Assembly: GCA_030148225.1 (NCBI GenBank)
Contig: JASBTX010000033.1
Coordinates: 62,001 to 126,000 of the forward strand
Reading direction: 5' to 3'
Source: Paracoccaceae bacterium
GTDB taxonomy: Bacteria > Pseudomonadota > Alphaproteobacteria > Rhodobacterales > Rhodobacteraceae
DNA length: 64,000 bases
This document shows, in pieces, positions 1 through 64,000 of the stretch. The translations under genes were made by a program, and so were the position numbers. The notes under the pieces are model-generated. The model ran no database searches. It was not told the origin of the DNA and was given only the letters and a program-made list of their open reading frames with translations. Position 1 is the first letter of the stretch, and every line of letters begins with the position of its first letter.

Positions 1-483
<483 letters not shown>

Positions 484-659
484 AACTGTCTGGCGGGTGT
501 CCTCAGTCGGGTTCCCGCAGCGCGAAATTTGCGGCATGTCCCCCCGGGATGTGCCGCTTTCTTTTGCCGAAATCACCCCGTTTCCCGCACGGTTTTGCCA
601 CGATTGACCTCTAGTTTTTTCCCAAGAGTGGTGCAGAGCAGGCAACCAACGGGGCTGAA

Positions 660-1529
660 ATGGGTCTTGGAATACGAAAAACCGCAACGGCAATCTGCCT
701 GACATTCGCGATGGCGATACCCGCCATGGCGGGTGCTGTGCTTTTTGGTCAGGACACGCATCTGAGCTATGTCACCGAAACACGTATTCCGACAATTGAC
801 GGCGGCACCTACGCGCTGTGTCAGCGGGTCGAGCAGAAAAACCTGCTTTTCGTGGGATACTGGGCGAGGTCGACAGGCTATGTCATTTCACCCAGCAACT
901 GCACGGGCGCAGATTATTCCGAGCTGATCGACGGCAGCTTCGAAAGCGCCATCGCCGCCGGTGCCATCGAAGGCGGGTTTGCCGAAAATCCCGGCCTCAG
1001 CGGCGGCCAGATTTTCAACGGCTTCCTGATCTGGTTCTTTCTGGTGCCGATCATTTTCTACGTCATCATGAATCAGGTCCTGTTGGGCGCACTCAAAACA
1101 CGTTCACCACGCGCCGCATCGACACCGGCGGCGGATCAGACCGCTGCACCGGCAACCGATGGTCCGGATGCGTTTCTGGATGTTGTCTTCAATGCCGCGC
1201 GCGCTGATGGCGGCATTGCGCCGCACAAGGTCAAGACGATCTGCGAGGTCGCGCGCAAACTGGCCGGTCGCGGCTATAGCGAGCGCCGGGTCAAGCGCTT
1301 CGTCGCCGAACGTATCCGCGAAGCCGAAGCCGGGCACGAGAGCCCGCTTTTGATAAACGCCGACCGCCCTGATAGGTCGCTCCTGATGCAGGCGGCGCTG
1401 ATGACGATCGTGGCCGATGGCCAGATGACGATGCCCGAGCACCGGTTTCTGAACGGTCTGGCCAATATTCTGGAAATCACGCGACAGGAATTCGACGAGA
1501 TTTTCCGCCGGACACTGGGCGCGGCCTGA
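660..1529 (+). CDS. Signal-peptide/membrane protein with C-terminal TerB-like domain
   Basis: The protein has 289 residues. An N-terminal hydrophobic stretch with an AMA-type cleavage site (about residues 1-24) looks like a signal peptide. A short extracytoplasmic part contains two cysteines. A strong membrane segment lies around residues 118-142, followed by a Pro/Ala-rich linker. The C-terminal ~120 residues have the pattern of TerB/DjlA-type acidic helical domains, with two half-repeats carrying A-x-A-D-G (ARADGGI) and V-A-D-G-Q motifs. TerB domains are associated with tellurite-resistance and stress proteins, but the biochemical role is not established. The gene stands alone, downstream of lpd and convergent with a GntR gene. 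Domain call fairly sure, function unknown. Confidence 0.7.
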   Translation: MGLGIRKTATAICLTFAMAIPAMAGAVLFGQDTHLSYVTETRIPTIDGGTYALCQRVEQKNLLFVGYWARSTGYVISPSNCTGADYSELIDGSFESAIAAGAIEGGFAENPGLSGGQIFNGFLIWFFLVPIIFYVIMNQVLLGALKTRSPRAASTPAADQTAAPATDGPDAFLDVVFNAARADGGIAPHKVKTICEVARKLAGRGYSERRVKRFVAERIREAEAGHESPLLINADRPDRSLLMQAALMTIVADGQMTMPEHRFLNGLANILEITRQEFDEIFRRTLGAA

Positions 1530-1545
1530 GTTTGCCGCTGGCTGT

Positions 1546-2181
1546 TCAGGTGATCAGCAGCCGCAACCCCTGCGTTACATCTGCCCGCACCGCAAGGCGC
1601 AGACCCGGCTCATCACCTGCGCGCAGCGCTGCGATGATCAGCCGGTGATGATGCGGTGCCTCGGTCCGGTTCAGCCTGCCATAAAGCGCGCGCATCGTCG
1701 GCCCCAGCTGCAGCCACAACTGCTCGGCCAGGGCCAGCATCGCGGGTGCCTGCGCCCTGAGGTATAGCGCGCGGTGAAATTCCAGATTCGTGCGGATGTA
1801 GCCCACGGCATCCCGCTTGACCACGGTTTCCGAGAGTGAGCTGTGAATGCTCTGCATCCTGTCGATCAGGGCCAGATGCGCGCGCGGCAGCGCCCGGGCC
1901 GCCAGTTCCGGCTCCAGCAGGGCGCGGATCGCGGCCAGTTCCTCGATCCGGTCAGGCGACAGTTCCGGAGTGCTGACGCGACCGGATGTCGACAATGTCA
2001 GCGCGCCTTCGGCGGCCAGTCTTCTGACGGCTTCGCGCGCAGGGGTCATCGACACGCCGAATTCCTGTGCCAGCCCCCTGAGGGTCATGGGATGGCCCGG
2101 GGCAACCTCGCCCAGCAATATTCGGCCCCGCAGGATGCGGTAAATCCGCTCATGGGCCGATGTCTGGCTTTCTGCGTTCAT
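1546..2181 (-). CDS. GntR-family transcriptional regulator (FCD/FadR type)
   Basis: The 211-residue protein has an N-terminal winged helix-turn-helix (about residues 10-70) with the recognition-helix sequence VSMTPAREAVRRL, typical of GntR regulators. An all-helical FCD ligand-binding domain follows, with the expected metal-binding His pattern (EFHRAL, then HHHRLI). FCD regulators usually repress sugar-acid, amino-acid or organic-acid catabolic genes. No catabolic gene is directly adjacent: it converges with the TerB-like gene and lies beside a metallopeptidase gene transcribed in the same direction. The target and ligand therefore cannot be inferred. Confidence 0.88.
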   Translation of the reverse strand: MNAESQTSAHERIYRILRGRILLGEVAPGHPMTLRGLAQEFGVSMTPAREAVRRLAAEGALTLSTSGRVSTPELSPDRIEELAAIRALLEPELAARALPRAHLALIDRMQSIHSSLSETVVKRDAVGYIRTNLEFHRALYLRAQAPAMLALAEQLWLQLGPTMRALYGRLNRTEAPHHHRLIIAALRAGDEPGLRLAVRADVTQGLRLLIT

Positions 2182-2216
2182 GCGCCAAGCCTGAATTCAT
2201 GCCGCCCGGGCGTCAA

Positions 2217-2903
2217 CTAAAACTCGATCCCGTGCAGGCTGGTGCCATTGTCCCGCAGCCATTGCCGCTGGGTCTGATAGCCCGGGCACAGCGTTTCCAC
2301 GATCTGCCAGAAGGCCGGGGAGTGGTTCATCTCGATCAGATGCGCCACCTCATGCGCCGCGACATAGTCCAGCACCGGGTCGGGTGCCATGATCAGGCGC
2401 CATGAAAACATGAGGTTCCCCTCGCTGGTGCAGGAACCCCAGCGCGAACGGGTATCGCGCAAGGTCACGCGGCCCATTCGCCGGTTAAGACGTGTGGCAT
2501 AGCCGGTTGCCGCAGGCACCAGCCTGCCGCGCGCCTCGGTCTTGAGAAATGCGCGCACCCGGTCGCCGATACGTTCTTCCGGGCCCGGCACCGACAATAT
2601 GTCCCCGTTCAGTGAAATACTGCGGTCGGGCGATATCGCCACCTCGATCTGCCTGCCGCGAAACGGCAGAATCGCACCGGGCACGGGCGCGGTGCGCGCG
2701 GGTTGCCGCGACAGATGGCGCCTGATCCACGCCTCCTTGGCGCGGACAAAGCGCTCGGCCTCACCGTGGCTGCACCTTTTGGGCAGCGAGAGCGAGACGC
2801 GCCCGTCGATCGAGGATACCCTCAGCGACAGCCGTCGCGCCCGCGCCGAACGTCGTGTCACCACCACGATTTCGGGTTCTCCTGTCAGGATGATCTCTTG
2901 CAA
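2217..2903 (-). CDS. YgjP-type (M48-like) metallopeptidase
   Basis: The protein carries the zinc-protease signature AAHEVAHLIEMNHSPAFW (HExxH plus a downstream His), characteristic of the YgjP/DUF45 family. An RRSARARRLSLRVS element near the N-terminus is also typical. The cellular substrate of the family is not known. The frame is open upstream to ATG codons at 2939 and 2999, but neither has a Shine-Dalgarno sequence and the extra residues do not look like the family. I chose the TTG at 2903, which gives the usual N-terminus MQEIILTGEP just ahead of the RRSARARR element. The start remains uncertain. It is divergent from the FYDLN-acid protein gene. Confidence 0.83.
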   Translation of the reverse strand: MQEIILTGEPEIVVVTRRSARARRLSLRVSSIDGRVSLSLPKRCSHGEAERFVRAKEAWIRRHLSRQPARTAPVPGAILPFRGRQIEVAISPDRSISLNGDILSVPGPEERIGDRVRAFLKTEARGRLVPAATGYATRLNRRMGRVTLRDTRSRWGSCTSEGNLMFSWRLIMAPDPVLDYVAAHEVAHLIEMNHSPAFWQIVETLCPGYQTQRQWLRDNGTSLHGIEF

Positions 2904-3052
2904 GTTCCGCTCGTTTCCAGCCCTTGCGAACCATGGCATATCCCATGCATGGGGGGAATGGCGGAAAGACTCCGAAAGGCTTTGACACCGGCCTGTCATT
3001 GTGGCACGTGACGCCGACTTTCGAAACGCATGTATGATCCAAGGGGGTATCC

Positions 3053-3376
3053 ATGCCCAAAGAGGAATGGGGTGTAAAGCGCGTCTGCCCGACCACCGGC
3101 AAACGGTTTTATGACCTGAACCAGGACCCTATCATCAGCCCATATACAGGGGAGGTCGTGACGCTTGAAACAGGCAAGTCGCGCACCATGATCGCCGACA
3201 AGGCCGAGAAAAAGCCCGAAGATGAGCTGGAAACAGATGACGCGGATGTCGTGCTTGACGACGATGACGCGGCAGATGTCGATCTGGGCGATGATGTTCT
3301 GGACGATGACGATGATGACGATACCGTCGCGCTGGACGATCTTGCCGATGTTCCGGCAAACGACGACGATAGCTGA
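3053..3376 (+). CDS. FYDLN-acid (TIGR02300) family protein
   Basis: This 107-residue protein starts with a conserved ~45-residue block containing the eponymous FYDLN motif and two cysteine-free turns around PTTGKRFYDLN and PYTGE. It ends with a very acidic, Asp-rich low-complexity tail (about residues 60-107). The family is restricted mostly to alphaproteobacteria and has no assigned function. The start ATG follows AAGGGGG at a short distance. The gene lies just upstream of tRNA-Ala, with a strong hairpin between the two. The acidic tail could mediate binding to a basic partner, but that is speculation. Confidence 0.9.
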   Translation: MPKEEWGVKRVCPTTGKRFYDLNQDPIISPYTGEVVTLETGKSRTMIADKAEKKPEDELETDDADVVLDDDDAADVDLGDDVLDDDDDDDTVALDDLADVPANDDDS

Positions 3377-3384
3377 CAAGATTC

Positions 3385-3415
3385 GCGCCGGGAGGGCTTG
3401 ATTCATTCCCGGCGC
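3385..3415 (+). terminator. Strong hairpin after the FYDLN gene
   Basis: A perfect 9-bp inverted repeat (GCGCCGGGA / TCCCGGCGC) with a 13-base loop lies 9 bases after the stop codon and 40 bases before the tRNA. No clear T-run follows, so it may be a weak intrinsic or Rho-assisted terminator, or an mRNA 3'-end stabiliser. Confidence 0.5.
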
Positions 3416-3454
3416 TTACATACACAGCAGATCGCGGATGTGATCTGCGCGGAT

Positions 3455-3530
<76 letters not shown>

Positions 3531-3560
3531 AATCCCATTTTCTTCTGATGAATACGCCGA

Positions 3561-4190
3561 TCAACCCGGCGGGATTTCACCCATGTGTTTTGGCACATGG
3601 TATCCTTTTTGAACGGCCTCACGCGCAAGCAGGCGCTGATACCATGCGCGCACATTGGGATAATCCTTCAGATCAACGCGCTGCCATTCGTGGCGCGAGA
3701 CCCAAGGCCAGCAGGCCATGTCCGCAATCGAATATTCCCCGACGATATAGTCCTGCCCCGCCAGCTGACGGTCCAGCACGCCATAAAGGCGCTGAACCTC
3801 GGTTCCATACCGCTCTTCGGCATATTCCGCCTTGCCGGGGTTGAACTGCAGGAAATGATGGGCCTGTCCCGCCATCGGGCCCAGCCCGCCCATCTGCCAC
3901 ATCAGCCACTCCATGACCTTGATGCGCCCGGCCGGATCAGATGGCAGGAATTTCCCATATTTTTCGGCAAGATACCACAATATCGCACCCGACTCCATCA
4001 GGCTGAGCCCGGTGTCACGATCCACGATGGCGGGGATTTTGTTATTGGGGCTGATCTTCAGGAATTCGGGCGCCATCTGGTCACCCTTGCCAATGTCGAT
4101 GGCATGGGCCTCATAGGGAACGCCCAGCTCTTCGAGCAGGATCGAGACCTTGCGTCCGTTTGGTGTGGTCCATGTATAAAGATCGATCAC
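3561..4190 (-). CDS. Glutathione S-transferase, YfcG/nu-class-like
   Basis: The ~209-residue protein has an N-terminal thioredoxin-fold GST domain. IDLYTWTTPNGRKVSILLEE is followed by SPNNKIPAIVD and the glutathione-binding ESGAILWYLAE. A helical C-terminal domain follows. The TPNG element replaces the classical Ser/Cys active-site residue and is shared with YfcG-type enzymes, which have disulfide-bond reductase activity. I prefer the GTG start at 4190 over an upstream TTG, because it aligns with the MIDLY start of YfcG and has GGAG eight bases upstream. It is followed on the + strand side by tRNA-Ala, and shares its strand with the ThDP enzyme gene 66 bases upstream. Confidence 0.88.
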   Translation of the reverse strand: MIDLYTWTTPNGRKVSILLEELGVPYEAHAIDIGKGDQMAPEFLKISPNNKIPAIVDRDTGLSLMESGAILWYLAEKYGKFLPSDPAGRIKVMEWLMWQMGGLGPMAGQAHHFLQFNPGKAEYAEERYGTEVQRLYGVLDRQLAGQDYIVGEYSIADMACWPWVSRHEWQRVDLKDYPNVRAWYQRLLAREAVQKGYHVPKHMGEIPPG

Positions 4191-4256
4191 GTCATCGGCT
4201 CCATTTGTCTTTCTTGCACCGGCCAAACCGGCAGCTTTGTTAGTGGCGTTGCGCCA

Positions 4257-5978
4257 TCATGTTGCTGAACCGGCACGCCTGTCCATCCCCTGCTGCCGCG
4301 CCGCGGTGAGTGACTGGCCGGGTGTCAGCGCCTCGGGGTCGACCACAAGCTCGATCAGATAGCCCTCGGGCGCGTTGCGCGCACGTTCCAGCGCGTCCGG
4401 AAATTGCGCATTCTGCGTTACTTTCTCGCCCGGAATACCGAATGATCGGGCATAGGTGACGAAATCGGGATTCGTCAGTTGGGTCGAGATAACGCGCCCG
4501 GGATGGCTGCGTTCCTGATGCATGCGGATGGTGCCATACATGCCGTTATTGACCACGACATAGATGATCGCCGCCCCGTGATGCACCGCCGTCGCCATTT
4601 CCTGCGCGGTCATCAGGAAACACCCGTCGCCCGCCATGCTGATTACCGTGCGGTCCGGATGCGCCAGCTTGGCCGCGATGGCGGCGGGAACGGAATACCC
4701 CATCGAACCGCTGGTCGGGGCGAGTTGGGTGCGAAACTGCCGATGCGCGTGAAACCTGTGCAGCCAGACGGCATAGTTTCCGGCCCCGTTGGTGAAAATC
4801 GTGTCCGCCGACAGCGTGTCGGACATGTGCCGGACAACCTCACCCATGTTCAGATCACCCGGCACGCGCGTCGGTTCGCGATAGGCCTGAAAATCAGGGT
4901 GAAATCCGGCCATCCAGCCCGACCAGTCCTGCCCGGGCAACTTCATATCCATCATCGCGCTCAGGAATGCATGCGCGGATGACGCGATCGAGAGATCGGG
5001 CGCATAGACATGGCCCAGCTCATCCGGGCCGGGATGAACATGTACGAATGTCATCTGGGGCACGGGGCTGTCGATTATTTCATAGCCCTGGCTCGTCATC
5101 TCGCCGATGCGGCTGCCGATGGTGATCAGAAGATCGACCTCGGTCTCGATTTTCTGCCTTAGTTTCGGATTGATGGCGATGCCGACAACGCCGCCATAAT
5201 TCGGATGATCATTGTCGATGTAATCCTGACACCGGAACGAGGTGACAACCGGTATGCCGAACCGTCGGGCGACGCGCCCGGTCAATGCCGCCGTTTCCGC
5301 GCTCCAGCCCGGCCCGCCAACGAATAACAGGGGTTTTTCGGCCTTTTCCAACAGCGATGCCAATCGCGACAGGTCATTCGGGTCAGGCGCGGCGCGGGGC
5401 ACGGCGACCGGGCGCGCATCGGCGATATCGGCCACCTCGGACAACACATCCTCGGGCAGGGCGAGCACCACCGGGCCGGGCCGCCCGGCCAATGCCATGT
5501 GCCATGCGCGTGAGATGTATTCCGGTATGCGCCTGACATCATCGATCTGCGCCACCCATTTCGCCATCTGGCCGAACATACGGCGATAGTCGATTTCCTG
5601 AAACGCCTCGCGATCCGTCATACCGCGCGCCACCTGCCCGATCAGCAGGATCATGGGCGAACTGTCCTGAAACGCCGTGTGGACCCCGTTCGAGGCATTG
5701 GTCGCCCCCGGACCCCGCGTTACCGCGCAAATCCCGGGCTGTCCCGTCAGCTTGGCATGGGCATCAGCCATGTTTGCCGCGCCGGATTCGTGGCGACAGG
5801 TCACAACCTCGATCCGGTTCTGATGGTCGTAAAGGCCATCAAGCAGCCCCAGAAAGCTCTCTCCCGGAACGCAAAAGATCCGCTCTGCCCCCAAAATGGC
5901 AAGCTGATCGGCAAGGATTTTTCCGCCGTGGCGCGGGCCGGGCGTCTCTCCGGACCGGCGCGGATCTGGGTTGGCCAT
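4257..5978 (-). CDS. Thiamine diphosphate-dependent enzyme of the acetolactate synthase family, substrate unknown
   Basis: The 573-residue protein shows all three domains of the POX/ALS family. The N-terminal pyrimidine-binding domain contains RHESGAANMA with the catalytic Glu at about residue 64. A central FAD/nucleotide-fold domain follows. The C-terminal domain has the ThDP/Mg motif GDGCFLMTAQE..NN. It is annotated in many genomes as a large acetolactate-synthase-like subunit, but no ilvN regulatory subunit gene is adjacent, and the surrounding genes do not suggest branched-chain synthesis. A decarboxylase or carboligase role is possible. A 17-bp palindrome lies in the divergent promoter region just upstream of its start. 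Confidence 0.85.
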   Translation of the reverse strand: MANPDPRRSGETPGPRHGGKILADQLAILGAERIFCVPGESFLGLLDGLYDHQNRIEVVTCRHESGAANMADAHAKLTGQPGICAVTRGPGATNASNGVHTAFQDSSPMILLIGQVARGMTDREAFQEIDYRRMFGQMAKWVAQIDDVRRIPEYISRAWHMALAGRPGPVVLALPEDVLSEVADIADARPVAVPRAAPDPNDLSRLASLLEKAEKPLLFVGGPGWSAETAALTGRVARRFGIPVVTSFRCQDYIDNDHPNYGGVVGIAINPKLRQKIETEVDLLITIGSRIGEMTSQGYEIIDSPVPQMTFVHVHPGPDELGHVYAPDLSIASSAHAFLSAMMDMKLPGQDWSGWMAGFHPDFQAYREPTRVPGDLNMGEVVRHMSDTLSADTIFTNGAGNYAVWLHRFHAHRQFRTQLAPTSGSMGYSVPAAIAAKLAHPDRTVISMAGDGCFLMTAQEMATAVHHGAAIIYVVVNNGMYGTIRMHQERSHPGRVISTQLTNPDFVTYARSFGIPGEKVTQNAQFPDALERARNAPEGYLIELVVDPEALTPGQSLTAARQQGMDRRAGSAT

Positions 5979-6010
5979 TATCTCTGTTCTCCGGGTTCGG
6001 TGCGGTTGGT

Positions 6011-6027
6011 GTGATCGATCCGATCAC
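6011..6027. promoter_or_regulatory. Palindrome in the ThDP enzyme / histidine kinase divergent region
   Basis: GTGATCG-ATC-CGATCAC is a perfect 7-bp inverted repeat. It lies 33 bases upstream of the ThDP enzyme start codon and about 150 bases upstream of the kinase start. Its size and position suit a dimeric repressor operator. The binding protein is unknown. Confidence 0.4.
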
Positions 6028-6180
6028 TGCGTCAGGGTCCATTAATCCTGCAGCATTGCCACGAATTCAATTGCGAAAAATTGTTCACAGATTTTTCCGG
6101 CGGGTGCCGATCTCCCCATATCATCTTAGGGATTTGTGATTACTCACCTGCGCATATCACCGCCAGTCAAAGGTTTGTTC

Positions 6181-8514
6181 ATGCGCGTCATTCCCGACGG
6201 TCCCCGGGGATTGTTTATCCGCTATCTATTTGCGGTGGCGATCATCGCCGTTCTGATCACGATATCCCATATGGCGTCGATCTGGGTTCACAAAACGCAG
6301 GATGGCGCCGCAGAAAACATCAATATCAGCGGCCGACAGCGCATGCTAAGCCAGCGTATACAGCTTTTTGCTGAACGTCTGGCGGCGGAACCGGGCAATG
6401 CAGATCACCGGCGCGCGCTCACCGATGCGATCAATCTGTTCGAGGTCTCTCATACCCGCCTGACCGGGGCCGATGGCACGGAAAAGGCCCGCTCGCTGCC
6501 GCCGCAACTGATCGATCTTTACTATGGTGATCAGCCCGATCAGCGCCTGCATGCGCTCGTCGCAGGCTTTGTCAGCCTTGCCCGCAATGTCGAGGCCGCG
6601 GATGCCACCGCTTTGCCCGCGGCCACGCGCGCGCTGGAAAGTTTCAACAGCGAACAGCTCTTGCAGAAGCTCAACAGTGCGGTCGCGCTTTTCGAAAACA
6701 ACGCCGTCGCCGCCAAGGCTAGGATGAGTTCCGTTGCCCGGATAGGCTATCTCATGGCGCTGCTTGCCCTGTTGGCCGAGCTGATTTTCATCTACCGGCC
6801 CTCTTACGTGATGATCCTGAGGACTGTGGCCGATCTCAAATCAACAAACCGCAAGCTCGCCCATTCCGAAAAGGCGGCGCTCAGGCTTCAGCGGCAGACG
6901 CATGAGGCGCTGGAAGAAACGCGCAAATCCCGGGATGAGGCCGACCGCGCCGCGCAGGCGAAATCTCAGTTTCTCGCCAATATGAGCCATGAAATCAGGA
7001 CACCGATGAACGGTATCATCGGGATGAGCGACCTGATGCTGGAAACCGACCTGACCCCGGAGCAGAGCCATTTTGCGCAGACCATCTCGGATTCCTCGGG
7101 CGCGCTCTTGAACATCATCAATGACATCCTCGATTTTTCCAAGATCGAGGCCGGCCATTTCGAACTTGTGAACGCGCCGTTCAGCCTGCGTAATGTCATC
7201 TATGACGTGGCCAGTCTCATGACACCGCTTGCCACCGAGAAACAGCTTGAGATCTGCGTCGACTATGCTGAAACGCTGCCCGAATTCTTTCTGGGCGATG
7301 GGGCGCGGCTGCGTCAGTGCCTGCTGAACCTGATGGGCAATGCCGTCAAATTCACCGAGGCCGGGCATATCGAAATCGGTGTTAAATACTCACGCCGATG
7401 GGGTCTGCGAATCACGGTGTCGGATACCGGAATCGGCATCCCGCGCGACAAACTCTCATCGATTTTTGACGCCTTCGAACAGGTCGATACCTCGGCCACA
7501 CGCAAATATCAGGGTACCGGACTTGGCCTCAGCATCACCCGCAACCTTTTTGCGCTGATGGGCGGCAGCATCAGTGTCACATCCCGCGTGAATGTCGGAT
7601 CGACATTCAACATCAAGCTACCGCTGGAACCATGTGATACCGCCACGCCCGAAAAGAATACGGATGCCACCGAAATTCGCGGGCGCACGGCGCTGATTGT
7701 TGATGATCTGCCGGTCAACCGCATGATCCTGCAGCGGGCACTGACCAATCTGAACATGGAAACGCTGGTGGCCGACGGCCCGGATGAGGTCAAAAACCTG
7801 ATGGAGGCCCATCACGACAGGATCGACATCGTGCTAATGGATCATCTGATGCCCGGGCAGACCGGTCTTGATCTTTGCCACGCGTTCAAGGCAAAGGAAC
7901 GGTTTCGCGATATCCCCGTTATCATGCTATCGTCGGCCGAGGTTGCAGCCGGACGCAAAGATCAGCAAAAATACGGGCTTGCCGACGCCTTGATCAAACC
8001 TGTGCGCACGCCCGATCTGGCCCGCGCCATCGCCGCCGCGCTGGGTGCCGCTGCGCCGACCGGGCCAGCCCAACCATCCGCTGCCACCCCTCCGCCGGAC
8101 GGGCTGGACGGTATCACCCTGCTGGTTGTTGACGACAATGCCGTCAATCGCAGGCTGGTACGGCTGATGCTCAAGGACAGTGGCATCAATGTGCACGAGG
8201 CCCGCGATGGCCGCGAAGCGGTGGCGCGCTATTTTGATCTGCGCCCTGAGGTCACGCTGATGGACATGTCCATGCCCGAAATGAACGGCCCCGAGGCCAC
8301 GCGGATCATCCGGACCCGCGAAGCGGAGGAAGGCGCGACACACGGCTGCATTCTGGGCTTTACAGCCAATATCCTGCCTGCGGACCGCGATATATTCCTC
8401 ACAGCCGGTGTTGATGATTTCCTCTTCAAACCTGCCAAGAAGGACGCGCTGATCGAGGCACTGCGCAATGCCGTCGGGCCAGCACAACGCACAAGAATTT
8501 CAGCCACTGTCTGA
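6181..8514 (+). CDS. Hybrid sensor histidine kinase with two receiver domains
   Basis: The protein has 777 residues in this order. A membrane segment lies near residues 10-35. A periplasmic PilJ/NarX-type four-helix sensor follows, with the signature [13 protein letters not shown] second membrane segment comes at about residue 185, then a coiled-coil linker. The HisKA domain has phospho-acceptor His at about residue 270 ([12 protein letters not shown]), followed by an HATPase domain with DTGIGIP and GTGLGLSI. Two receiver domains have phospho-acceptor Asp at about 554 and 695. There is no Hpt domain and no response regulator gene next to it, so it must signal to a distant partner. I prefer the ATG at 6181, with AAAGG seven bases upstream, over an in-frame GTG at 6136. 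Confidence 0.9.
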
Positions 8515-8754
8515 CATCGCCGGACCAGTTCAGCCTGCACCGGACAAGGCGCGCCACACCCCGTCCGTTTTGGCTGGACAATCGCAATATCTCCGATCAT
8601 CAATCTGCGGGAAACCAGGCCAGCCGCCGACATACCGGTGAAAGGTCGAAATTCTACCGCCCCGCAAGGCGCAAAACGAAACACCCGGCCATATTCTGAC
8701 GGGCACCGCCGAGGGAACCCGGATCACCCGGATTTTGCGAAAGGGATCATCGCC
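8515..8754. other. Intergenic gap between histidine kinase and aldehyde dehydrogenase
   Basis: These 240 bases hold no convincing gene. The aldehyde dehydrogenase frame is open upstream to about 8638 but lacks family similarity there. AAAGGGA at 8740-8746 serves as the ribosome binding site for the start at 8755. No clear terminator or palindrome was seen. Confidence 0.5.
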
Positions 8755-10194
8755 ATGAAGGACGCGCGCAACTTTTACATCAACGGCAAATGGGTCGCAC
8801 CCATCGACGGTCGGGATTTTCCGGTCATCGACCCCTCAACCGAAGAGGCGATTGCCACAATCTCGCTTGGCGGGGAACAGGATACGGACGCCGCCGTCGC
8901 CAGCGCCCGGGCCGCATTCCCGACATGGCGTAAATCAACCAAGGCCGACCGGCTGGAACTGATGAACAATATCCTCGACGTCTATCAGCGCCGGGCCGAT
9001 GATCTGGCGCAGGCGATCAGCGACGAGATGGGCGCGCCCATCGACATGTCCCGCACTCAGCAATCCGGCACGGGTTCCTATCACCTCAAGGCCTTCATCG
9101 ATGCCCTGACGGATTTCGGGTTCGAAGCCCCGCTCAGGGCTGCCAATCCGGACACACGCATCATTCACGAACCCATCGGCGTCTGCGCCCTGATCACACC
9201 ATGGAACTGGCCGATGAACCAGATCGTCCTCAAGGTGATCCCGGCGCTGGCTACGGGCTGTACGATGGTGCTGAAACCGTCGGAACAGTCGCCGCTCTCG
9301 GGTGTCCTGTTTTCCGAAATCATGCACGAGGCAGGGGTTCCGACCGGTGTCTACAACATGCTTAACGGCGATGGTCCGGGCGTTGGCAGCCAGCTTTCGC
9401 GCCACCGCGATGTCGATATGGTCAGCTTTACCGGATCGACCCGCGCCGGAAAGGCGATCACCATCGCCGGGGCCGAAACGATCAAACGCGTCAGCCTCGA
9501 ACTGGGGGGCAAGGGGGCCAACCTCGTCTTTGCCGATGCGGACCCCAAGGCGGTCAAGCAGGGGATCATCCGCTGTTTCAACAATACCGGCCAGTCCTGC
9601 AACGCGCCCACGCGCATGCTGGTCGAACGCGCGCGCTATGAACAGGCCGTGGACGAGGCGCGCGCCGCTGCCGAGGCGACCAGCGTCAACGCTGCTGCCG
9701 AGGCCGGTCGCCATATCGGGCCGCTGGTGTCGGAAATGCAGTTCAACAAGGTTCAGGATCTCATTCAGAAAGGCATCGACGAAGGGGCCCGCCTTGTCAC
9801 CGGCGGCGTCGGGCGGCCCGAGGGCCTGAACCGTGGCTATTTCGTTCGGCCAACCGTTTTTGCTGATTGCACGAACGACATGCAGATCATGCGCGAAGAG
9901 ATCTTTGGTCCGGTCCTGTCGATGATGCCCTTTGATAGCGAGGAAGAGGCCATCGCCATCGCCAATGACACCGATTATGGCCTGACGAACTATATCCAGA
10001 CCACCGATCCTGAAAGGGCACGCCGCGTCGCGCGCGAACTGCGCTCGGGCATGGTGGATATCAACGGCAATGCGCGCGGATCGGGTGCCCCCTTTGGCGG
10101 GATGAAGCAATCGGGCAACGGGCGCGAAGGCGGCGTCTGGGGGCTTGAGGAATTTCTGGAGATTCGCGCCATCGGCGGCTGGCCGGTTGACTGA
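8755..10194 (+). CDS. NAD(P)+-dependent aldehyde dehydrogenase
   Basis: The 479-residue ALDH-superfamily enzyme oxidises an aldehyde to a carboxylate. The visible motifs are the nucleotide-binding TPWNWP (Asn at about 151), KPSE (Lys at about 174), FTGSTRAG, the general base Glu in LELGGK (about 249), and the nucleophile Cys in NTGQSCNAPTR (about 282). The start at 8755 has AAAGGGA upstream and gives the normal length. It is the first gene of the + strand catabolic block, 146 bases ahead of the Rieske oxygenase gene, from which a hairpin separates it. In that setting betaine aldehyde or a semialdehyde released by the oxygenase is a plausible substrate, but the sequence does not fix it. Confidence 0.92.
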   Translation: MKDARNFYINGKWVAPIDGRDFPVIDPSTEEAIATISLGGEQDTDAAVASARAAFPTWRKSTKADRLELMNNILDVYQRRADDLAQAISDEMGAPIDMSRTQQSGTGSYHLKAFIDALTDFGFEAPLRAANPDTRIIHEPIGVCALITPWNWPMNQIVLKVIPALATGCTMVLKPSEQSPLSGVLFSEIMHEAGVPTGVYNMLNGDGPGVGSQLSRHRDVDMVSFTGSTRAGKAITIAGAETIKRVSLELGGKGANLVFADADPKAVKQGIIRCFNNTGQSCNAPTRMLVERARYEQAVDEARAAAEATSVNAAAEAGRHIGPLVSEMQFNKVQDLIQKGIDEGARLVTGGVGRPEGLNRGYFVRPTVFADCTNDMQIMREEIFGPVLSMMPFDSEEEAIAIANDTDYGLTNYIQTTDPERARRVARELRSGMVDINGNARGSGAPFGGMKQSGNGREGGVWGLEEFLEIRAIGGWPVD

Positions 10195-10211
10195 CACACC
10201 CTGAAACCGGG

Positions 10212-10235
10212 CGGGCCGGCCCACATACCGGCCCG
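10212..10235 (+). terminator. Hairpin after the aldehyde dehydrogenase gene
   Basis: The inverted repeat CGGGCCGG / CCGGCCCG has 8-bp arms and an 8-base loop. It starts 18 bases after the stop codon. Only a few T residues follow (TCTGT), so termination may be partial. It suggests the Rieske gene has its own promoter. Confidence 0.5.
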
Positions 10236-10340
10236 TCTGTCGTCAGTGCCACTGTCGTAAAATATCATATTACTGGCGAAAATAGTTAAGATTGGTCAGC
10301 GCCTCAGCGCCATGCTCGGCCCAGTCAAAGGGGGCCTGTC

Positions 10341-11459
10341 ATGGTGCAATCCGGTTTCATCGCAGCGGGGTATCATCCCGATCCTTCGCGATCTTTGTCG
10401 CTCCGGTCCGAGGCTTATACACAACAAAACTGGTACGACACCGATCTCGGCCAGATCATCGGCAAGACATGGCAATGGGTGTGTCACGTTGAAAAAACCC
10501 GGACGCCGGGTGCCTATGTCACAGCCGAAATCGCCGGTCAGCCCATCGCGATCGTGCGCGACGCGGATGGCGTGTTGCGGGCCTTCTACAACGTCTGCAA
10601 ACATCGGGCGCATGAATTGCTGTCGGGTGAGGGGAACACGACCCGCATCATGTGCCCCTATCACGCATGGGTCTACCGGCTGAGCGGCGAGCTGGCGCGT
10701 GCGCCGCATACCGAAAACCTCGAGGATTTCAGCCCCGGCGATATCTGCCTCGATCAGGTCCGGGTCGAGGAGTTTTGTGGCTTTGTCTTTGTCAATCTTG
10801 ACCCTGAAGCAAGGCCATTGGCCGAGGTTTCGGGAAATCTGGAAACCGAGGTCAGGCACTGGGCACCGGATGTCGATCAGCTGACATTCGGCCACCGCCT
10901 GACCTATGACATCAGGTCCAACTGGAAAAACGTCGTTGACAATTTTCTCGAATGCTATCTCTGCCCGACCGCGCACAAGGATTTTTGCGACCTCGTGGAT
11001 ATGGACACCTACAAGGTCACGACCCATGGCATTTACTCAAGCCATATGGCCGATGCGGGCAAGTCGGCAAACACCGCCTATGATGTTTCCAATGCCACGG
11101 TCAGAACCCATGCGGTCTGGTGGCTCTGGCCCACCACCTGCCTGATGCGCTATCCCGGACGGTCCTCGATGATCGTGTTGAATATCATTCCCGCCGGGCC
11201 GGACCGGACGCTGGAAACCTATGATTTCTTTCTGGAAACACCTGAACCGGACGCGATGGAACTGGACGCGATCCGTTATCTGGACGAGGTGCTTCAGGTC
11301 GAGGATATCGGCCTCGTCGAGAGTGTTCAGCGCGGCATGTCCACACCCGCTTTTACCCAGGGCCGGATCGTCAATGATCCTGACGGATCGGGAAAATCAG
11401 AACATGCGGTGCATCATTTTCATGGCCTGGTGCTTGACGCCTATGCCGCCGCGACATGA
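10341..11459 (+). CDS. Rieske [2Fe-2S] oxygenase alpha subunit, carnitine-monooxygenase-like, altered iron site
   Basis: The 372-residue protein resembles YeaW/CntA-type oxygenases along its length. It has a Rieske domain with C-x-H at 86/88 (CKHRAHELL) and CPYH at 105/108, and a catalytic domain beginning NWKNVVDNFLECY. Relatives read ECYHC..AH, using Glu as the bridge between clusters and two His plus an Asp to hold the mononuclear iron. Here Glu204, His212 and the Asp of EDIGLVESVQ (about 322) are kept, but the first His is Leu207 (codon CTC at 10959-10961). Such a change should impair iron binding. No reductase partner gene (CntB/YeaX-like) is nearby. Relatives act on carnitine, choline, glycine betaine or stachydrine. 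It overlaps the next gene by 4 bases. Confidence 0.87.
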   Translation: MVQSGFIAAGYHPDPSRSLSLRSEAYTQQNWYDTDLGQIIGKTWQWVCHVEKTRTPGAYVTAEIAGQPIAIVRDADGVLRAFYNVCKHRAHELLSGEGNTTRIMCPYHAWVYRLSGELARAPHTENLEDFSPGDICLDQVRVEEFCGFVFVNLDPEARPLAEVSGNLETEVRHWAPDVDQLTFGHRLTYDIRSNWKNVVDNFLECYLCPTAHKDFCDLVDMDTYKVTTHGIYSSHMADAGKSANTAYDVSNATVRTHAVWWLWPTTCLMRYPGRSSMIVLNIIPAGPDRTLETYDFFLETPEPDAMELDAIRYLDEVLQVEDIGLVESVQRGMSTPAFTQGRIVNDPDGSGKSEHAVHHFHGLVLDAYAAAT

Positions 11460-12106
11460 CCGCCACCGCCTATCAGCAGGCGATGCGGGAATTTCTGTCC
11501 GAACGTCCTGAATGGCAGGCCTATCTTCCGGCCATTTCGCTCAGCGCGGAGCCGTCGGCGGTGGAAAATCCGCTGTCGACAGGTCCGGTTGACGAGATCG
11601 TCAAACATCTGCCTGATGTCGCTGATCTGGGCGGGGCGGATACGCAGCATCTGGTGCGGCTGGCGCTGGCAGCTTCGGGTGCGCTTCGCTGGTTCAGCAC
11701 CTACCGCGCCGATGATATCCGCGTCGGGCGTGGCAAGGTGGCGCGCACCGCCGTGGCAACGCTGGCCGGGCCGGGGGGCGTGTTTTCCGCGCGGCATGCC
11801 ATGTCGGGCCTCTTTTTCGTGCGCGAGGGCGTCGAATACGCCGCGCATTCACATGAGGCGGATGAAATTTATGTGTTACTGGCCGGCTCGGGCCATTTCT
11901 GGCGCGAGGATCTGGGCTGGTACATCGCCCGCCCGGGTGATGTGATGGAAAATGCATCCTGGATACAGCATGCTATGATGTCCGCCGAGCAGCCGCTTCT
12001 GATCGCGTGGGCCCATGTCGGCGAAGGGGTCGGTGACAGGGCACTTTTGCACAGCGATGATGGCTCTTTGCCGGATGGCGGACCCACGGCAAAGGAAGGC
12101 GCATGA
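11456..12106 (+). CDS. DMSP-lyase-like cupin protein
   Basis: The protein has 216 residues: a helical N-terminal half and a C-terminal cupin barrel. The metal-site pattern of the DddL/DddQ/DddW group is complete: His131 and His133 (AHSHEADEIYVLLAG), Glu137, Tyr139, and His172 in ASWIQHAM after PGDV. In that family the tyrosine abstracts the alpha proton of DMSP, and the metal (Fe, Zn, Mn or Ni) holds the carboxylate, releasing dimethyl sulfide and acrylate. Some relatives in this superfamily act on other substrates or have no lyase activity. It is translationally coupled on both sides (ATGA overlaps) to the Rieske and sulfatase genes, so it probably works on a related onium compound. Family call good, substrate unknown. 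Confidence 0.8.
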   Translation: MTATAYQQAMREFLSERPEWQAYLPAISLSAEPSAVENPLSTGPVDEIVKHLPDVADLGGADTQHLVRLALAASGALRWFSTYRADDIRVGRGKVARTAVATLAGPGGVFSARHAMSGLFFVREGVEYAAHSHEADEIYVLLAGSGHFWREDLGWYIARPGDVMENASWIQHAMMSAEQPLLIAWAHVGEGVGDRALLHSDDGSLPDGGPTAKEGA

Positions 12107-13647
12107 ATTCTGCCCCCAATATCGTCGTGATTATGGCCGATCAGCTCGCGCCGCATTTCACGGGGGCCTATGGCCACCCCGTTGCGCGCACCCCGCATAT
12201 GGATGCGCTTGCCCGGCGTGGCATGCGGTTTGATGCCGCCTATTGCAACTCGCCCCTGTGCGCCCCCTCGCGCTTTGCCTTCATGTCCGGCCAGTTGATC
12301 AGCCGCATCGCCGCCTGGGACAATGCGTCCGAGTTTCGCGCCTCGGTGCCGACATTTGACCACTACCTCAAGGCATTGGGATACCGGACCTGCCTGTCGG
12401 GCAAGATGCATTTTGTCGGGCCCGATCAGAAACACGGGTTTCAGGATCGTGTCACCACCGATATCTATCCGGCCGACTTTGCCTGGACCCCCGACTGGGA
12501 GGCCCCGGACGAGCGCATCGACAAGTGGTATCACAACATGCAGACGGTCAAGGAAAGCGGCATCGCGCAGGCCACTTTCCAGATCGATTATGATGATGAG
12601 GTTGGATTTGCTGCCCGGCGCTGGCTGTTCGACGTGGCCCGCGACAAGGGTCAGGGCAACGCGGCACCGTTCTGCATGGTGGCCAGCTTTATTCACCCGC
12701 ACGACCCTTATGTCGCCCGCCCGGAATGGTGGGATCTCTATGCCGACGAAGAGGTCGCACTACCGGAATATGTGCCCGAACCCGATCAGCAGGACCCGTT
12801 TTCAAAACGGTTGATGGACGGGATCGAGGCCTCGTATGTGCCCCTGACCGAAGAGGAGGTGCGCCGCGCCCGCCGCGCCTATCTGGCCAATGTCAGCTAT
12901 TTCGACAGCAAGGTCGGAGAGATTGTCAGAACGCTGGATGAAATCGGTGAGCGCGACAACACGATTGTCATCGTCACCGCTGACCATGGCGACATGCTGG
13001 GTGAGCGCGGCCTGTGGTACAAGATGAATTTCTTTGAGCATTCCGCCCGCGTGCCGCTGATCATGGCCGGGCCGGGCGTCGCGGTTGGAACCGCCCCAAA
13101 TGCCTGTTCTCTTGTTGATCTGCTGCCGACATTTCTGGACATCGCCGGTGGCGACACCACGATGCTGGGTGAGCCTGTCGACGGGCGCAGCCTGATGCCG
13201 CTCGCACGCGGTGACGGTGACCCCATGGATGAGGCGATTGGCGAATACTGCGCCGAGATGACACCCTATCCGGTGATCATGATCCGGCGCGGCCCGTTCA
13301 AATATATTCACTGCGATGCCGATCCGCCGCTTCTCTTCAATATCGCTGAGGATCCCGGCGAACGTCAAAACCTTGCCGACGACCCGGCCCATGCTGATCT
13401 GTCGCAGGGCTTTGCCAAAGAGGTTGCCCGCCGCTGGGACGGAGAGGCGCTGCGCAAACAGGTGATCGCCACGCAGAAATCACGCCGTGCACTTCATGCC
13501 GCGATGGAGGCGGGCGCAGGGGAGCATTGGGATTACAACCCGCCCTCCGATGCCAGCCAGCAATATGTGCGCAATCACATGGACTGGACCGTGGCGGCCA
13601 GACATTATCGTTTTCCACCAGACACAGGGGCCGGTGATGAAACTTGA
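12103..13647 (+). CDS. Choline-sulfatase-like sulfatase
   Basis: The 514-residue protein of the type I sulfatase family hydrolyses sulfate esters. The maturation motif CAPSR starts at Cys53, which would be converted to formylglycine. The metal-binding MADQL near the N-terminus and the TADHGDMLGERGLW segment are present. The C-terminal part (WDYNPPSDASQQYVR and the preceding RR..AL region) resembles the choline-sulfatase C-terminal domain, so BetC (choline-O-sulfate to choline plus sulfate) is the nearest known function. There is no signal peptide, as expected for a cytoplasmic choline sulfatase. It overlaps the cupin gene by 4 bases and the following SDR gene by 11 bases. No betA/betB/betI genes are next to it, so the substrate may be another sulfate ester. 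Confidence 0.85.
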   Translation: MNSAPNIVVIMADQLAPHFTGAYGHPVARTPHMDALARRGMRFDAAYCNSPLCAPSRFAFMSGQLISRIAAWDNASEFRASVPTFDHYLKALGYRTCLSGKMHFVGPDQKHGFQDRVTTDIYPADFAWTPDWEAPDERIDKWYHNMQTVKESGIAQATFQIDYDDEVGFAARRWLFDVARDKGQGNAAPFCMVASFIHPHDPYVARPEWWDLYADEEVALPEYVPEPDQQDPFSKRLMDGIEASYVPLTEEEVRRARRAYLANVSYFDSKVGEIVRTLDEIGERDNTIVIVTADHGDMLGERGLWYKMNFFEHSARVPLIMAGPGVAVGTAPNACSLVDLLPTFLDIAGGDTTMLGEPVDGRSLMPLARGDGDPMDEAIGEYCAEMTPYPVIMIRRGPFKYIHCDADPPLLFNIAEDPGERQNLADDPAHADLSQGFAKEVARRWDGEALRKQVIATQKSRRALHAAMEAGAGEHWDYNPPSDASQQYVRNHMDWTVAARHYRFPPDTGAGDET

Positions 13648-14431
13648 GGGCAAGACGGCACTGGTAACCGGTGGCCGGGGTGGTATCGGGCGCGCCATTG
13701 TCCGGCGGTTCCATGACGAAGGCGCGCGTGTTTTTGCCGCCGATCTGTCACCCGACGGATCGTTTGACGATACCGGCGCCGAGGCCGGTGAATTCATCAC
13801 GCTCGACGTGACCTCCGAGAATGACGCCATCGCCGCGATGGCACATGTCGGTGAACAGGCAGGACAGCTGGACATTCTGGTCAATGCTGCCGGGATCGAG
13901 ATCGAGAAGACGATCGAGGATACGACGCTTGAGGAATGGAACCAGAGCTTTGCCGTCAACGTTACCGGCACGTTCCTGACGGCAAAACACGCGCTGCCGC
14001 TTTTGCGCAGGGCGGCGGCAGCCGGATCATCGGCCAGTATCATCAATTTCGGCTCTTATGACGGGTTTATCGCCGATCCGGGGCTGGCGGCCTACTGCGC
14101 GACCAAGGGCGCGGTGCACGCGCTGACACGGGCCATGGCCTGCGATCACGGGCCCGAAGGCATCCGCGTCAACGCGATCTGCCCCGGCTATATCGATACG
14201 CCGATGCTTCAGAGCTTTTTCGAAGGTGAAGGGTCGGGCGGCGGCGGCGGCACTATCGAGACATTGCAACAGGCGGTGCGCGATGTGCACCCCATGCGCA
14301 GCTATGGTACGCCCGAAGATATCGCCAATCTGGTCAACTGGCTCGCCTCGGACGAGGCGCGCTATGCCAGCGGTCAGCTATGGGTGCTGGACGGGGGCTT
14401 GTCGGCGCAGGTTCAGCAGATGAGACTGTAA
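13637..14431 (+). CDS. Short-chain dehydrogenase/reductase (SDR)
   Basis: The 264-residue classical SDR has the Rossmann motif TGGRGGIG (residues 11-18), NAAG, catalytic Ser at about 140, and YCATK (Tyr153, Lys157). The C-terminal VLDGG is that of FabG-like enzymes. A glycine-rich insertion, EGSGGGGG, sits in the substrate-binding loop. It starts inside the end of the sulfatase gene (11-base overlap), so the two are translated together. It probably oxidises an alcohol produced in the same pathway. A second SDR follows the BKACE gene. The two differ clearly in sequence and are not a recent duplication. Confidence 0.9.
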   Translation: MKLEGKTALVTGGRGGIGRAIVRRFHDEGARVFAADLSPDGSFDDTGAEAGEFITLDVTSENDAIAAMAHVGEQAGQLDILVNAAGIEIEKTIEDTTLEEWNQSFAVNVTGTFLTAKHALPLLRRAAAAGSSASIINFGSYDGFIADPGLAAYCATKGAVHALTRAMACDHGPEGIRVNAICPGYIDTPMLQSFFEGEGSGGGGGTIETLQQAVRDVHPMRSYGTPEDIANLVNWLASDEARYASGQLWVLDGGLSAQVQQMRL

Positions 14432-14478
14432 CCACAGCCAACCAACCCGCCGAACCCCGAATACGAAGGTCAACACCC

Positions 14479-15411
14479 ATGCCCAAACCCGTCATCATCA
14501 CCTGCGCCCCAACCGGCGGCATCCACACGCCATCCATGTCGCCCCACCTGCCGGTGACACCGGCCGAGATCGCTACCGCCAGCATCGAGGCCGCCGAGGC
14601 CGGTGCATCCATCATCCACCTGCATGCGCGCGATCCGGAAACGGGTAAACCCGACCCCCGGCCCGAAACATTTCAGCAATTCCTGCCGGTAATCAAACAG
14701 GCCACGAACGCGGTTGTGAACGTGTCAACCGGTGGCGGGCTGGGCATGAGCATGGATGAACGCCTGCTTGCCGCCACCACGACCAGCCCGGAAATGGCCT
14801 CACTCAATATGGGGTCGATGAATTTCGGCATCTTCCCGATGCTTCAGAAATATACCGAGTTTCAGCACGACTGGGAGCGGCCCTTTCTTGAAATGACCGA
14901 GGATTTCATCTTTCCCAACACGTTCAAAACCATCCGCTACGCGATTGAAACGCTGGGGCACGGTCACGGGACGAAGTTCGAGTTCGAATGCTATGACCTT
15001 GGCCATCTTTATAACGTAAAATGGTTCGTTGATCAGGGCCTGATCAAGCCGCCTTTCTTTATTCAGATGGTGTTTGGCATTCTGGGCGGTGCCGGGGCCG
15101 ATCTGGACAATCTGATGTATATGCACAAGACCGCCGACCGGCTCTTCGGTCCGGAAAACTATGAATGGTCGGTGCTGGGTGCGGGCCGCAGCCAGATGCC
15201 CTTTGCCACCCAAAGCGCGATGCTGGGCGGCAACCTGCGCGTCGGCCTCGAAGACAGCCTCTATATCGGCAAGGGCGAACTGGCGACCTCAAACGCCGAG
15301 CAGGTACGCCGTATTCGCAGCATCATCGAGAATCTGGGCCTGAGTGTCGCCACCCCCGACGAGGCCCGCGAGAGGCTGGCGCTCAAGGGTGGTGATATGG
15401 TGGGGTTCTGA
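14479..15411 (+). CDS. Beta-keto acid cleavage enzyme (BKACE, DUF849)
   Basis: The 310-residue TIM-barrel enzyme of the Kce/BKACE family condenses a beta-keto acid with acetyl-CoA, giving acetoacetate and a new acyl-CoA. Zinc ligands are visible as HLHARDP (His47, His49) near the N-terminus, and the conserved GLEDSLY (Glu at about 258) is near the C-terminus. ATCAP-like TCAPTGG opens the protein. The start at 14479 has GAAGGT nine bases upstream; the frame is open further upstream but without family similarity. Known members cleave 3-keto-5-aminohexanoate (lysine fermentation) and 3-dehydrocarnitine. The carnitine-dehydrogenase-like gene downstream favours a dehydrocarnitine-type substrate here. 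Confidence 0.92.
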   Translation: MPKPVIITCAPTGGIHTPSMSPHLPVTPAEIATASIEAAEAGASIIHLHARDPETGKPDPRPETFQQFLPVIKQATNAVVNVSTGGGLGMSMDERLLAATTTSPEMASLNMGSMNFGIFPMLQKYTEFQHDWERPFLEMTEDFIFPNTFKTIRYAIETLGHGHGTKFEFECYDLGHLYNVKWFVDQGLIKPPFFIQMVFGILGGAGADLDNLMYMHKTADRLFGPENYEWSVLGAGRSQMPFATQSAMLGGNLRVGLEDSLYIGKGELATSNAEQVRRIRSIIENLGLSVATPDEARERLALKGGDMVGF

Positions 15412-15442
15412 GCATGTCTTTGTCTGCGGCGAGGGGGCGGCG

Positions 15443-16180
15443 ATGACACGGCTGGCCGGAAAGCGCGCCTTTGTCACCGGCGGACGGCAGGGTATTGGCC
15501 AGGGCATTGCCGAGAGGTTCTGCGATGAAGGGGCCAGGGTCATCACCTGTGGGCGCGGCGCTGATCCGGGGCTCACGGGGGTCGCGTGGCACCAGCTTGA
15601 TGTGGCTGATCCCGCCGCCGTTAACGCGCTGGCTGAAATCATTGGCGGGATCGATATCCTCGTGAACAATGCCGGGGTGCAGGTGGAAAAAACCGTCGCC
15701 GACAGCACCGATGCCGACTGGGATCTGGTCATGGGCGTCAATGCGCGTGGTGTTTTCAACACCTGCCGTGCCTTTATTCCGCGGATGCAGAGGGGTGGAT
15801 CGATCATCAATATCGGCTCGATCTCGGGCCATGTGGCCGATCCGTCGATGGCACTTTATAACGCCTCCAAGGCGTTTGTGCACGGGCTGACCCGCTCAGT
15901 CGCCGTGGATCACGGGCCGGATATCCGGTGCAACGCCATCTGTCCGGGCTGGATCGAAACCGGCATGCTCGAGGCCGGGTTCGAACTGGCCCGCGATCCC
16001 GCCCTTGCCCGTGACGATGCGCTTTCCCGCCATCCCGTGCGCCGTTTCGGCAAACCCGGCGACATCGCGGCCATGGCCGTCTGGCTCGCCTCGGACGAGG
16101 CCGGCTTTGCGACGGGACAACTCTTTACCGTCGATGGGGGTATGACCGCCGCATCGCCGCTTAATCCGGGATTATTCTGA
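15443..16180 (+). CDS. Short-chain dehydrogenase/reductase (SDR)
   Basis: The 245-residue classical SDR has TGGRQGIG (residues 12-19), NNAG, a catalytic serine in NIGSISG and YNASK (Tyr139, Lys143), ending in TVDGGMTA. ATG at 15443 is preceded by GAGGGGGCGG and gives the normal family length. Its stop codon overlaps the start of the carnitine-dehydrogenase-like gene by one base. It is the second SDR in the block. Substrate not readable from sequence. Confidence 0.9.
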   Translation: MTRLAGKRAFVTGGRQGIGQGIAERFCDEGARVITCGRGADPGLTGVAWHQLDVADPAAVNALAEIIGGIDILVNNAGVQVEKTVADSTDADWDLVMGVNARGVFNTCRAFIPRMQRGGSIINIGSISGHVADPSMALYNASKAFVHGLTRSVAVDHGPDIRCNAICPGWIETGMLEAGFELARDPALARDDALSRHPVRRFGKPGDIAAMAVWLASDEAGFATGQLFTVDGGMTAASPLNPGLF

Positions 16181-17115
16181 TGTCTGACGTGAAACATACC
16201 GCCATTCTGGGTGCCGGTGTCATCGGGGCCAGTTGGGCGGCGCTGTTCCTTGCCTCTGGCCGCAGCGTCGCGATCCATGACCCTGCACCAGATGCCGAAA
16301 CCATGGTCCGCAGATACCTTGAAACCGCGTGGCCGGTGCTCGAGGAACTGGGGCTGACTGATCAGGCGACACCGGATGCGCTGACGTTTCATTCAAGTGC
16401 AGCCGGGGCGGTCGATGGTGCGGGTTTCATTCAGGAAAACGTGCCCGAGCGTGTCGAGATCATACATGCCACCTACGCCCGGATCGAACCGGCGCTGGGT
16501 GACGGGGCCATCGTCTCAAGCTCGACCTCGGGCATGACGCTCGAGGTTTTGCAAGAAGGGTGGCGTGATCCCCGTCCGTTTCTTCTGGGTCATCCGTTCA
16601 ACCCGCCCCACCTGATCCCTTTGGTCGAACTGACGGCGAATGATGCCACCGGTGACGGCGTGCTTGACCGGGCCGAGGCGTTTTATACCGCCATCGGCAA
16701 GGTTACGATCCGTATCAACAAGGGATTGCCGGGGCATGTGGCCAACCGGCTTCAGGCTGCTGTCTGGCGCGAAGCGGTGCATATGGCACTCGAGGGGGTG
16801 GCATCGGTTGGTGACATAGACAAGGCGATGTGGGCAGGCCCCGGCCTCAGATGGGCGGCGATGGGACCAACGACACTTTTCCATCTGGGTGCGGGGCCCG
16901 GTGGATTGCAGGCCTTTTGTGACCATTTCCGGGATACATTCAATGGCTGGTGGGATGGTCTGGGCCAGCCCCATCTGGATGACGCGGCCATTGCAAGGCT
17001 GGTTGCCGGCATGGAAGAGGCCGCAAATGGCCGGTCTGTTGCCGATCTGTCGGCAGAGCGGGATGGTATGCTGGCCGCGATCCAGACCGCGACCAAAGAT
17101 ATGCGGCGGGCCTGA
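16180..17115 (+). CDS. 3-hydroxyacyl-CoA dehydrogenase family protein, L-carnitine dehydrogenase-like
   Basis: The 311-residue protein has an N-terminal NAD-binding Rossmann motif GAGVIG (11-16), the catalytic His in GHPFNPPH (about 138), LVEL with its Glu (about 150), and a helical C-terminal domain. Length and single-domain layout fit L-carnitine dehydrogenase (carnitine to 3-dehydrocarnitine) better than fatty-acid beta-oxidation enzymes, and the BKACE gene two positions upstream would supply the next step. Genes for betainyl-CoA thioesterase, often found in carnitine clusters, were not seen here. Other beta-hydroxy acids remain possible. It is convergent with the GlxA/AraC regulator gene with 3 bases between them. 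Confidence 0.85.
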   Translation: MSDVKHTAILGAGVIGASWAALFLASGRSVAIHDPAPDAETMVRRYLETAWPVLEELGLTDQATPDALTFHSSAAGAVDGAGFIQENVPERVEIIHATYARIEPALGDGAIVSSSTSGMTLEVLQEGWRDPRPFLLGHPFNPPHLIPLVELTANDATGDGVLDRAEAFYTAIGKVTIRINKGLPGHVANRLQAAVWREAVHMALEGVASVGDIDKAMWAGPGLRWAAMGPTTLFHLGAGPGGLQAFCDHFRDTFNGWWDGLGQPHLDDAAIARLVAGMEEAANGRSVADLSAERDGMLAAIQTATKDMRRA

Positions 17116-17118
17116 GTC

Positions 17119-18141
17119 CTAGCGCCGCGCTGTCGCCGGATCGTGCATCGGCCACGCACGGAATTCAAACGGCACCCGCCCCTCGGTCCGATCCCTGAGC
17201 GGCGGCAGCCCGAAACGCGCGGAATAGGCACGGCTGAAATGTACTTGGCTGGCAAAGCCCGACGCGACGGCAATCTCGGACAACTTCATTTCCGTTTGCG
17301 TCACCAGTCCCCGCGCACGGTCCAGCCGGATATCACGGTAATACTGAACCGGCGATTTGTGCACATGCTGGCGGAATAACCGGCCCAGCTGACGCTGCGA
17401 AATGCCCAGCCGGGCGCATATTGCCGGAATGTTCAGCGTCGCCTCAAGATGCGATTCCATCAGGGCAATCGCGTCGCGCACGATCTGGGGTGTCGTGCGG
17501 CCAAAAGGCTCGGGTCCCGGCGGGTTTTGTGAAATACCCGGCCCCCGGACAAGTGGGTGAAACAGGTATCGTGCCGCCGCATTGGCAAGGTTTTCACCCA
17601 ATTCCTTGCCCAGCACCATCAGCGCCATGTCAGCCGCCGCCAGACCGCCACAGCATGTCATGATATTGCCGTCGACCGTGATCAGATCCTCGCTTGGGCG
17701 GATGTCGGGAAACAGCTCGGACAGGGCATCAAGATGTTCATAATGTACCGTCGCGGCCCGGCCGCTCAGCAATCCGCTGCGGGCAAGGATAAAGGCCCCC
17801 GTGTCCAGCGCCGCAAGCTGCGCACCGTGCCGCTGCCAGCTATGCAGGGCCATCGTGATCGCGCGCGAGTGATGGTTTTCCGGCGTCCAGCTTGATGACA
17901 CCAGTACAAGCTGTGGCCGATCATCCAGATGCGCCGCAAGTGGTGTGGTATCGATGCGAGCACCGTTACTGGTGGTCAGCGGTCCTCCGTCTGATGACAG
18001 GATATCCCAACGAAACCGCGCCCGGCCGGTCAGATAGTTGGCCGCCCGGAACGGATCCAGAAACCCGGCAGTTGCCGCGAGGTTAAAATAGGGCGTGGCC
18101 AGCACCAGAATGCGAAATGGCGTGTTCTCATCAGTGCTCAT
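17119..18141 (-). CDS. GlxA-family transcriptional regulator (DJ-1/PfpI-like plus AraC HTH)
   Basis: The 340-residue regulator has a class-I glutamine-amidotransferase-like sensor domain (about residues 10-190) and a C-terminal AraC/XylS double helix-turn-helix (about 220-325, including ISQRQLGRLFRQH and FASQVHFSRAYSARFGLPP). This architecture is that of GbdR, CdhR and relatives, which activate glycine betaine and carnitine catabolism. That agrees with its position convergent with the carnitine-dehydrogenase-like gene. The ATG at 18141 is preferred over an upstream TTG. Two TGGCCAA direct repeats spaced 20 bases lie over and upstream of the start. Inferred role: activator of the 10.3-17.1 kb operon. 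Confidence 0.9.
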   Translation of the reverse strand: MSTDENTPFRILVLATPYFNLAATAGFLDPFRAANYLTGRARFRWDILSSDGGPLTTSNGARIDTTPLAAHLDDRPQLVLVSSSWTPENHHSRAITMALHSWQRHGAQLAALDTGAFILARSGLLSGRAATVHYEHLDALSELFPDIRPSEDLITVDGNIMTCCGGLAAADMALMVLGKELGENLANAAARYLFHPLVRGPGISQNPPGPEPFGRTTPQIVRDAIALMESHLEATLNIPAICARLGISQRQLGRLFRQHVHKSPVQYYRDIRLDRARGLVTQTEMKLSEIAVASGFASQVHFSRAYSARFGLPPLRDRTEGRVPFEFRAWPMHDPATARR

Positions 18142-18167
18142 GGCCAATTACCGGCATATTTGGCCAA
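18141..18167. promoter_or_regulatory. TGGCCAA direct repeats at the AraC-type regulator start
   Basis: TGGCCAA occurs at 18141-18147 and again at 18161-18167. The 20-base spacing is about two helical turns, in the same orientation, as is common for AraC-family sites. The first copy overlaps the start codon of the regulator gene, so it could serve autoregulation. The evidence is only the repeat itself. Confidence 0.3.
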
Positions 18168-18226
18168 AAATGTAAATTCATCGGGCTGGCTACGCCGCAA
18201 AACCCGGATCATTTTGGCTCTGGTCT

Positions 18227-18250
18227 TTTTGTATCCATTTGGATACAAAA
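18227..18250. promoter_or_regulatory. Perfect palindromic operator upstream of the GntR gene
   Basis: The arms TTTTGTATCC and GGATACAAAA form a perfect 10-bp inverted repeat around an ATTT centre, 30 bases upstream of the GntR start codon. FCD-type GntR proteins bind short palindromes like this, so it is probably the autoregulatory operator of the adjacent gene. Confidence 0.65.
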
Positions 18251-18279
18251 TAAAGCGTTCAACCAGCAAAGACGAACGC

Positions 18280-18915
18280 ATGACTTCCGGAACGATTGGC
18301 GGTGACGCCTATCAACGCATTATCGCGTTGATAAAAAATGGTATATACCAGCCCGGTGACCGCCTGAGAGAAGAAGAGCTGGGCGAAAAGCTGGGCCTGT
18401 CACGTACGCCGATCCGCGAATCCCTGCGCAAGCTCGAGGCCGACGGCATCGTCGAACATCGCCCGCGTTCGGGCGCCGCGATCCGTCAGCTCAGCCATGG
18501 TGAGGTTGTTGAGCTTTACGAGATGCGTGCCGTATTAGAGCGCACCGCCGCCGAGATGGCAGCCCGTCACGGAACCGAGGCCGAGTTTGACGCACTGGCC
18601 GACCTGAACGAAGCCATCGCCAATGAACGCGCCAATCCTGCACAGGCCGCAGCGATTAATCAGAATTTCCACCGCGGTCTCTATCTGTCCTGCCGCAACC
18701 GGTTCCTGCTGGAATCAGCGCGGGCGCTCAATAATTCGCTGCTGTTGCTGGGGCCAACCACGTTCACCGATGCCGACCGCATTGATCTGGTCGTCAATCA
18801 GCATCAGGACATTATCGATGCACTGCGTCAGCGCGATACCTCTGCCGCGGGCCGGGCGGCGGAAATTCACCTTGGCACATCGCTCAGAACGCGGCTGGGG
18901 GCGATGTCGTCATGA
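18280..18915 (+). CDS. GntR-family transcriptional regulator (FCD type)
   Basis: The 211-residue protein has a winged HTH (about residues 8-75) with LSRTPIRESLRKLEADGIVEHRP, a near-consensus GntR recognition helix, and a C-terminal FCD domain with NQNFHRGLY and NQHQDIIDAL carrying the metal His residues. The frame is open upstream to 18160, but ATG at 18280 fits the family and leaves the palindrome at 18227-18250 in the promoter. It overlaps the AbrB-type membrane gene by 4 bases, so the regulator and that protein are co-expressed. It probably senses a substrate of the neighbouring catabolic block or of the coupled membrane protein. Confidence 0.92.
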   Translation: MTSGTIGGDAYQRIIALIKNGIYQPGDRLREEELGEKLGLSRTPIRESLRKLEADGIVEHRPRSGAAIRQLSHGEVVELYEMRAVLERTAAEMAARHGTEAEFDALADLNEAIANERANPAQAAAINQNFHRGLYLSCRNRFLLESARALNNSLLLLGPTTFTDADRIDLVVNQHQDIIDALRQRDTSAAGRAAEIHLGTSLRTRLGAMSS

Positions 18916-19940
18916 TGCCGATCCTCAACTCCTTTGTCATTGCCGCGCTGGGCGTCGTGGCGTTCCATCTGCTGGGGCTGCCGCTGCCATGGCTTTTGGG
19001 TCCGATCACCGCCTGTCTGGCGGCGGCGCTGATGGGTGTGCCGATGCGCGGTATCAAACCACTCAATGACAGCATGCGCACGATACTGGGGGTTGCCGTC
19101 GGCGCCACGCTGACCCCGGCCGTACTGGCGACATTTCCCGCCATGTGGACCACGCTGATTCTGGTGCCGCTGATGGTGTTCTGCATCGGCCTTGTCGGTA
19201 TTCCCTATTTCCGGCGGGTCTGGCGATATGACTTTTCCACCGCTTATTACGCGACGATGCCGGGCGGCCTGCAGGACATGCTTGTCTTTGGCGAAGAGGC
19301 CGGCGGCAATGTCCGCACCTTGTCGCTGATACATGCCACGCGGGTTCTGGTGATCGTTGTCGCACTTCCCTTTATCCTGAGGGGGATTTGGGACGCTGAT
19401 CTCAGCAACCCTCCCGGCGAACCTGCGTCCACATTGCCCCTGGGTGAGATGGCGCTGATGGTGGCCTGCGCCATTCTGGGCTGGCAGGTTGCGCGCTGGG
19501 TCGGATTGTTTGGCGCGTCAATTCTGGGCCCGCTGATTGCCACCGGTATCGTGGCCATGCTGGGCTTGCTGACGCACCGCCCCCCGGCCGAGGCGATCTG
19601 GGCGGCACAATTCTTCATCGGCATGACCATTGGCAGTAAATATGCCGGCATCACATTGTCCGAGGTGCGGCGCGATCTGGTGGCGGGGCTGGGTTTCTGC
19701 CTGCTGCTGATCATCCTGACGCTGATTTTTGTCGAGGTGATATACGGCTTTGGCCTCGCGTCGGGGCAAGAGGCACTGCTGGCCTTCGCCCCCGGAGGTC
19801 AGGCAGAGCTGACGGTTCTGGCGCTGATCGTCGGGGCCGACATGGCCTTTGTCGTGGCGCATCATCTGCTCAGGATATTCGTGGTCATCCTCGGGGCGCC
19901 TTTGGTCGCCCGCCTGTTTGGCCGGAATATGCAGGGTTAG
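18912..19940 (+). CDS. AbrB-type integral membrane protein (PF05145 family)
   Basis: The 342-residue protein has about ten hydrophobic segments in two similar halves, each with the LPWLLGP / ASILGPLIATG type motif and TMPGGLQDM in the middle. This is the AbrB/AmoA duplication family. Older databases call it a transcriptional regulator or an ammonia monooxygenase, but the sequence is plainly a polytopic membrane protein, probably a transporter of unknown substrate. It is coupled to the GntR gene by an ATGA overlap, and overlaps the convergent TetR gene by 4 bases. By context it may move a compound of the adjacent catabolic block. Confidence 0.82.
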   Translation: MMPILNSFVIAALGVVAFHLLGLPLPWLLGPITACLAAALMGVPMRGIKPLNDSMRTILGVAVGATLTPAVLATFPAMWTTLILVPLMVFCIGLVGIPYFRRVWRYDFSTAYYATMPGGLQDMLVFGEEAGGNVRTLSLIHATRVLVIVVALPFILRGIWDADLSNPPGEPASTLPLGEMALMVACAILGWQVARWVGLFGASILGPLIATGIVAMLGLLTHRPPAEAIWAAQFFIGMTIGSKYAGITLSEVRRDLVAGLGFCLLLIILTLIFVEVIYGFGLASGQEALLAFAPGGQAELTVLALIVGADMAFVVAHHLLRIFVVILGAPLVARLFGRNMQG

Positions 19941-20506
19941 GGCAGCGCCTCAGTTTTTGTCTCGTCGGGTACAAATTCTGTCGTCACGCTGAATAATTGC
20001 CTGATCTGCGCCTCGTATAGCGGGCCCTCGGGCGCGCCAATGCCCGGCAGCCGCAGCGATTTCTCGGCAACGCTCATCCCCAGCAACACGGCCGAAAACA
20101 TCGCCGCGCGTTCCTGACTCCCCAGGATTTCGGCAATCGGATCATTGAAATTCCGGCGATAGCATTCGCGGACCATGTCACCAACATCGGTGTCATGGGC
20201 ATTGGTCAAAAGCATCCTCAGCGATGAGGGTTCGGGCGTTTGCCTTGGCGTATATCGGCAAAGATCAACGATTGCCTCAACCAGTTCGCGCGGGGTCAGA
20301 CCCCGGATCGCCTCCACCTCTGTCATCTGATCCAGAGTCGCCTGAAACAGGCCCTGCTTGCTGCCGAAATAGCGCGAGATCAGGGCGATATCGACGCCCG
20401 CCTCGGACGCGACCTTGCGAACGGACACGTTGGAATAGCCGCGCTCCCAGAACAGGCGGCGTGCGGCTGCAAGCAGTTTTTCCTGTGTTGTCGGAGTGGT
20501 CGTCAT
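19937..20506 (-). CDS. TetR-family transcriptional regulator
   Basis: The 189-residue protein has an N-terminal TetR HTH (about residues 8-54: KLLAAARRLFWERGYSNVSV..VASEAGVDIALISRYFGSKQGLF) and a variable helical ligand domain. ATG at 20506 begins MTTTPTTQEK and fits the family; the frame is open further upstream through the operator region. It is divergent from an SDR gene, and two near-identical 16-bp palindromes lie between them. It therefore most likely represses both itself and the SDR. Confidence 0.92.
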   Translation of the reverse strand: MTTTPTTQEKLLAAARRLFWERGYSNVSVRKVASEAGVDIALISRYFGSKQGLFQATLDQMTEVEAIRGLTPRELVEAIVDLCRYTPRQTPEPSSLRMLLTNAHDTDVGDMVRECYRRNFNDPIAEILGSQERAAMFSAVLLGMSVAEKSLRLPGIGAPEGPLYEAQIRQLFSVTTEFVPDETKTEALP

Positions 20507-20536
20507 GCCCGCTGACTTAAGACAGAATTTTATCTC

Positions 20537-20552
20537 GTCAACAAGTGTTGAC
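20537..20552. promoter_or_regulatory. TetR operator copy 1
   Basis: GTCAACA-AG-TGTTGAC is a perfect palindrome with 7-bp arms, in the TetR/SDR divergent region. Its right arm overlaps a TTGACA hexamer at 20548-20553, which with TACATA at 20570 could form the SDR promoter. Binding here would block that promoter. Confidence 0.7.
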
Positions 20553-20579
20553 AGTTTGGACGTGACGACTACATAGCCC

Positions 20580-20595
20580 GTCAACAACTGTTGAC
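20580..20595. promoter_or_regulatory. TetR operator copy 2
   Basis: GTCAACA-AC-TGTTGAC is identical to copy 1 except for the central base and sits 43 bases (about four helical turns) further on. It lies 25 bases upstream of the SDR start codon. Two copies on the same helical face suggest cooperative binding by two dimers. Confidence 0.7.
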
Positions 20596-20620
20596 AGACT
20601 CTGAGCGAAAGGAATTCATC

Positions 20621-21397
20621 ATGTCAAACACAGCCCTGATTACCGGTGCGTCTTCTGGTATTGGCGCGGCTCTGGCGCGCTATCACGCCGCGCAGGGGGG
20701 TGACCTTATCCTGACGGCGCGGCGCGAGGCGCAGCTGAATTCCCTCAAGGCCGAGCTCGAGGATCGCTACAGGATCTCTGCCCATGTCGTCGCCCTTGAC
20801 CTGGGCCAGGATGGTGGTGCCGAGGCATTGATCCAGAAAATCGACGAGGCCGGTCTGAAGGTTGACATCCTGATCAACAATGCCGGTTTCGGTGGTCACG
20901 GGCTGCATATCGAGCGTGACATCGCGGCGGAAAAGGCCATGATCGCGCTAAACGTGACCGCGCTGGTCACGCTGACGCATGAATTCGGCCGGCGTATGGT
21001 GGCGCAAGGCGGTGGCAAGATCCTCAATGTCGGCTCGACCGCCGGGTTCATGCCCGGCCCGTTGCAGGCCACCTATTTCGCGACCAAGGCCTTCGTGAAC
21101 TCATTCAGTCAGGCCATCGATCAGGAATTGCGGGACAAGGGTGTAACCAGCACCGTACTGGCCCCGGGCTATGTCGAAACGGGATTCATGGAAGCCGCCA
21201 ACCTGGGTGGCACGAGCATGGTCGAGGGCGGCGGCAAATCTGCTGAAAGCGTAGCGAAACACGGCTATGACGCGATGTTGCGGGGCAAGCTCGTGACGAT
21301 CAACGAAGGCAGGCTGAGTTTTCTTCTGAACTGGGTCGTGCCGTTCATGCCGCGCCGGATGGCGCTGAAAATGGTGCAGAACATGCAGGCGAAGTAA
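20621..21397 (+). CDS. Short-chain dehydrogenase (SDR), TetR-regulated
   Basis: The 258-residue protein resembles the DltE/YqjQ-type group of SDRs. It has TGASSGIG (residues 8-15), NNAGFG, catalytic Ser in VGSTAGF and YFATK. A basic/hydrophobic C-terminal tail (LNWVVPFMPRRMALKMVQNM) may associate with the membrane. GAAAGGA lies eight bases before ATG. It is controlled by the divergent TetR gene through the operator pair. Relatives act on lipid-like or xenobiotic carbonyls, but the substrate is not known. Confidence 0.88.
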   Translation: MSNTALITGASSGIGAALARYHAAQGGDLILTARREAQLNSLKAELEDRYRISAHVVALDLGQDGGAEALIQKIDEAGLKVDILINNAGFGGHGLHIERDIAAEKAMIALNVTALVTLTHEFGRRMVAQGGGKILNVGSTAGFMPGPLQATYFATKAFVNSFSQAIDQELRDKGVTSTVLAPGYVETGFMEAANLGGTSMVEGGGKSAESVAKHGYDAMLRGKLVTINEGRLSFLLNWVVPFMPRRMALKMVQNMQAK

Positions 21398-21418
21398 ATC
21401 ACCCGCCACGCCCACAAC

Positions 21419-21450
21419 ACCTGCCCGCCCCGGTTCGGGGGCGGGTGGTT
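21419..21450. terminator. Bidirectional hairpin between SDR and tdh
   Basis: CCCGCCCC (21424-21431) pairs with GGGGCGGG (21438-21445) around a GGTTCG loop, and flanking ACC/GGT extends the stem. It lies exactly between two convergent genes, as expected for a shared terminator. There is no long T-run on either side. Confidence 0.5.
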
Positions 21451-22483
21451 ACCACGACATCACGACCTTGCCGGCCTCGCCGGAAATCATCGCGGCAAAA
21501 CCTTCTTCAAAATCATCGATGCCGATGCGGTGGGTAATCAGCCCGCTCAGGTCCAGCCCCGATTGCACCAGTGCGATCATCTTGTACCATGTCTCGTACA
21601 TCTCGCGGCCATAGATGCCCTTGACGTTCAGCATCTTGAAAATGATCTTGTTCCAGTCGACGGCAAAGGCGGTGGGCGCGATCCCCAAAAGTGCGATCTT
21701 GCCGCCATTGTTCATCTTGTCGATCATGTCGCGCATCGCCGGTGCCGCACCCGACATCTCGAGACCGACATCAAATCCTTCGGTCATGCCCAGTGCCTTC
21801 ATCACATCGGCCAGATCTTCGGTTCCGGCATCAACCACATGCTGAACCCCCATCTCGCGCGCCAGATCGCGCCGATAGGGCGAGATATCAGTGATCACCA
21901 CTTTGCGGGCCCCGACCTTTTGCGCAACCAGCGCCCCCATGATGCCGATCGGCCCCGCGCCGGTGACCAGCACATCCTCGCCCACCAGATCAAAGGACAG
22001 CGCCGTGTGAACGGCATTGCCAAAGGGGTCGAATATCGCGGCGATCTCGTCGGGAATGTCGTCCGGAATCGGGATGACATTGGTTTCGGGAATGCACAGA
22101 TATTCGGCAAATGATCCCGGCCGGTTCACCCCGACGCCCAGCGTGTTGCGGCAAAGATGCCCACGCCCCGCGCGGCAGTTCCGGCAGGTATTGCACACGA
22201 CATGCCCCTCGCCCGCGACACGTTGACCGATCCGGTATTTATTCGCTGCACGGCCCATATCGATGATCTCGCCGCAGAACTCGTGGCCCACCACCATCGG
22301 CACCGGCACGGTCTTGGCCGACCATTCATCCCAGTTCCAGATATGCACATCCGTGCCGCAAATCGCGGATTTCCGCACCTTGATCAGCACTTCGTCCGGC
22401 CCCGGTTCGGGCACGGGCACCTGCTGCATCCACAATCCCGGTTCGGGTCTGGCTTTGACGAGGGCCTTCATCTGGTTCGACAT
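21449..22483 (-). CDS. tdh: L-threonine 3-dehydrogenase
   Basis: The 344-residue zinc-dependent medium-chain dehydrogenase oxidises L-threonine to 2-amino-3-ketobutyrate with NAD+. The catalytic zinc residues are seen as ICGTDVH (Cys42) and GHEFCGEI (His67, Glu68). The structural zinc lobe is [15 protein letters not shown]. The Rossmann motif is [10 protein letters not shown]. Length and motifs match bacterial Tdh. It is the last gene of kbl - cysteine-synthase-like - tdh and begins 4 bases after the preceding stop, so the two threonine-to-glycine enzymes are co-transcribed. Confidence 0.96.
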
Positions 22484-22487
22484 GATC

Positions 22488-23444
22488 TCATTCCTCCCAC
22501 AGATCGGTCGACAGGTATTTCAGCCCGCTGTCGCAGATCACGATGGCAATCGTTCCGCCACGCTCGGGACCATTCAGCAGTTCCAGCGCGGCGGCAAGGT
22601 TTGCGCCGCCGGAAAAGCCGCCAAATATGCCTTCGTGGCGCGCCAGCATCCGCGCGCCGTCCCGCGCCTGCGTACCGCTGACCGCGCAAAAACCTGACAG
22701 GTCATCCGGGTTCAGATGCGCGAGGTTCCCCATGGCATAGCCGCCGCCCTGAATCGGGTGATCGGGCCGCGAAATATCCCCGCCGGCAAGGATTTCCGCG
22801 CCTTCCGGCTCAACCCCGTAGCAATGCACGCCCAGCGGGGCAAAAAACCGTGCCGCACCCCCCAATGTCCCGCCGGAGCCGATGAAATCGCAAAACGCGG
22901 TCACGCCCTGGCCCGACTGCGCCCAGATTTCAGGGGCGGTGCCGGTGAAATGTGCCCGGGGATTGGCCGGGCGGGTAAACTGATCAGCGCGAAAGGCATC
23001 CCGTTCCCGCGTCAGCGCCTGCGCCCGTTCCTCGACCAGCGCCAGATCAGCACCCGTGACCTGACCGGGCTGCGATCCCGGTGACTGATCCACCAGCACC
23101 ACCTCGGCGCCCAGCGCCCGCATCATGCGCGCCCGCTCGACCGAGTTGCCACGGCTCATCACCGCGACAAAGGGATGGCCATAGATGCCGCAGACAATCG
23201 CCAACCCGGTGCCCATATTGCCCGAGGTCAGCTCAACCACTGTCTGACCCGGCGACAGCGTTCCGTCGGCGCGCGCATCCTCGATCACGCCGCGCGCTGC
23301 ACGATCCTTTTTCGAAAAACCGGGGAGAAGATAATCCAGCTTGGCCAGTATGCGCCCGTCAAATCCCAGATTGCGCCGGAGGCGGTGCAGCTCGACCAGC
23401 GGTGTGTCCTGCATCGCGGGAACGACGCTGTCCAGAACCGTCAT
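22488..23444 (-). CDS. PLP-dependent cysteine synthase family protein between kbl and tdh
   Basis: The 318-residue fold-type II PLP enzyme has the Schiff-base lysine in FSKKDRAA (about residue 46), the substrate loop TSGNMG and the phosphate loop GSGGTLGG. Compared with O-acetylserine sulfhydrylases (NPGGSVKDR, TSGNTG) the active-site sequences are altered (PGFSKKDR), so the function may differ from cysteine synthesis. It could be an ammonia-lyase, a beta-replacement enzyme or a racemase. It overlaps kbl by 4 bases and lies 4 bases before tdh, which ties it to threonine/glycine/serine metabolism. Confidence 0.85.
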
Positions 23445-24631
23445 GCAATCAGCCCCATATCGCGACCGACCGCGATAAACGCATCAATGGCCCGGTCCAG
23501 TTCCGCTCGGGTCAATGCAGCGGACATTTGTGTGCGGATACGATCCTGCCCGCGTGGCACCACCGGAAAACTGAAAGGCGCGACATAGACCCCTTTGGCA
23601 TCCAGTCGCGCCGCCATCTCTTGTGCCAGCTTCGGGTCACGCAGCATGACCGGGATGATCGGATGCTCACCCGGCAACAGATCAAACCCTGCCGCGCCCA
23701 TCCGCGCCCGGAAATGCGCCGCGTGATCCATCAGCCTGTCACGCCGCGCGGTCGATGCTTCGAGCATGTCCAGAACCGCGATTGACGTTTCGGCAATGAC
23801 CGGCGCTAGCGTGTTGGAAAAAAGATAGGGGCGCGACCGCTGTCTGAGCCAGTCAACAACCTCTTTCCGGGCTGCGGTATAGCCGCCCGAGGCACCGCCC
23901 AGCGCCTTGCCCAGCGTACCGGTCACGATATCCACCCGCCCCATCACGCCGCAATGCTCGATCGAGCCACGACCGGTCGCCCCCATGAACCCGACGGCGT
24001 GGCTGTCATCGACCATCACCATCGCGTCATAGCGATCCGCCAGATCACATATCTCTTCAAGCAGGGCAATGTAGCCATCCATGGAAAAGACGCCATCGGT
24101 GGCAATCAGGCGAAAACGCGCATCCCCGGCGGCCTGCAACTGCGCCTCAAGCTCGATCATATCCGAATTTGCGTAGCGCAAGCGTCTGGCCTTGCAGAGC
24201 CGGACACCATCGATGATCGAGGCATGGTTCAGCGCGTCGGATATGATCGCATCCTCGGGCCCGAGCAGCGTTTCGAACAACCCGGCATTGGCGTCAAAGC
24301 AACTGGAATACAGGATCGTATCCTCGAACCCCAGGAACCGGGACAACCGCGCCTCCAGTTCTTTGTGTTCGGCCTGCGTGCCACAGATGAACCTGACCGA
24401 CGACATGCCATAACCCCACCGCGCCAGCGCCGCCTGTCCGGCTTTGACCAGATCGGGGTGATCCGACAGCCCGAGGTAGTTGTTGGCGCAGAGGTTGATC
24501 ACGGTTTCCCCGGTGCTCAGCCGAACCGTGCCCGATTGGGTGCTGTCGATAATGCGTTCGGTCTTGTAAAGGCCCGCATCCTTAAGCCCGGAGAGTTCCG
24601 AATTCAGATGTTCGATAAACGCGGCCGCCAT
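23441..24631 (-). CDS. kbl: Glycine C-acetyltransferase (2-amino-3-ketobutyrate CoA ligase)
   Basis: This PLP enzyme of the alpha-oxoamine synthase family has 396 residues. It cleaves 2-amino-3-ketobutyrate with CoA to glycine and acetyl-CoA, completing threonine breakdown with Tdh. [20 protein letters not shown] and the PLP-lysine motif [10 protein letters not shown] are clear. The start at 24631 has an excellent AAGGAGGGG ribosome binding site; the open frame further upstream is not coding. It is first in the kbl - cysteine-synthase-like - tdh operon. A long inverted repeat lies 38 bases upstream. Confidence 0.95.
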
Positions 24632-24668
24632 GTCCCCTCCTTGCATGTCTTGTCCCCACACTAGCAGA

Positions 24669-24694
24669 GGCCGGTTTGGGGAAACAAACCGGTC
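24669..24694. promoter_or_regulatory. Inverted repeat upstream of kbl
   Basis: CCGGTTTG (24671-24678) and CAAACCGG (24685-24692) are perfect 8-bp arms around GGGAAA, extendable by two pairs on each side with one G-T. It lies in the divergent region between kbl and the sulfatase-like gene. It could be an operator for kbl or a leader hairpin. Confidence 0.45.
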
Positions 24695-24723
24695 GCGCGG
24701 TAGGTCTGGTAATTTCACGGTAA

Positions 24724-24739
24724 TGGACACTATTGTCCA
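24724..24739. promoter_or_regulatory. Second palindrome in the kbl / sulfatase-like divergent region
   Basis: TGGACA-CTAT-TGTCCA is a perfect 6-bp inverted repeat about 100 bases upstream of the sulfatase-like gene start and 93 bases upstream of kbl. It is different in sequence from the repeat at 24669. Candidate operator only. Confidence 0.35.
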
Positions 24740-24846
24740 GAATGCCAAGGGCTATCTTTATACTGCGCAATTCACGGTTGGCGCAGGGTCTGAATTCGGG
24801 CAAGTTTCGCCAGACCGGTATGACAAAAGGCGGGGGTCCGGAACAC

Positions 24847-26502
24847 GTGAACATCCTGTTCATCATGTATGACCAGCTCAGGTTCGATTATCTGGGGTGT
24901 GCGGGGCATCCCCATCTGAAAACGCCGAATTTCGACCGGGTCGCGTCAATGGGCATGCGTTTTACCAACGCCTATATCCAAAGCCCCATATGCGGTGCCA
25001 GCCGGATGAGCACCTATACAGGCCGGTATGTGTCCTCGCACGGGGCGCAATGGAACAATGTCCCTCTGCGCGTGGGCGAGGTGACGCTGGGTGATCATCT
25101 GCGCCAGATCGGCATGGATTGCTGGCTGATCGGCAAAACGCATATGAAGGCAGACGCACGGGGAATGGAACGCCTTGGCCTGAAACCCGACAGCGTGATC
25201 GGCGCACGTCAGGCGGAATGCGGTTTTGATGTCTGGTTGCGCGATGACGGTCTCTGGGGGCAGGGACCGGACGGATTTTACGACAACAAACGTTCACCCT
25301 ATAACGAATACCTCAAATCCCGGGGGTACGTTGCTGAAAACCCATGGGCCAATCACGCGAATGCCGGGGTAAAGGATGGCGAGATTGTTTCGGGCTGGCT
25401 CTTTGACAATGCCGACCAGCCGGCCAATATCCGCGAGGAAGACAGCGAAACCCCTTGGCTGACGAGCGAAGCGATCCGGTTCCTTGATCAGGCCACGGGG
25501 CCGTGGTGTGCCCATCTGAGCTATGTCAAACCCCACTGGCCCTATATCGTACCCGCCCCCTATCACGACATGTTCGGACCGGCGCATGTACCACCTGCCC
25601 GGCGTCATCCAGACGAAACGCGCGAACCACATCCGGTCTATGCCGCCTATATGAACAACCGGATCGCACAGGCGTTTCAGCAGGATGAGGTCCGGCAAAA
25701 GGTGATTCCGGCCTATATGGGCCTGATCAAGCAATGCGATGATCAGTTGGGCAGGCTGCTGGATCATCTGGAGGCCACGGACCGCCTGCAGGACACCATG
25801 ATCGTTCTGACATCGGATCACGGTGACTATCTGGGCGATCACTGGCTGGGAGAGAAGGATCTTTTCCACGAACAATCAGTCAAGGTACCGATGATCATCT
25901 GTGATCCGCGCGCCGAGGCTGATGCGACGCGCGGTACAACCTGCGACGCGCTTGTCGAATCGATTGATCTGGCCCCGACATTCGTGGAATTCGCAGGCGG
26001 TCAGGTCGCCACGCATATCCTCGAAGGTCAAAGCCTGATCCCCTATCTGCACGGCGTAGACACCGACGACAAACGCTTTGTCATCAGTGAGTTCGACTAT
26101 TCAGGCACACCCCAATGCGTCGAACTTGGGCTTTCTCCGCGCGACGCGCGGCTTTTCATGGTGTTTGATGGCCGTTTCAAGTTGATGCATGCCGAGGGCG
26201 GATTTCGCCCGATGCTATTCGATCTGGCCAGCGACCCGGACGAGTATGATGACCTTGCCCGGGGGAACGCATATCAGCACGAAATCGACCGCCTGTATGA
26301 CTATCTTGCCGAATGGGGGCGGCGCATGTCGCAGCGGGTCACCAAATCAGACGAAGAAATCATCGCCGGGCGCGGTGGATCGGCACGGCGGGGCGTCATG
26401 CCCTTTCTCAAGGATGGCAGCGAGGTGCCGGAGGATTTCACCCAACACTATCGCGGTCCGGTATCTCAGGATTTCACCCCAAAACCGGGGAAAAAGGGTT
26501 AG
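24847..26502 (+). CDS. Sulfatase / phosphonate monoester hydrolase-like protein
   Basis: The ~551-residue alkaline-phosphatase-superfamily hydrolase has a formylglycine-type motif CGASR (Cys49) in SPICGASRMSTYTGR, the metal site MYDQLRFDY, and TSDHGDYLGDHWLGEKDLFHE. The motif is C-x-A-S-R rather than C-x-P-S-R, which known maturation systems also accept. Overall sequence resembles the phosphonate monoester hydrolase/arylsulfatase group, which can act on sulfate, phosphate and phosphonate esters. There is no signal peptide. GTG at 24847 (VNILFIMYDQ) fits the family; an in-frame ATG at 24820 is the alternative. It stands alone between kbl and leuB and is only distantly similar to the sulfatase at 12.1 kb. 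Confidence 0.84.
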   Translation: MNILFIMYDQLRFDYLGCAGHPHLKTPNFDRVASMGMRFTNAYIQSPICGASRMSTYTGRYVSSHGAQWNNVPLRVGEVTLGDHLRQIGMDCWLIGKTHMKADARGMERLGLKPDSVIGARQAECGFDVWLRDDGLWGQGPDGFYDNKRSPYNEYLKSRGYVAENPWANHANAGVKDGEIVSGWLFDNADQPANIREEDSETPWLTSEAIRFLDQATGPWCAHLSYVKPHWPYIVPAPYHDMFGPAHVPPARRHPDETREPHPVYAAYMNNRIAQAFQQDEVRQKVIPAYMGLIKQCDDQLGRLLDHLEATDRLQDTMIVLTSDHGDYLGDHWLGEKDLFHEQSVKVPMIICDPRAEADATRGTTCDALVESIDLAPTFVEFAGGQVATHILEGQSLIPYLHGVDTDDKRFVISEFDYSGTPQCVELGLSPRDARLFMVFDGRFKLMHAEGGFRPMLFDLASDPDEYDDLARGNAYQHEIDRLYDYLAEWGRRMSQRVTKSDEEIIAGRGGSARRGVMPFLKDGSEVPEDFTQHYRGPVSQDFTPKPGKKG

Positions 26503-26546
26503 GCGGGCGAGGCCGGACGCGCCGGCACCCACCCGTCAACCTGATT

Positions 26547-27653
26547 TCAAAGGCTACCCTCAAGTTTTGCGATGATCGCATCGGTCATCTGTGTCGTTGA
26601 CACCGGTGCCGTGTCACCCGCCTGCATCAGATCGGCGGTGCGTACACCATCGGCCAGAACGGCCTCGACCGCGCGTTCCAGACGTGTCGCCTCGTCGCCC
26701 ATGTCGAACGAGTAGCGTAGCGCCATCGCAAAGCTCAGGATACAGGCGCAGGGATTGGCCTTGGCCTGGCCGGTGATGTCGGGCGCGGAACCGTGCACCG
26801 GCTCATACAGCGCCTTGGGTCTGCCGTTCTCCATCGGCAATCCCAACGAGGCCGATGGCAGCATACCAAGCGACCCGGTCAGCATCGCCGCACAATCCGA
26901 CAGGATATCGCCAAACAGATTGTCGGTCAGGATCACGTCAAACTGCTTGGGCGCGCGCACCAACTGCATCGCGCCATTATCGGCATACATGTGGCTGAGT
27001 TCGACATCGCCATAGTCGGCCTGATGTATCTCAGTCACGACATCGCGCCACAGGATGCCCGATTCCATGACATTGGCCTTTTCCATCGAGCAAACCTTGC
27101 CCGAACGCCTGCGCGCCAGTTCAAACGCCGACCGCGCGACGCGCGCGATCTCGGCCTCGGTATAGCGCTGTGTATTGATACCGACGCGCATACCGTTTTC
27201 GGTGTGAATGCCACGCGGTTCCCCGAAATAGGAACCCGAGGTCAGTTCGCGCACGATCAGGATATCAAGCCCCGCCACGATATCGCGCTTGAGCGACGAA
27301 AAATCCGCCAGCGCGTCAAAGCACTGGGCCGGGCGCAGGTTGGAAAACAGGTCCATTTCCTTGCGCAGGCGCAACAAGCCGCGTTCAGGCTTTACGCTGA
27401 AATCCAGATCATCGTATTTCGGGCCACCCACGGCCCCCAGCAGCACGGCATCCACCTCTTGCGCCTTTGCCATGGTGGAATCGGCCAGTGGCACACCGTG
27501 CTTGTCATAGGCGGCACCACCCACCAGGTCCTCGCTCACGTCAAATTGCATATCACGCCGGTCGCCGAACCAGCCGATGATGCGGCCGACCTCGGCCATG
27601 ACTTCGGCACCGATACCGTCACCGGGCAGGATCAAAAGGCTGGGAGTATTCAT
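26547..27653 (-). CDS. leuB: 3-isopropylmalate dehydrogenase
   Basis: The 368-residue beta-decarboxylating dehydrogenase catalyses the third step of leucine synthesis, making 2-oxoisocaproate. [11 protein letters not shown], the arginine-rich substrate loop ([15 protein letters not shown]), [14 protein letters not shown] and the NAD-binding [14 protein letters not shown] are all present. It is separated from leuC and leuD by about 4 kb of unrelated genes but lies on the same strand. Confidence 0.97.
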
Positions 27654-27707
27654 GGGATATATCCTGATTTTTGGGTCGCCCTCGGGTACTCATTCACCCC
27701 ATCGGGG

Positions 27708-28610
27708 TCAAGGGATCAGAACAAGCGGCGTCAGCCCTTCCAGCAACCGGTCCCAGACGTGGCGGATACGTGGTGTAGACCTCATCGCCTCGTGACTGGT
27801 CAGCCAGACGGGAAGGCCCGGAATTTCCAGTTCAGGCAGGATACGTTCAACCAATGGATCAGCCTCGCCAATCGCGGTCTGGCCAAAGCCGATCCCGCAT
27901 CCCGCGCGCACCAGTTCCCAATAGGCGGGTTGATTGTCGCAACGCGTGCCGAAACTCTCGCGCGTGACATCAAAGCCCGCCGCGCGCATCCCTTCGATGA
28001 TCAGGTCCTGACGGTCATAACCGACCAGGGGATATTGCATCAGCTCATCCGGGTTGCCCGGCCTGCCGTATCTGGCCACAAAGTCACGGGCGGCATAGAT
28101 GCCCAGGCCCAGCGTGCCCACGAATTGCGTGACGACATCCAGCTGACTGGGCCGATACATGCGCACGGCGATATCGGCTTCGCGAAACAGCAGATTCTCG
28201 GTGGAGTTTGACGCCACCAGTTCGATCTGGATCTCGGGATGATCCCGGCGAATCCCGGCCAACACTTTCGGCAACAGGTGATGCGAAACGATTTCGCTGG
28301 CGGTGATACGCACCGATCCGGCGATATCCTGCTGCAGGCCCGATGCGGTTAGCTGGATGTCACGGGCGGCATCGCGCATGGTGCGGGCATTCTGCAACAG
28401 CATCTGACCTGCCTCGCTCAGGATATAGCCACGCGGAACCCGGTGAAACAATTCCGACCTGAGCTGCCGTTCAATCAGCCGGATATGGCGGCCCAATGTT
28501 GGCTGGCTAAGCGACAGGCGCGCTGCAGCGGCAGAGAGTGAGCCCTCTTCCGCGACAGCCAGAAAACTCTGCACCAAGCTCCAATCCAGATGCGTATTCG
28601 CATAGTCCAT
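27708..28610 (-). CDS. LysR-family transcriptional regulator
   Basis: The 300-residue protein has an N-terminal winged HTH (about residues 8-68: FLAVAEEGSLSAAAARLSLSQPTLGRHIRLIE) and a periplasmic-binding-like effector domain. It is divergent from an NAD-binding protein gene with a 90-base AT-rich gap, the classic LysR arrangement, so it probably controls that gene. A small hairpin ACCCC-ATC-GGGGT overlaps its stop codon. Co-regulation with leuB just downstream is possible but not supported by anything specific. Confidence 0.93.
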   Translation of the reverse strand: MDYANTHLDWSLVQSFLAVAEEGSLSAAAARLSLSQPTLGRHIRLIERQLRSELFHRVPRGYILSEAGQMLLQNARTMRDAARDIQLTASGLQQDIAGSVRITASEIVSHHLLPKVLAGIRRDHPEIQIELVASNSTENLLFREADIAVRMYRPSQLDVVTQFVGTLGLGIYAARDFVARYGRPGNPDELMQYPLVGYDRQDLIIEGMRAAGFDVTRESFGTRCDNQPAYWELVRAGCGIGFGQTAIGEADPLVERILPELEIPGLPVWLTSHEAMRSTPRIRHVWDRLLEGLTPLVLIP

Positions 28611-28700
28611 TCATTATTGAATAGCAGATAACAAAATTTATGGAATTTATATTCTTGATTGTATGGATTTTATACGTTTCAGCAACAATGGAGGGCTGAA

Positions 28701-29615
28701 ATGACACAGACGGTTTTGATCCTGGGCGCGTCGGGCCGGTTTGGCCGCCACGCGGTGGCGTGCTTTGGCAATGCCGGCTGGCAGGTTCGTCTTTATGATC
28801 GGTCAGCAGGCAACATGGCGCAAGCGGCATCAGGTGCCGACGTGATTGTCAACGCGCTGAACCCGCCCTATCCCGCATGGCAGGCCACGGTACCGGGCAT
28901 CACCCTGCAGGTCATTGCCACCGCCCGCAAAACCGGGGCCACCGTCATCATCCCCGGCAATATCTATGTCTACGGCGCAGGCAGCGGCCCGATCCTGAAA
29001 TCCACCACCACCCATGCCGCCCAAAACCCGCTGGGCCGTGTACGCATCGCGATGGAACAGGCCTATCGCGACGCTGGTGTCAAAACGATCATCCTGAGGG
29101 CGGGCGACTTCATCGATACGCAGGCATCGGGTAACTGGCTGGACAAAATTATCGCCGCCCGCATCGACAAGGGCGCCCTGAGCTATCCCGGCGATCCGGA
29201 TGTGCCGCATAGCTGGGCCTTTCTGCCCGACATGGCCCGCGCGGCCGTGAAACTGGCCGAGCGGCGACAGTCGCTGGACCGTTTCAGTGATATCCCTTTT
29301 GCGGGCTACACTTTGTCCGGGCGCGCGCTTGCCGGGATATTTACCGATCTGACCGGCGCACCTGTACGTGTCGCGGGCATGTCGTGGCTTCCCCTGACAC
29401 TCCTCAGCCCGTTCTGGCCCATGGCGCGGCACCTGATCGAAATGCGTTACCTTTGGTCGATGCCACATCGCCTTGCGGGTGATGAATTCGATGCTGTTTT
29501 GCCGGAATTCCGGCATTCACCCGTTTCCGACGCCTTCGCGGCCTCGGGTCTGGTGGTGCCAGCGACCAAACCCGCCGTCAAAGGGATGCACAAGGCTGCG
29601 CTGCGGGAAGGCTAA
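28701..29615 (+). CDS. NAD(P)-binding epimerase-like protein
   Basis: The 304-residue extended-SDR/NmrA-like protein has an N-terminal Rossmann motif GASGRFGRHA. It has no clear YxxxK at the usual position (NIYVYGAG is the nearest). The region MRYLWSMPHRLAGDEFDAVLPEFRHSP near the end is seen in epimerase-like proteins of Rhodobacterales. ATG at 28701 has GGAGGG upstream. It is divergent from the LysR gene and overlaps the convergent EEP gene by 4 bases. Substrate unknown. Confidence 0.8.
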   Translation: MTQTVLILGASGRFGRHAVACFGNAGWQVRLYDRSAGNMAQAASGADVIVNALNPPYPAWQATVPGITLQVIATARKTGATVIIPGNIYVYGAGSGPILKSTTTHAAQNPLGRVRIAMEQAYRDAGVKTIILRAGDFIDTQASGNWLDKIIAARIDKGALSYPGDPDVPHSWAFLPDMARAAVKLAERRQSLDRFSDIPFAGYTLSGRALAGIFTDLTGAPVRVAGMSWLPLTLLSPFWPMARHLIEMRYLWSMPHRLAGDEFDAVLPEFRHSPVSDAFAASGLVVPATKPAVKGMHKAALREG

Positions 29616-30748
29616 TGTTCCGTGGGCTCGATATCTACCCAGATAAGGCGATGGGGCCCGGCGATATCGACGCTTTCGCCCAGCGCACCATCGTCGGGCC
29701 AAAGAACACCCGCATCCATCACCGTCAGGTTGCGTGACGGCAGGATATAGCTGACCCGCATCGCACCCGGCCCCGTTTCATCCGGCCAGCTGACCGTTTC
29801 AACCCGCCGCCTGTCGGCATCCATCCAGCCGGGTTCTGGGTCCTGCAGTCGGGGATCGGCCAGCAGATCGATGATTGCCCGGCGATCCCTTTCGCCCCGA
29901 TCAGGGTCAAGATTGGCGTTTCCCATGATGGCAAATCGCGCGGGTACGTCGCCAAACACACCGTCCAGATATCGCGACCAAAGCCTGATTTCATCGCCAT
30001 TGCGCAGGCCGTTGCGATCCTCGGGCCCGTCAAATACCGGTGGTGTCGCATCAAACACAAGGAGCGAGAGGTCATATCGCGGCACCGAGACCACCCAATG
30101 CCCGTTCGACGACAAGCGCTGAATGTCATAGGCCGCCTTGTCGGGGAACAGTGCGCCATCGGCATTTACAGGCAGACGCGCACCCGGCAAATCACGCCAC
30201 AAAAGCGATGAGAAATCGCGATCCGCAACAAGGGGCGTGCGCGACAGGATCGCCATGCCGCCATCACCTGCAAACCGGCCATAGCCCTGCGCATCATCCC
30301 GCCCGCCCAAACGCCCGTCACCGTTCAAATCCATCGGCGTCATCTGCCCGGCATTCGGGACCCGTGCAAATAGCTGCCAGTCATCCCCCAAAAGATCGGC
30401 AAAGGCAGCAAGCGCGATCAGATCGGCATCATAGTCGAAATTGGTTAGAAGCAGGATATCGGGTGCCACGGCACGGATGACGTCCGCCGCCGCGTTAATT
30501 TCAGGCTCACCCCTGCGGATATCACGCAAGAGGAGCCCGGGGCCATCACGAGAGAGATCGGCATGAAAGGTCGCCAGTCTGAGCGTATCTGCACAGGCGG
30601 CGCTGGCCGCCAGTATCAGGCTGGCTGCAAGGCCTGTTCGCGATAGGTTTCGGCCTCGCGCTGGGCGACGATCAGGCTGGCAACCTTGGACAGTGCCATT
30701 GCACGCATCAGCAGATTGACCGGCATATACGCCCATATCGCAAGACAC
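29612..30748 (-). CDS. Endonuclease/exonuclease/phosphatase family protein, exported
   Basis: A signal-like segment LAASLILAASAACA precedes an EEP-fold domain with ILLLTNFDYD, an internal EF-hand-like calcium-loop sequence (MDLNGDGRLGGRDDAQ), IMGNANLDPDRGERDR and the C-terminal RVSYILPS..GPHRLIWVDI. The canonical catalytic SDH is replaced by GPH, so the nuclease or phosphatase activity is uncertain. No ATG, GTG or TTG lies near the signal segment. The closest in-frame starts are ATG at 30736 and 30748, giving a 121-133-base out-of-frame overlap with the upstream membrane-protein gene. The exact start is therefore unsure. Confidence 0.75.
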   Translation of the reverse strand: MSCDMGVYAGQSADACNGTVQGCQPDRRPARGRNLSRTGLAASLILAASAACADTLRLATFHADLSRDGPGLLLRDIRRGEPEINAAADVIRAVAPDILLLTNFDYDADLIALAAFADLLGDDWQLFARVPNAGQMTPMDLNGDGRLGGRDDAQGYGRFAGDGGMAILSRTPLVADRDFSSLLWRDLPGARLPVNADGALFPDKAAYDIQRLSSNGHWVVSVPRYDLSLLVFDATPPVFDGPEDRNGLRNGDEIRLWSRYLDGVFGDVPARFAIMGNANLDPDRGERDRRAIIDLLADPRLQDPEPGWMDADRRRVETVSWPDETGPGAMRVSYILPSRNLTVMDAGVLWPDDGALGESVDIAGPHRLIWVDIEPTEH

Positions 30749-31449
30749 CAGACAAGCGTTTCAGGAGTCAGCTTGGACGGGTCACCAATATTTCCCGTCA
30801 CCGACAACCCGAATGTTGGGAGAGAGAATGGAACCAGAATTGCAAACAAAAGGTTAACCATCGATCCCCGGCGCAACCGGCGCACAACATCGCCCCCGGC
30901 TGTCGGGTCAAATACCGGCATATTGACCCAGACATTGAAACTGCCGGATTTGCCGGGCCAGTGATAGCGCAGGAAGATAAAGACAAAAGTGATCAGCATC
31001 ACGATCGAGATCAGCATGCCCAGACCCGCCGCTGCGCTGATAATGTCGCGCGTGGCCTCGGGTGTATTCTCGGGCAGCGCGATCATCAGGCTGCGCACGG
31101 GGCTCAGCATCGAATCGGTCACCGCGCTGACAAAGCGGCCCAGCGAATACAGAAACTCGGTGATTGGAGTGTCTTCGGTCTGGCTGCGATATACGCCGGA
31201 CATGGAAAATACGATGACCAGAAGGGACAGGAAACGAAACCGGTTATAAGGTGGCGCATCCCGGAACTCGACAAGGCTGGGCGCCGTTGTCGCGTATTCG
31301 ACAAAGATCAACAGACCAAGGAAAAAGGCTACCAGCGCCGTTGTGATGGGGGTCTGCCCCACCGGATTCGGCAGCAACATCGCCGGTGCTACAACCAGCA
31401 AAGCCACCAGAATACCGCGCACCAGCGCGTTCGCGACCTGTGATACCAC
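30616..31449 (-). CDS. Conserved integral membrane protein, function unknown
   Basis: The 277-residue protein has about six to seven hydrophobic segments (for example VRGILVALLVVAPAMLLP, LVAFFLGLLIFVEY, GLGMLISIVMLITFVFIFL), a GKSGSFNVWVNMPVFDPTAGGDVVRRL loop and a Glu/Gln-rich cytoplasmic end. I do not recognise a named family. Its 3' end overlaps the EEP-family gene, so the two are probably translated together. The promoter would lie in the 284-base gap after leuD. Confidence 0.7.
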   Translation of the reverse strand: MVSQVANALVRGILVALLVVAPAMLLPNPVGQTPITTALVAFFLGLLIFVEYATTAPSLVEFRDAPPYNRFRFLSLLVIVFSMSGVYRSQTEDTPITEFLYSLGRFVSAVTDSMLSPVRSLMIALPENTPEATRDIISAAAGLGMLISIVMLITFVFIFLRYHWPGKSGSFNVWVNMPVFDPTAGGDVVRRLRRGSMVNLLFAILVPFSLPTFGLSVTGNIGDPSKLTPETLVWCLAIWAYMPVNLLMRAMALSKVASLIVAQREAETYREQALQPA

Positions 31450-31733
31450 TTCTTACTTCCCTCAATCCTGGCCAAGCGCGATACATCGCCACGCTTTGTT
31501 TCCAAATTGAGCCTCATCTTTGACAATGAGGTGCCTCTATTTGGTCACAATTGTGCCTTCTTCACGTTCGGCCCACAACCCCTTGAATCGACGTAACGAA
31601 TCAAAACGGCCAATTTTAGGAAATTCTGTTTCATCTATGCATCACCCCGTCAGACTTAGGCCTTGATGCTGCCACAAGGTCTAAATCTGGTAGGTGAATG
31701 GGGCAAAAACCCCTGAAACGTGGCGGAATTGTG
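31450..31733. other. Intergenic gap between the membrane-protein gene and leuD
   Basis: No gene was seen. It contains an inverted repeat CCTCAT (31512-31517) / ATGAGG (31526-31531), about 63 bases upstream of the membrane-protein start. A short GGGG-CAAAAA-CCCC element lies near 31700, just after the leuD stop, and may act as a weak terminator for the leucine operon. Confidence 0.4.
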
Positions 31734-32339
31734 TCAGACCCAGGGGCGTTCGGCGGATGCACGGGCCTCGTAGGCGTCAATCGAGTCGACTTTTTCCATG
31801 CTCAGCCCGATATCGTCGAGCCCGTTCAGCAAACAATGTTTCTTGAACGGGTCCAGATCAAAGGAAAAGACCTGCCCGTCAGCCGAGGTGACGGTCTGCG
31901 CCTCCAGATCGACCTCAATCCGGGCATTTTCGCCTTTTTCCGCATCCGCCATCAAAACGTCCACCTGCTCTTTGGGCAGCGTGATGGGCAGAATGCCGTT
32001 CTTGAAACAGTTATTGTAGAAAATATCGGCATAGCTGGTCGAGATGACGCAGCGAATGCCGAAATCCAAAAGCGCCCAGGGCGCATGCTCGCGCGATGAG
32101 CCACAGCCGAAATTGTCACCGGCAACCAGAATCTGTGCCGAACGGTAGGCGGGTTTGTTCAGCACGAAATCCGGGATCTCCTTGCCCTGATCATCATAGC
32201 GCATCTCGTCAAACAGGTTCACGCCCAGCCCTGAACGTTTGATCGTTTTCAGGAACTGCTTGGGGATGATCATGTCGGTGTCGATATTGATCAGCGGCAG
32301 CGGCGCGGCGACGCCGCTCAGTTTTTCAAATTTTTCCAT
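31734..32339 (-). CDS. leuD: 3-isopropylmalate dehydratase small subunit
   Basis: The 201-residue swivel-domain subunit of isopropylmalate isomerase, with LeuC, interconverts 2- and 3-isopropylmalate. [13 protein letters not shown] and the substrate-recognition [17 protein letters not shown] are present. The start at 32339 has a strong AGGAGGT site; the open frame extending upstream is not coding. It is separated from leuC by a DUF1801 gene, in one tight transcription unit. Confidence 0.97.
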
Positions 32340-32356
32340 TTTGGACCTCCTCGGCG

Positions 32357-32788
32357 CTATCGCCGGCAAATTTCGATATATTCTTCCATCGAGAGTGCTC
32401 TGACCGCATCGGTCACGGCCTCTCGCAGGATGTGTTCGGGTTTTCTGATGCGAATGCAGGCGCGCCCCATATCCAGCTTCAGCCCCGCCTTTTCATAGGC
32501 TTCGGCAAACGCGTTTTTCAGGTTGGCCCTGCAATAGATACCGCAGAGATACAGCCCGACATGGTTTTTCTGCGCACCGATCGCGACATACATCAGCGGC
32601 TTGCCGTTATAGGTCTTGCCTGACGCTTCAAGGGGGACCTCATAGGTAATCATCCCCCAGTTCATCGCCTCGTAATACCCATCCGGCAGGTTGTTCAGAA
32701 CAAGTTCTCTCAGCTCCCTGACGATATCGATCTGATGCGCCGGGATTTCATCAAGATATTCCGCAACCGTTGCCGCGTCGGAACGCAT
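32357..32788 (-). CDS. DUF1801/YdhG-like protein inserted between leuC and leuD
   Basis: The 143-residue protein is of the YdhG/DUF1801 fold: [28 protein letters not shown] and a C-terminal [18 protein letters not shown]. No biochemical function is established for the family; some members have been linked to iron handling in name only. Its ATG overlaps the leuC stop codon by one base (TAATG), and leuD follows after 17 bases. It is thus co-translated with the isomerase subunits. Confidence 0.85.
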
Positions 32789-34197
32789 TACATCACCTCG
32801 CGCACATCCGTCAGCTTGCCCGTGATCGCGGCAGCGGCGGCCATGGCCGGCGACATCAGATGCGTGCGCCCGCCCCGGCCCTGACGACCTTCGAAGTTGC
32901 GGTTCGACGTGGCGGCGCAGCGTTCGCCGGGCTGCAGCTGATCGGGGTTCATGGCAAGGCACATGGAACAACCCGCCAGACGCCATTCAAACCCGGCCTC
33001 CTTAAAGATGTCGGCCAGACCTTCCTCTTCCGCCTGCGCACGTACCAGACCAGAGCCCGGCACAACCATGGCCCGCATCCCGTCCTTGACCTTCTTGCCT
33101 TTCAGGATCTCGGCCGCGGCACGCAGATCCTCGATCCGGCCATTGGTGCAGGACCCGATGAAAACGGTATCAATCTCGATTTCAGTGAGCGGCGTGCCGG
33201 ATGTCAGCCCCATATAGTCGAGCGACCGTGCCGCTGCTTCGACCTTGCCGCCCTCGAAATCAGTGGCTGCGGGGACGGCGGCAGTGATCGGCAGCACATC
33301 CTCGGGGCTGGTGCCCCATGTGACGACGGGTGCGATATCTTCGCCTTTCAGCGTCACAACCTTGTCGAAATGCGCGCCCTCATCCGTATAGAGTGTGCGC
33401 CAATAGGCTTCGGCGGCCTCCCATGCGGCACCTTTGGGCGCGTGCGGACGGCCCTTGCAATAGGCAAATGTCTTTTCATCCGGCGCAATCAGACCGGCGC
33501 GCGCACCGCCCTCGATCGCCATATTGCAAACGGTCATCCGGCCTTCCATCGACAAATCGCGGATCGCCTCGCCGCAATATTCAATGACATAACCGGTGCC
33601 ACCGGCAGTTCCGGTTGCCCCGATCACCGACAGCGTGATGTCCTTGGCCGTCACACCGGGGCGCAGTTTGCCCGTGATCTCGACCTTCATGTTCAGCGAC
33701 TTTTTCTGGATCAGCGTCTGCGTGGCCAGCACATGCTCGACCTCAGAGGTGCCGATCCCGTGGGCCAGCGCGCCAAAGGCACCATGCGTGGCGGTATGGC
33801 TGTCACCGCAGACAACCGTCATTCCCGGCAGGGTCCAGCCCTGTTCAGGCCCGACGATATGCACGATCCCCTGACGCACATCGGAAACGGGGTAATAGTG
33901 TATCCCGAAATCCGCCGCGTTCTTGTCCAGCGCCGCCACCTGAATGCGGCTGTCCTCGGGCATGGTTTCCGCGTTTTCACGCCCCGGTGTTGTGGGCACG
34001 TTGTGATCGGGCACGGCAATGGTCTTTTCCGGCGCGCGCACCTTGCGCCCGGCCATGCGCAGCCCCTCAAAGGCCTGCGGGCTGGTCACCTCGTGCACAA
34101 GATGGCGGTCGATATAAAGCAGGCAGGTTCCGTCCTCTGCCTCATGCGCAACATGCGCATCCCAGATTTTATCATAGAGCGTTTTCGGGGCGGTCAT
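32788..34197 (-). CDS. leuC: 3-isopropylmalate dehydratase large subunit
   Basis: The 469-residue aconitase-family subunit carries the [4Fe-4S] cluster. The ligands are seen in GSCTNGR and [50 protein letters not shown] and the C-terminal [10 protein letters not shown] are standard LeuC sequence. It is first in leuC - DUF1801 - leuD. No leucine-rich leader peptide was found in the 238-base gap upstream, which is shared with the divergent mechanosensitive channel gene. Confidence 0.98.
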
Positions 34198-34435
34198 TTG
34201 GTCCTCTCCCGGTGTTTGGAAATTCAGAATGGGTTTGGTGAATGCTTAAAAGCAATCCCGCCCGGCCACAATCGTCAGCGCAAGACCGTGAAACCGCCAT
34301 GGCAAACGGGATCGGTCGGACATATCGATGATGCGAGTCATGGGGTTCAGATACGACGCCCGGCCTTGCCCTGCAAGTATATCCGCCGATCCACAGCCTT
34401 GATCGGCCCGTGGGGGCGTGCGACGGTCGGATCAA

Positions 34436-35743
34436 ATGGAACAGAAAGAAACCACCGAAGCCGTCGATCCCTTCTTCGCCCTGCTCAGCCAGGTCGAGAA
34501 TTTTGCCAACAGTTTCCTTCAGCCGGGCTGGCGGCTCTATCAGCTTGGTATCATTCTCGGGCTTATCATTCTGGCCCGTCTGGTCCGGCTGGCCACGCGC
34601 GGGCCGGTCAATACCTGGATGCACAGCCTCGAGGGTTGGGAAAAATGGCAGCTCAGGTTGCTGATCATCATCAACAACCGGTCGACACTGATCATCTTTG
34701 TCCTGCTGTCCTGGTCGGTTTACGGCGTGATGCAGCAGGTAACCTGGCCCTCGCGCAGCTATGTGATCGGGCTGGCGGCGACGGTTGCGACCGCATGGCT
34801 TCTGGTCAGTCTGGCCACGCGCTTTATCCGCAACCGGTTTCTCAGACAGGTGGTGGCCTGGTCGCTCTGGGTTTATGCCACGCTCTTCTACCTCGGATTT
34901 GCCAACAGTGTTCAGGCGTTTCTGGCCTCCCTTGCGATCGAATTCGGAGCCAGCCGGTTCTCGGCGCTCGATATCCTCAAGGCGCTGGTGCTGACAGGCA
35001 TCCTCTTTGCCGCCGCGCGCCTTGTCACGCAGGCCACGAAGACCACGATCAAGCGCAACGCGGACATTTCACCCTCGATGCAGGTATTGGCGATCAAGGT
35101 CCTGCAGGTTGTTCTTTATGGCGCCGCATTCTTTATCGGGCTCAAGGCGGTTGGTTTCGACCTGACCGGGCTGGCGGTATTGTCCGGTGCCATTGGTGTG
35201 GGGCTTGGCTTTGGCCTGCAAAAGGTGGTCTCGAATCTGGTCTCCGGCATCATCATCCTTCTGGACAAATCGATCAAACCCGGCGACGTCATCTCGCTGG
35301 GTGAGACCTTTGGCTGGATCAACGTCCTGGGCGCGCGCTATGCCTCGGTTGTTACCCGCGACGGGCGCGAATACCTGATCCCGAACGAGGATCTTATCAC
35401 CGGGCAGGTGGTCAACTGGTCCCATTCCAATGATTTCGTCCGGCTCGACATATTTTTCGGTGCCGCCTATCAGAACGATCCGCATCAGGTCCGCGCCCTG
35501 GCGGTGCAGGCGGCGGGCTCTGTCAATCGTGTCCTCAAAAGCAGACCGCCTGTCTGTCATATCGTGGGGTTCGGCGACAGCTCGGTCGACTATATCCTCA
35601 GGTTCTGGATCACCGATCCCACCGGCGGCCTGACCAATATCCGAGGTGCGGTCTTCCTTGCACTCTGGGATATCTTCAAGGAAAACGACATCTCGATCCC
35701 CTACCCGCAACGCGAGATCCGGATGCTTTCCGATGAACCCTGA
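34436..35743 (+). CDS. MscS-family mechanosensitive ion channel
   Basis: The ~435-residue protein has several hydrophobic segments in its N-terminal half and the MscS pore and beta domains. The pore-lining helix ALAVLSGAIGVGLGFGLQKVVSNLVSG is Ala/Gly-rich as required. It is followed by the signature FLxKSIKPGDVI-type loop (LLDKSIKPGDVISLGETFGWI) and GREYLIPNEDLI. It opens on hypo-osmotic shock to release solutes. ATG at 34436 is preferred over the upstream GTG at 34418. A 10-bp hairpin follows the gene. Confidence 0.92.
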   Translation: MEQKETTEAVDPFFALLSQVENFANSFLQPGWRLYQLGIILGLIILARLVRLATRGPVNTWMHSLEGWEKWQLRLLIIINNRSTLIIFVLLSWSVYGVMQQVTWPSRSYVIGLAATVATAWLLVSLATRFIRNRFLRQVVAWSLWVYATLFYLGFANSVQAFLASLAIEFGASRFSALDILKALVLTGILFAAARLVTQATKTTIKRNADISPSMQVLAIKVLQVVLYGAAFFIGLKAVGFDLTGLAVLSGAIGVGLGFGLQKVVSNLVSGIIILLDKSIKPGDVISLGETFGWINVLGARYASVVTRDGREYLIPNEDLITGQVVNWSHSNDFVRLDIFFGAAYQNDPHQVRALAVQAAGSVNRVLKSRPPVCHIVGFGDSSVDYILRFWITDPTGGLTNIRGAVFLALWDIFKENDISIPYPQREIRMLSDEP

Positions 35744-35774
35744 CAGGGGCGCCAATCGCACGCAGTGCCAGAAG

Positions 35775-35797
35775 ATGTGGCGCTGAAAGCGCCGCAT
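35775..35797 (+). terminator. Hairpin after the mscS-type gene
   Basis: ATGTGGCGCT pairs with AGCGCCGCAT (one U-G pair) around a GAA loop, 32 bases after the stop codon. The stem is stable but no T-run follows. Confidence 0.5.
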
Positions 35798-35952
35798 TCC
35801 AACAACAAAACTCGGGCGTTGAGATGGGCAGGAATTGGTGCTAGCGTTTTTATACCCAGCGCCGGGGCGACGCGGCGTGTTTCAAGGAGGATCCAGTTCT
35901 GTCTCTAACTGGTCATGCGGCTGCGGGTGCAGCACAGCAGAAAACCGGGGAC

Positions 35953-36306
35953 ATGTCCCCACATGAGATCTCAGACAGCGAAACAGTGTTGGACCGCATC
36001 GTCGCGTCCCTGACCGGGGACAAGGCCGAGGATGTGGTGACAATCGATCTGCGCGCCAAAACCGAGGTTGCCGATTACATGGTCATCGCCTCGGGCCGGT
36101 CAACCCGTCAGGTCACGTCGCTGGCTGAAAAGCTCGCCGACAGGCTCAAGGCCGATTTCGGCATCCTTGCCAAGGTCGAAGGCAAGGATTCGGGCGACTG
36201 GGTGTTGCTGGATGCCACCGATATCGTTGTCCACATTTTCCGGCCCGAAGTGCGCGAGTTTTATCAGCTGGAAAAACTGTGGATGCCCGGCGCCGCCGCT
36301 GGCTGA
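35953..36306 (+). CDS. rsfS: Ribosome silencing factor RsfS
   Basis: The 117-residue RsfS/YbeB/Iojap protein binds ribosomal protein uL14 and blocks subunit joining under nutrient stress. VVTIDLRAKTEVADYMVIASG, STRQVTSLAEKL and EGKDSGDWVLLDATDIVVHIFRPEVREFYQLE are diagnostic. The ATG at 35953 has only a poor ribosome binding site. A perfect AAGGAGG at 35884-35890 stands eight bases before an in-frame CTG at 35899, which would add 18 residues. The true start may be that CTG. It heads rsfS - rlmH - gpmI - envC - ctpA - rppH. Confidence 0.95.
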   Translation: MSPHEISDSETVLDRIVASLTGDKAEDVVTIDLRAKTEVADYMVIASGRSTRQVTSLAEKLADRLKADFGILAKVEGKDSGDWVLLDATDIVVHIFRPEVREFYQLEKLWMPGAAAG

Positions 36307-36320
36307 ACCACCTCAGCGCC

Positions 36321-36788
36321 TTGAATATATCCATCATTGCGGTCGGACGTCTGAGGGCATCACCCGAGCGGGAACTGATCAACGACTATCTGGACCGGGC
36401 CGGCAAGACGGGGCGGCAAAATGCGCTTGGCCCGTTCACTGTGACCGAGGTCGAGGCGCGCAACGGCGGTGCTGCCGCCGAAGCCGCAAAGCTGCGGGCG
36501 GCACTGCCACCTGATGCCGTCGTCGTCGCGCTGGATGAACGCGGAAAAATGTTGAATTCCCCGGGTTTCTGCCGCTTGCTCACGGGATTTCGCGATGATG
36601 GGCGCAGGCATCTGGCCTGCCTCATCGGCGGTGCCGACGGGCTTGATTCCGGCCTTGTGCACAAGGCCGATACCGTCTTGTCGCTGGGCCCCATGGTCTG
36701 GCCGCATATGCTGGCGCGCGTAATGCTGGCCGAGCAGCTTTATCGTGCAACGGCGATTTCTGCCGGATTGCCCTATCACCGCGCCTGA
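36321..36788 (+). CDS. rlmH: 23S rRNA pseudouridine(1915) N3-methyltransferase
   Basis: The 155-residue SPOUT-class methyltransferase acts on the 70S ribosome at pseudouridine 1915 of helix 69. ALDERGK, LIGGADGL and the C-terminal LSLGPMVWPHMLARVMLAEQLYRA..PYHR are typical. The start is TTG at 36321, which gives MNISIIAVGRL and exactly the family length. The longer open frame has no similarity upstream. It follows rsfS by 14 bases, the common pairing of these two genes. Confidence 0.96.
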   Translation: MNISIIAVGRLRASPERELINDYLDRAGKTGRQNALGPFTVTEVEARNGGAAAEAAKLRAALPPDAVVVALDERGKMLNSPGFCRLLTGFRDDGRRHLACLIGGADGLDSGLVHKADTVLSLGPMVWPHMLARVMLAEQLYRATAISAGLPYHRA

Positions 36789-36848
36789 AGGTTGCACCTG
36801 GCAGGCCAAGTTCCTAAAACCCTGCCAAGGCAGGCAAAGGAACAGAAC

Positions 36849-38366
36849 GTGAGCAACGCGGCACCGGTTGTCCTCTGTATTCTTGACGGGTGGGGAATAT
36901 CCGAACGGGCTGACGGCAACGCGCCACTTCTCGCCCGCACCCCTGCATTTGACCACATCATGGCCACGTGCCCCAACGCCACGCTGATTACCCATGGCCC
37001 CGATGTCGGCCTGCCCAGCGGTCAGATGGGCAATTCCGAGGTCGGCCACACCAATATCGGCGCCGGTCGCATCGTCGCCATGGATCTGGGCCAGATTGAT
37101 CTGGCCATCGAAAACAACAGCTTCGCGACCGAGGCCGCACTTGTCTGGTTTATCGACAGGTTGCGCGCATCCGGCGGACGGGCGCATCTGATGGGTGTTG
37201 TTTCAGATGGCGGGGTTCATGGCCATGCCGATCACATGATCCACGTGGCCAATACCATCGCCGCGTCGGGTATTCCCGTGCTGATCCACGCCATCACCGA
37301 CGGGCGCGATGTCGCGCCGGGCTCTGCGCCGGGATTTATTGAGGCCCTGCAGGCCGCACTTGATCCCTCGGTCAGGGTCGCCACCGTGATCGGGCGCTAT
37401 TGGGCGATGGACAGGGATAACCGATGGGATCGAGTTTCCCGCGCCTACGCCGCGATGGCCGGAACGGGTGGCGACCGCGCGGCGACACCCGCCGCCGCCA
37501 TCAGCAACGCTTACGCGGCTGACGTCACAGATGAATTCATCCCGCCCAGCATCATCGGTGACTATGACGGCATGGCCCCCTCGGATGGTTTCTTTTGCCT
37601 CAATTTCCGCGCAGACCGGGCGCGGGAAATACTGGCTGCCATCGGCGATCCGGCATTTGATGGCTTTGACATCCCGACGCGGGTTGTGCCTGACACCATG
37701 CTGGGCATGGTCAGCTATTCCGATGTCCATGACGGCTATATCCCCGCCGTGTTTCCGAAACGCGACATTGCCAATACGCTGGGTGCGTGGGTATCGGCCC
37801 ATGGCAAGCGTCAGTTTCGCCTTGCCGAGACCGAGAAATATCCCCATGTGACCTTTTTCCTGAATGGCGGTGTCGAGGCCCCGTATCCCGGTGAAGACCG
37901 GTTCATGCCGCCCAGCCCCAAGGTTGCCACCTATGATCTGCAACCCGAGATGTCGGCAACAGAGGTGACCGATCATCTGATCCGGGCCATCCGCGACCGC
38001 TATGACCTGATCGTCGTGAACTATGCCAATCCCGACATGGTCGGACATACCGGCGATCTCTCTGCCGCGATTGCCGCCTGCGAGGCCGTGGATCAGGGAT
38101 TGTCCCGCGCGGTCCGGGCACTTGACGAGGTTGGCGGCGCGATGGTGATGACCGCCGATCATGGCAATTGCGAGGTCATGATCGACCCGGAAACCGGCGA
38201 TCCGCATACGGCGCACACCACAAATCCCGTCCCGGTGGCCATCTATGGCGCCGATCATGTCGGGGCGCTCAATGCTGGCCGCCTTGCTGATCTGGCGCCG
38301 ACGATCCTGTCGCTCATGTCGCTTGATCAACCGGACGAAATGACGGGGGTCAGCCTGATCCGATGA
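36849..38366 (+). CDS. gpmI: 2,3-bisphosphoglycerate-independent phosphoglycerate mutase
   Basis: The 505-residue di-metal enzyme of the alkaline phosphatase superfamily interconverts 3- and 2-phosphoglycerate. LCILDGWGI at the N-terminus, the catalytic serine in SGQMGNSEVGHTNIGAGR, ITDGRDVAPGSA and MTADHGNCE are clear. The GTG start at 36849 has AAAGGA seven bases upstream and gives the standard length. It overlaps envC by 4 bases. Confidence 0.97.
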   Translation: MSNAAPVVLCILDGWGISERADGNAPLLARTPAFDHIMATCPNATLITHGPDVGLPSGQMGNSEVGHTNIGAGRIVAMDLGQIDLAIENNSFATEAALVWFIDRLRASGGRAHLMGVVSDGGVHGHADHMIHVANTIAASGIPVLIHAITDGRDVAPGSAPGFIEALQAALDPSVRVATVIGRYWAMDRDNRWDRVSRAYAAMAGTGGDRAATPAAAISNAYAADVTDEFIPPSIIGDYDGMAPSDGFFCLNFRADRAREILAAIGDPAFDGFDIPTRVVPDTMLGMVSYSDVHDGYIPAVFPKRDIANTLGAWVSAHGKRQFRLAETEKYPHVTFFLNGGVEAPYPGEDRFMPPSPKVATYDLQPEMSATEVTDHLIRAIRDRYDLIVVNYANPDMVGHTGDLSAAIAACEAVDQGLSRAVRALDEVGGAMVMTADHGNCEVMIDPETGDPHTAHTTNPVPVAIYGADHVGALNAGRLADLAPTILSLMSLDQPDEMTGVSLIR

Positions 38367-39487
38367 TGCGCGCACTGATCCTGCTCCTGCTGCTCAATTC
38401 CCCGGTGCTGGCCGCCGATATCGATGCCCGCCTGACGACGAAACGCGCGGCGCAGATGCTGGACCGCGCGGCGCTGGCGCTCTCGGATGCACAAACGGCC
38501 ACCGATCGCGTCGCCGCACTTACTGAAACCGTCAAAGCCTACGAAGAGGGGCTCTTGGCGCTGCGCGAGGATCTGCGCCAGATCGCCGTTCACGAGCGCG
38601 CCTTGCGCGTCACGCTCGATCAGAAGTCCGAAGAGATTGCCCGCCTGCTGGGCGTACTTCAGACCATTCAGACCGCACCCGCCCCGGTTCTGTTGCTGCA
38701 TCCGCAGGGCCCCGAGGGAACCGTGCGTTCCGCCATGATGATTTCCGCCGTGACCCCGGGCCTTCAGGCCGAGGTGGATCGCCTTAAGACGGACCTGAAC
38801 GAGGTGCAGCTCCTGCGACTTATTCAGGAAGACGCTGTCGCGCGCCTGACCACCGGACTTGACGGCGCACAGACGGCACGGATCGATCTGAACCGCGCCA
38901 TCGCCGAACGCCGAACCCTGCCCAAACGGTTCGAAGCTGACGAAATCGCCATGACCATCCTGCTCGAAAGCAGCGACACGCTGGACGGGTTTGCCGATGG
39001 CCTCAGCCAGTTCGACAAATCCGCATCTGATGTGATCATCGCGTTCGAGACGGCCAAGGGCGGGCTGGATTTGCCGGTTCAGGGCCGGTTGCTGCGCGGT
39101 TTCCGGGAATCGGATGCCGCCGGTGTACGCCGGCCCGGCCTTCTGATCGCGACCGAGGCGCGCGCATTGGTCACCACGCCATGGCCTGCAACCATCCGTT
39201 ATGCCGGTCCGCTTCTTGACCACGGAAATGTGATGATCCTTGAGCCCGAACAGGGCTATCTATTGGTCATCGCCGGACTGAATGACGTATATGGTGAGGT
39301 CGGAGAGATTCTGGATCAGGGCGCACCCATCGGTCTGATGGGCGGAACCGAACAATCCCGGGACCTGCTCTTGACCGCCGCCCGCGAAGGCAGCAGCGTA
39401 ACGCGCAACGAAACGCTGTATATTGAACTGAGACAGGGCGATGCGCCCGTGGACCCGACTGCGTGGTTCAAACTGACAAAGGAATGA
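38363..39487 (+). CDS. envC: EnvC-like murein hydrolase activator (degenerate LytM)
   Basis: The 374-residue exported protein has a signal peptide (RALILLLLLNSPVLAAD), a long coiled-coil region (about residues 25-240), and a C-terminal M23/LytM-fold domain (about 260-365). The catalytic HxH and Asp of active LytM peptidases are missing: the last strand reads LYIELRQ where HxH is expected. It should therefore activate amidases at the division septum rather than cut peptidoglycan itself. The gpmI - envC - ctpA order is widespread in proteobacteria. Confidence 0.87.
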   Translation: MMRALILLLLLNSPVLAADIDARLTTKRAAQMLDRAALALSDAQTATDRVAALTETVKAYEEGLLALREDLRQIAVHERALRVTLDQKSEEIARLLGVLQTIQTAPAPVLLLHPQGPEGTVRSAMMISAVTPGLQAEVDRLKTDLNEVQLLRLIQEDAVARLTTGLDGAQTARIDLNRAIAERRTLPKRFEADEIAMTILLESSDTLDGFADGLSQFDKSASDVIIAFETAKGGLDLPVQGRLLRGFRESDAAGVRRPGLLIATEARALVTTPWPATIRYAGPLLDHGNVMILEPEQGYLLVIAGLNDVYGEVGEILDQGAPIGLMGGTEQSRDLLLTAAREGSSVTRNETLYIELRQGDAPVDPTAWFKLTKE

Positions 39488-39492
39488 TGCGC

Positions 39493-40824
39493 ATGAAAAA
39501 GTATCTAATGGCTGCGCTTGGCGGCACGCTGGCCGGGGTAATCGCCACGACCCAGATCGCCGGCCCCCTGATCGCGCAGGAAAACCAGCGCAAGACATCG
39601 GTCTATGAACAGCTTGATCTGTTCGGCGACATCTTTGAACGCATCCGCGCCCAGTATGTCGAAGAGGTGGACGAGGCTGATCTGATCGAGGCCGCCATCA
39701 ACGGCATGCTCACCTCGCTCGATCCGCATTCCTCGTATCTGCCGCCGCAGGATTTTGGCGACATGCAGGTCCAGACGCGGGGCGAATTCGGTGGCCTTGG
39801 CATCGAGGTCACGCAGGAAGAAGGCTTTGTCAAAGTTGTCTCGCCCATGGATGACACCCCTGCCGACGCCGCCGGTGTCGAGGCCGGTGATTTCATCACC
39901 CATGTCGACGGCGAGAGCGTGCTTGGCCTGACGCTTGACCAGGCGGTGGACATGATGCGCGGTCCTGTCGGATCGGAAATCGTGATTACCATCGTGCGCG
40001 AAGGTGAGGCAGAGCCGTTTGATATCACCATCATCCGCGACACGATCAAACTGACGGCCGTGCGCAGCAGGCTTGAGGGCAATACCGCCTATGTGCGCAT
40101 CTCGGCCTTCAACGATCAGACCTATCCCAACCTTGAATCCAGCTTTGCCAAGGTTGTGGCCGAGGCCGGCGGCATGGATCAGATCAACGGTGTGGTCATC
40201 GACCTCAGAAACAACCCCGGTGGCCTGCTCAATCAGGCGATCCTCGTCTCGGATGCCTTCCTTGAAAAAGGCGAGATCGTATCGACGCGTGGCCGCAACG
40301 TTCAGGACAGCGACCGTGTGAACGCCCAGCCCGGCGACCTGGCCGAGGGCAAGCCGATCGTCGTGCTGATCAATGGCGGTTCGGCATCCGCATCCGAGAT
40401 TGTCGCAGGCGCATTGCAGGATCATCGACGCGCGATTGTCGTGGGCACCAAATCCTTCGGCAAAGGCTCTGTCCAGACCATCATGCCGCTGCGTGGCAAC
40501 GCCGCCATGCGTCTGACAACCGCGCGTTATTACACGCCCTCTGGCCGCTCGATCCAGTCGCTGGGCGTGTCGCCCGACATCGTTGTCGAGCAGCCCCGCC
40601 GCACCGCCGAGACCGAAGAGGAAGCAAACACCAACAACCGCTCCGAGGCCGATCTGCGTGGCGCCATCAGCAATGACAGCATGACCGAAGATGAACGCCG
40701 CCAGCTTCTCGAAGAACAGCAGGCCGCCGAAGAAGCCGCCAAGCTGCGCAATGACGACTATCAGCTGGCCTATGCCATTGATGTGCTCAAAGGTCTCAGC
40801 GCGCTTTCCGGCCCCGCGCAATAG
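39493..40824 (+). CDS. ctpA: Carboxyl-terminal processing protease CtpA (S41)
   Basis: The ~443-residue periplasmic serine protease has an N-terminal signal sequence or membrane anchor, a PDZ domain (about residues 85-165: TRGEFGGLGIEV..AGDFITHVDGESV) and an S41 catalytic domain. Catalytic Ser is in NGGSASASEIVAGAL and Lys in VGTKSFGKGSVQT. A Glu/Gln/Ala-rich tail follows. I prefer ATG at 39493, nine bases after AAAGGA; ATGs at 39484 and 39487 overlap the envC stop. It probably trims envelope proteins or hydrolase regulators, in keeping with envC next to it. Confidence 0.95.
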   Translation: MKKYLMAALGGTLAGVIATTQIAGPLIAQENQRKTSVYEQLDLFGDIFERIRAQYVEEVDEADLIEAAINGMLTSLDPHSSYLPPQDFGDMQVQTRGEFGGLGIEVTQEEGFVKVVSPMDDTPADAAGVEAGDFITHVDGESVLGLTLDQAVDMMRGPVGSEIVITIVREGEAEPFDITIIRDTIKLTAVRSRLEGNTAYVRISAFNDQTYPNLESSFAKVVAEAGGMDQINGVVIDLRNNPGGLLNQAILVSDAFLEKGEIVSTRGRNVQDSDRVNAQPGDLAEGKPIVVLINGGSASASEIVAGALQDHRRAIVVGTKSFGKGSVQTIMPLRGNAAMRLTTARYYTPSGRSIQSLGVSPDIVVEQPRRTAETEEEANTNNRSEADLRGAISNDSMTEDERRQLLEEQQAAEEAAKLRNDDYQLAYAIDVLKGLSALSGPAQ

Positions 40825-40840
40825 CCCCGGCATCATAGGC

Positions 40841-41323
40841 GTGACGCCCGAGGCCATTCTGAAACTGCCATACCGGCCCTGCGTCGGTGTGGCACTCGTC
40901 AATCGCGACGGGCTGATCTTTACCGGTCAGCGTATCGATTCCACCGGTGACGCATGGCAAATGCCACAGGGCGGAATCGATCCGGGCGAAGAACCGCAAA
41001 GCGCTGCCTTGCGCGAACTCACCGAAGAAACCGGCATTTCACCCGAACTGGTCAGCGTCGAGCATGTATCGTCCAGCTGGCACCACTACGATCTGCCCCA
41101 TGATCTGATACCAAAGCTCTGGAAGGGCCGGTTTCGCGGTCAGAAACAGAAATGGTTCCTGATGCGCTTTGCCGGGGCAGACACGGATATCAACATCCGG
41201 ACAACCCATCCCGAGTTTTCGGCCTGGCGCTGGGCGACGCCCGATCAGGTTGTCCGCGATATCGTTCCCTTCAAACGCCCGCTCTACCGCGACGTGATCG
41301 GCGCCTTCGCGCCCTATCTCTGA
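40841..41323 (+). CDS. rppH: RNA pyrophosphohydrolase RppH
   Basis: The 160-residue Nudix hydrolase removes pyrophosphate from 5'-triphosphorylated RNA and so starts mRNA decay. The Nudix box GGIDPGEEPQSAALRELTEE lies at residues 44-63, after YRPCVGVALVN and WQMPQ. GQKQKWFLMRF and FSAWRWATPDQV are typical of the RppH branch. The start is GTG at 40841, 16 bases after ctpA, without a strong ribosome binding site. Confidence 0.95.
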   Translation: MTPEAILKLPYRPCVGVALVNRDGLIFTGQRIDSTGDAWQMPQGGIDPGEEPQSAALRELTEETGISPELVSVEHVSSSWHHYDLPHDLIPKLWKGRFRGQKQKWFLMRFAGADTDINIRTTHPEFSAWRWATPDQVVRDIVPFKRPLYRDVIGAFAPYL

Positions 41324-41408
41324 ACGCTACAAATTTCAGGCGACCCCGGCTTCATTGTTCCAAAAATACCTCGTGGCAGGCCCATCCACGCCGTGCTAGT
41401 CCACCGGT

Positions 41409-43655
41409 ATGCGCACCCTGCCCGACAAGGATCAGATCCTCGCCTGGATCTCCGAAAACCCGACAAAAACCTCCAAACGTGATATCGCGCGCGCCTTTGG
41501 CATCAAGGGCGCGGCGCGGATCGATCTTAAACGCCTGCTCAAAGAGCTGGAATCCGAAGGTCACCTGCTGAAGCAGCGCAAGACCTATCGCGATCCGGAC
41601 CGGTTGCCGCCTGTCTCGGTGCTTCAGGTTCTGCCGGCCGATGGCGATGGCGATCTTTTTGCCCGGCCGCTGGAATGGGCGGGCAACGGCCCCGAACCGG
41701 TGATCCTCTTCCTTCCCCGCGCCGGAGAGCCGTCTTTGGCTGAAGGCGACCGTATTCTGGCCCGCCTGCAAGAGGTCACGGATCAGGATCACAGCCATGT
41801 CGCCCGGCTTATCCGCAAGATCGGCGCGAATCCGGTGCGTATCCTTGGCATCTTCCGGCAATCAGCCGAAGGCGGGCGCATCCTGCCCATCGACAAGAAA
41901 TCCGACAAGGAATGGGTCGTCGCCGCTGACGCCACGCAAGGCGCAAAAGACGGTGAGCTTGTCGAGGGTGAGCGCGCCTCGTCCGCCGCGCGTATGGGCC
42001 TGCCGCGTGCGCGTGTTACCGCGCGGCTGGGCGATCCCACGGCGCCACGGGCGGTGTCGCTGATTGCTATCCACCAGCATGGGATTCCCGACGCTTTCCC
42101 TGATGAGGCCATGGCCGAAGCTGATGAGGCCACCCCGGCTGAACTGGGCCAGCGCGAGGATCTGCGCAATATTGACCTGATCACGGTCGATCCGTCAGAT
42201 GCGCGTGACCGGGATGACGCGATATTTGCTGCCCCGGACCCCGACCCGAAGAACGATGGCGGCTTTGTCATCTGGGTTGCCATTGCCGATGTCGCGCATT
42301 ACGTCACGCCCGGTGGTGCACTGGACAAAGAGGCCCGGCACCGGGGCAATTCCACCTATTTTCCCGACCGTGTGGTGCCGATGCTGCCCGATATCCTGTC
42401 AGGCGATCTTTGTTCACTGCACGAACATGTCGACCGGCCCTGCATGGCGGTCAGAATGCGGATCAACGCCATCGGCGAAAAGATCGATCACCGGTTTTCG
42501 CGCGGCTTGATGCGGTCGCGGGCCTCGTTGACCTATCAGGAATTTCAGGCCGCCCGGGATGGTCAGCCAAGTGAACGCTGTGCGCCACTTCTGGACACGG
42601 TCATTTCACCCCTTTTTGCCGCCTATGAGGCGCTAAAAAAGGAACGCGCGGCGCGCCAACCGCTGAATCTCGACTTGCCCGAGCGCGAAATTCGTCTGGG
42701 CGATGACGGTCAGGTTCAGTCCATCCGCTTCAAGGAACGTCTGGATGCCCACCGCCTGATCGAAGAATTCATGATTCTGGCCAATGTTGCCGCCGCAGAA
42801 GAACTGACAGCGCTCAGACGGCCGCTCCTGTTTCGCGTTCACGAGGAACCGTCCCCGGAAAAGCTGGACGGGCTGCGTGAGGTGGCGCAATCGGCCGGGC
42901 TTGTTCTGGCCAAGGGTCAGGTCCTCAAAACGGCACATCTGAACGGTCTTCTGGCGAAGGCACAGGAAACCGACTTTGCCGAACTGATCAACCTATCGAC
43001 CCTGCGCGCGATGACCCAGGCCTATTACCGCCCGCAGAATTTTGGCCATTTCGGCCTGGCGCTGCGCAGCTATGCCCATTTCACCTCGCCCATCCGGCGC
43101 TATTCGGACCTGATCGTGCACCGGGCACTGATTGCCGGGCATGGCTGGGGCGATGATGGCCAGACGCCGCAAGAAGCCGAGGATATGGCGAGTATCGGGA
43201 CACAGGTCTCTGAAACCGAGCGCCGCTCGATGCTGGCCGAGCGTGATACGGTCGACAGGTATCTGGCTGCATTTCTGAACGAACGGATCGGCAACGAATT
43301 CACGGGCCGCATTTCCGGCGTCGCCCGGTTTGGCCTGTTCATCAAGCTGGATGAAACCGGGGCCGACGGGCTGGTGCCGGTGCGCGAAATCGGACGCGAG
43401 TACTTTCATTTCGACGCGGATACCCAGACGCTGATGGGGGCGGAAACCGGTACGCGCTATGGTTTGGGTCAGCGGGTGACCGTTCGCCTTGCCGAAGCCG
43501 CACCCATTACCGGCGGGCTGATCCTTGATCTGCTGAATGTCGAAGGAAAGACCGTGCCCATCGGCCCGAAAGGCAGGTCGCGTCGCCCGTCAAAGGGACG
43601 TTCCAAACGCGTATCACGCAAGAAGGGTCGTGTATCAGGAAAATCCCGGCGCTAG
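41409..43655 (+). CDS. rnr: Ribonuclease R
   Basis: The 748-residue 3'-5' exoribonuclease of the RNB family degrades structured RNA. It has an N-terminal winged-helix and cold-shock region. The catalytic RNB domain has the metal-binding DPSDARDRDDAI (about residues 255-270), YFPDRVVPMLP, and YAHFTSPIRRYSDLIVHR. An S1 domain follows (FTGRISGVARFGLFIKLDE). The last ~30 residues are a Lys/Arg/Ser-rich tail. It lies downstream of rppH with an 85-base gap, grouping two RNA-decay genes. Confidence 0.97.
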   Translation: MRTLPDKDQILAWISENPTKTSKRDIARAFGIKGAARIDLKRLLKELESEGHLLKQRKTYRDPDRLPPVSVLQVLPADGDGDLFARPLEWAGNGPEPVILFLPRAGEPSLAEGDRILARLQEVTDQDHSHVARLIRKIGANPVRILGIFRQSAEGGRILPIDKKSDKEWVVAADATQGAKDGELVEGERASSAARMGLPRARVTARLGDPTAPRAVSLIAIHQHGIPDAFPDEAMAEADEATPAELGQREDLRNIDLITVDPSDARDRDDAIFAAPDPDPKNDGGFVIWVAIADVAHYVTPGGALDKEARHRGNSTYFPDRVVPMLPDILSGDLCSLHEHVDRPCMAVRMRINAIGEKIDHRFSRGLMRSRASLTYQEFQAARDGQPSERCAPLLDTVISPLFAAYEALKKERAARQPLNLDLPEREIRLGDDGQVQSIRFKERLDAHRLIEEFMILANVAAAEELTALRRPLLFRVHEEPSPEKLDGLREVAQSAGLVLAKGQVLKTAHLNGLLAKAQETDFAELINLSTLRAMTQAYYRPQNFGHFGLALRSYAHFTSPIRRYSDLIVHRALIAGHGWGDDGQTPQEAEDMASIGTQVSETERRSMLAERDTVDRYLAAFLNERIGNEFTGRISGVARFGLFIKLDETGADGLVPVREIGREYFHFDADTQTLMGAETGTRYGLGQRVTVRLAEAAPITGGLILDLLNVEGKTVPIGPKGRSRRPSKGRSKRVSRKKGRVSGKSRR

Positions 43656-43671
43656 TGGTGCGGGATCGCGC

Positions 43672-44631
43672 TCAGTTCCCTGCACGCATCCCCTGATCGG
43701 CCTGTTTCGGCCGATCCAGCGCCGGCACCTTGGCTTTCCGATCCCTATTGGGCGTGGCACTCGACATTGCATTCGCCACGAGGCATTCGGCGGGTATCCC
43801 CTCGGCAAAGACAAGTTCCGGCGTGTCGAGCTCGATCTGTAAATAGTCGACCGAGCCGCCTTCGCGTGCGAATACACGCTCTCCGTCGACAAGGTCCTTG
43901 GCCAGCGTCGGCACCTCGGTCAGCACGCCCTTCTTGCTTTCGCGCAGCACGAAAAGGCGGTGTTCGGGGCTGACCATCAGCTCTTCGGCATTCCCATACG
44001 CGCCCTTGGAAATGATGATGGGCGCGACCGCGCCATAGGCCTCGACCGTCTGCGTCAGGACGGAACGCACGGGCCGGACGCCGTGATCGCGGGTCAGCAC
44101 CATATCGTTTTCTTTCAAATCCTCGACCCGGCAATATTCGCCATCACCGGTGGTAATCATCGTCCCCCGGGCAAAACTCAGATGGCCAATATTGGCAAAT
44201 TCCGCATAGCCAGAGTCTGCCTCGGCAGTGATCAGGGTATAATCGGCGCGCGGCTGTATCGGTGTCAGCGGGTGGAAATAAATCTTCTTGCCCACCGACA
44301 GCACCAGCCCGTCAAATGTGATGCCACGCCCGGACATGAATGTCAGGCGCGAGATCGGCGAAATCTTGGTACCCGCGCGCCCGACCTTGGAGCCAGAGGC
44401 AATAACCTGGCGGATTTCGGTATGTTTGCCGGATTTGCGCGCAGCCGATGTGTGGATCAGGGTCCGCAGCTCGGCCTCGGGGTTCAGCCGATAGATATCG
44501 CCGACACAAAGCAGATCGGCATGGGCGATGGCGTCCCCTTCATTGGCACCAAGGTGCACACCGAATTGGGAGGCCTCGTATACTTTGCACGTCTGTTTGA
44601 ATACAGACCTGAACTCAGACTGGAAGCTCAT
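43672..44631 (-). CDS. Hint-domain (Hedgehog/intein-like) protein
   Basis: The 319-residue protein has an N-terminal ~150 residues of unknown fold and a C-terminal Hint_2 domain with SFARGTMITTGDGEYCRVED, VLTRDHGVRPVR and SPEHRLFV. In most roseobacter Hint_2 proteins the domain starts with Cys (CFTPGTLI-type), the residue that launches the N-S acyl shift. Here the aligned residue is Ser152. Whether it can still self-process is uncertain. No signal peptide is obvious. It is convergent with rnr and followed upstream by a 290-base gap. Confidence 0.82.
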   Translation of the reverse strand: MSFQSEFRSVFKQTCKVYEASQFGVHLGANEGDAIAHADLLCVGDIYRLNPEAELRTLIHTSAARKSGKHTEIRQVIASGSKVGRAGTKISPISRLTFMSGRGITFDGLVLSVGKKIYFHPLTPIQPRADYTLITAEADSGYAEFANIGHLSFARGTMITTGDGEYCRVEDLKENDMVLTRDHGVRPVRSVLTQTVEAYGAVAPIIISKGAYGNAEELMVSPEHRLFVLRESKKGVLTEVPTLAKDLVDGERVFAREGGSVDYLQIELDTPELVFAEGIPAECLVANAMSSATPNRDRKAKVPALDRPKQADQGMRAGN

Positions 44632-44921
44632 GCAGCTTACTCTCCAAGGTCAGGTCGTCTGTATCGGTCTGGCGCCCCCACACCATCTGATACTTCATGT
44701 CCACCTAACCCTGTTCCCTCGTTACTGGTTTCACTAAATACTGGTCAACGAAGACGTGGATACGGGCCGATTTGGGTGAAAAAAGGGCACCAACTGGCCA
44801 TTTATCGTAGATAATTGTGTCGATTCCGTTTGATTGTTTCCCGGTGAGATTTTTCAAACGAATCAGTTGCTTGGCGCGATACCGAATCGCATTAACAAAG
44901 CATGAAAGAAAGGACGACATC
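44632..44921. other. Divergent intergenic region between Hint protein and SDR genes
   Basis: No gene is supported here. An inverted repeat CGTTTGA (44827-44833) / TCAAACG (44854-44860) with matching ATT/AAT flanks lies about 60-95 bases upstream of the SDR start and could be an operator or a leader hairpin. AAAGGA at 44909-44914 is the SDR ribosome binding site. Confidence 0.4.
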
Positions 44922-45701
44922 ATGGATCTGGGAATAGCGGGCAAGCGGGCATTCGTATCTGCGTCATCCAAGGGGTTGGGAAAGGGCTGTGCCCAAGCCC
45001 TAGCCGAAGCCGGTGTAGATTTGGTTATCGGCGCGCGTGGCAAAGAGGCGCTCGAGGCGACTGCGGAAGAATTAAGGCAGGCGCATGGAGTCTCTGTGAC
45101 AACGGTCGCCGCTGACATCACCACCGCCGAAGGGCAGGCGATCACGATCGAGGCTGCGGGTGATGTCGATATCCTCGTGACGAACGCGGGCGGCCCGCCC
45201 CCGGGCATGTGGAGCGACTGGAACCGGGATGATTTCATCCGGGCGCTGGACGCGAACATGCTGGCCCCGATTGCCCTGATGAAGGCGATGCTGCCGCATA
45301 TGATGGATCAGGGCTGGGGCCGTATCGTCAATATCACCAGCCAGTCGGTCAAAGCGCCCATCGCGGTTCTGGGCCTGTCCAATTCCGCCCGCGCCGGGCT
45401 GACCGGCTATGTCGCCGGTACGTCCCGGCAGGTGGCAGGGTCAGGTGTGACGATCAACAACCTTCTGCCCGGTATCCATGCCACGGACAGGGCGGTATCG
45501 CTCGATTCCACGGTGGCCAAGGCGCAGGATATCTCGGTCGAGGAGGCCGCGGCCAACCGCGCCAAAACCATCCCGGCAGGTCGCTATGGCACCGCCGCCG
45601 AATTCGGGGCCACCTGCGCCTTTCTCTGTTCGCAGCATGCTGGGTTCATCGTCGGTCAGAACATCCTGCTGGACGGGGGTTCAACCAACATGACGCTCTG
45701 A
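44922..45701 (+). CDS. SDR-family protein lacking the YxxxK pair
   Basis: The 259-residue FabG-like protein has SASSKGLG in place of TGxxxGxG (residues 14-21), NAGGPPPG, and a serine in NITSQSVKAP. The position of YxxxK reads SNSAR (within LGLSNSARAGLTGYVAG), so both catalytic Tyr and Lys are replaced. This variant occurs in a recognised subgroup of SDRs that keeps the fold, and its reaction is unclear. ATG at 44922 has AAAGGA upstream. It overlaps the alkC-like gene by one base. Confidence 0.85.
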   Translation: MDLGIAGKRAFVSASSKGLGKGCAQALAEAGVDLVIGARGKEALEATAEELRQAHGVSVTTVAADITTAEGQAITIEAAGDVDILVTNAGGPPPGMWSDWNRDDFIRALDANMLAPIALMKAMLPHMMDQGWGRIVNITSQSVKAPIAVLGLSNSARAGLTGYVAGTSRQVAGSGVTINNLLPGIHATDRAVSLDSTVAKAQDISVEEAAANRAKTIPAGRYGTAAEFGATCAFLCSQHAGFIVGQNILLDGGSTNMTL

Positions 45702-46834
45702 TGCAGGGGGAACGGTTCAGCCTCAGGGATCACCTCTTTAACGACACTACAATCGGTGATCTCGCCGATCTCTTTGCGACTGCGGATGACGGTTTCGACC
45801 GCGACGGGTTTCATCGCCGGGTCATGGCGGCACTGCCACCGCTGGAACTGAAGGCGCGGCAGGCGATGATCGCGCGGGAACTGGCGGTGGAACTGGGCGA
45901 TGATTTCCCCCGGGCCGCCGCAGCAATCCGGCGCGCCCTGCCACCACCCCTTGACCCGACGCTACGCGATGAAGATTTCGGGCGGTTTATCTTTGCCCCG
46001 CTGGGCGATTTCATTGTCTCGCACGGGATGGCGGCACATCCCGACCTGTCGCTGAACCTGATCGAAGAGGTGACACAGCGGTTTTCGATGGAATTCGCGC
46101 TGCGCCCTTTTTTGAACCGCTGGCCGGACAAGGTGCTAGACAGACTGGAACACTGGGCCGGACATGACCATTATCATGTCCGCCGCCTCGTCAGCGAAGG
46201 GACGCGCCCAAGGCTGCCATGGGGTGAAAAGATCACACTGGATCCCACGGTGGCGCTGCCGCTCCTGGATCGGCTTCATGCCGACCCGACGCGCTATGTA
46301 ACGCGATCAGTTGCCAATCACCTGAATGATATCGCCCGGCTAAATCCCGATCTGGTCTATACGGCGCTGACCCGCTGGGCCGGTGTGGGCAGGCAGGATG
46401 ACAAAGAACTCGTATGGATAACGCGCCATGCCCTCAGGACACTGATCAAGCAAGGGGCGGCAGGGGCGATGGCGCTGCTGGGGTACCAGATCGACGCCGA
46501 AATACAGCTGTCGGATTTAGAATTGTCGACGGATCCGGTTGAAATCGGGTCGGCCCTGACATTCGGCTTCGTCCTGACGGCGGCTGAACGAACACCCGTC
46601 CTTGTCGATTTTGTCATCCGGTTCGCGCGGCCCAATGGCGCGCAGGTGCCGCGTGTGTTCAAGCTGAAACAGGCGGTCATTCAGCCCGGACAATCCCTGA
46701 TCATGCAGAAGACCCACCGGTTCAGGGGTAACGCCACGACCTTTACGCTCTGGCCCGGGCCGCACCGGCTGGGTATTCAGGTCAATGGCCGGGTTCTGGC
46801 CGAGCACGACTTTACCCTGACAGAGGCAGAGTGA
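45701..46834 (+). CDS. AlkC-type DNA alkylation repair protein
   Basis: The 377-residue protein contains HEAT-like helical repeats (about residues 60-260) of the AlkC/AlkD glycosylase superfamily. The conserved stretch HYHVRRLVSEGTRPRLPWG..I is characteristic of AlkC. The C-terminal ~100 residues form a beta-rich, Ig-like extension (SALTFGFVLTAAERTPVLVDFVI) found in some AlkC proteins. AlkC removes 3-methyladenine and 3-methylcytosine type lesions without base flipping. Translation is coupled to the preceding SDR gene, a pairing whose meaning is not clear. Confidence 0.88.
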   Translation: MQGERFSLRDHLFNDTTIGDLADLFATADDGFDRDGFHRRVMAALPPLELKARQAMIARELAVELGDDFPRAAAAIRRALPPPLDPTLRDEDFGRFIFAPLGDFIVSHGMAAHPDLSLNLIEEVTQRFSMEFALRPFLNRWPDKVLDRLEHWAGHDHYHVRRLVSEGTRPRLPWGEKITLDPTVALPLLDRLHADPTRYVTRSVANHLNDIARLNPDLVYTALTRWAGVGRQDDKELVWITRHALRTLIKQGAAGAMALLGYQIDAEIQLSDLELSTDPVEIGSALTFGFVLTAAERTPVLVDFVIRFARPNGAQVPRVFKLKQAVIQPGQSLIMQKTHRFRGNATTFTLWPGPHRLGIQVNGRVLAEHDFTLTEAE

Positions 46835-46908
46835 TCCGGATGCTTGCCCAAGTTCCGCGTGGCTGATACCCCTGTCCTCTGAACTTGATCGAAAAGGTCG
46901 GAAATTAC

Positions 46909-47991
46909 GTGGATCAGGCCGAAAGCCCCAGATTATCCGTCAGGAATCTGTCACGCTCGTTCGACGGCCGCCGCGTCGTCGACGACGTGTCCTTTGATGT
47001 GCATCCCGGTCAGGTCCTCAGCCTGCTGGGGCCATCGGGATGCGGCAAATCCACGACGCTCAGAATGATCGCTGGTGTTGACGACAGCGAAACGGGCATG
47101 ATCGAGGTTGATGGCCAGACGGTTTTCTCGCCGGAACTGTCGCTGCCGCCCGAGGCGCGCTCAATCGGACTGATGTTTCAGGATTTCGCACTGTTTCCGC
47201 ATCTGAGTGTCGCCGACAATATCGGGTTTGGCCTTTCTGGCGGGCGCAGGGCCAAGGCCGACCGGATCAAGGAGATGCTGGAAAGGGTCAGCATGGCCGG
47301 GTTCGGCGATGCCTATCCGCATCAGCTGTCAGGCGGTGAACAACAGCGTGTCGCATTGGCGCGCGCCGTGGCACCCCGGCCACGGATCATGCTGATGGAT
47401 GAGCCTTTTTCCGGCCTCGACAACCGGTTGCGGGACGAGATTCGCGATGCCACGCTCGAGGTGCTCAAGGATGAGGGTGCCGCCGTCGTCCTTGTCACGC
47501 ATGAACCGGACGAAGCGATGCGGATGAGCGATCAGATCGCGCTGATGCGCCTTGGCCGGATCGTGCAGCAGGCCGCACCCTACAACATTTATAACGCTCC
47601 TGCCGACCGTAAGGCGGCGGCGTTCTTTTCCGATCTGAACATCATCAAAGGCGTCGTTCAGGGGGCCCTGACATCCACGCCATTCGGCGATTTTCTGACG
47701 CCGGGTCACCCCGATGGAACGCATATTGAAATCGCCATCCGGCCCCAGCATCTGCGGGTGGATTTCAACCGCAAGGGTCGTGGCCCGAACCCAACGCCAC
47801 AGGATGGCGTTCCTGCCCGCGGCATCGTCCGCCGGGCACGGTTCATGGGCCGCGAAAGCCTTGTCGAGTTCCGGATGGAGGCCGACGGTTCCGTCCTGCG
47901 CGCCACGGTTCCCGGTGTCTTTTTGCCCGCCGAGGGCACGCCGCTTTTCCTGTCGCTCCGGCGCGACCGCTGTTTCGTCTTTGCCGCCTGA
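46909..47991 (+). CDS. ABC transporter ATP-binding protein, orphan, FbpC/PotA-like
   Basis: The ~360-residue ATPase has Walker A GPSGCGKST, the signature LSGGEQQRVALARA, Walker B IMLMDEPFSGLD, the switch His in VTHEPDEAM, and a C-terminal TOBE-like domain (about residues 270-360). It resembles importers of iron(III), sulfate, spermidine or sugars. No permease or binding-protein gene is adjacent, so its partners are elsewhere. GTG at 46909 follows GAAAAGG; an earlier TTG at 46885 is possible. It is transcribed in the same direction as its neighbours but with separate spacing. Confidence 0.87.
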   Translation: MDQAESPRLSVRNLSRSFDGRRVVDDVSFDVHPGQVLSLLGPSGCGKSTTLRMIAGVDDSETGMIEVDGQTVFSPELSLPPEARSIGLMFQDFALFPHLSVADNIGFGLSGGRRAKADRIKEMLERVSMAGFGDAYPHQLSGGEQQRVALARAVAPRPRIMLMDEPFSGLDNRLRDEIRDATLEVLKDEGAAVVLVTHEPDEAMRMSDQIALMRLGRIVQQAAPYNIYNAPADRKAAAFFSDLNIIKGVVQGALTSTPFGDFLTPGHPDGTHIEIAIRPQHLRVDFNRKGRGPNPTPQDGVPARGIVRRARFMGRESLVEFRMEADGSVLRATVPGVFLPAEGTPLFLSLRRDRCFVFAA

Positions 47992-48074
47992 CCCTGCGCG
48001 GTGACCTGCCGACCTGCACGATGGGTCTTTGTCTTTGACCGATCTGGCCATACAATCGACGCATTGAGGTAAAG

Positions 48075-49337
48075 ATGCGCATTCTCCGGTCACTATCCCT
48101 GTTCATTTTCGCCTGGGCCATTCCCGAAACGGGATCGGCGCAGCTGGTCGAGCGCTCGGTCAGGCCCATCCCCCGGCTGACGCTGAACCAGCCGGTGCTG
48201 GTGTCGCAAAACCCCGCCGGTTTCGATCGCTGGCTGAACGGGTTCATGGCCCGCGCAGCCCAGCGCGGCATTTCGGACAAGACATTGACCAAAGTGCGCG
48301 CCGCCATCGAATACCTGCCCGAAACCATCAAGAAGGATCGCCGCCAGTCCGAATTCAGCAAAGCGCTGTGGGAATATCTGGACACGGCCGTATCGCCTGA
48401 ACGCATCCGGCTGGGCAAATCGGCCGCGCGCAAACGCAAGCGGCTCCTGAACCGGATCGAGCGCACCTATGGTGTCGAGGCCGAGATTCTGGTCGCCATC
48501 TGGGGGCTTGAATCCTCATTCGGCACCTTCCGGGGCAAGGTCCATATCCTCTCAAGCCTCGCCACTCTGGCTTTTGAGGGGCGGCGCGCGAAGTTCTTTG
48601 AGGAACAGCTGATCGCGGCATTGGTGATCATTGAACAGGGGCATGTCACCCCCGCCCGTATGAAAGGCAGCTGGGCGGGGGGCATGGGCCATACACAGTT
48701 CATCCCCACCAGTTTCCTGTCGCATGCCGTTGACTTCAAAAAAGATGGCAAGCGCGACATCTGGTCGGACGATCCGACCGATGCGCTGGCCTCGGCGGCG
48801 TCTTACCTCAGATCCGTCGGCTGGACCCCCGGACAGCCATGGGGGATGGAGGTCAGGCTGCCCGACGGTTTCGACAATGGCCAGATCGGCCTGAAAAACA
48901 AGAAATCCGCCGCCGCATGGTCCAAATTGGGTGTGCGCCGGATGGATGGCAAGAAAATCCCCAACAAGGGGCCGGTGGCCATTATCATGCCCGCGGGAAC
49001 ACGTGGCGCGGCCTTTGCCGTTTTCGAGAATTTCAGCGTGATCAAGCGCTATAACAACTCGGATGCTTATGCGATTGCCATCGGTCATCTGGCCGACCGC
49101 ATTCAGGGGGGCGACCCGATCAAGGCCGGATGGCCGCGCGACGACCGCAGGCTGACGCGCAAGGAAATCCGTCAGCTTCAGCGCCTGCTGATCCGGCGCG
49201 GTTATGATACGGGCGGAACCGACGGCAAGGTCGGGCCCAAAACACGTTCTGCCGTGCGTGAATATCAGACCAGCCAGGGCCTGCCGCCCGATGGCTATGT
49301 CTCGATCTTTATTCTGGAGCATATCCGCAAAAACTAA
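48075..49337 (+). CDS. Lytic murein transglycosylase, MltB family with peptidoglycan-binding domain
   Basis: The 420-residue exported enzyme has a short signal sequence, an SLT/MltB catalytic domain (about residues 45-335) with the catalytic Glu in AIWGLESSFGTF and GSWAGGMGHTQFIPTSFL, and a C-terminal PG_binding_1 domain (about 355-418: IRQLQRLLIRRGYDTGGTDGKVGPKTRSAVREYQ). It cleaves the glycan strand to give 1,6-anhydro-muramyl ends. A candidate hairpin terminator follows directly. Confidence 0.95.
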   Translation: MRILRSLSLFIFAWAIPETGSAQLVERSVRPIPRLTLNQPVLVSQNPAGFDRWLNGFMARAAQRGISDKTLTKVRAAIEYLPETIKKDRRQSEFSKALWEYLDTAVSPERIRLGKSAARKRKRLLNRIERTYGVEAEILVAIWGLESSFGTFRGKVHILSSLATLAFEGRRAKFFEEQLIAALVIIEQGHVTPARMKGSWAGGMGHTQFIPTSFLSHAVDFKKDGKRDIWSDDPTDALASAASYLRSVGWTPGQPWGMEVRLPDGFDNGQIGLKNKKSAAAWSKLGVRRMDGKKIPNKGPVAIIMPAGTRGAAFAVFENFSVIKRYNNSDAYAIAIGHLADRIQGGDPIKAGWPRDDRRLTRKEIRQLQRLLIRRGYDTGGTDGKVGPKTRSAVREYQTSQGLPPDGYVSIFILEHIRKN

Positions 49338-49338
49338 C

Positions 49339-49370
49339 GGGCGTCCCACCCAGCAAGGTAAGACGCCCTT
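49339..49370 (+). terminator. Possible terminator after the transglycosylase gene
   Basis: GGGCGTC (49339-49345) and GACGCCC (49362-49368) form 7-bp arms with a 16-base loop immediately after the stop codon, followed by TT. The long loop and short T-run make it weak. Confidence 0.4.
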
Positions 49371-49564
49371 AGTCAACCCCCGGTGCCACGAGCTGGGTGG
49401 GGGCAATGAAAATCGCAGCACCGGGGCTAGCGCTTTCGCTATGAGGCATGTATCGCCGCCAATCCGGGCCGTATGACGGTGGGTCAAAGGAATTCAGGCG
49501 GTCATTTCACGACGAAATTACGGCAGCGCTTGATTCTTTAACCATTCCGGGCAAGCATCAGGCC

Positions 49565-49909
49565 ATGACGATCCACGCGCCCACGCCATTCCCGCACAAA
49601 CCCCCGCCTGACATTGTCCATTTTCACCGGCTCGAACTGATGCCGATCATGTCGCTTTACGGTCGGATGGTCGCGGCTGGCGAGTGGCGTGATTACGGAA
49701 TTTCCGGCCTGAGGGACGTGGCGATATTCTCGATCTTCCGCCGCACGGCCGAGCATCCGATCTACCGGATCGAAAAACGCCCAAAACTCGCCAACCGTCA
49801 GGGGCAGTATTCGGTGATCGGCATGGATGGCCAGATCCTCAAGCGCGGATCAGACCTGAAAACCGTGTTGCGGGTGCTGGAACGCAAACTGATCCGTGTC
49901 GTCGACTGA
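49565..49909 (+). CDS. DUF2794 family protein
   Basis: The 114-residue soluble protein has the conserved core FHRLELMPIMSLYGRMVAAGEWRDYGI..DVAIFSIFRR and IEKRPKLANRQGQYSV. The family is confined largely to alphaproteobacteria and has no known function. ATG at 49565 gives the family N-terminus; the frame is open for another 39 codons upstream without similarity. It precedes the tandem Lin0512-like genes. Confidence 0.87.
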   Translation: MTIHAPTPFPHKPPPDIVHFHRLELMPIMSLYGRMVAAGEWRDYGISGLRDVAIFSIFRRTAEHPIYRIEKRPKLANRQGQYSVIGMDGQILKRGSDLKTVLRVLERKLIRVVD

Positions 49910-49974
49910 CAGCAACCCTTGACCAGACCAATCTTTTGCGGAACGTGGCCCCGCAGGATGACCTCGGGGGCAAC

Positions 49975-50325
49975 ATGGCGCTGAAACGCATATTGACAGA
50001 ATTTGGCATGGGCTCATCGCTCAGGCGGCGCGACTATACCGCCGCCGCCGAACGCGCGATCAGGGATGCGCTCTGGCACAATTCCATCGATCCGGCTGGT
50101 GTGTTCGGGCTGGAGAAATCCGATATGATCATTCGCGCCGTGATTGGTGTGCAGGAACCCGATGCGGTGGATACCGCCCGGCTTGCGGCACTCTTTCCCT
50201 ATGGCGATGTCACCGTCACCACGCAGCATGGCGGTATGGATGTCGAAAAACCCGACGGATCGGGCAGCACGATCATCGCCAATGCCGCGATCACCGTCTT
50301 TCTCGATCTGGAGCCTGCAGAATGA
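49975..50325 (+). CDS. Lin0512-family protein, first of a tandem pair
   Basis: The 116-residue protein opens KRILTEFGMGSSLRRRDYTAAAERAIRDAL and ends with a beta-rich part containing VQEP, LFPYGDVTVTTQHGG and GSGSTIIANAAITVFLDL. This pattern belongs to the Lin0512 family (PF09585), which has no assigned function. It overlaps its paralogue by 4 bases. The conserved N-terminal motif GMGssLxRRDYTxAAxRAxxDAL is shared by both copies. Confidence 0.83.
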   Translation: MALKRILTEFGMGSSLRRRDYTAAAERAIRDALWHNSIDPAGVFGLEKSDMIIRAVIGVQEPDAVDTARLAALFPYGDVTVTTQHGGMDVEKPDGSGSTIIANAAITVFLDLEPAE

Positions 50326-50684
50326 CCCGCCGCCTGATTCTGGAAATGGGCATGGGCAACAGCCTTTATCGCCGCGATTACACCACCGCCGCCTGCCGCG
50401 CCGTGAATGACGCGCTGCGCCATTCCTCGATTGCGCTTTTCAAATCGCTGGGTATCGACAGTTCGGAAATGCAGGTCAGGGTAACAATCGCCGTCGCTGA
50501 ACCTGATCAGGTTGATATCAGCCGGGTCGCACGCGAATTGCCGCGTGGTAAGCCCGAGGTGAATGTCGTGCAGGGCGGGCTGGATGTGATTGACCCGGAT
50601 GACGATATTCATCACGTCATCGCCACCGCCGCGATCGAGGCGATTGTGCCTGTCAGCCCCGATGACTGGCAGCGGGCGACGTAG
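50322..50684 (+). CDS. Lin0512-family protein, second of a tandem pair
   Basis: The 120-residue paralogue of the preceding gene starts RRLILEMGMGNSLYRRDYTTAACRAVNDALRHSS and ends VVQGGLDVIDPDDDIHHVIATAAIEAIVPV. The two are clearly related but far from identical, so the duplication is old and both are probably needed, perhaps as a heteromer. A heat-shock-type promoter for hslV begins just after its stop. Confidence 0.83.
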   Translation: MTRRLILEMGMGNSLYRRDYTTAACRAVNDALRHSSIALFKSLGIDSSEMQVRVTIAVAEPDQVDISRVARELPRGKPEVNVVQGGLDVIDPDDDIHHVIATAAIEAIVPVSPDDWQRAT

Positions 50685-50702
50685 CGTCAGCAGTGCTCTG
50701 CC

Positions 50703-50731
50703 CTTGTGCGGAATGCATCACCCCTCCATAT
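50703..50731 (+). promoter_or_regulatory. Candidate sigma-32 (RpoH) promoter for hslV
   Basis: CTTGTG (50703-50708), a 17-base spacer and CCATAT (50726-50731) match the alphaproteobacterial heat-shock promoter pattern. It stands 29 bases upstream of the hslV start, which agrees with HslUV being heat-shock induced. Confidence 0.5.
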
Positions 50732-50759
50732 ACGGACACAAAGCGAACAGGAGTTGTCG

Positions 50760-51317
50760 ATGAACGGGCAGGATTTTCCGGGCTGGCATGGTACAACCAT
50801 CATCGGGGTGAAAAAGGCCGGTCAGGTGGTAATCGCCGGTGACGGTCAGGTCAGCCTTGGCCAGACCGTGATCAAGGGAACGGCGCGCAAGGTGCGCAGG
50901 TTGTCGCCCGGCGGGTTTGACGTGATCGCGGGCTTTGCCGGGTCTACCGCCGATGCTTTCACCCTGCTGGAACGGCTTGAATCCAAGCTCGAAGCGACGC
51001 CGGGTCAGCTTGCCCGCGCATCGGTCGAACTGGCCAAGGACTGGCGCACCGACAAATACCTGCAAAAGCTCGAGGCGATGCTGATCGTTTCGGACGGCAA
51101 GGAAATCTTCGTCATTACCGGCGCAGGTGATGTGCTGGAGCCCGAGCATGACGTCACCGCCATCGGGTCGGGTGGAAACTATGCGCTGGCCGCAGCGCGT
51201 GGAATGATGGACAGCGACATGACAGCCGAGGATATCGCCCGCAAATCGATGGCCATCGCCGCGGATATCTGTGTCTATACCAACGGCAACCTGACCGTTG
51301 AGACGATTTCAGCCTGA
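50760..51317 (+). CDS. hslV: HslV, peptidase subunit of the HslUV (ClpYQ) protease
   Basis: The 185-residue N-terminal-nucleophile threonine peptidase forms double hexamers capped by HslU. The catalytic Thr is in [32 protein letters not shown] and the [14 protein letters not shown] region are standard. ATG at 50760 has AGGAG at proper distance. Unusually, a membrane-protein gene lies between it and hslU. Confidence 0.97.
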
Positions 51318-51330
51318 AAAGGAAGAGAGC

Positions 51331-52413
51331 ATGTCGGTAGAAGATGACGATCTGCGCGCGGCGGTTGCCTCGGGCGTGATATCCGAGGCACAGGCCGCCG
51401 CGCTGACCAATCTGGCGGATGTGCGTCGTGGTGTGCGCGAGGCCACCGCGCAGATCGAAGAACCCTTTGAGCTTTTTCGCGGTTTCAACGAGATCTTCAT
51501 CGTGGTCGGGCTGATTATCCTCTATGGCGGCTGGCTTGCCTTTTCCGGTCTGCAGATCTTTGACATTTTCAGCGACGATCCCGTGTCGACCAACCTGATC
51601 GTCTATGGCCTGATTTCGCTGGTCGTCACCATCGGCCTGACCGGATATTTCACACTCAAACGGCGGATGATCGCGCCGTCGATCCTGCTGTCGATGATTT
51701 TTCTCGCTTCATCCTATCAGACCGCCGCCGGGTTTGTTGTGGGCTTCACGCCCGGTGAATACTCGACACCGCTGATCATGACGGGCTTCGCGTTTTTCAC
51801 GCTGCTGGCTTACTGGTATTGGTGCCGCATACCCTTTGTCATGCTGCTGATGGCGCTGAACGTCTTTGCCTTCTTTACCTTCCTGTTCATTGTCGATGAC
51901 AACAGCGCGCCTGATCTCGCCGATCTGTTCCTCTTGTCGAACGAGGGGCCGTTTGCCGTGATCACCTTTGTTCTGGGGCTGGTCGGCTTTGCCATCGCCA
52001 TGCGCTTTGATATGAGCGACCCGCACCGCGTGACCCGCCGCTCGGTCAACGGTTTCTGGCTGCATGTCATCGCCGCGCCCGCCATCGTAAACACCATCGC
52101 GCTGACACTCTTTGAATCTGGTCGCGCGGTGGATCAGGCCATTTTGCTGGCCTTTCTGATCCTGATGGCCGTCGTGGCACTGATTATCGACCGGCGGTCA
52201 TTCCTGATATCCGGGGTCGGCTATGTCGTTGCCCTTTCGGTAACGGTGATGGAGGGCGGCGCGGCGCTGGCGGTGCTGTTGCTGGGTCTGATCCTGATCC
52301 TGCTGGGTGCCAATTGGGAACGGTTCCGCAGCACCATTCTGAATATCCTCCCGCCATTTCCCGGCAAATCGAAACTGCCACCCTGGAACCAGATCAGCGG
52401 GGATGCCGCATGA
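51331..52413 (+). CDS. Polytopic membrane protein between hslV and hslU
   Basis: The 360-residue protein has a soluble N-terminal ~60 residues ([24 protein letters not shown], resembling the short helical start of DUF2157-type proteins) and about nine to ten membrane segments. It ends in a proline-rich cytoplasmic tail ([15 protein letters not shown]). ATG at 51331 has AAGGAAG upstream. It is 13 bases after hslV and overlaps hslU by 4 bases, so it is translated together with the protease. No function is known to me. Confidence 0.75.
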
Positions 52414-53717
52414 CCGACCTTACACCACGCGAAATCGTCTCGGAACTGGACCGGTTCATCATCGGACAGCGGGATGCGAAACGCGCCGTTGCCGTCGCCC
52501 TGCGCAACCGTTGGCGGCGCAAACAGCTGGCGGCTGATCTGCGCGAGGAAGTCTATCCAAAGAATATCCTGATGATCGGGCCGACCGGCGTGGGCAAGAC
52601 GGAAATCAGCCGTCGTCTGGCCAGGCTTGCCCGGGCGCCATTCCTCAAGGTCGAGGCCACGAAATTTACCGAGGTTGGATATGTCGGGCGCGATGTGGAA
52701 CAGATCGTGCGCGATCTGGTCGATGCCGCCATCATTCAGACCCGCGAGATGATGCGCGAAGATGTGCGCGCGCGGGCGCATGAGGCCGCAGAAGAGCGCG
52801 TGCTTGCCGCCATCGCGGGCGAAAACGCGCGTCCCGCCACGCTGGACATGTTCCGCCGCAAGCTCAAGGCAGGCGAACTCGATGACACGGTCATCGAACT
52901 GGAGGTCAAGGATACACCCAAAGGCATGCCGATGTTTGAAATCCCGGGTCAGCCCGGTGCCAATATGGGGATGATGAATATCTCGGAAATGTTCGGCAAG
53001 GCATTCGGCCAGCAGACCGTGCGCAAGAAAATGACGGTGGCCGACAGCTATGACACCCTGATCGGGGAAGAGGCCGACAACCTGCTGGATGACGATACGG
53101 TCACGCAGGCCGCGCTGAGCGCGGTCGAGGAAAACGGCATCGTGTTTCTGGACGAGATCGATAAGGTCTGCGCCCGCAGCGACGCACGGGGCGCGGATGT
53201 CAGCCGTGAAGGCGTGCAGCGCGACCTCTTGCCCCTGATCGAGGGCACCACCGTTTCAACCAAGCATGGCCCGGTCAAGACGGACCATATCCTCTTTATC
53301 GCCTCGGGCGCCTTTCACATCGCCAAACCTTCGGACCTGCTGCCCGAATTGCAGGGCCGCCTGCCGATCCGGGTGGAACTGCGCGCGCTGACCGAAGAAG
53401 ATTTCGTGCGCATTCTGACCGAGACAGACAACGCCCTGACGCTTCAGTATTCCGCACTGATGAAGACAGAGGATGTCACGGTGACATTTAAGCCTGATGG
53501 CATCGCCGCGCTCGCCAAAATAGCCGCTGACGTTAATCAGGCGGTCGAAAATATCGGCGCCCGCAGGCTCTATACAGTGCTTGAGCGGGTGTTCGAGGAT
53601 CTCAGTTTTCACGCGCCCGACCGGTCAGGGGCCGAGATCGTGGTTGATGCGAAATTCGTCGATGAAAACCTGTCGGAACTGACCAAATCCACCGATGTCA
53701 GCCGCTACGTCCTTTAG
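52410..53717 (+). CDS. hslU: HslU, ATPase subunit of the HslUV protease
   Basis: The 435-residue AAA+ unfoldase has Walker [16 protein letters not shown], the GYVGRD pore loop, Walker [10 protein letters not shown], and the I-domain between (about residues 110-240). [25 protein letters not shown] and the C-terminal [16 protein letters not shown], which inserts into HslV, are intact. ATG at 52410 overlaps the membrane-protein stop codon. Confidence 0.98.
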
Positions 53718-53772
53718 GGCTGTTCATTTCGGCAAAAACAGGTGAACAAAGGGGGTCATTCGCGGGTGTCCC

Positions 53773-55008
53773 TTGTCATTTCTCCTGTTCGTCATTCAGA
53801 ATTTCCGCTGGCTGATTGTCGGCGTATTGCTGGCTGTCGGCTCTTCGTTCGGACAGACGTTTTTCATATCCGTCTTCGCCGGTGATATTCAGCGTGATTT
53901 CGGGCTGAGCTATGGTCAGTGGGGCTGGACCTATACGGTGGGCACCGTCATCTCGGCCATCACGCTGATCTGGGCGGGCGTGCTGACCGATCTGGTCCGC
54001 GTACGTGTTCTGGGGCCAATCGTCGTGGTGGGCCTGTCACTCTCGTGCTTCTTCATGGCGCTCAATCAAAGCGCGGCTTTCCTGATACCGGCGGTGTTCC
54101 TGTTGCGCTTTACCGGTCAGGGCATGATGAGCCACCTCGGCGCCGTCGCCATGGCGCGCTGGTTCACCCGCAACCGGGGCAAGGCGCTGGCGCTGGCCAC
54201 TTTGGGCTACGCCCTGGGCGAGGCCACGCTGCCGCTGATATTCGTCTCGCTCAAACAGTCATATGACTGGCAGGTGCTTTGGATGATCGCCGGTACACTG
54301 GTCCTGATCCTCGCGCCGCTCCTGTTCTTCCTACTTAGGCAAGAGCGGACACCGCAGGCGATTTCCGGCGGCGACGCGCCGATGGGGCTGAACGGGCGTC
54401 ACTGGGATCGTCGTCAGGTGCTGGGGCATCTGCCCTTTTGGCTGTTGGCACCTGCGGTTCTGGGGCCCAGCGCATCAATCACGGCACTGTTTTTCCTGCA
54501 GGTCCACGTGGCCGAGGTCAAAGGCTGGTCGCATCTGGAAATCGTCTCACTCTTTCCGGTCTACAGCGGCCTGACCATCGCCTTTACCTTTATCGGTGGC
54601 TGGGCAATCGACCGCTGGAATGCCATCACACTGATGCCCTTTCTGCTGCTACCGGCAGCGGTTGGTTTTCTGGTGCTCAGCTTCACACCCGGCCTTTATG
54701 GCGGGGCCATCGGCTTTGCCATTATCGGCATGACCTCGGGCATGAACGCAACCGTGCCCAGCGCGTTCTGGGCCGAACTGTACGGCACGCGTCATTTGGG
54801 CGCGATCAAGGCCATGGCCGCGGCGATCATGGTATTCGGTTCGGCAATCGGGCCGGGGATCACCGGATTTTTCATAGATCGCGGTATCGATTTCGCGGGT
54901 CAGATGATCTTTGTCTCGCTCTATCTGGTGATGGCGGCGGGACTGGCGGCAATCAGCGTTGCCATGGTGCGCCGGGGCCTACCCGTGCCGGGAGAGATAG
55001 ACATATAG
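53773..55008 (+). CDS. Major facilitator superfamily transporter
   Basis: The 411-residue protein has about twelve membrane segments and the MFS pattern of a long cytoplasmic loop after segment 6 (about residues 190-215). GILTDL..RVRVLGP matches the A-motif position in modified form, and GQGMMSHLGAVAMARWF is typical of monocarboxylate/oxalate-type MFS proteins. Substrate unknown. The start appears to be TTG at 53773, as no in-frame ATG or GTG lies nearby. Its end overlaps the convergent smr gene by 30 bases. Confidence 0.87.
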   Translation: MSFLLFVIQNFRWLIVGVLLAVGSSFGQTFFISVFAGDIQRDFGLSYGQWGWTYTVGTVISAITLIWAGVLTDLVRVRVLGPIVVVGLSLSCFFMALNQSAAFLIPAVFLLRFTGQGMMSHLGAVAMARWFTRNRGKALALATLGYALGEATLPLIFVSLKQSYDWQVLWMIAGTLVLILAPLLFFLLRQERTPQAISGGDAPMGLNGRHWDRRQVLGHLPFWLLAPAVLGPSASITALFFLQVHVAEVKGWSHLEIVSLFPVYSGLTIAFTFIGGWAIDRWNAITLMPFLLLPAAVGFLVLSFTPGLYGGAIGFAIIGMTSGMNATVPSAFWAELYGTRHLGAIKAMAAAIMVFGSAIGPGITGFFIDRGIDFAGQMIFVSLYLVMAAGLAAISVAMVRRGLPVPGEIDI

Positions 55009-55554
55009 CGCCCCGCCGCCACCATGACGGGGATGCGCCTCGGCGATTTGCAGCACGACCCGCGACAGCGGCGCCATTTTCAGCCATTGTGGCTCGTTGT
55101 GACGCAGGATGCCGGTTCTGACGGGGATCGGCCCCTCGTCGTAATTCACACGCCCCTTGCCCGTGATCACCAGAACCAGCCGATGACCCCGCGCATGTGC
55201 AGTCAGAATGAAATCGTTGAGCTCATGATGCGCCTCGGTCTGGGTCATGCCGTGCAGATCGATACGCGCGTCCGGCTTCATCTTGCCACGCGACAGACGA
55301 TCGAATGTCTTTTTATCCATCCTCAGCGGCGCCGCTCGTTTGGCATTTGGCGCGTTTACCGCCCCGGTTGCCGGTTTTCCGGCTGCCGTCTTTCTGACCG
55401 GTGCAGCCCTGGCGGGTTTGGGCTTGCCACCGGGCGGGGGCGGTGCGTGATCAGGTGCGATCACAGCCGTCGGCCTCAGCGGCGTGGCCGAGGCCCGCAC
55501 CTTGTCCCAGAGCGTTCGGTCATCTTCGCTCAGATGGCGTGTCTTTCTGGCCAA
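54979..55554 (-). CDS. Smr domain protein
   Basis: The 191-residue protein has a basic, proline/alanine-rich N-terminal half and a C-terminal Smr (MutS2-type) domain with DARIDLHGMTQTEAHHELNDF and VITGKGR. Smr domains nick branched DNA or cut RNA. The start is a TTG at 55554 giving MARKTRHLSEDDRTLW, two bases after the mltA stop, so translation is probably coupled to mltA. Confidence 0.9.
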   Translation of the reverse strand: MARKTRHLSEDDRTLWDKVRASATPLRPTAVIAPDHAPPPPGGKPKPARAAPVRKTAAGKPATGAVNAPNAKRAAPLRMDKKTFDRLSRGKMKPDARIDLHGMTQTEAHHELNDFILTAHARGHRLVLVITGKGRVNYDEGPIPVRTGILRHNEPQWLKMAPLSRVVLQIAEAHPRHGGGGALYVYLSRHG

Positions 55555-55556
55555 TG

Positions 55557-56591
55557 TCAGCCCTCTGGTGCCAGCGAATAGGCCAGATCAATGGGCAACA
55601 GCACGATCATCCGGCCCGTATCCCGTATCCGGCCCGCATCGCGCCCGGCCTTGTTGCCGGTGCCATAGAACAGATCGGCGCGCTGTGCACCCTTGATGGC
55701 CGATCCCGTATCCTGCGCGATCATCAGTCGTCTGAGTGGCCTTGCGCCCTTTTTCTCGATCCAGACGGGCGCACCCAGCGGCGTGAATTCCGGGTCCACC
55801 GCCACGGTTCTGAGTGTCGAAATCGAACGGTTCATCGCGCCAAGCGGCCCGGCCTCGGGCGGGACGCCCCGGACCTCTCGGAAAAACACATAGGACGGGT
55901 TCGTCTGCAGCAATTCGCGACCCGCCTCGGGATTGCGTATCACCCAGTTGCGTATCACCGCGGCCGACACCTGCGACGACTGGTAAATTCCCCGCCGGAC
56001 AAGCTCTTGTCCTATCGAGCGGTAGCGGCGGCCATTATTGCCGCTATAGCCCACCCGGATCATACTGCCATCCGGCAGCCGAATGCGCCCCGATCCCTGA
56101 ACATGCAGAAACAATGCGTCCACCGGATTATCGACCCAGGCAATTTCCAGCCCCCGCCCGTCAAGCAGGCCGTCTTCCTCGATCTGTTTGCGGGTCTTCC
56201 AGACGCCCCGGGCTTCGGGCGGTTTGCGATAGATCGGATAACGATAACGGCTGGTTTTGACGCGTGATCCGCTGAGCTCTGGCTCAAAATATCCGGTGAA
56301 CAGCGCCCGCTCATGTTCGTTGACGATGACGGGGCGGAAAAACAGTTCGAAATAGGCTTTGGCCTCGGGTCCCTGCTGTGCCAGCGCACATAGTGGCCCC
56401 CAGGTCTCGGCGTCCAGATCCGTACAGGTATTCAGGAATGCCTCAAGCGCTTCCTGATGCTCATCCAGTTCCCAGCCATCAAGTTCGCGGAATTCAAGAA
56501 GCCGGTAACTCGTCTCGGCTGTGGCAAAGGTAGGGACGACGCCGCTGAACGCAGCGAACAATAGGGTGATCGCGCCGCGAAACGCGGTCAT
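55557..56591 (-). CDS. mltA: Membrane-bound lytic murein transglycosylase A
   Basis: The 344-residue exported enzyme of the MltA/3D family has a signal sequence (ITLLFAAFSGVVPTFATA), the conserved FTGYFEPELSGS, FLHVQGSGRIRLPDG, and the 3D motif with catalytic Asp in AQDTGSAIKGAQRADLFYGTG. It lies in tim44 - mltA - smr, with a 4-base overlap with tim44. Confidence 0.96.
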   Translation of the reverse strand: MTAFRGAITLLFAAFSGVVPTFATAETSYRLLEFRELDGWELDEHQEALEAFLNTCTDLDAETWGPLCALAQQGPEAKAYFELFFRPVIVNEHERALFTGYFEPELSGSRVKTSRYRYPIYRKPPEARGVWKTRKQIEEDGLLDGRGLEIAWVDNPVDALFLHVQGSGRIRLPDGSMIRVGYSGNNGRRYRSIGQELVRRGIYQSSQVSAAVIRNWVIRNPEAGRELLQTNPSYVFFREVRGVPPEAGPLGAMNRSISTLRTVAVDPEFTPLGAPVWIEKKGARPLRRLMIAQDTGSAIKGAQRADLFYGTGNKAGRDAGRIRDTGRMIVLLPIDLAYSLAPEG

Positions 56592-57253
56592 CCGCCCGTT
56601 GCGACGAGCCGCCAGTTCGGATTGTCCGATCCCATGCCCCGGGCAAATGTCCAGACATCCTTTTGCCGCTTCACGGTTTTGGCGTCGCCTTCGACAATCT
56701 CGCCCTCGGCATTCTTGACGACCGAGGTCAGTTCGCCCACGAACTTGACCGAGATCTCGGCATCACCGTCGGTCGTGTTGAACCGAGCATTCTGAATGGC
56801 CATTTCGCGAATGCCGACAAAGGTCGCGTCGATGCTCAGGCCCTGATCCTCGCGCGCGGCGACAACTTCGACAAAGCTTTCCATGACCTCGTCAGCCAGA
56901 AACGGCTCGATCGATTGCAGATCGCCCCGCTCGAAGGCCATCAGAATCATCTCATACGCGCCCTTGGCACCGTCCAGAAAATCACCCACGTGGAATGACG
57001 GCTCGACCTTCTTCATCATCCGCAGCGCTGTCGCCGTTTCGCTGTCGGTATCGACATAATCGCCAACCTCATCCTCGGCGCCGCCCTCGATCACCTCAAA
57101 CTCAGGCTTTTGTTCGGCCCGCGACTCCGCCTGATCAATCGGGATTGGCGGTTTCTCGAACCCCTCTCTTGTACCCAACACGCTGCGCAGGCGCATGATC
57201 AGGAACACGGCGATGCCCGCAAGAACCAGCAGTTGGATCAAACCAGAATTCAT
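56588..57253 (-). CDS. Tim44/TimA-like domain protein, membrane anchored
   Basis: The 221-residue protein has one N-terminal membrane helix (IQLLVLAGIAVFLIMRL), an acidic linker and a C-terminal Tim44-like domain (about residues 75-220: FHVGDFLDGAKGAYEMILMAFERGDLQSIEPFLADEVMESF). Bacterial relatives (TimA) are inner-membrane proteins of uncertain role, related to the mitochondrial import motor subunit. ATG at 57253 fits, with AAAGG upstream; an open frame continues upstream without similarity. It lies opposite secB/fxsA, a conserved alphaproteobacterial neighbourhood. Confidence 0.93.
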   Translation of the reverse strand: MNSGLIQLLVLAGIAVFLIMRLRSVLGTREGFEKPPIPIDQAESRAEQKPEFEVIEGGAEDEVGDYVDTDSETATALRMMKKVEPSFHVGDFLDGAKGAYEMILMAFERGDLQSIEPFLADEVMESFVEVVAAREDQGLSIDATFVGIREMAIQNARFNTTDGDAEISVKFVGELTSVVKNAEGEIVEGDAKTVKRQKDVWTFARGMGSDNPNWRLVATGG

Positions 57254-57362
57254 ATAGGCGGCCTTTCTGACGGAAAAACATGGTATCAGGTCTACACCGC
57301 ACATATGTAAGTCACGCTTGGGGTCAAGTCCACCGTGACCCACATGACGAAAGGCAGGAAAA

Positions 57363-57830
57363 ATGTGGTTATTTGCGGCATTTGTCGCCGTCCCGATCAT
57401 CGAAATCGCGCTATTCATCCAGGTTGGCGGTGCAATTGGGCTTTGGCCGACACTGGCCATCGTGATCCTGACGGCGATCATCGGTACATATCTGGTACGT
57501 ACCCAGGGGTTGCTGGCGCTCAATCAGATCAGCCGCTCGTTCAATGAATTGCGCAATCCCGCCGAACCTTTGGCGCACGGGGCCATGATTCTGGTTGCAG
57601 GGGCGCTTTTGCTGACGCCCGGGTTTTTCACCGACGGGGTCGGCTTTGCCCTGCTTCTGCCGCCTGTCAGGGCAATGGTTTACCGGTATCTCAGCAGCCG
57701 CATGGCAGCGGGCGAGGTTCGGTTTCAGTCTGGGTTCCGGCCACCACATGATCCGAACGTCATCGATGGCGAATACGAAGAGGTCAAGCCGCGCAACACC
57801 AGCGGTCCTTCGGGCTGGACCAAGCATTGA
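57363..57830 (+). CDS. fxsA: FxsA family membrane protein
   Basis: The 155-residue protein has three to four membrane segments and the conserved FxsA core: FAAFVAVPIIEIALFIQVG, GTYLVRTQG, and GALLLTPGFFTDGVGFALLLPPVR. In E. coli FxsA overproduction relieves F-plasmid-mediated T7 exclusion; the normal role is unknown. It precedes secB by 54 bases. Confidence 0.93.
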   Translation: MWLFAAFVAVPIIEIALFIQVGGAIGLWPTLAIVILTAIIGTYLVRTQGLLALNQISRSFNELRNPAEPLAHGAMILVAGALLLTPGFFTDGVGFALLLPPVRAMVYRYLSSRMAAGEVRFQSGFRPPHDPNVIDGEYEEVKPRNTSGPSGWTKH

Positions 57831-57884
57831 GGTGCTTCACATAGCCTGATAGGAGACCGCAAAACCATCCCTCAGGAGATTACG

Positions 57885-58370
57885 ATGGCCGAAGCAAAAA
57901 ACGGCGCGGATGCCCCGGCGAACAGCCTGCCGCAGATGAAAATTCTGGGCCAGTTCATCCGGGATCTGTCATTCGAGAATATTGCCGCCCAGAAGGGTGG
58001 TGAAGGTCATGTCGACCCGGACATTCAGGTGCAGGTGAACCTCGATGCGCGCAAACGGGGCGAGTATCAGTATGATGTATCGACCAAACTCAAGGTCGAG
58101 GCGCTGAACAAGTCCGACAAGAAACCGGTCTTCGTGCTCGAGATCGACTATGCCGGGATATTTCACATTGAAAATATCGCCGACGAGCAGTTGCACCCTT
58201 ATCTGCTGATTGAATGTCCGCGCATGCTGTTTCCCTTTCTGCGCCGCATCGTCAGCGATGTTTCGCGCGATGGCGGATTTCCTCCGCTCAACCTGGAAAA
58301 CATTGATTTCGTGGCGCTTTATCGCCAGCAACTGGCCAAGATGGCCGAGGCGAAATCAGCTGAGGCCTAG
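57885..58370 (+). CDS. secB: Protein-export chaperone SecB
   Basis: The 161-residue tetrameric chaperone holds preproteins unfolded and hands them to SecA. The core reads MKILGQFIRDLSFENIAAQ, VLEIDYAGIFHIENI, LLIECPRMLFPFLRRIVSDVSRDGGFPPL and NIDFVALYRQQL, all typical. AGGAGA precedes the ATG. It converges with dnaQ with a 4-base overlap. Confidence 0.97.
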   Translation: MAEAKNGADAPANSLPQMKILGQFIRDLSFENIAAQKGGEGHVDPDIQVQVNLDARKRGEYQYDVSTKLKVEALNKSDKKPVFVLEIDYAGIFHIENIADEQLHPYLLIECPRMLFPFLRRIVSDVSRDGGFPPLNLENIDFVALYRQQLAKMAEAKSAEA

Positions 58371-59059
58371 CGTATCTGCCAGAGGGGCGCATCGCCAAGC
58401 GTTTTGACGAAGGCCGCATGCGCCTTGCGCTCTTCCTCGGTCAGCAGGGGGGGCAGGGGCGCCGGCCGCTTTCGTGTCTGTCCGCCGATACCGGATCCGG
58501 CCCGACCCGCGGCAGTGCCGCCGCTTGACAGCGCAAAGTCGGGCTGCCTGCCACCCACCAGCTCCAGATAAACTTCTGCCAGTATCTCGGAATCCAGCAA
58601 CGCGCCGTGTTTTTCCCGGGCCGAATTGTCGATGGCAAATCTGCGGCAGAGCGCGTCCAGCGACGCCGGAGAGCCGGGAAATTTCTTGCGCGCGATCAGC
58701 AGCGTATCGATCGCCTGATGTGCGGGTAGTTTGCTCAGCCCCGCCCAGCCCAGCTCAGCATTCAGGAACTTCATGTCAAAACTGGCATTGTGGATCACCA
58801 GCGGCGCATCCTGCACAAATTCCAGAAAGGCCTGCCCGATTTCACGGAAGACGGGCTTGTCGGCCAGAAATTCATCGCCCAGCCCGTGCACCTCAAAAGC
58901 TTCGGCAGGCATGGTGCGTTCGGGATTGATATATTGATGATAGGTGTTGCCGGTCGGCAGATGGTTAAAAAGCTCAACCGCCCCGATCTCGACGATGCGG
59001 TCACCGTCTTCGGGTGAGAATCCCGTGGTCTCTGTATCAAGAACGATCTCACGCATCAT
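58367..59059 (-). CDS. dnaQ: DNA polymerase III epsilon subunit
   Basis: The 230-residue proofreading 3'-5' exonuclease of the replicative polymerase has Exo I LDTETTG, Exo II VIHNASFDMKFLN and Exo III EKHGALLDSEILAEVYLEL. The linker and C-terminal part bind the alpha subunit. It overlaps coaE by 11 bases in the coaE-dnaQ unit. Two adjacent ATGs (59059 and 59056) are possible starts. Confidence 0.96.
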   Translation of the reverse strand: MMREIVLDTETTGFSPEDGDRIVEIGAVELFNHLPTGNTYHQYINPERTMPAEAFEVHGLGDEFLADKPVFREIGQAFLEFVQDAPLVIHNASFDMKFLNAELGWAGLSKLPAHQAIDTLLIARKKFPGSPASLDALCRRFAIDNSAREKHGALLDSEILAEVYLELVGGRQPDFALSSGGTAAGRAGSGIGGQTRKRPAPLPPLLTEEERKAHAAFVKTLGDAPLWQIR

Positions 59060-59657
59060 TCAATCCTGATTTTATTCGTTCCATGATTTTGTCTACATCA
59101 CGGGTAGCCTTGTCCATATCCGTTGTGTCGACAATGAAATCGGCGCGCCTGCGTTTCTCTGCATCCGGCAATTGCCGCGCCAGAATATCCAGAAAATGGG
59201 CCTTGGTCATTCCCGGTCGCGCCATGACGCGCTCTTCCTGTAGCGCGGCTGGCGCCGAGGCGACCACGATCACGTCAAATTGCGATTCCGCACCGGTTTC
59301 AAAAAGGAGCGGGATGTCAAACAACAGGATGTCGTCGCCCTTTTCTGTTCTGTCCCGCAAAAAAGTTGCCCGGTCTGCCGCAACCAAAGGATGGACAATG
59401 GTTTCCAGCGTTTTCAGTACCGATTTGTCATTTACTATCAACGACTTTAGCTTCTCCCGATCCACGGCATCATCAATGACAGCTTCGGGAAATCGCTCTC
59501 TGATCGGGGCGACGGCTGTACCACCCGCGGCGTAAAGACGATGAACCGCCGCATCCGCATCCCAGACCGCGACACCATATCGGGCAAATATCTGTGCCGT
59601 CGTCGATTTGCCCATGCCAACCGAGCCCGTCAGGCTGATCAGAACCGGTGACCTCAT
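59049..59657 (-). CDS. coaE: Dephospho-CoA kinase
   Basis: The 202-residue P-loop kinase performs the last step of coenzyme A synthesis. ISLTGSVGMGKSTTAQIF is the Walker A region. WDADAAVHRLY, FDIPLLFETGAE and the RADFIVDT segment are typical of CoaE. It overlaps aroE by 4 bases. Confidence 0.96.
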   Translation of the reverse strand: MRSPVLISLTGSVGMGKSTTAQIFARYGVAVWDADAAVHRLYAAGGTAVAPIRERFPEAVIDDAVDREKLKSLIVNDKSVLKTLETIVHPLVAADRATFLRDRTEKGDDILLFDIPLLFETGAESQFDVIVVASAPAALQEERVMARPGMTKAHFLDILARQLPDAEKRRRADFIVDTTDMDKATRDVDKIMERIKSGLNDA

Positions 59658-60490
59658 TCGCCCAGCACCGCGCGCCTGAGCCCGTCATCAACCACCGGCC
59701 TTTGGCCGAACCAGCGTTCAAATCCCGGCGCCGCCTGAAAAAGCAACATGCCCAGCCCGTCAACCGTGGTACAGCCATGGGCCCGCGCATCCATCAGGAA
59801 CTTGGTATCCAGCGGTGTATAGACAATATCGGTAACGACGGCCTGCGGCGACAAACCATCCAGCGGAATGCGTATCTGACCCTGCCCCGACATGCCAAGC
59901 GCGGTCGTATTCGCTACAAGCGTTGCGCCATCCATCGCATCGCCTGCTTGAACCCAGTCATAGACAACCACGCGGCGCCCGAATTCGCGCTGCAATTGAT
60001 CGGCGCGCGGCCGCGTTCGGTTGGTCAGCCGAATCTCGGGTGTTCCCGCATCCAGCAGGGCCGACAGCACCGCCCGTGCCGCACCGCCCGCACCAATCAG
60101 CGTGGCCGGCCCCGACCGTGCAGACCAGCCTGGGGCGCTTTGACGTAGGTTCTCGATAAACCCGTAACCATCTGTATTGTCGCCATGAATCTTACCGTCA
60201 TCGCGAAAGATCAGCGTATTTGCCGCACCGATCAGCGCTGCGCGATCCGTCACGTGATCGGCCAGTTCCAGAACACGCTCTTTATGCGGGATGGTGACGT
60301 TGACACCCTTGAAACCCATCCGGGGCAGCATTTTCAGAACATCCGCCAGTTCATCCGGGGGAACGTCAATGGGAATGTAATACCCCTCGATCCCGTATTT
60401 CCTCAGCCAATAGCCGTGCAGAACCGGTGATTTGCTGTGCGCAATAGGGTGTCCCAGAACACCGGCCAGCGGAATACGTCTGTCTGTCAT
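59654..60490 (-). CDS. aroE: Shikimate dehydrogenase
   Basis: The 278-residue NADP-dependent enzyme catalyses dehydroshikimate to shikimate. HSKSPVLHGYWL, NVTIPHKE (catalytic Lys), NTDGYGF (Asp) and GAGGAARAVLSAL (nucleotide binding) are present. It is in the maf-aroE-coaE-dnaQ unit with 4-base overlaps on both sides. Confidence 0.97.
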   Translation of the reverse strand: MTDRRIPLAGVLGHPIAHSKSPVLHGYWLRKYGIEGYYIPIDVPPDELADVLKMLPRMGFKGVNVTIPHKERVLELADHVTDRAALIGAANTLIFRDDGKIHGDNTDGYGFIENLRQSAPGWSARSGPATLIGAGGAARAVLSALLDAGTPEIRLTNRTRPRADQLQREFGRRVVVYDWVQAGDAMDGATLVANTTALGMSGQGQIRIPLDGLSPQAVVTDIVYTPLDTKFLMDARAHGCTTVDGLGMLLFQAAPGFERWFGQRPVVDDGLRRAVLGE

Positions 60491-61086
60491 CCTTCAAGTA
60501 TTCCCTTTTGCGTCAGGAACGACAACAGGTCAGTCAGCGGCATTCCAAGAACCGAAAAATAGTCGCCTTCGATTCGTGAAAACAGCCGCACACCTTCAGC
60601 TTCGATCTGATAGCAGCCGACACAGGCACCGATACCGGGCCAGTTTCGGCCGACATAGGCATCAATATAGCCCGGCGACAGCGTTCGCATCGTCATTCTG
60701 ACCGTTCTGACCTGTCGCCAGACCGGCGCGCCATCGTCATAAACCACAGCTGCCGAAAACAGGTGGTGCGTTTTCCCGGAGAGATTTCGGAGTTGTTCTT
60801 TTGCGTCAGTTTGGGACGACGGTTTTTCAAGCAGCTGACTATCACATTCAAGGATCTGATCCGATCCGATCACGATGGATTCCGGGGATTTTTCAGCGAT
60901 CTTGCGGGCTTTGTACTCGGCCAGCGTATCGGCAATATCACGTGCGCGGGCCTGTTCCTGAACCAGCGCCGCTCGGATGGCGTGTTCATCTACTCGCGCT
61001 GGCCGCACGGTGAAATTGACCCCGGCATTCTGGAACATCTTTTGGCGGATTTCCGACATCGAGGCCAGGATGATCGGTTTCGTCAT
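60487..61086 (-). CDS. maf: Maf-family nucleoside triphosphate pyrophosphatase
   Basis: The 199-residue protein hydrolyses non-canonical or pyrimidine nucleoside triphosphates to monophosphates. ILASMSEIRQKMFQNAGVNF at the N-terminus, VIGSDQILECD, DAKEQLRNLSGKTHHLFSAAVV and IEAEGVRLFSRIEGDYFSVLGMPL are family signatures. It is first in the leftward maf-aroE-coaE-dnaQ unit and borders the putative origin. Confidence 0.95.
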   Translation of the reverse strand: MTKPIILASMSEIRQKMFQNAGVNFTVRPARVDEHAIRAALVQEQARARDIADTLAEYKARKIAEKSPESIVIGSDQILECDSQLLEKPSSQTDAKEQLRNLSGKTHHLFSAAVVYDDGAPVWRQVRTVRMTMRTLSPGYIDAYVGRNWPGIGACVGCYQIEAEGVRLFSRIEGDYFSVLGMPLTDLLSFLTQKGILEG

Positions 61087-61487
61087 GGGATAATATTGGG
61101 GTTAACTCTTGTGGAACCATCTGGACTGTTTTCGAACTGTAAACAGGATTTCCGGGAACCACAATTTCCGCTGAATCCATACCCCGCCTGATCACAATCT
61201 GTGCACCTTGGGTAAAAACATCCCCCGAATGTATAATGCGAATTTATCCGTGATACGTCTATAAATCATACAGAAATTTAAGCGCCAGATTTAGTTATTT
61301 ACATAATGAAAACAAATAATTACTCGGTAACCATCAGATTTATCCCCATCGGTGAATTGAATAAATTTCCGGCATCACCAGCTGTGCATGATGATCTTAT
61401 CCCTGTTATCCACTGCCCCTACATCATCAACATCTTTTCTTTCTCTTTTCTTTATTTAAGAGGATAGGACGGAACAGACGGGTTCAT
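61087..61487. other. Candidate chromosomal replication origin (oriC)
   Basis: This 401-base gap carries no gene and separates leftward maf-aroE-coaE-dnaQ from rightward hemJ-rho-mnmE. It is AT-rich in its middle: 61261-61320 has only 13 G/C in 60 bases. Three 8-of-9 matches to the DnaA box TTATNCACA are visible: TTATCCCCA at 61340, TTATCCACT at 61406, and TGTGCATGA (reverse strand) at 61383. Weaker TTATCC-starting matches are at 61244 and 61397. In Caulobacter the origin lies beside the same maf-aroE-coaE-dnaQ-secB order. The promoter of hemJ must also be here, so some AT-richness has another explanation. Confidence 0.6.
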
Positions 61488-61940
61488 ATGACCGATTTGC
61501 TTTTGACAATTTACCCATGGGTCAAATCGCTGCACGTGATCGCGGTGATTTCCTGGATGGCAGGTATGTTCTATCTGCCCAGGCTCTTTGTCTACCATGA
61601 AGAAAGGGTTAAGGCCGGTTCGGATACTGATGATCTGTTCAAGACGATGGAATATCGTTTACTCAAGATTATCATCAATCCCGCGATGACCGCGACATGG
61701 ATCTTTGGCCTGATCATGGTGTTCACGCCGGGGATCATCGATTGGTCGGCGATCTGGCCCTATACCAAGGCCGCGGCGGTTCTGGCGATGTCGGCATTCC
61801 ATGGCTGGCTGGTCACCCGGCAAAAGGAGTTTGCCGATGGCCAGAACCGTTTTACCGGGCGTCAGTACCGGATCGCCAACGAAGTGCCGACGGTGCTGAT
61901 GGTGATCATCGTCATTTCAATTATCGCGCGCCCGTTCTGA
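61488..61940 (+). CDS. hemJ: Protoporphyrinogen oxidase HemJ
   Basis: The 150-residue membrane protein of the UPF0093/HemJ family oxidises protoporphyrinogen IX to protoporphyrin IX in haem synthesis. KSLHVIAVISWMAGMFYLPRLFVYH contains the conserved His. YRLLKIIINPAMTATWIFGL and the C-terminal GRQYRIANEVPTVLMVIIVISII complete a four-helix layout. AAGAGGATAGG lies 16-26 bases before the ATG. It is the first rightward gene beside the putative origin. Confidence 0.95.
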   Translation: MTDLLLTIYPWVKSLHVIAVISWMAGMFYLPRLFVYHEERVKAGSDTDDLFKTMEYRLLKIIINPAMTATWIFGLIMVFTPGIIDWSAIWPYTKAAAVLAMSAFHGWLVTRQKEFADGQNRFTGRQYRIANEVPTVLMVIIVISIIARPF

Positions 61941-62051
61941 ATCAATTGACAGAGTGACGCTGGCGAATTAACTGATCCTCAGCGCCCGTCCGGGTGTCTG
62001 TCTCCCACGAGTTTCACATCGATATCTCTAAACCGAAATGAGAGTGATTTC

Positions 62052-63323
62052 ATGACCTCTGAGCGTGTCAACCTTCGCGATCTGAAAGCCAACAGTCCCA
62101 AGGACCTTTTGTCCATGGCCGAAGAGCTCGAGATCGACAACGCATCAACCATGCGCAAGGGCGAGATGATGTTCTCGATCCTCAAGGAACGCGCCGAGGA
62201 TGGCTGGGAAATATCCGGCGATGGCGTACTTGAGGTGATGCAGGACGGCTTTGGATTTCTGAGATCGCCCGAAGCAAACTATCTGCCGGGTCCGGATGAC
62301 ATCTATGTTTCGCCCGACATGATCCGCACATACTCTCTCAGGACCGGAGATACGATTGAGGGCGTCATACAGGCGCCGGGAGACAATGAACGCTATTTCG
62401 GCATGACCAAGGTCGAGTCGATCAATTTCGAAGAACCTGAGCGCGCGCGTCACAAGGTTGCCTTTGACAATCTCACGCCGCTTTACCCTGATGAGCGTCT
62501 GACGATGGAGATCGAGGATCCGACGATCAAGGATCGCTCGGCCAGAATCATCGATCTGGTCGCGCCAATCGGCAAGGGCCAGCGTTCGCTGATCGTCGCA
62601 CCGCCCAGAACGGGCAAAACTGTTCTTTTGCAGAATATAGCGACATCGATCGAAAAAAATCATCCCGAGTGCTATCTGATCGTTCTTCTGATCGACGAAC
62701 GTCCCGAAGAGGTGACGGATATGCAGCGCTCGGTCAAAGGTGAGGTCGTATCCTCGACCTTTGACGAACCGGCAACGCGTCACGTGGCGGTATCTGATAT
62801 GGTCATTGAAAAAGCCAAGCGTCTGGTTGAGCACAAGCGTGATGTTGTCATCCTGCTCGATTCGATCACACGCCTGGGCCGGGCCTTCAACACCGTGGTG
62901 CCTTCCTCGGGTAAGGTGCTGACCGGTGGTGTCGATGCCAACGCGCTTCAGCGGCCCAAGCGTTTCTTTGGCGCTGCGCGCAATATCGAAGAGGGCGGTT
63001 CCCTGACCATCATCGCCACCGCGCTGATCGACACCGGCAGCCGGATGGACGAGGTCATCTTTGAAGAGTTCAAAGGCACCGGTAACTCGGAAATCGTTCT
63101 GGATCGCAAGGTGGCGGATAAACGAGTTTACCCGGCGATGGATATCCTGAAATCCGGTACCCGCAAAGAAGACTTGCTGGTCAACAAGCTGGACCTGCAG
63201 AAAACCTACGTTCTGCGCCGGATTCTCAATCCGATGGGCACTACGGACGCAATTGAATTTTTGCTGTCAAAGCTCAAGCAAACCAAGACTAATGCCGAGT
63301 TTTTCGACTCCATGAACACCTAA
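62052..63323 (+). CDS. rho: Transcription termination factor Rho
   Basis: The 423-residue hexameric RNA helicase ends untranslated transcripts. The N-terminal domain ([19 protein letters not shown]), the RNA-binding cold-shock-like domain ([32 protein letters not shown]), Walker [13 protein letters not shown], and the C-terminal [23 protein letters not shown] are standard. A 111-base leader precedes it, which in other bacteria is a site of Rho autoregulation. Confidence 0.98.
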
Positions 63324-63324
63324 T

Positions 63325-63341
63325 TTGTTTATATTAAACAA
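63325..63341. repeat. AT-rich palindrome between rho and mnmE
   Basis: TTGTTTA-TAT-TAAACAA is a perfect 7-bp inverted repeat beginning one base after the rho stop codon and ending 12 bases before the mnmE start. It could be an operator or part of the mnmE promoter. The stem is too weak to be a good terminator. Confidence 0.4.
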
Positions 63342-63353
63342 TGGGTTAATCTG

Positions 63354-64000
63354 ATGGATACGATCTTTGCCCTGGCCACGCCACGGGCCAAATCAGGGGT
63401 TGCGATCCTGCGTGTTTCGGGCTCTCTCGCGGCGCTCAGCATCGAAACCTTGTGTGATTGGTCACCAGCTGGACGAGAGACGCGTCTCTCGACGATCAAA
63501 TCCCCGACCGGAGAGGTGCTTGACAAGGGCTTCGTGTTGTTTTTCGAGGAAGGTGCCAGCTTTACCGGTGAGGCTGTCGCAGAATTTCAGATTCATGGCA
63601 GCCTTGCCGTGATCCGTGCGGTTGAGGATACACTGTCCGCGATCCCGGGATTGCGCCCCGCCGAGGCCGGAGAATTCACCCGCCGCGCGTTGATAAACAA
63701 CCGTATGTCACTGGACGAGGTCGAAGGCCTGGGTGACCTGATCTCGGCAGAAACAGAGGCGCAGCGTCAACAGGCAACCCGCCTGATGTCTGGAACGCTT
63801 GGCGCAGCCGTGTCTGAATGGCGGAAGGACCTTATTCGTGCCCGCGCACTGCTGGAGGCCACGATTGACTTTGCCGACGAAGAAGTACCCACCGATGTCA
63901 CGCCAGAGGTGACTGGGCTGCTCGATAGGCTGACAAGTTCTTTCTCACGCGAGATTTCCGGTGTTTCGGCCGCGAGGCGTATAACCGAGGGATTTGTCAT
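63354..64000 (+). CDS. mnmE: tRNA uridine-5-carboxymethylaminomethyl modification GTPase MnmE (3' truncated by window)
   Basis: The first ~215 residues are visible, with the frame open to the window end. MDTIFALATPRAKSGVAILRVSG, SFTGEAVAEFQIHGS, and GLRPAEAGEFTRRALINNRMSLDEVEGLGDLISAETEAQRQQA form the N-terminal tetrahydrofolate-binding domain and the start of the helical domain. The G domain lies beyond the window. With MnmG it modifies U34 of tRNAs. It lies 30 bases after rho, as expected near alphaproteobacterial origins. Confidence 0.96.
   Translation, partial: MDTIFALATPRAKSGVAILRVSGSLAALSIETLCDWSPAGRETRLSTIKSPTGEVLDKGFVLFFEEGASFTGEAVAEFQIHGSLAVIRAVEDTLSAIPGLRPAEAGEFTRRALINNRMSLDEVEGLGDLISAETEAQRQQATRLMSGTLGAAVSEWRKDLIRARALLEATIDFADEEVPTDVTPEVTGLLDRLTSSFSREISGVSAARRITEGFV

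Follow-up and report, generated by a model that had tools for sequence, protein, structure and literature searches.

Paired palindromes between divergent TetR-family and SDR genes of a Paracoccaceae bacterium as predicted operators of the adjacent regulator

Introduction

Two palindromic operators of ~ 15 bp lie between the divergent tetR and tetA genes, and both the repressor gene and its target are repressed (PMC3511530, in the parts of that article available here). The same parts report that divergent TetR-family genes less than 200 bp apart mostly repress their neighbour, and that these neighbours are mostly enzymes (PMC3511530). The window analysed here, a 64,000-nucleotide stretch of DNA from a Paracoccaceae bacterium, contains a locus of this layout: a TetR-family gene and a divergent SDR gene start 114 bp apart, with two putative operators in the gap.

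We read the two palindromes, with a probability of roughly 0.87, as operators of the adjacent TetR protein, which would repress both genes until a ligand releases it. The tetR/tetA-like layout, together with the 200-bp rule for divergent TetR-family genes, makes the operator assignment well supported. The switch itself is of an ordinary kind and its layout is kept in related bacteria. Within the portions of the literature covered by our search, no earlier description of this operator or of this TetR clade was found.

The regulator and its neighbours

The regulator gene occupies 19937..20506 on the minus strand, with its start codon at 20506, and its translation of 189 aa carries the domains TetR_N (E 5.2e-18; 65 bits against a curated cut-off of 24) and TetR_C_16 (E 3.3e-6; 27.7 bits against 26.2). 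The structure model is all-helical, with a mean pLDDT of 87.2. Its nearest solved folds are TetR-family proteins, the closest being 2guh from Rhodococcus (TMq 0.66), which is also the best match by sequence. In an alignment of eight rows, 17 of the 24 invariant residues fall at positions 7-56, the DNA-binding domain, as would be expected if all these proteins bind one motif. A scan of named genomes produced a single match, in Dyadobacter, which spanned only residues 12-63 and was set aside.

The divergent gene (20621..21397, plus strand) encodes a classical SDR oxidoreductase of 258 aa according to its translation (adh_short, E 3.5e-46; 157.6 bits against a curated cut-off of 26.6). The best NCBIfam model, mycolate reductase (NF040690), scored 195.3 bits, well below its cut-off of 380, and the protein was not assigned to that family; among solved structures, it is related to oxidoreductases of various kinds. 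The next gene past the SDR (21449-22483, opposite strand) encodes an L-threonine 3-dehydrogenase, with 575.5 bits where the cut-off is 380, and is, as far as seen, unrelated to the TetR/SDR switch.

The paired sites

The palindrome GTCAACA-NN-TGTTGAC occurs exactly at 20537-20552 (O1, nearer tetR, GTCAACAAGTGTTGAC) and at 20580-20595 (O2, nearer the SDR gene, GTCAACAACTGTTGAC), neither being assigned a strand. The start-to-start distance is 43 bp, or 4.1 helical turns of 10.5 bp each. With the shared flanks (C before, AG after), the two copies have a 19-mer in common, CGTCAACA-NN-TGTTGACAG. A preliminary description of this DNA had reported twin 16-mers four helical turns apart, each extending with its flanks to a repeat of about 19 bases, and both statements are confirmed. 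When the window was searched with up to 2 mismatches, exactly these two places matched, both with 0 mismatches; 100 window shuffles averaged 0.11 matches, and none (0/100) reached two.

The host assembly (3.5 Mb in 44 contigs, 89% complete) holds the motif at 2 places exactly, at 0 places with one mismatch and at 6 places with two mismatches, and the reversed pattern, used as a control, was found twice on each strand. All six two-mismatch places are inside open reading frames. The genome scan proposed in the preliminary description thus establishes O1 and O2 as the sole exact copies in the assembly, and its suggestion that the motif can define a regulon is unsupported beyond the TetR/SDR locus because exact and one-mismatch sites are otherwise absent from the assembly. 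A wide regulon is rejected on this ground and on the placement of the two-mismatch sites.

Eight genomes having the TetR contain 13 places matching GTCAACNNNNGTTGAC, 12 of them at the TetR locus. Twelve genomes have an examined SDR locus lacking the TetR, and the same pattern has one place each in 3 of them. Genome G139, whose SDR locus is without this TetR, carries GTCAACTTATGTTGAC (L055:1501-1516) between two divergent reading frames which we take to be hemC and hemE.

Conservation of the sites with the regulator

A search for the SDR in 394 family genomes at 1e-70 returned 32 places in 31 genomes, and 30 of these places were kept as loci. A divergent TetR relative lies beside the SDR in 7 of the 30, our own included. 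The site is present with at most 1 mismatch in 7/7 of these loci, and 6 have two sites, whereas it is absent from the 23 loci without divergent TetR, even at 3 mismatches over 260 bp upstream. The co-occurrence of TetR and site over the 30 loci has a Fisher p of 4.9e-7, calculated on related rows whose counts are not independent. Genus g294 shows both states: in one genome (L043) the SDR has neither TetR nor site beside it, and two others (L073, L075) have the TetR and the pair. On the SDR tree the loci with TetR are dispersed, with 7 changes, and the firm branches leave one independent SDR pair; counting on this tree adds little because the tree is weakly supported. At one of the 23 loci without divergent TetR (L037), a partial TetR DNA-binding match lies beyond the SDR, and two SDR relatives (L042 and G295:C43:10179-10952) contain one in-frame TAA each, these being pseudogenes or sequence errors.

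The pair was also searched on its own in the same 394 family genomes, as GTCAACNNNNGTTGAC, 21-34 bp, GTCAACNNNNGTTGAC. It was found in 5 genomes, once each and in every case in the gap that separates this TetR from the SDR; the reversed pattern was found in none.

A TetR profile search that was blind to the motif, run on 390 genomes of the order, revealed 10 new loci. In every one of them a site lies at a distance of 17-30 bp from the inferred start of tetR: 8 have paired sites spaced by 42-44 bp, one (L076) has a single exact site and one (L067) a 3-mismatch site only. The identification of the palindromes as operators of the adjacent TetR, as initially suggested, is therefore well supported by two comparisons: 7/7 vs 0/23 SDR loci, and 10/10 new TetR loci. 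A class-level search at 1e-30 (385 genomes) matched our own genome only, and a plasmid search for the TetR gave no match at 1e-20. At genus level the comparison is confined to our own genome, the only one in its genus.

The target is the SDR in 6 of the 10 new loci. The pair is retained before other targets in three (L068, L069, L074), therefore the operators follow the regulator and not the SDR. At L068 and L069 the paired sites, 43 bp apart, precede a gene for a 2Fe-2S protein (Fer2, Fer2_2, with Pfam run on that of L069 only); the gene behind it presumably encodes a molybdenum-hydroxylase large subunit. The neighbour at L074 has no Pfam match in its first 80 residues. At L014 and L067 the neighbour of the TetR resembles saccharopine dehydrogenase (Pfam on that of L014 only), and a single imperfect palindrome with 3 mismatches lies 30 bp from the tetR ATG; these are the only two of the 18 loci described below with nothing closer than a 3-mismatch site.

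Promoters and a proposed mechanism

Together with the base that follows, O1's right arm forms a candidate -35 box for the SDR gene, TTGACA (20548..20553, plus strand). A TTGAC[A/T] hexamer occupies this place in 18/18 loci, which is partly implied by the site itself, and this comparison supports the overlap of O1 with the SDR -35. The preliminary description had ascribed TTGACA to one copy. Since each site ends in TTGAC and is followed by an A, both carry it on the plus strand, but only that of O1 is suitably placed for the SDR. The candidate -10 box, TACATA (20570..20575, plus strand), follows after 16 bp and is weak, with 3 of 6 consensus bases. A second candidate, CATAGC, with a spacer of 18, scores equally, and -10 matches in the window are weak throughout (2 or 3 of 6). 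AAAGGAA (20608..20614, plus strand), read from the sequence, is a candidate ribosome-binding site of the SDR gene. On the minus strand, a promoter scan proposed CTGTCA-16-TAAAAT for tetR (20527..20554; 9 of 12 consensus bases), which spans O1.

Over the compared loci, our own included, the left arm of O1 reads TTGAC[N] towards tetR in 17 of 18 and TTGGCA in the remaining one (L074). A -10-like hexamer was sought 16-18 bp past O1 in all 18 loci, taking the best of three spacers. On the target strand 0 of 5000 shuffles were as good as the real sequences, and on the tetR strand 1 of 5000; with only the first 7 loci, the corresponding counts were 47 and 99 of 5000. Column counts over these first 7 loci are dictated at the arms by the pattern searched for and were given no weight. 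With either candidate for the tetR promoter, O1 appears to cover the SDR and tetR promoters alike, with O2 on the predicted SDR start, and O1 should control tetR as well as the SDR gene.

From this arrangement we infer the following switch. In the absence of ligand, a TetR dimer on O1 would cover the SDR -35 and overlap the tetR promoter, and a second dimer on O2 would cover the SDR start site. With both sites occupied, the SDR gene would be locked twice and tetR would be autoregulated. The TetR would be released by a ligand, probably one of the target enzyme's substrates or a related compound.

Spacing and alternative explanations

The geometry was compared over 18 loci in 11 genera (our own and 17 relatives). 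Pairs are present in 14 of them, with spacings of 42 bp (once), 43 bp (eight times), 44 bp (four times) and 46 bp (once). The other four loci (G211, G941, G120, G848) have a single site, so O2 is dispensable in some loci. O1, kept beside tetR in the relatives, has a nearly fixed position: of the 10 loci measured, 9 have it 29-30 bp from the tetR ATG and one has it at 21 bp, and the offset extrapolated for the 10 new loci, two of which (L067, L076) are also among those measured, is 29-30 in 9 and 17 in one. This fixed distance suggests that the tetR transcript starts near the ATG, and its message is possibly leaderless. O2 lies 4-25 bp from the first ATG, a spread which is rough because the first ATG is in some loci not the start of the gene. 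The spacer DNA of the first 7 loci has an average ungapped identity of 30% (0.19 to 0.58), therefore recent copying does not explain the spacing.

Of the 14 pairs, 13 are spaced by 42-44 bp, which is consistent with binding to the same face of the helix. The spacing might be functional: TetR dimers sitting in helical phase on the two sites would bind cooperatively, either by touching each other across a bend or by distorting the DNA. The four-turn distance, its persistence across diverged spacers and an O2-to-gene distance more variable than that between the sites speak for this. However, 27 bp separate O1 from O2, one pair is spaced by 46 bp, four loci manage with a single site, and promoter geometry alone, in the form of a fixed distance from -35 to start, could hold the spacing. 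We regard cooperativity as possible and lean towards doubting it.

Whether TetR is the protein that recognizes the palindromes must also be considered, as the link between them rests on comparison of sequences. Another regulator, encoded elsewhere, could bind the sites with TetR as a bystander. This is improbable: the sites accompany the TetR and are absent where the SDR occurs alone, they remain beside the TetR where another gene is the target, and the assembly offers no further exact or one-mismatch site. It is harder still to believe that the palindromes are chance repeats or mere -35 boxes with no operator role. Each arm does contain a -35-like TTGAC, but the window shuffles make chance not credible, no such palindrome is found at the 23 related SDR loci without TetR, and both sites recur at equal spacing in other genera amid diverged spacer DNA.

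With O1 and O2 read as TetR operators, the clade may share a portable cassette. Its operators would be four turns apart, with O1 built as back-to-back -35 boxes for the two genes and O2 on the target start; the enzyme would be swapped (SDR, 2Fe-2S oxidoreductase, other genes) under an unchanging cassette, and tetR would be leaderless. We offer this composite picture tentatively, at somewhat less than even odds.

Comparison with known systems

The analysis provides a well-defined predicted operator for a TetR clade, along with a likely reason for its conserved spacing. The locus represents a compact repressor and promoter part, and the exchange of target enzymes offers a way to approach the TetR ligand; the switch opens no long-standing question.

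The EdcR protein of Caenibius tardaugens, an estrogen-dependent TetR repressor, likewise has a palindromic operator over a promoter box and a proposed autoregulation (PMC8700777, in its accessible parts). Its palindrome, however, is longer and distinct, and according to the same parts EdcR controls estradiol-breakdown operons and responds to estradiol. The Streptomyces pairs of divergent TetR-family and enzyme genes, to which the 200-bp rule applies in the accessible parts of PMC3511530, are matched here by a 114 bp gap, an enzyme target and presumed repression. They differ in the bacteria and the motif, and sequence comparison here takes the place of gel shift. With tetR/tetA, as described in those parts of PMC3511530, the locus shares two palindromes between divergent genes, and the overlap with the promoters suggests that both genes are repressed here as well. 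The target of tetR/tetA is an efflux pump, whereas that of the present switch is a cytosolic-type SDR, preceded by a different motif.

Follow-up and report, generated by a model that had tools for sequence, protein, structure and literature searches.

Bacterial origins related to the maf-hemJ gap

The chromosomal replication origin (oriC) of Escherichia coli is organized in the order unwinding element, nearest DnaA box or boxes, IHF site and further boxes. In Caulobacter crescentus, the genes on the left-hand side of the origin (Cori) presumably run maf-aroE-coaE-dnaQ, as they do at the locus described here. Cori is flanked by hemE and by an RP001-type gene (PPSR), the RP001 of Rickettsia being a gene of the PPSR type, and it is controlled through CtrA sites of the form TTAAN7TTAA. 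A single IHF site lies within Cori, and a single IHF site stimulates the E. coli origin (PMC4285127). According to the same review, unwinding elements flank the clusters of DnaA boxes and do not lie among the boxes (PMC4285127). The strict rule for the basal unwinding system (BUS) of DnaA boxes plus DnaA-trios, known from Bacillus subtilis, demands a DnaA box with at most 2 mismatches and, no more than 16 b behind it, the start of at least three in-phase 3'-NAN-5' trios (PMC8287927). For the Rhodobacteraceae, a DoriC-based analysis with Ketogulonicigenium vulgare Hbe602 has described an oriC beside maf as conserved (PMC4793288), and origins have been predicted with similar criteria for 101 chromosomes of the family (PMC6699656).

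Here, we analysed a window of 64,000 nucleotides from a Rhodobacteraceae bacterium, which belongs to a contig of 214,218 b in a draft assembly (44 contigs, 89% complete). Positions are those of the window, whose numbering is extended to sites outside it. The original prediction had proposed a replication origin in the non-coding gap between maf and hemJ (Table 1). This proposal is supported, since the sequence presents the features by which an oriC is recognized, namely a skew minimum (on the contig), a cluster of DnaA boxes, an AT-rich flanking element and parS within a few kb, and the gap is conserved family-wide. From the sequence, we consider the gap to be the oriC of this bacterium with a probability of about 0.92. 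A location beside maf is already documented for the Rhodobacteraceae, and the locus is therefore of a known kind. It is like the DoriC and Ori-Finder origins of this family in its adjacency to maf, its DnaA boxes, its skew minimum and the parAB genes nearby; the gap directly adjoins maf, and nothing essential distinguishes it from the maf-linked oriC of other members. What is new is the inner anatomy derived from 75 homologous gaps, with fixed places for an IHF-like site, a box pair and a presumed unwinding element, as well as the successive disappearance, seen across relatives, of PPSR, hemE and hemJ around an origin that stays put. This anatomy yields precise sites that can be tested in laboratory strains of Rhodobacteraceae.

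Table 1. Features of the candidate origin and its borders (window positions)
Feature	Position	Strand	Remarks
aroE, coaE, dnaQ	beyond maf	same as maf	left-hand gene order
maf (Maf family nucleotide pyrophosphatase)	60487..61086	-	left border; NCBIfam Maf
Candidate oriC, non-coding maf-hemJ gap	61087..61487		skew; near-constant length in Rhodobacteraceae
Weak left-end DnaA box TTAACCCCA	61097..61105	-	2 mismatches
Weak DnaA-box-like site TTATCCGTG	61244..61252	+	3 mismatches
First low-stability AT-rich segment	61261..61320		position conserved, ~-180 from hemJ; probably the AT arm of the IHF site
IHF-like site AATCTGGCGCTTA	61279..61291	-	1 mismatch to WATCARNNNNTTR; position and orientation conserved in the family
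DnaA box TTATCCCCA	61340..61348	+	1 mismatch
DnaA box TCATGCACA	61383..61391	-	2 mismatches; pairs with the forward boxes on its right
Weak DnaA-box-like site TTATCCCTG	61397..61405	+	directly abuts the box at 61406
DnaA box TTATCCACT	61406..61414	+	1 mismatch; box closest to the presumed unwinding element
Conserved trinucleotide element CCTACATCATCAACATC, DnaA-trio-like	61418..61434	+	CATCATC ~-63 from hemJ in 43/75 gaps
Pyrimidine/AT tract (TTTTCTTTCTCTTTTCTTTATTTAAG)	61435..61460	+	second low-stability segment; probable DNA unwinding element
hemJ (protoporphyrinogen oxidase HemJ)	61488..61940	+	right border; NCBIfam HemJ
rho	62052..63323	+	NCBIfam Rho; followed by mnmE, mnmG, rsmG

GC skew and parS sites around the gap

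A check of the GC skew had been named beforehand, and its outcome on the contig agrees with the prediction. The cumulative skew, which for this genome covers the 214-kb contig rather than the whole chromosome, has its minimum at 61450, within the gap rather than at dnaA (54 kb away), and parS sites lie close by. Over the first 184 kb of the contig, the change point of the skew falls at 62000, with a 95% interval of 47-72 kb; when 10-kb blocks were permuted 2000 times, no permutation matched its strength. The last 30 kb were left out of this test for their different base composition; over the whole contig, including this odd GC-rich end, the change point is weak, 7% of the permutations being as strong. 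In the end region itself (184-214 kb of the contig, 122001-152218 in the numbering of the window and outside it), G+C rises from ~0.60 up to 0.64-0.69 and the GC skew is negative, and the region is either a genomic island or the result of a chimeric assembly join. Two perfect parS sites are found at 64641 and 66528, outside the window and 3.2 and 5.0 kb to the right of the gap, at the starts of mnmG and rsmG (named from the translated sequence). Such a pair, ~1.9 kb apart, adjoins the locus in nearly all relatives of the same family that were examined.

Of three relatives with long contigs, the skew supports the gap as origin in G003 and G013, and does not in G009. The genome G003 is a single contig of 3.56 Mb, in which the minimum of a 400-kb stretch (3475899) and the gap (~3477461-3477847) are 1.6 kb apart and two perfect parS sites lie 3-5 kb from the gap; when its chromosome was sampled coarsely, the skew signs fitted over most of the length, with some noise. 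For G013, the sign of the skew changes clearly at the gap (1181108-1181512), the minimum itself (1163224) being 18 kb apart from it on a nearly flat stretch. Within the 400 kb sampled from G009, 168 kb separate the local minimum and the maf-rho gap, which holds the sole dense cluster of DnaA boxes. This skew switch, in the region of 2.74-2.91 Mb of contig C3 (L144-L152), likely reflects a rearrangement near the origin, perhaps a recent one, the alternative being that the origin has shifted.

A cluster of DnaA boxes common to the family

The three DnaA-box-like sites originally listed for the gap, at 61340 (TTATCCCCA), 61383 (TGTGCATGA) and 61406 (TTATCCACT), are all present, and the motif TTATCC occurs in four copies on the + strand. 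Six sites of the gap differ from TTATCCACA by at most 2 mismatches and two by at most 1; these numbers are reached by 0.9% and 1.6% of shuffles, respectively. The count of six is the maximum per 400-b window on the 214-kb contig, with one tie in coding DNA. A perfect TTATCCACA does not occur in the gap, and for this reason the evidence of its own boxes, which are weaker than the Rhodobacteraceae average, is only moderate; the strength comes from the family comparison. The 75 homologous gaps contain a mean of 2.64 sites with at most 1 mismatch, compared with 0.11 in shuffles (~24-fold), although the gaps are related and enrichment counts of this kind are thereby inflated. Relatives have reverse boxes (GTGGATAA) at the left end of the gap, and many of them carry a reverse/forward box pair beside the right-hand element.

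The 6-mer ATP-DnaA sites of the E. coli type show no enrichment in the 75 gaps, and GANTC is not above chance in our gap or not enriched in the family. A CtrA-controlled origin of the Caulobacter type was rejected, the gap containing no TTAAN7TTAA, in difference to Cori; across the 75 gaps there are 8 such sites against 1.2 expected, a slight excess.

The origin remains in place while neighbouring genes are lost

The genes maf-aroE-coaE-dnaQ on the left and hemJ-rho-mnmE on the right had been described as running away from the gap; NCBIfam names its neighbours Maf, HemJ and Rho. The gap fills precisely the 401 b between two start codons, that of maf on the - strand and that of hemJ on the + strand, and no RNA family was matched in it or in its flanks. 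The 80 best HemJ loci of named genomes all come from Rhodobacteraceae/Paracoccaceae or from drafts labelled at a broader level only; the closest is that of an uncultured Pseudoruegeria (76% identity). The gap measures 364-455 b in 74 of the 77 relatives that have maf upstream of hemJ. The gene order had been called a variant, and this is true relative to Caulobacter, whose hemE and PPSR are both absent at our gap, but among Rhodobacteraceae this order is the usual one (the same 74 of 77 relatives; PMC4793288).

Intermediate arrangements exist in relatives, in which PPSR, hemE and hemH were called by eye from translations and not by family search. Outside the family, in G033 and G039, the box cluster is located between PPSR and hemE, and within the Rhodobacteraceae the locus L190 keeps the order maf-PPSR / boxes / hemE-hemJ-rho; the cluster thus holds the same junction where both genes are still present. 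PPSR has been lost in L220 and hemE in L058, and most Rhodobacteraceae relatives have, like our locus, lost both at the origin. Finally, hemJ is absent between the origin gap and rho in L055 (G009) and L060 (G020), and the origin elements stay. A stepwise loss of PPSR, hemE and hemJ around a fixed box cluster explains the variant gene order; the series thus shows an origin that is retained as the genes around it erode. In our genome, hemE is encoded on a different contig, and PPSR was not detected in the draft.

Two other locations of the origin have to be weighed against these data. The gap could merely contain the promoters from which maf and hemJ-rho are transcribed in opposite directions, which would account for its AT-richness, with the origin a short distance away, such as in the parAB region, and the interval of the skew change point does take in the parS-bearing genes as well. 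This is very improbable, however: no sigma-70-like promoter pair was found in the gap, its length is constant although neighbour genes come and go, and DnaA boxes are concentrated in its homologues far beyond the shuffled rate. An origin adjoining dnaA, as in many bacteria, might be considered because dnaA shares the contig with the gap. The gene lies ~54 kb to the right of the gap, on a steep rise of the cumulative skew, and the scan of the contig revealed no DnaA-box cluster near it. We therefore rejected this location, whose chance is negligible; the minimum of the skew falls within the gap instead.

A probable central bending site and proposed strand opening at the right edge

The AT-rich stretch 61261-61320 was correctly described as having 13 G/C of 60 (78.3% A+T), and it ties for the most A+T-rich 60-mer in the gap. 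Throughout the 75 gaps, two easily melted segments occupy fixed places at ~-180 and ~-45 relative to the first base of hemJ, and this stretch corresponds to the first. Perfect matches to the IHF consensus WATCARNNNNTTR number 22 in the -240..-140 segment of these gaps against 0.9 expected, and 21 of the 22 are on the minus strand; none was found in the other gap segments, and permuted control patterns of the consensus gave 0-4 matches. The assembly encodes ihfA, and ihfB was not found in it at 89% completeness. These counts make a role of IHF at 61279-61291 probable. Since the stretch lies amid DnaA boxes and bears the IHF-like site of the family, it is probably a bending site, which is more likely than a function as the main unwinding element.

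The second segment belongs to a composite element at the right edge of the gap. CATCATC is found in 43 of the 75 gaps, compared with 2.3 expected, at a median of -63 from hemJ; a CCTACA junction stands before it and a pyrimidine tract after it, with TTTCTTT at -53 and low duplex stability at -45. In our gap, the low-stability tract 61435-61460 flanks the box cluster, and the rule on flanking unwinding elements (PMC4285127) favours the right-hand element as the opening place. The element is kept in G009 and G020, which lack hemJ here, and is therefore not a hemJ leader. It thus appears rather likely, as judged from motifs and duplex stability, that the strands open at the right edge, in CCTACATCATCAACATC and the pyrimidine/AT tract (61418-61460). 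With this assignment, our gap shares with the E. coli oriC the order of unwinding element, nearest box or boxes, IHF site and further boxes, in another gene neighbourhood. A single IHF site, if the candidate at 61279-61291 acts as one, would be common to our gap and Cori. The opposite assignment, an oriC opening at the central stretch 61261-61320 with the right-hand element as hemJ promoter/leader or second unwinding site, would agree with the least stable 30-b window being central in our gap and in 38 of the 75. It is nevertheless unlikely, because that stretch sits among the boxes and carries the IHF-like site, whereas the right-hand element is conserved in both sequence and spacing, even where hemJ is gone.

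The right-hand element resembles the B. subtilis BUS (PMC8287927, PMC10721633) in the order box, GC-rich spacer, trinucleotide run and AT tract. In contrast to the 3'-GAT-5' of B. subtilis, the repeated unit is ATC on the strand of the box and 3'-TAG-5' on the other, and in our genome the run is interrupted by AAC. Strict BUS membership was rejected, as TTATCCACT is followed by just two in-phase trios (ATC ATC) and then AAC; the only strict match of the gap relies on an implausible box inside the element. In the family, 55 of the 75 gaps pass the strict rule, compared with ~21 in shuffles. We tentatively raise the possibility, itself rather doubtful, of a Rhodobacteraceae variant of the opening signal, which would be a 5'-ATC-3' run (3'-TAG-5' opposite) and not the 3'-GAT-5' DnaA-trio of Bacillus, placed between the CCTACA junction and the pyrimidine tract, with constant spacing to a box pair and an IHF site. 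If this is true, the ATC run would be a lineage-specific dialect of the single-stranded DNA code read by DnaA.

For opening at the right edge, the following course of initiation can be proposed. DnaA, encoded 54 kb away, would bind the boxes on both sides of the IHF-like site, and IHF would bend the DNA and bring the left and right box groups together. Starting at the boxes on the right (61383-61414), the DnaA assembly may then spread to the strand at CCTACATCATCAACATC and melt the adjoining pyrimidine/AT tract, within 61418-61460, where the helicase would be loaded. Forks would depart both ways, and ParB at the nearby parS sites would segregate the new origins.

Additional DnaA-related sequences

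A second match to the C-terminal (box-binding) domain of DnaA was noted at G000:C16:204583-204789 (L002), its open frame being just 134 aa long. Furthermore, at 9402-9544 of the contig (-52598 to -52456 in the numbering of the window; L033), a perfect TTATCCACA and TCATCCACA lie on opposite strands at a distance of 134 b, and no long ORF covering them is on the list; this box pair is possibly a DnaA-titrating or regulatory site.
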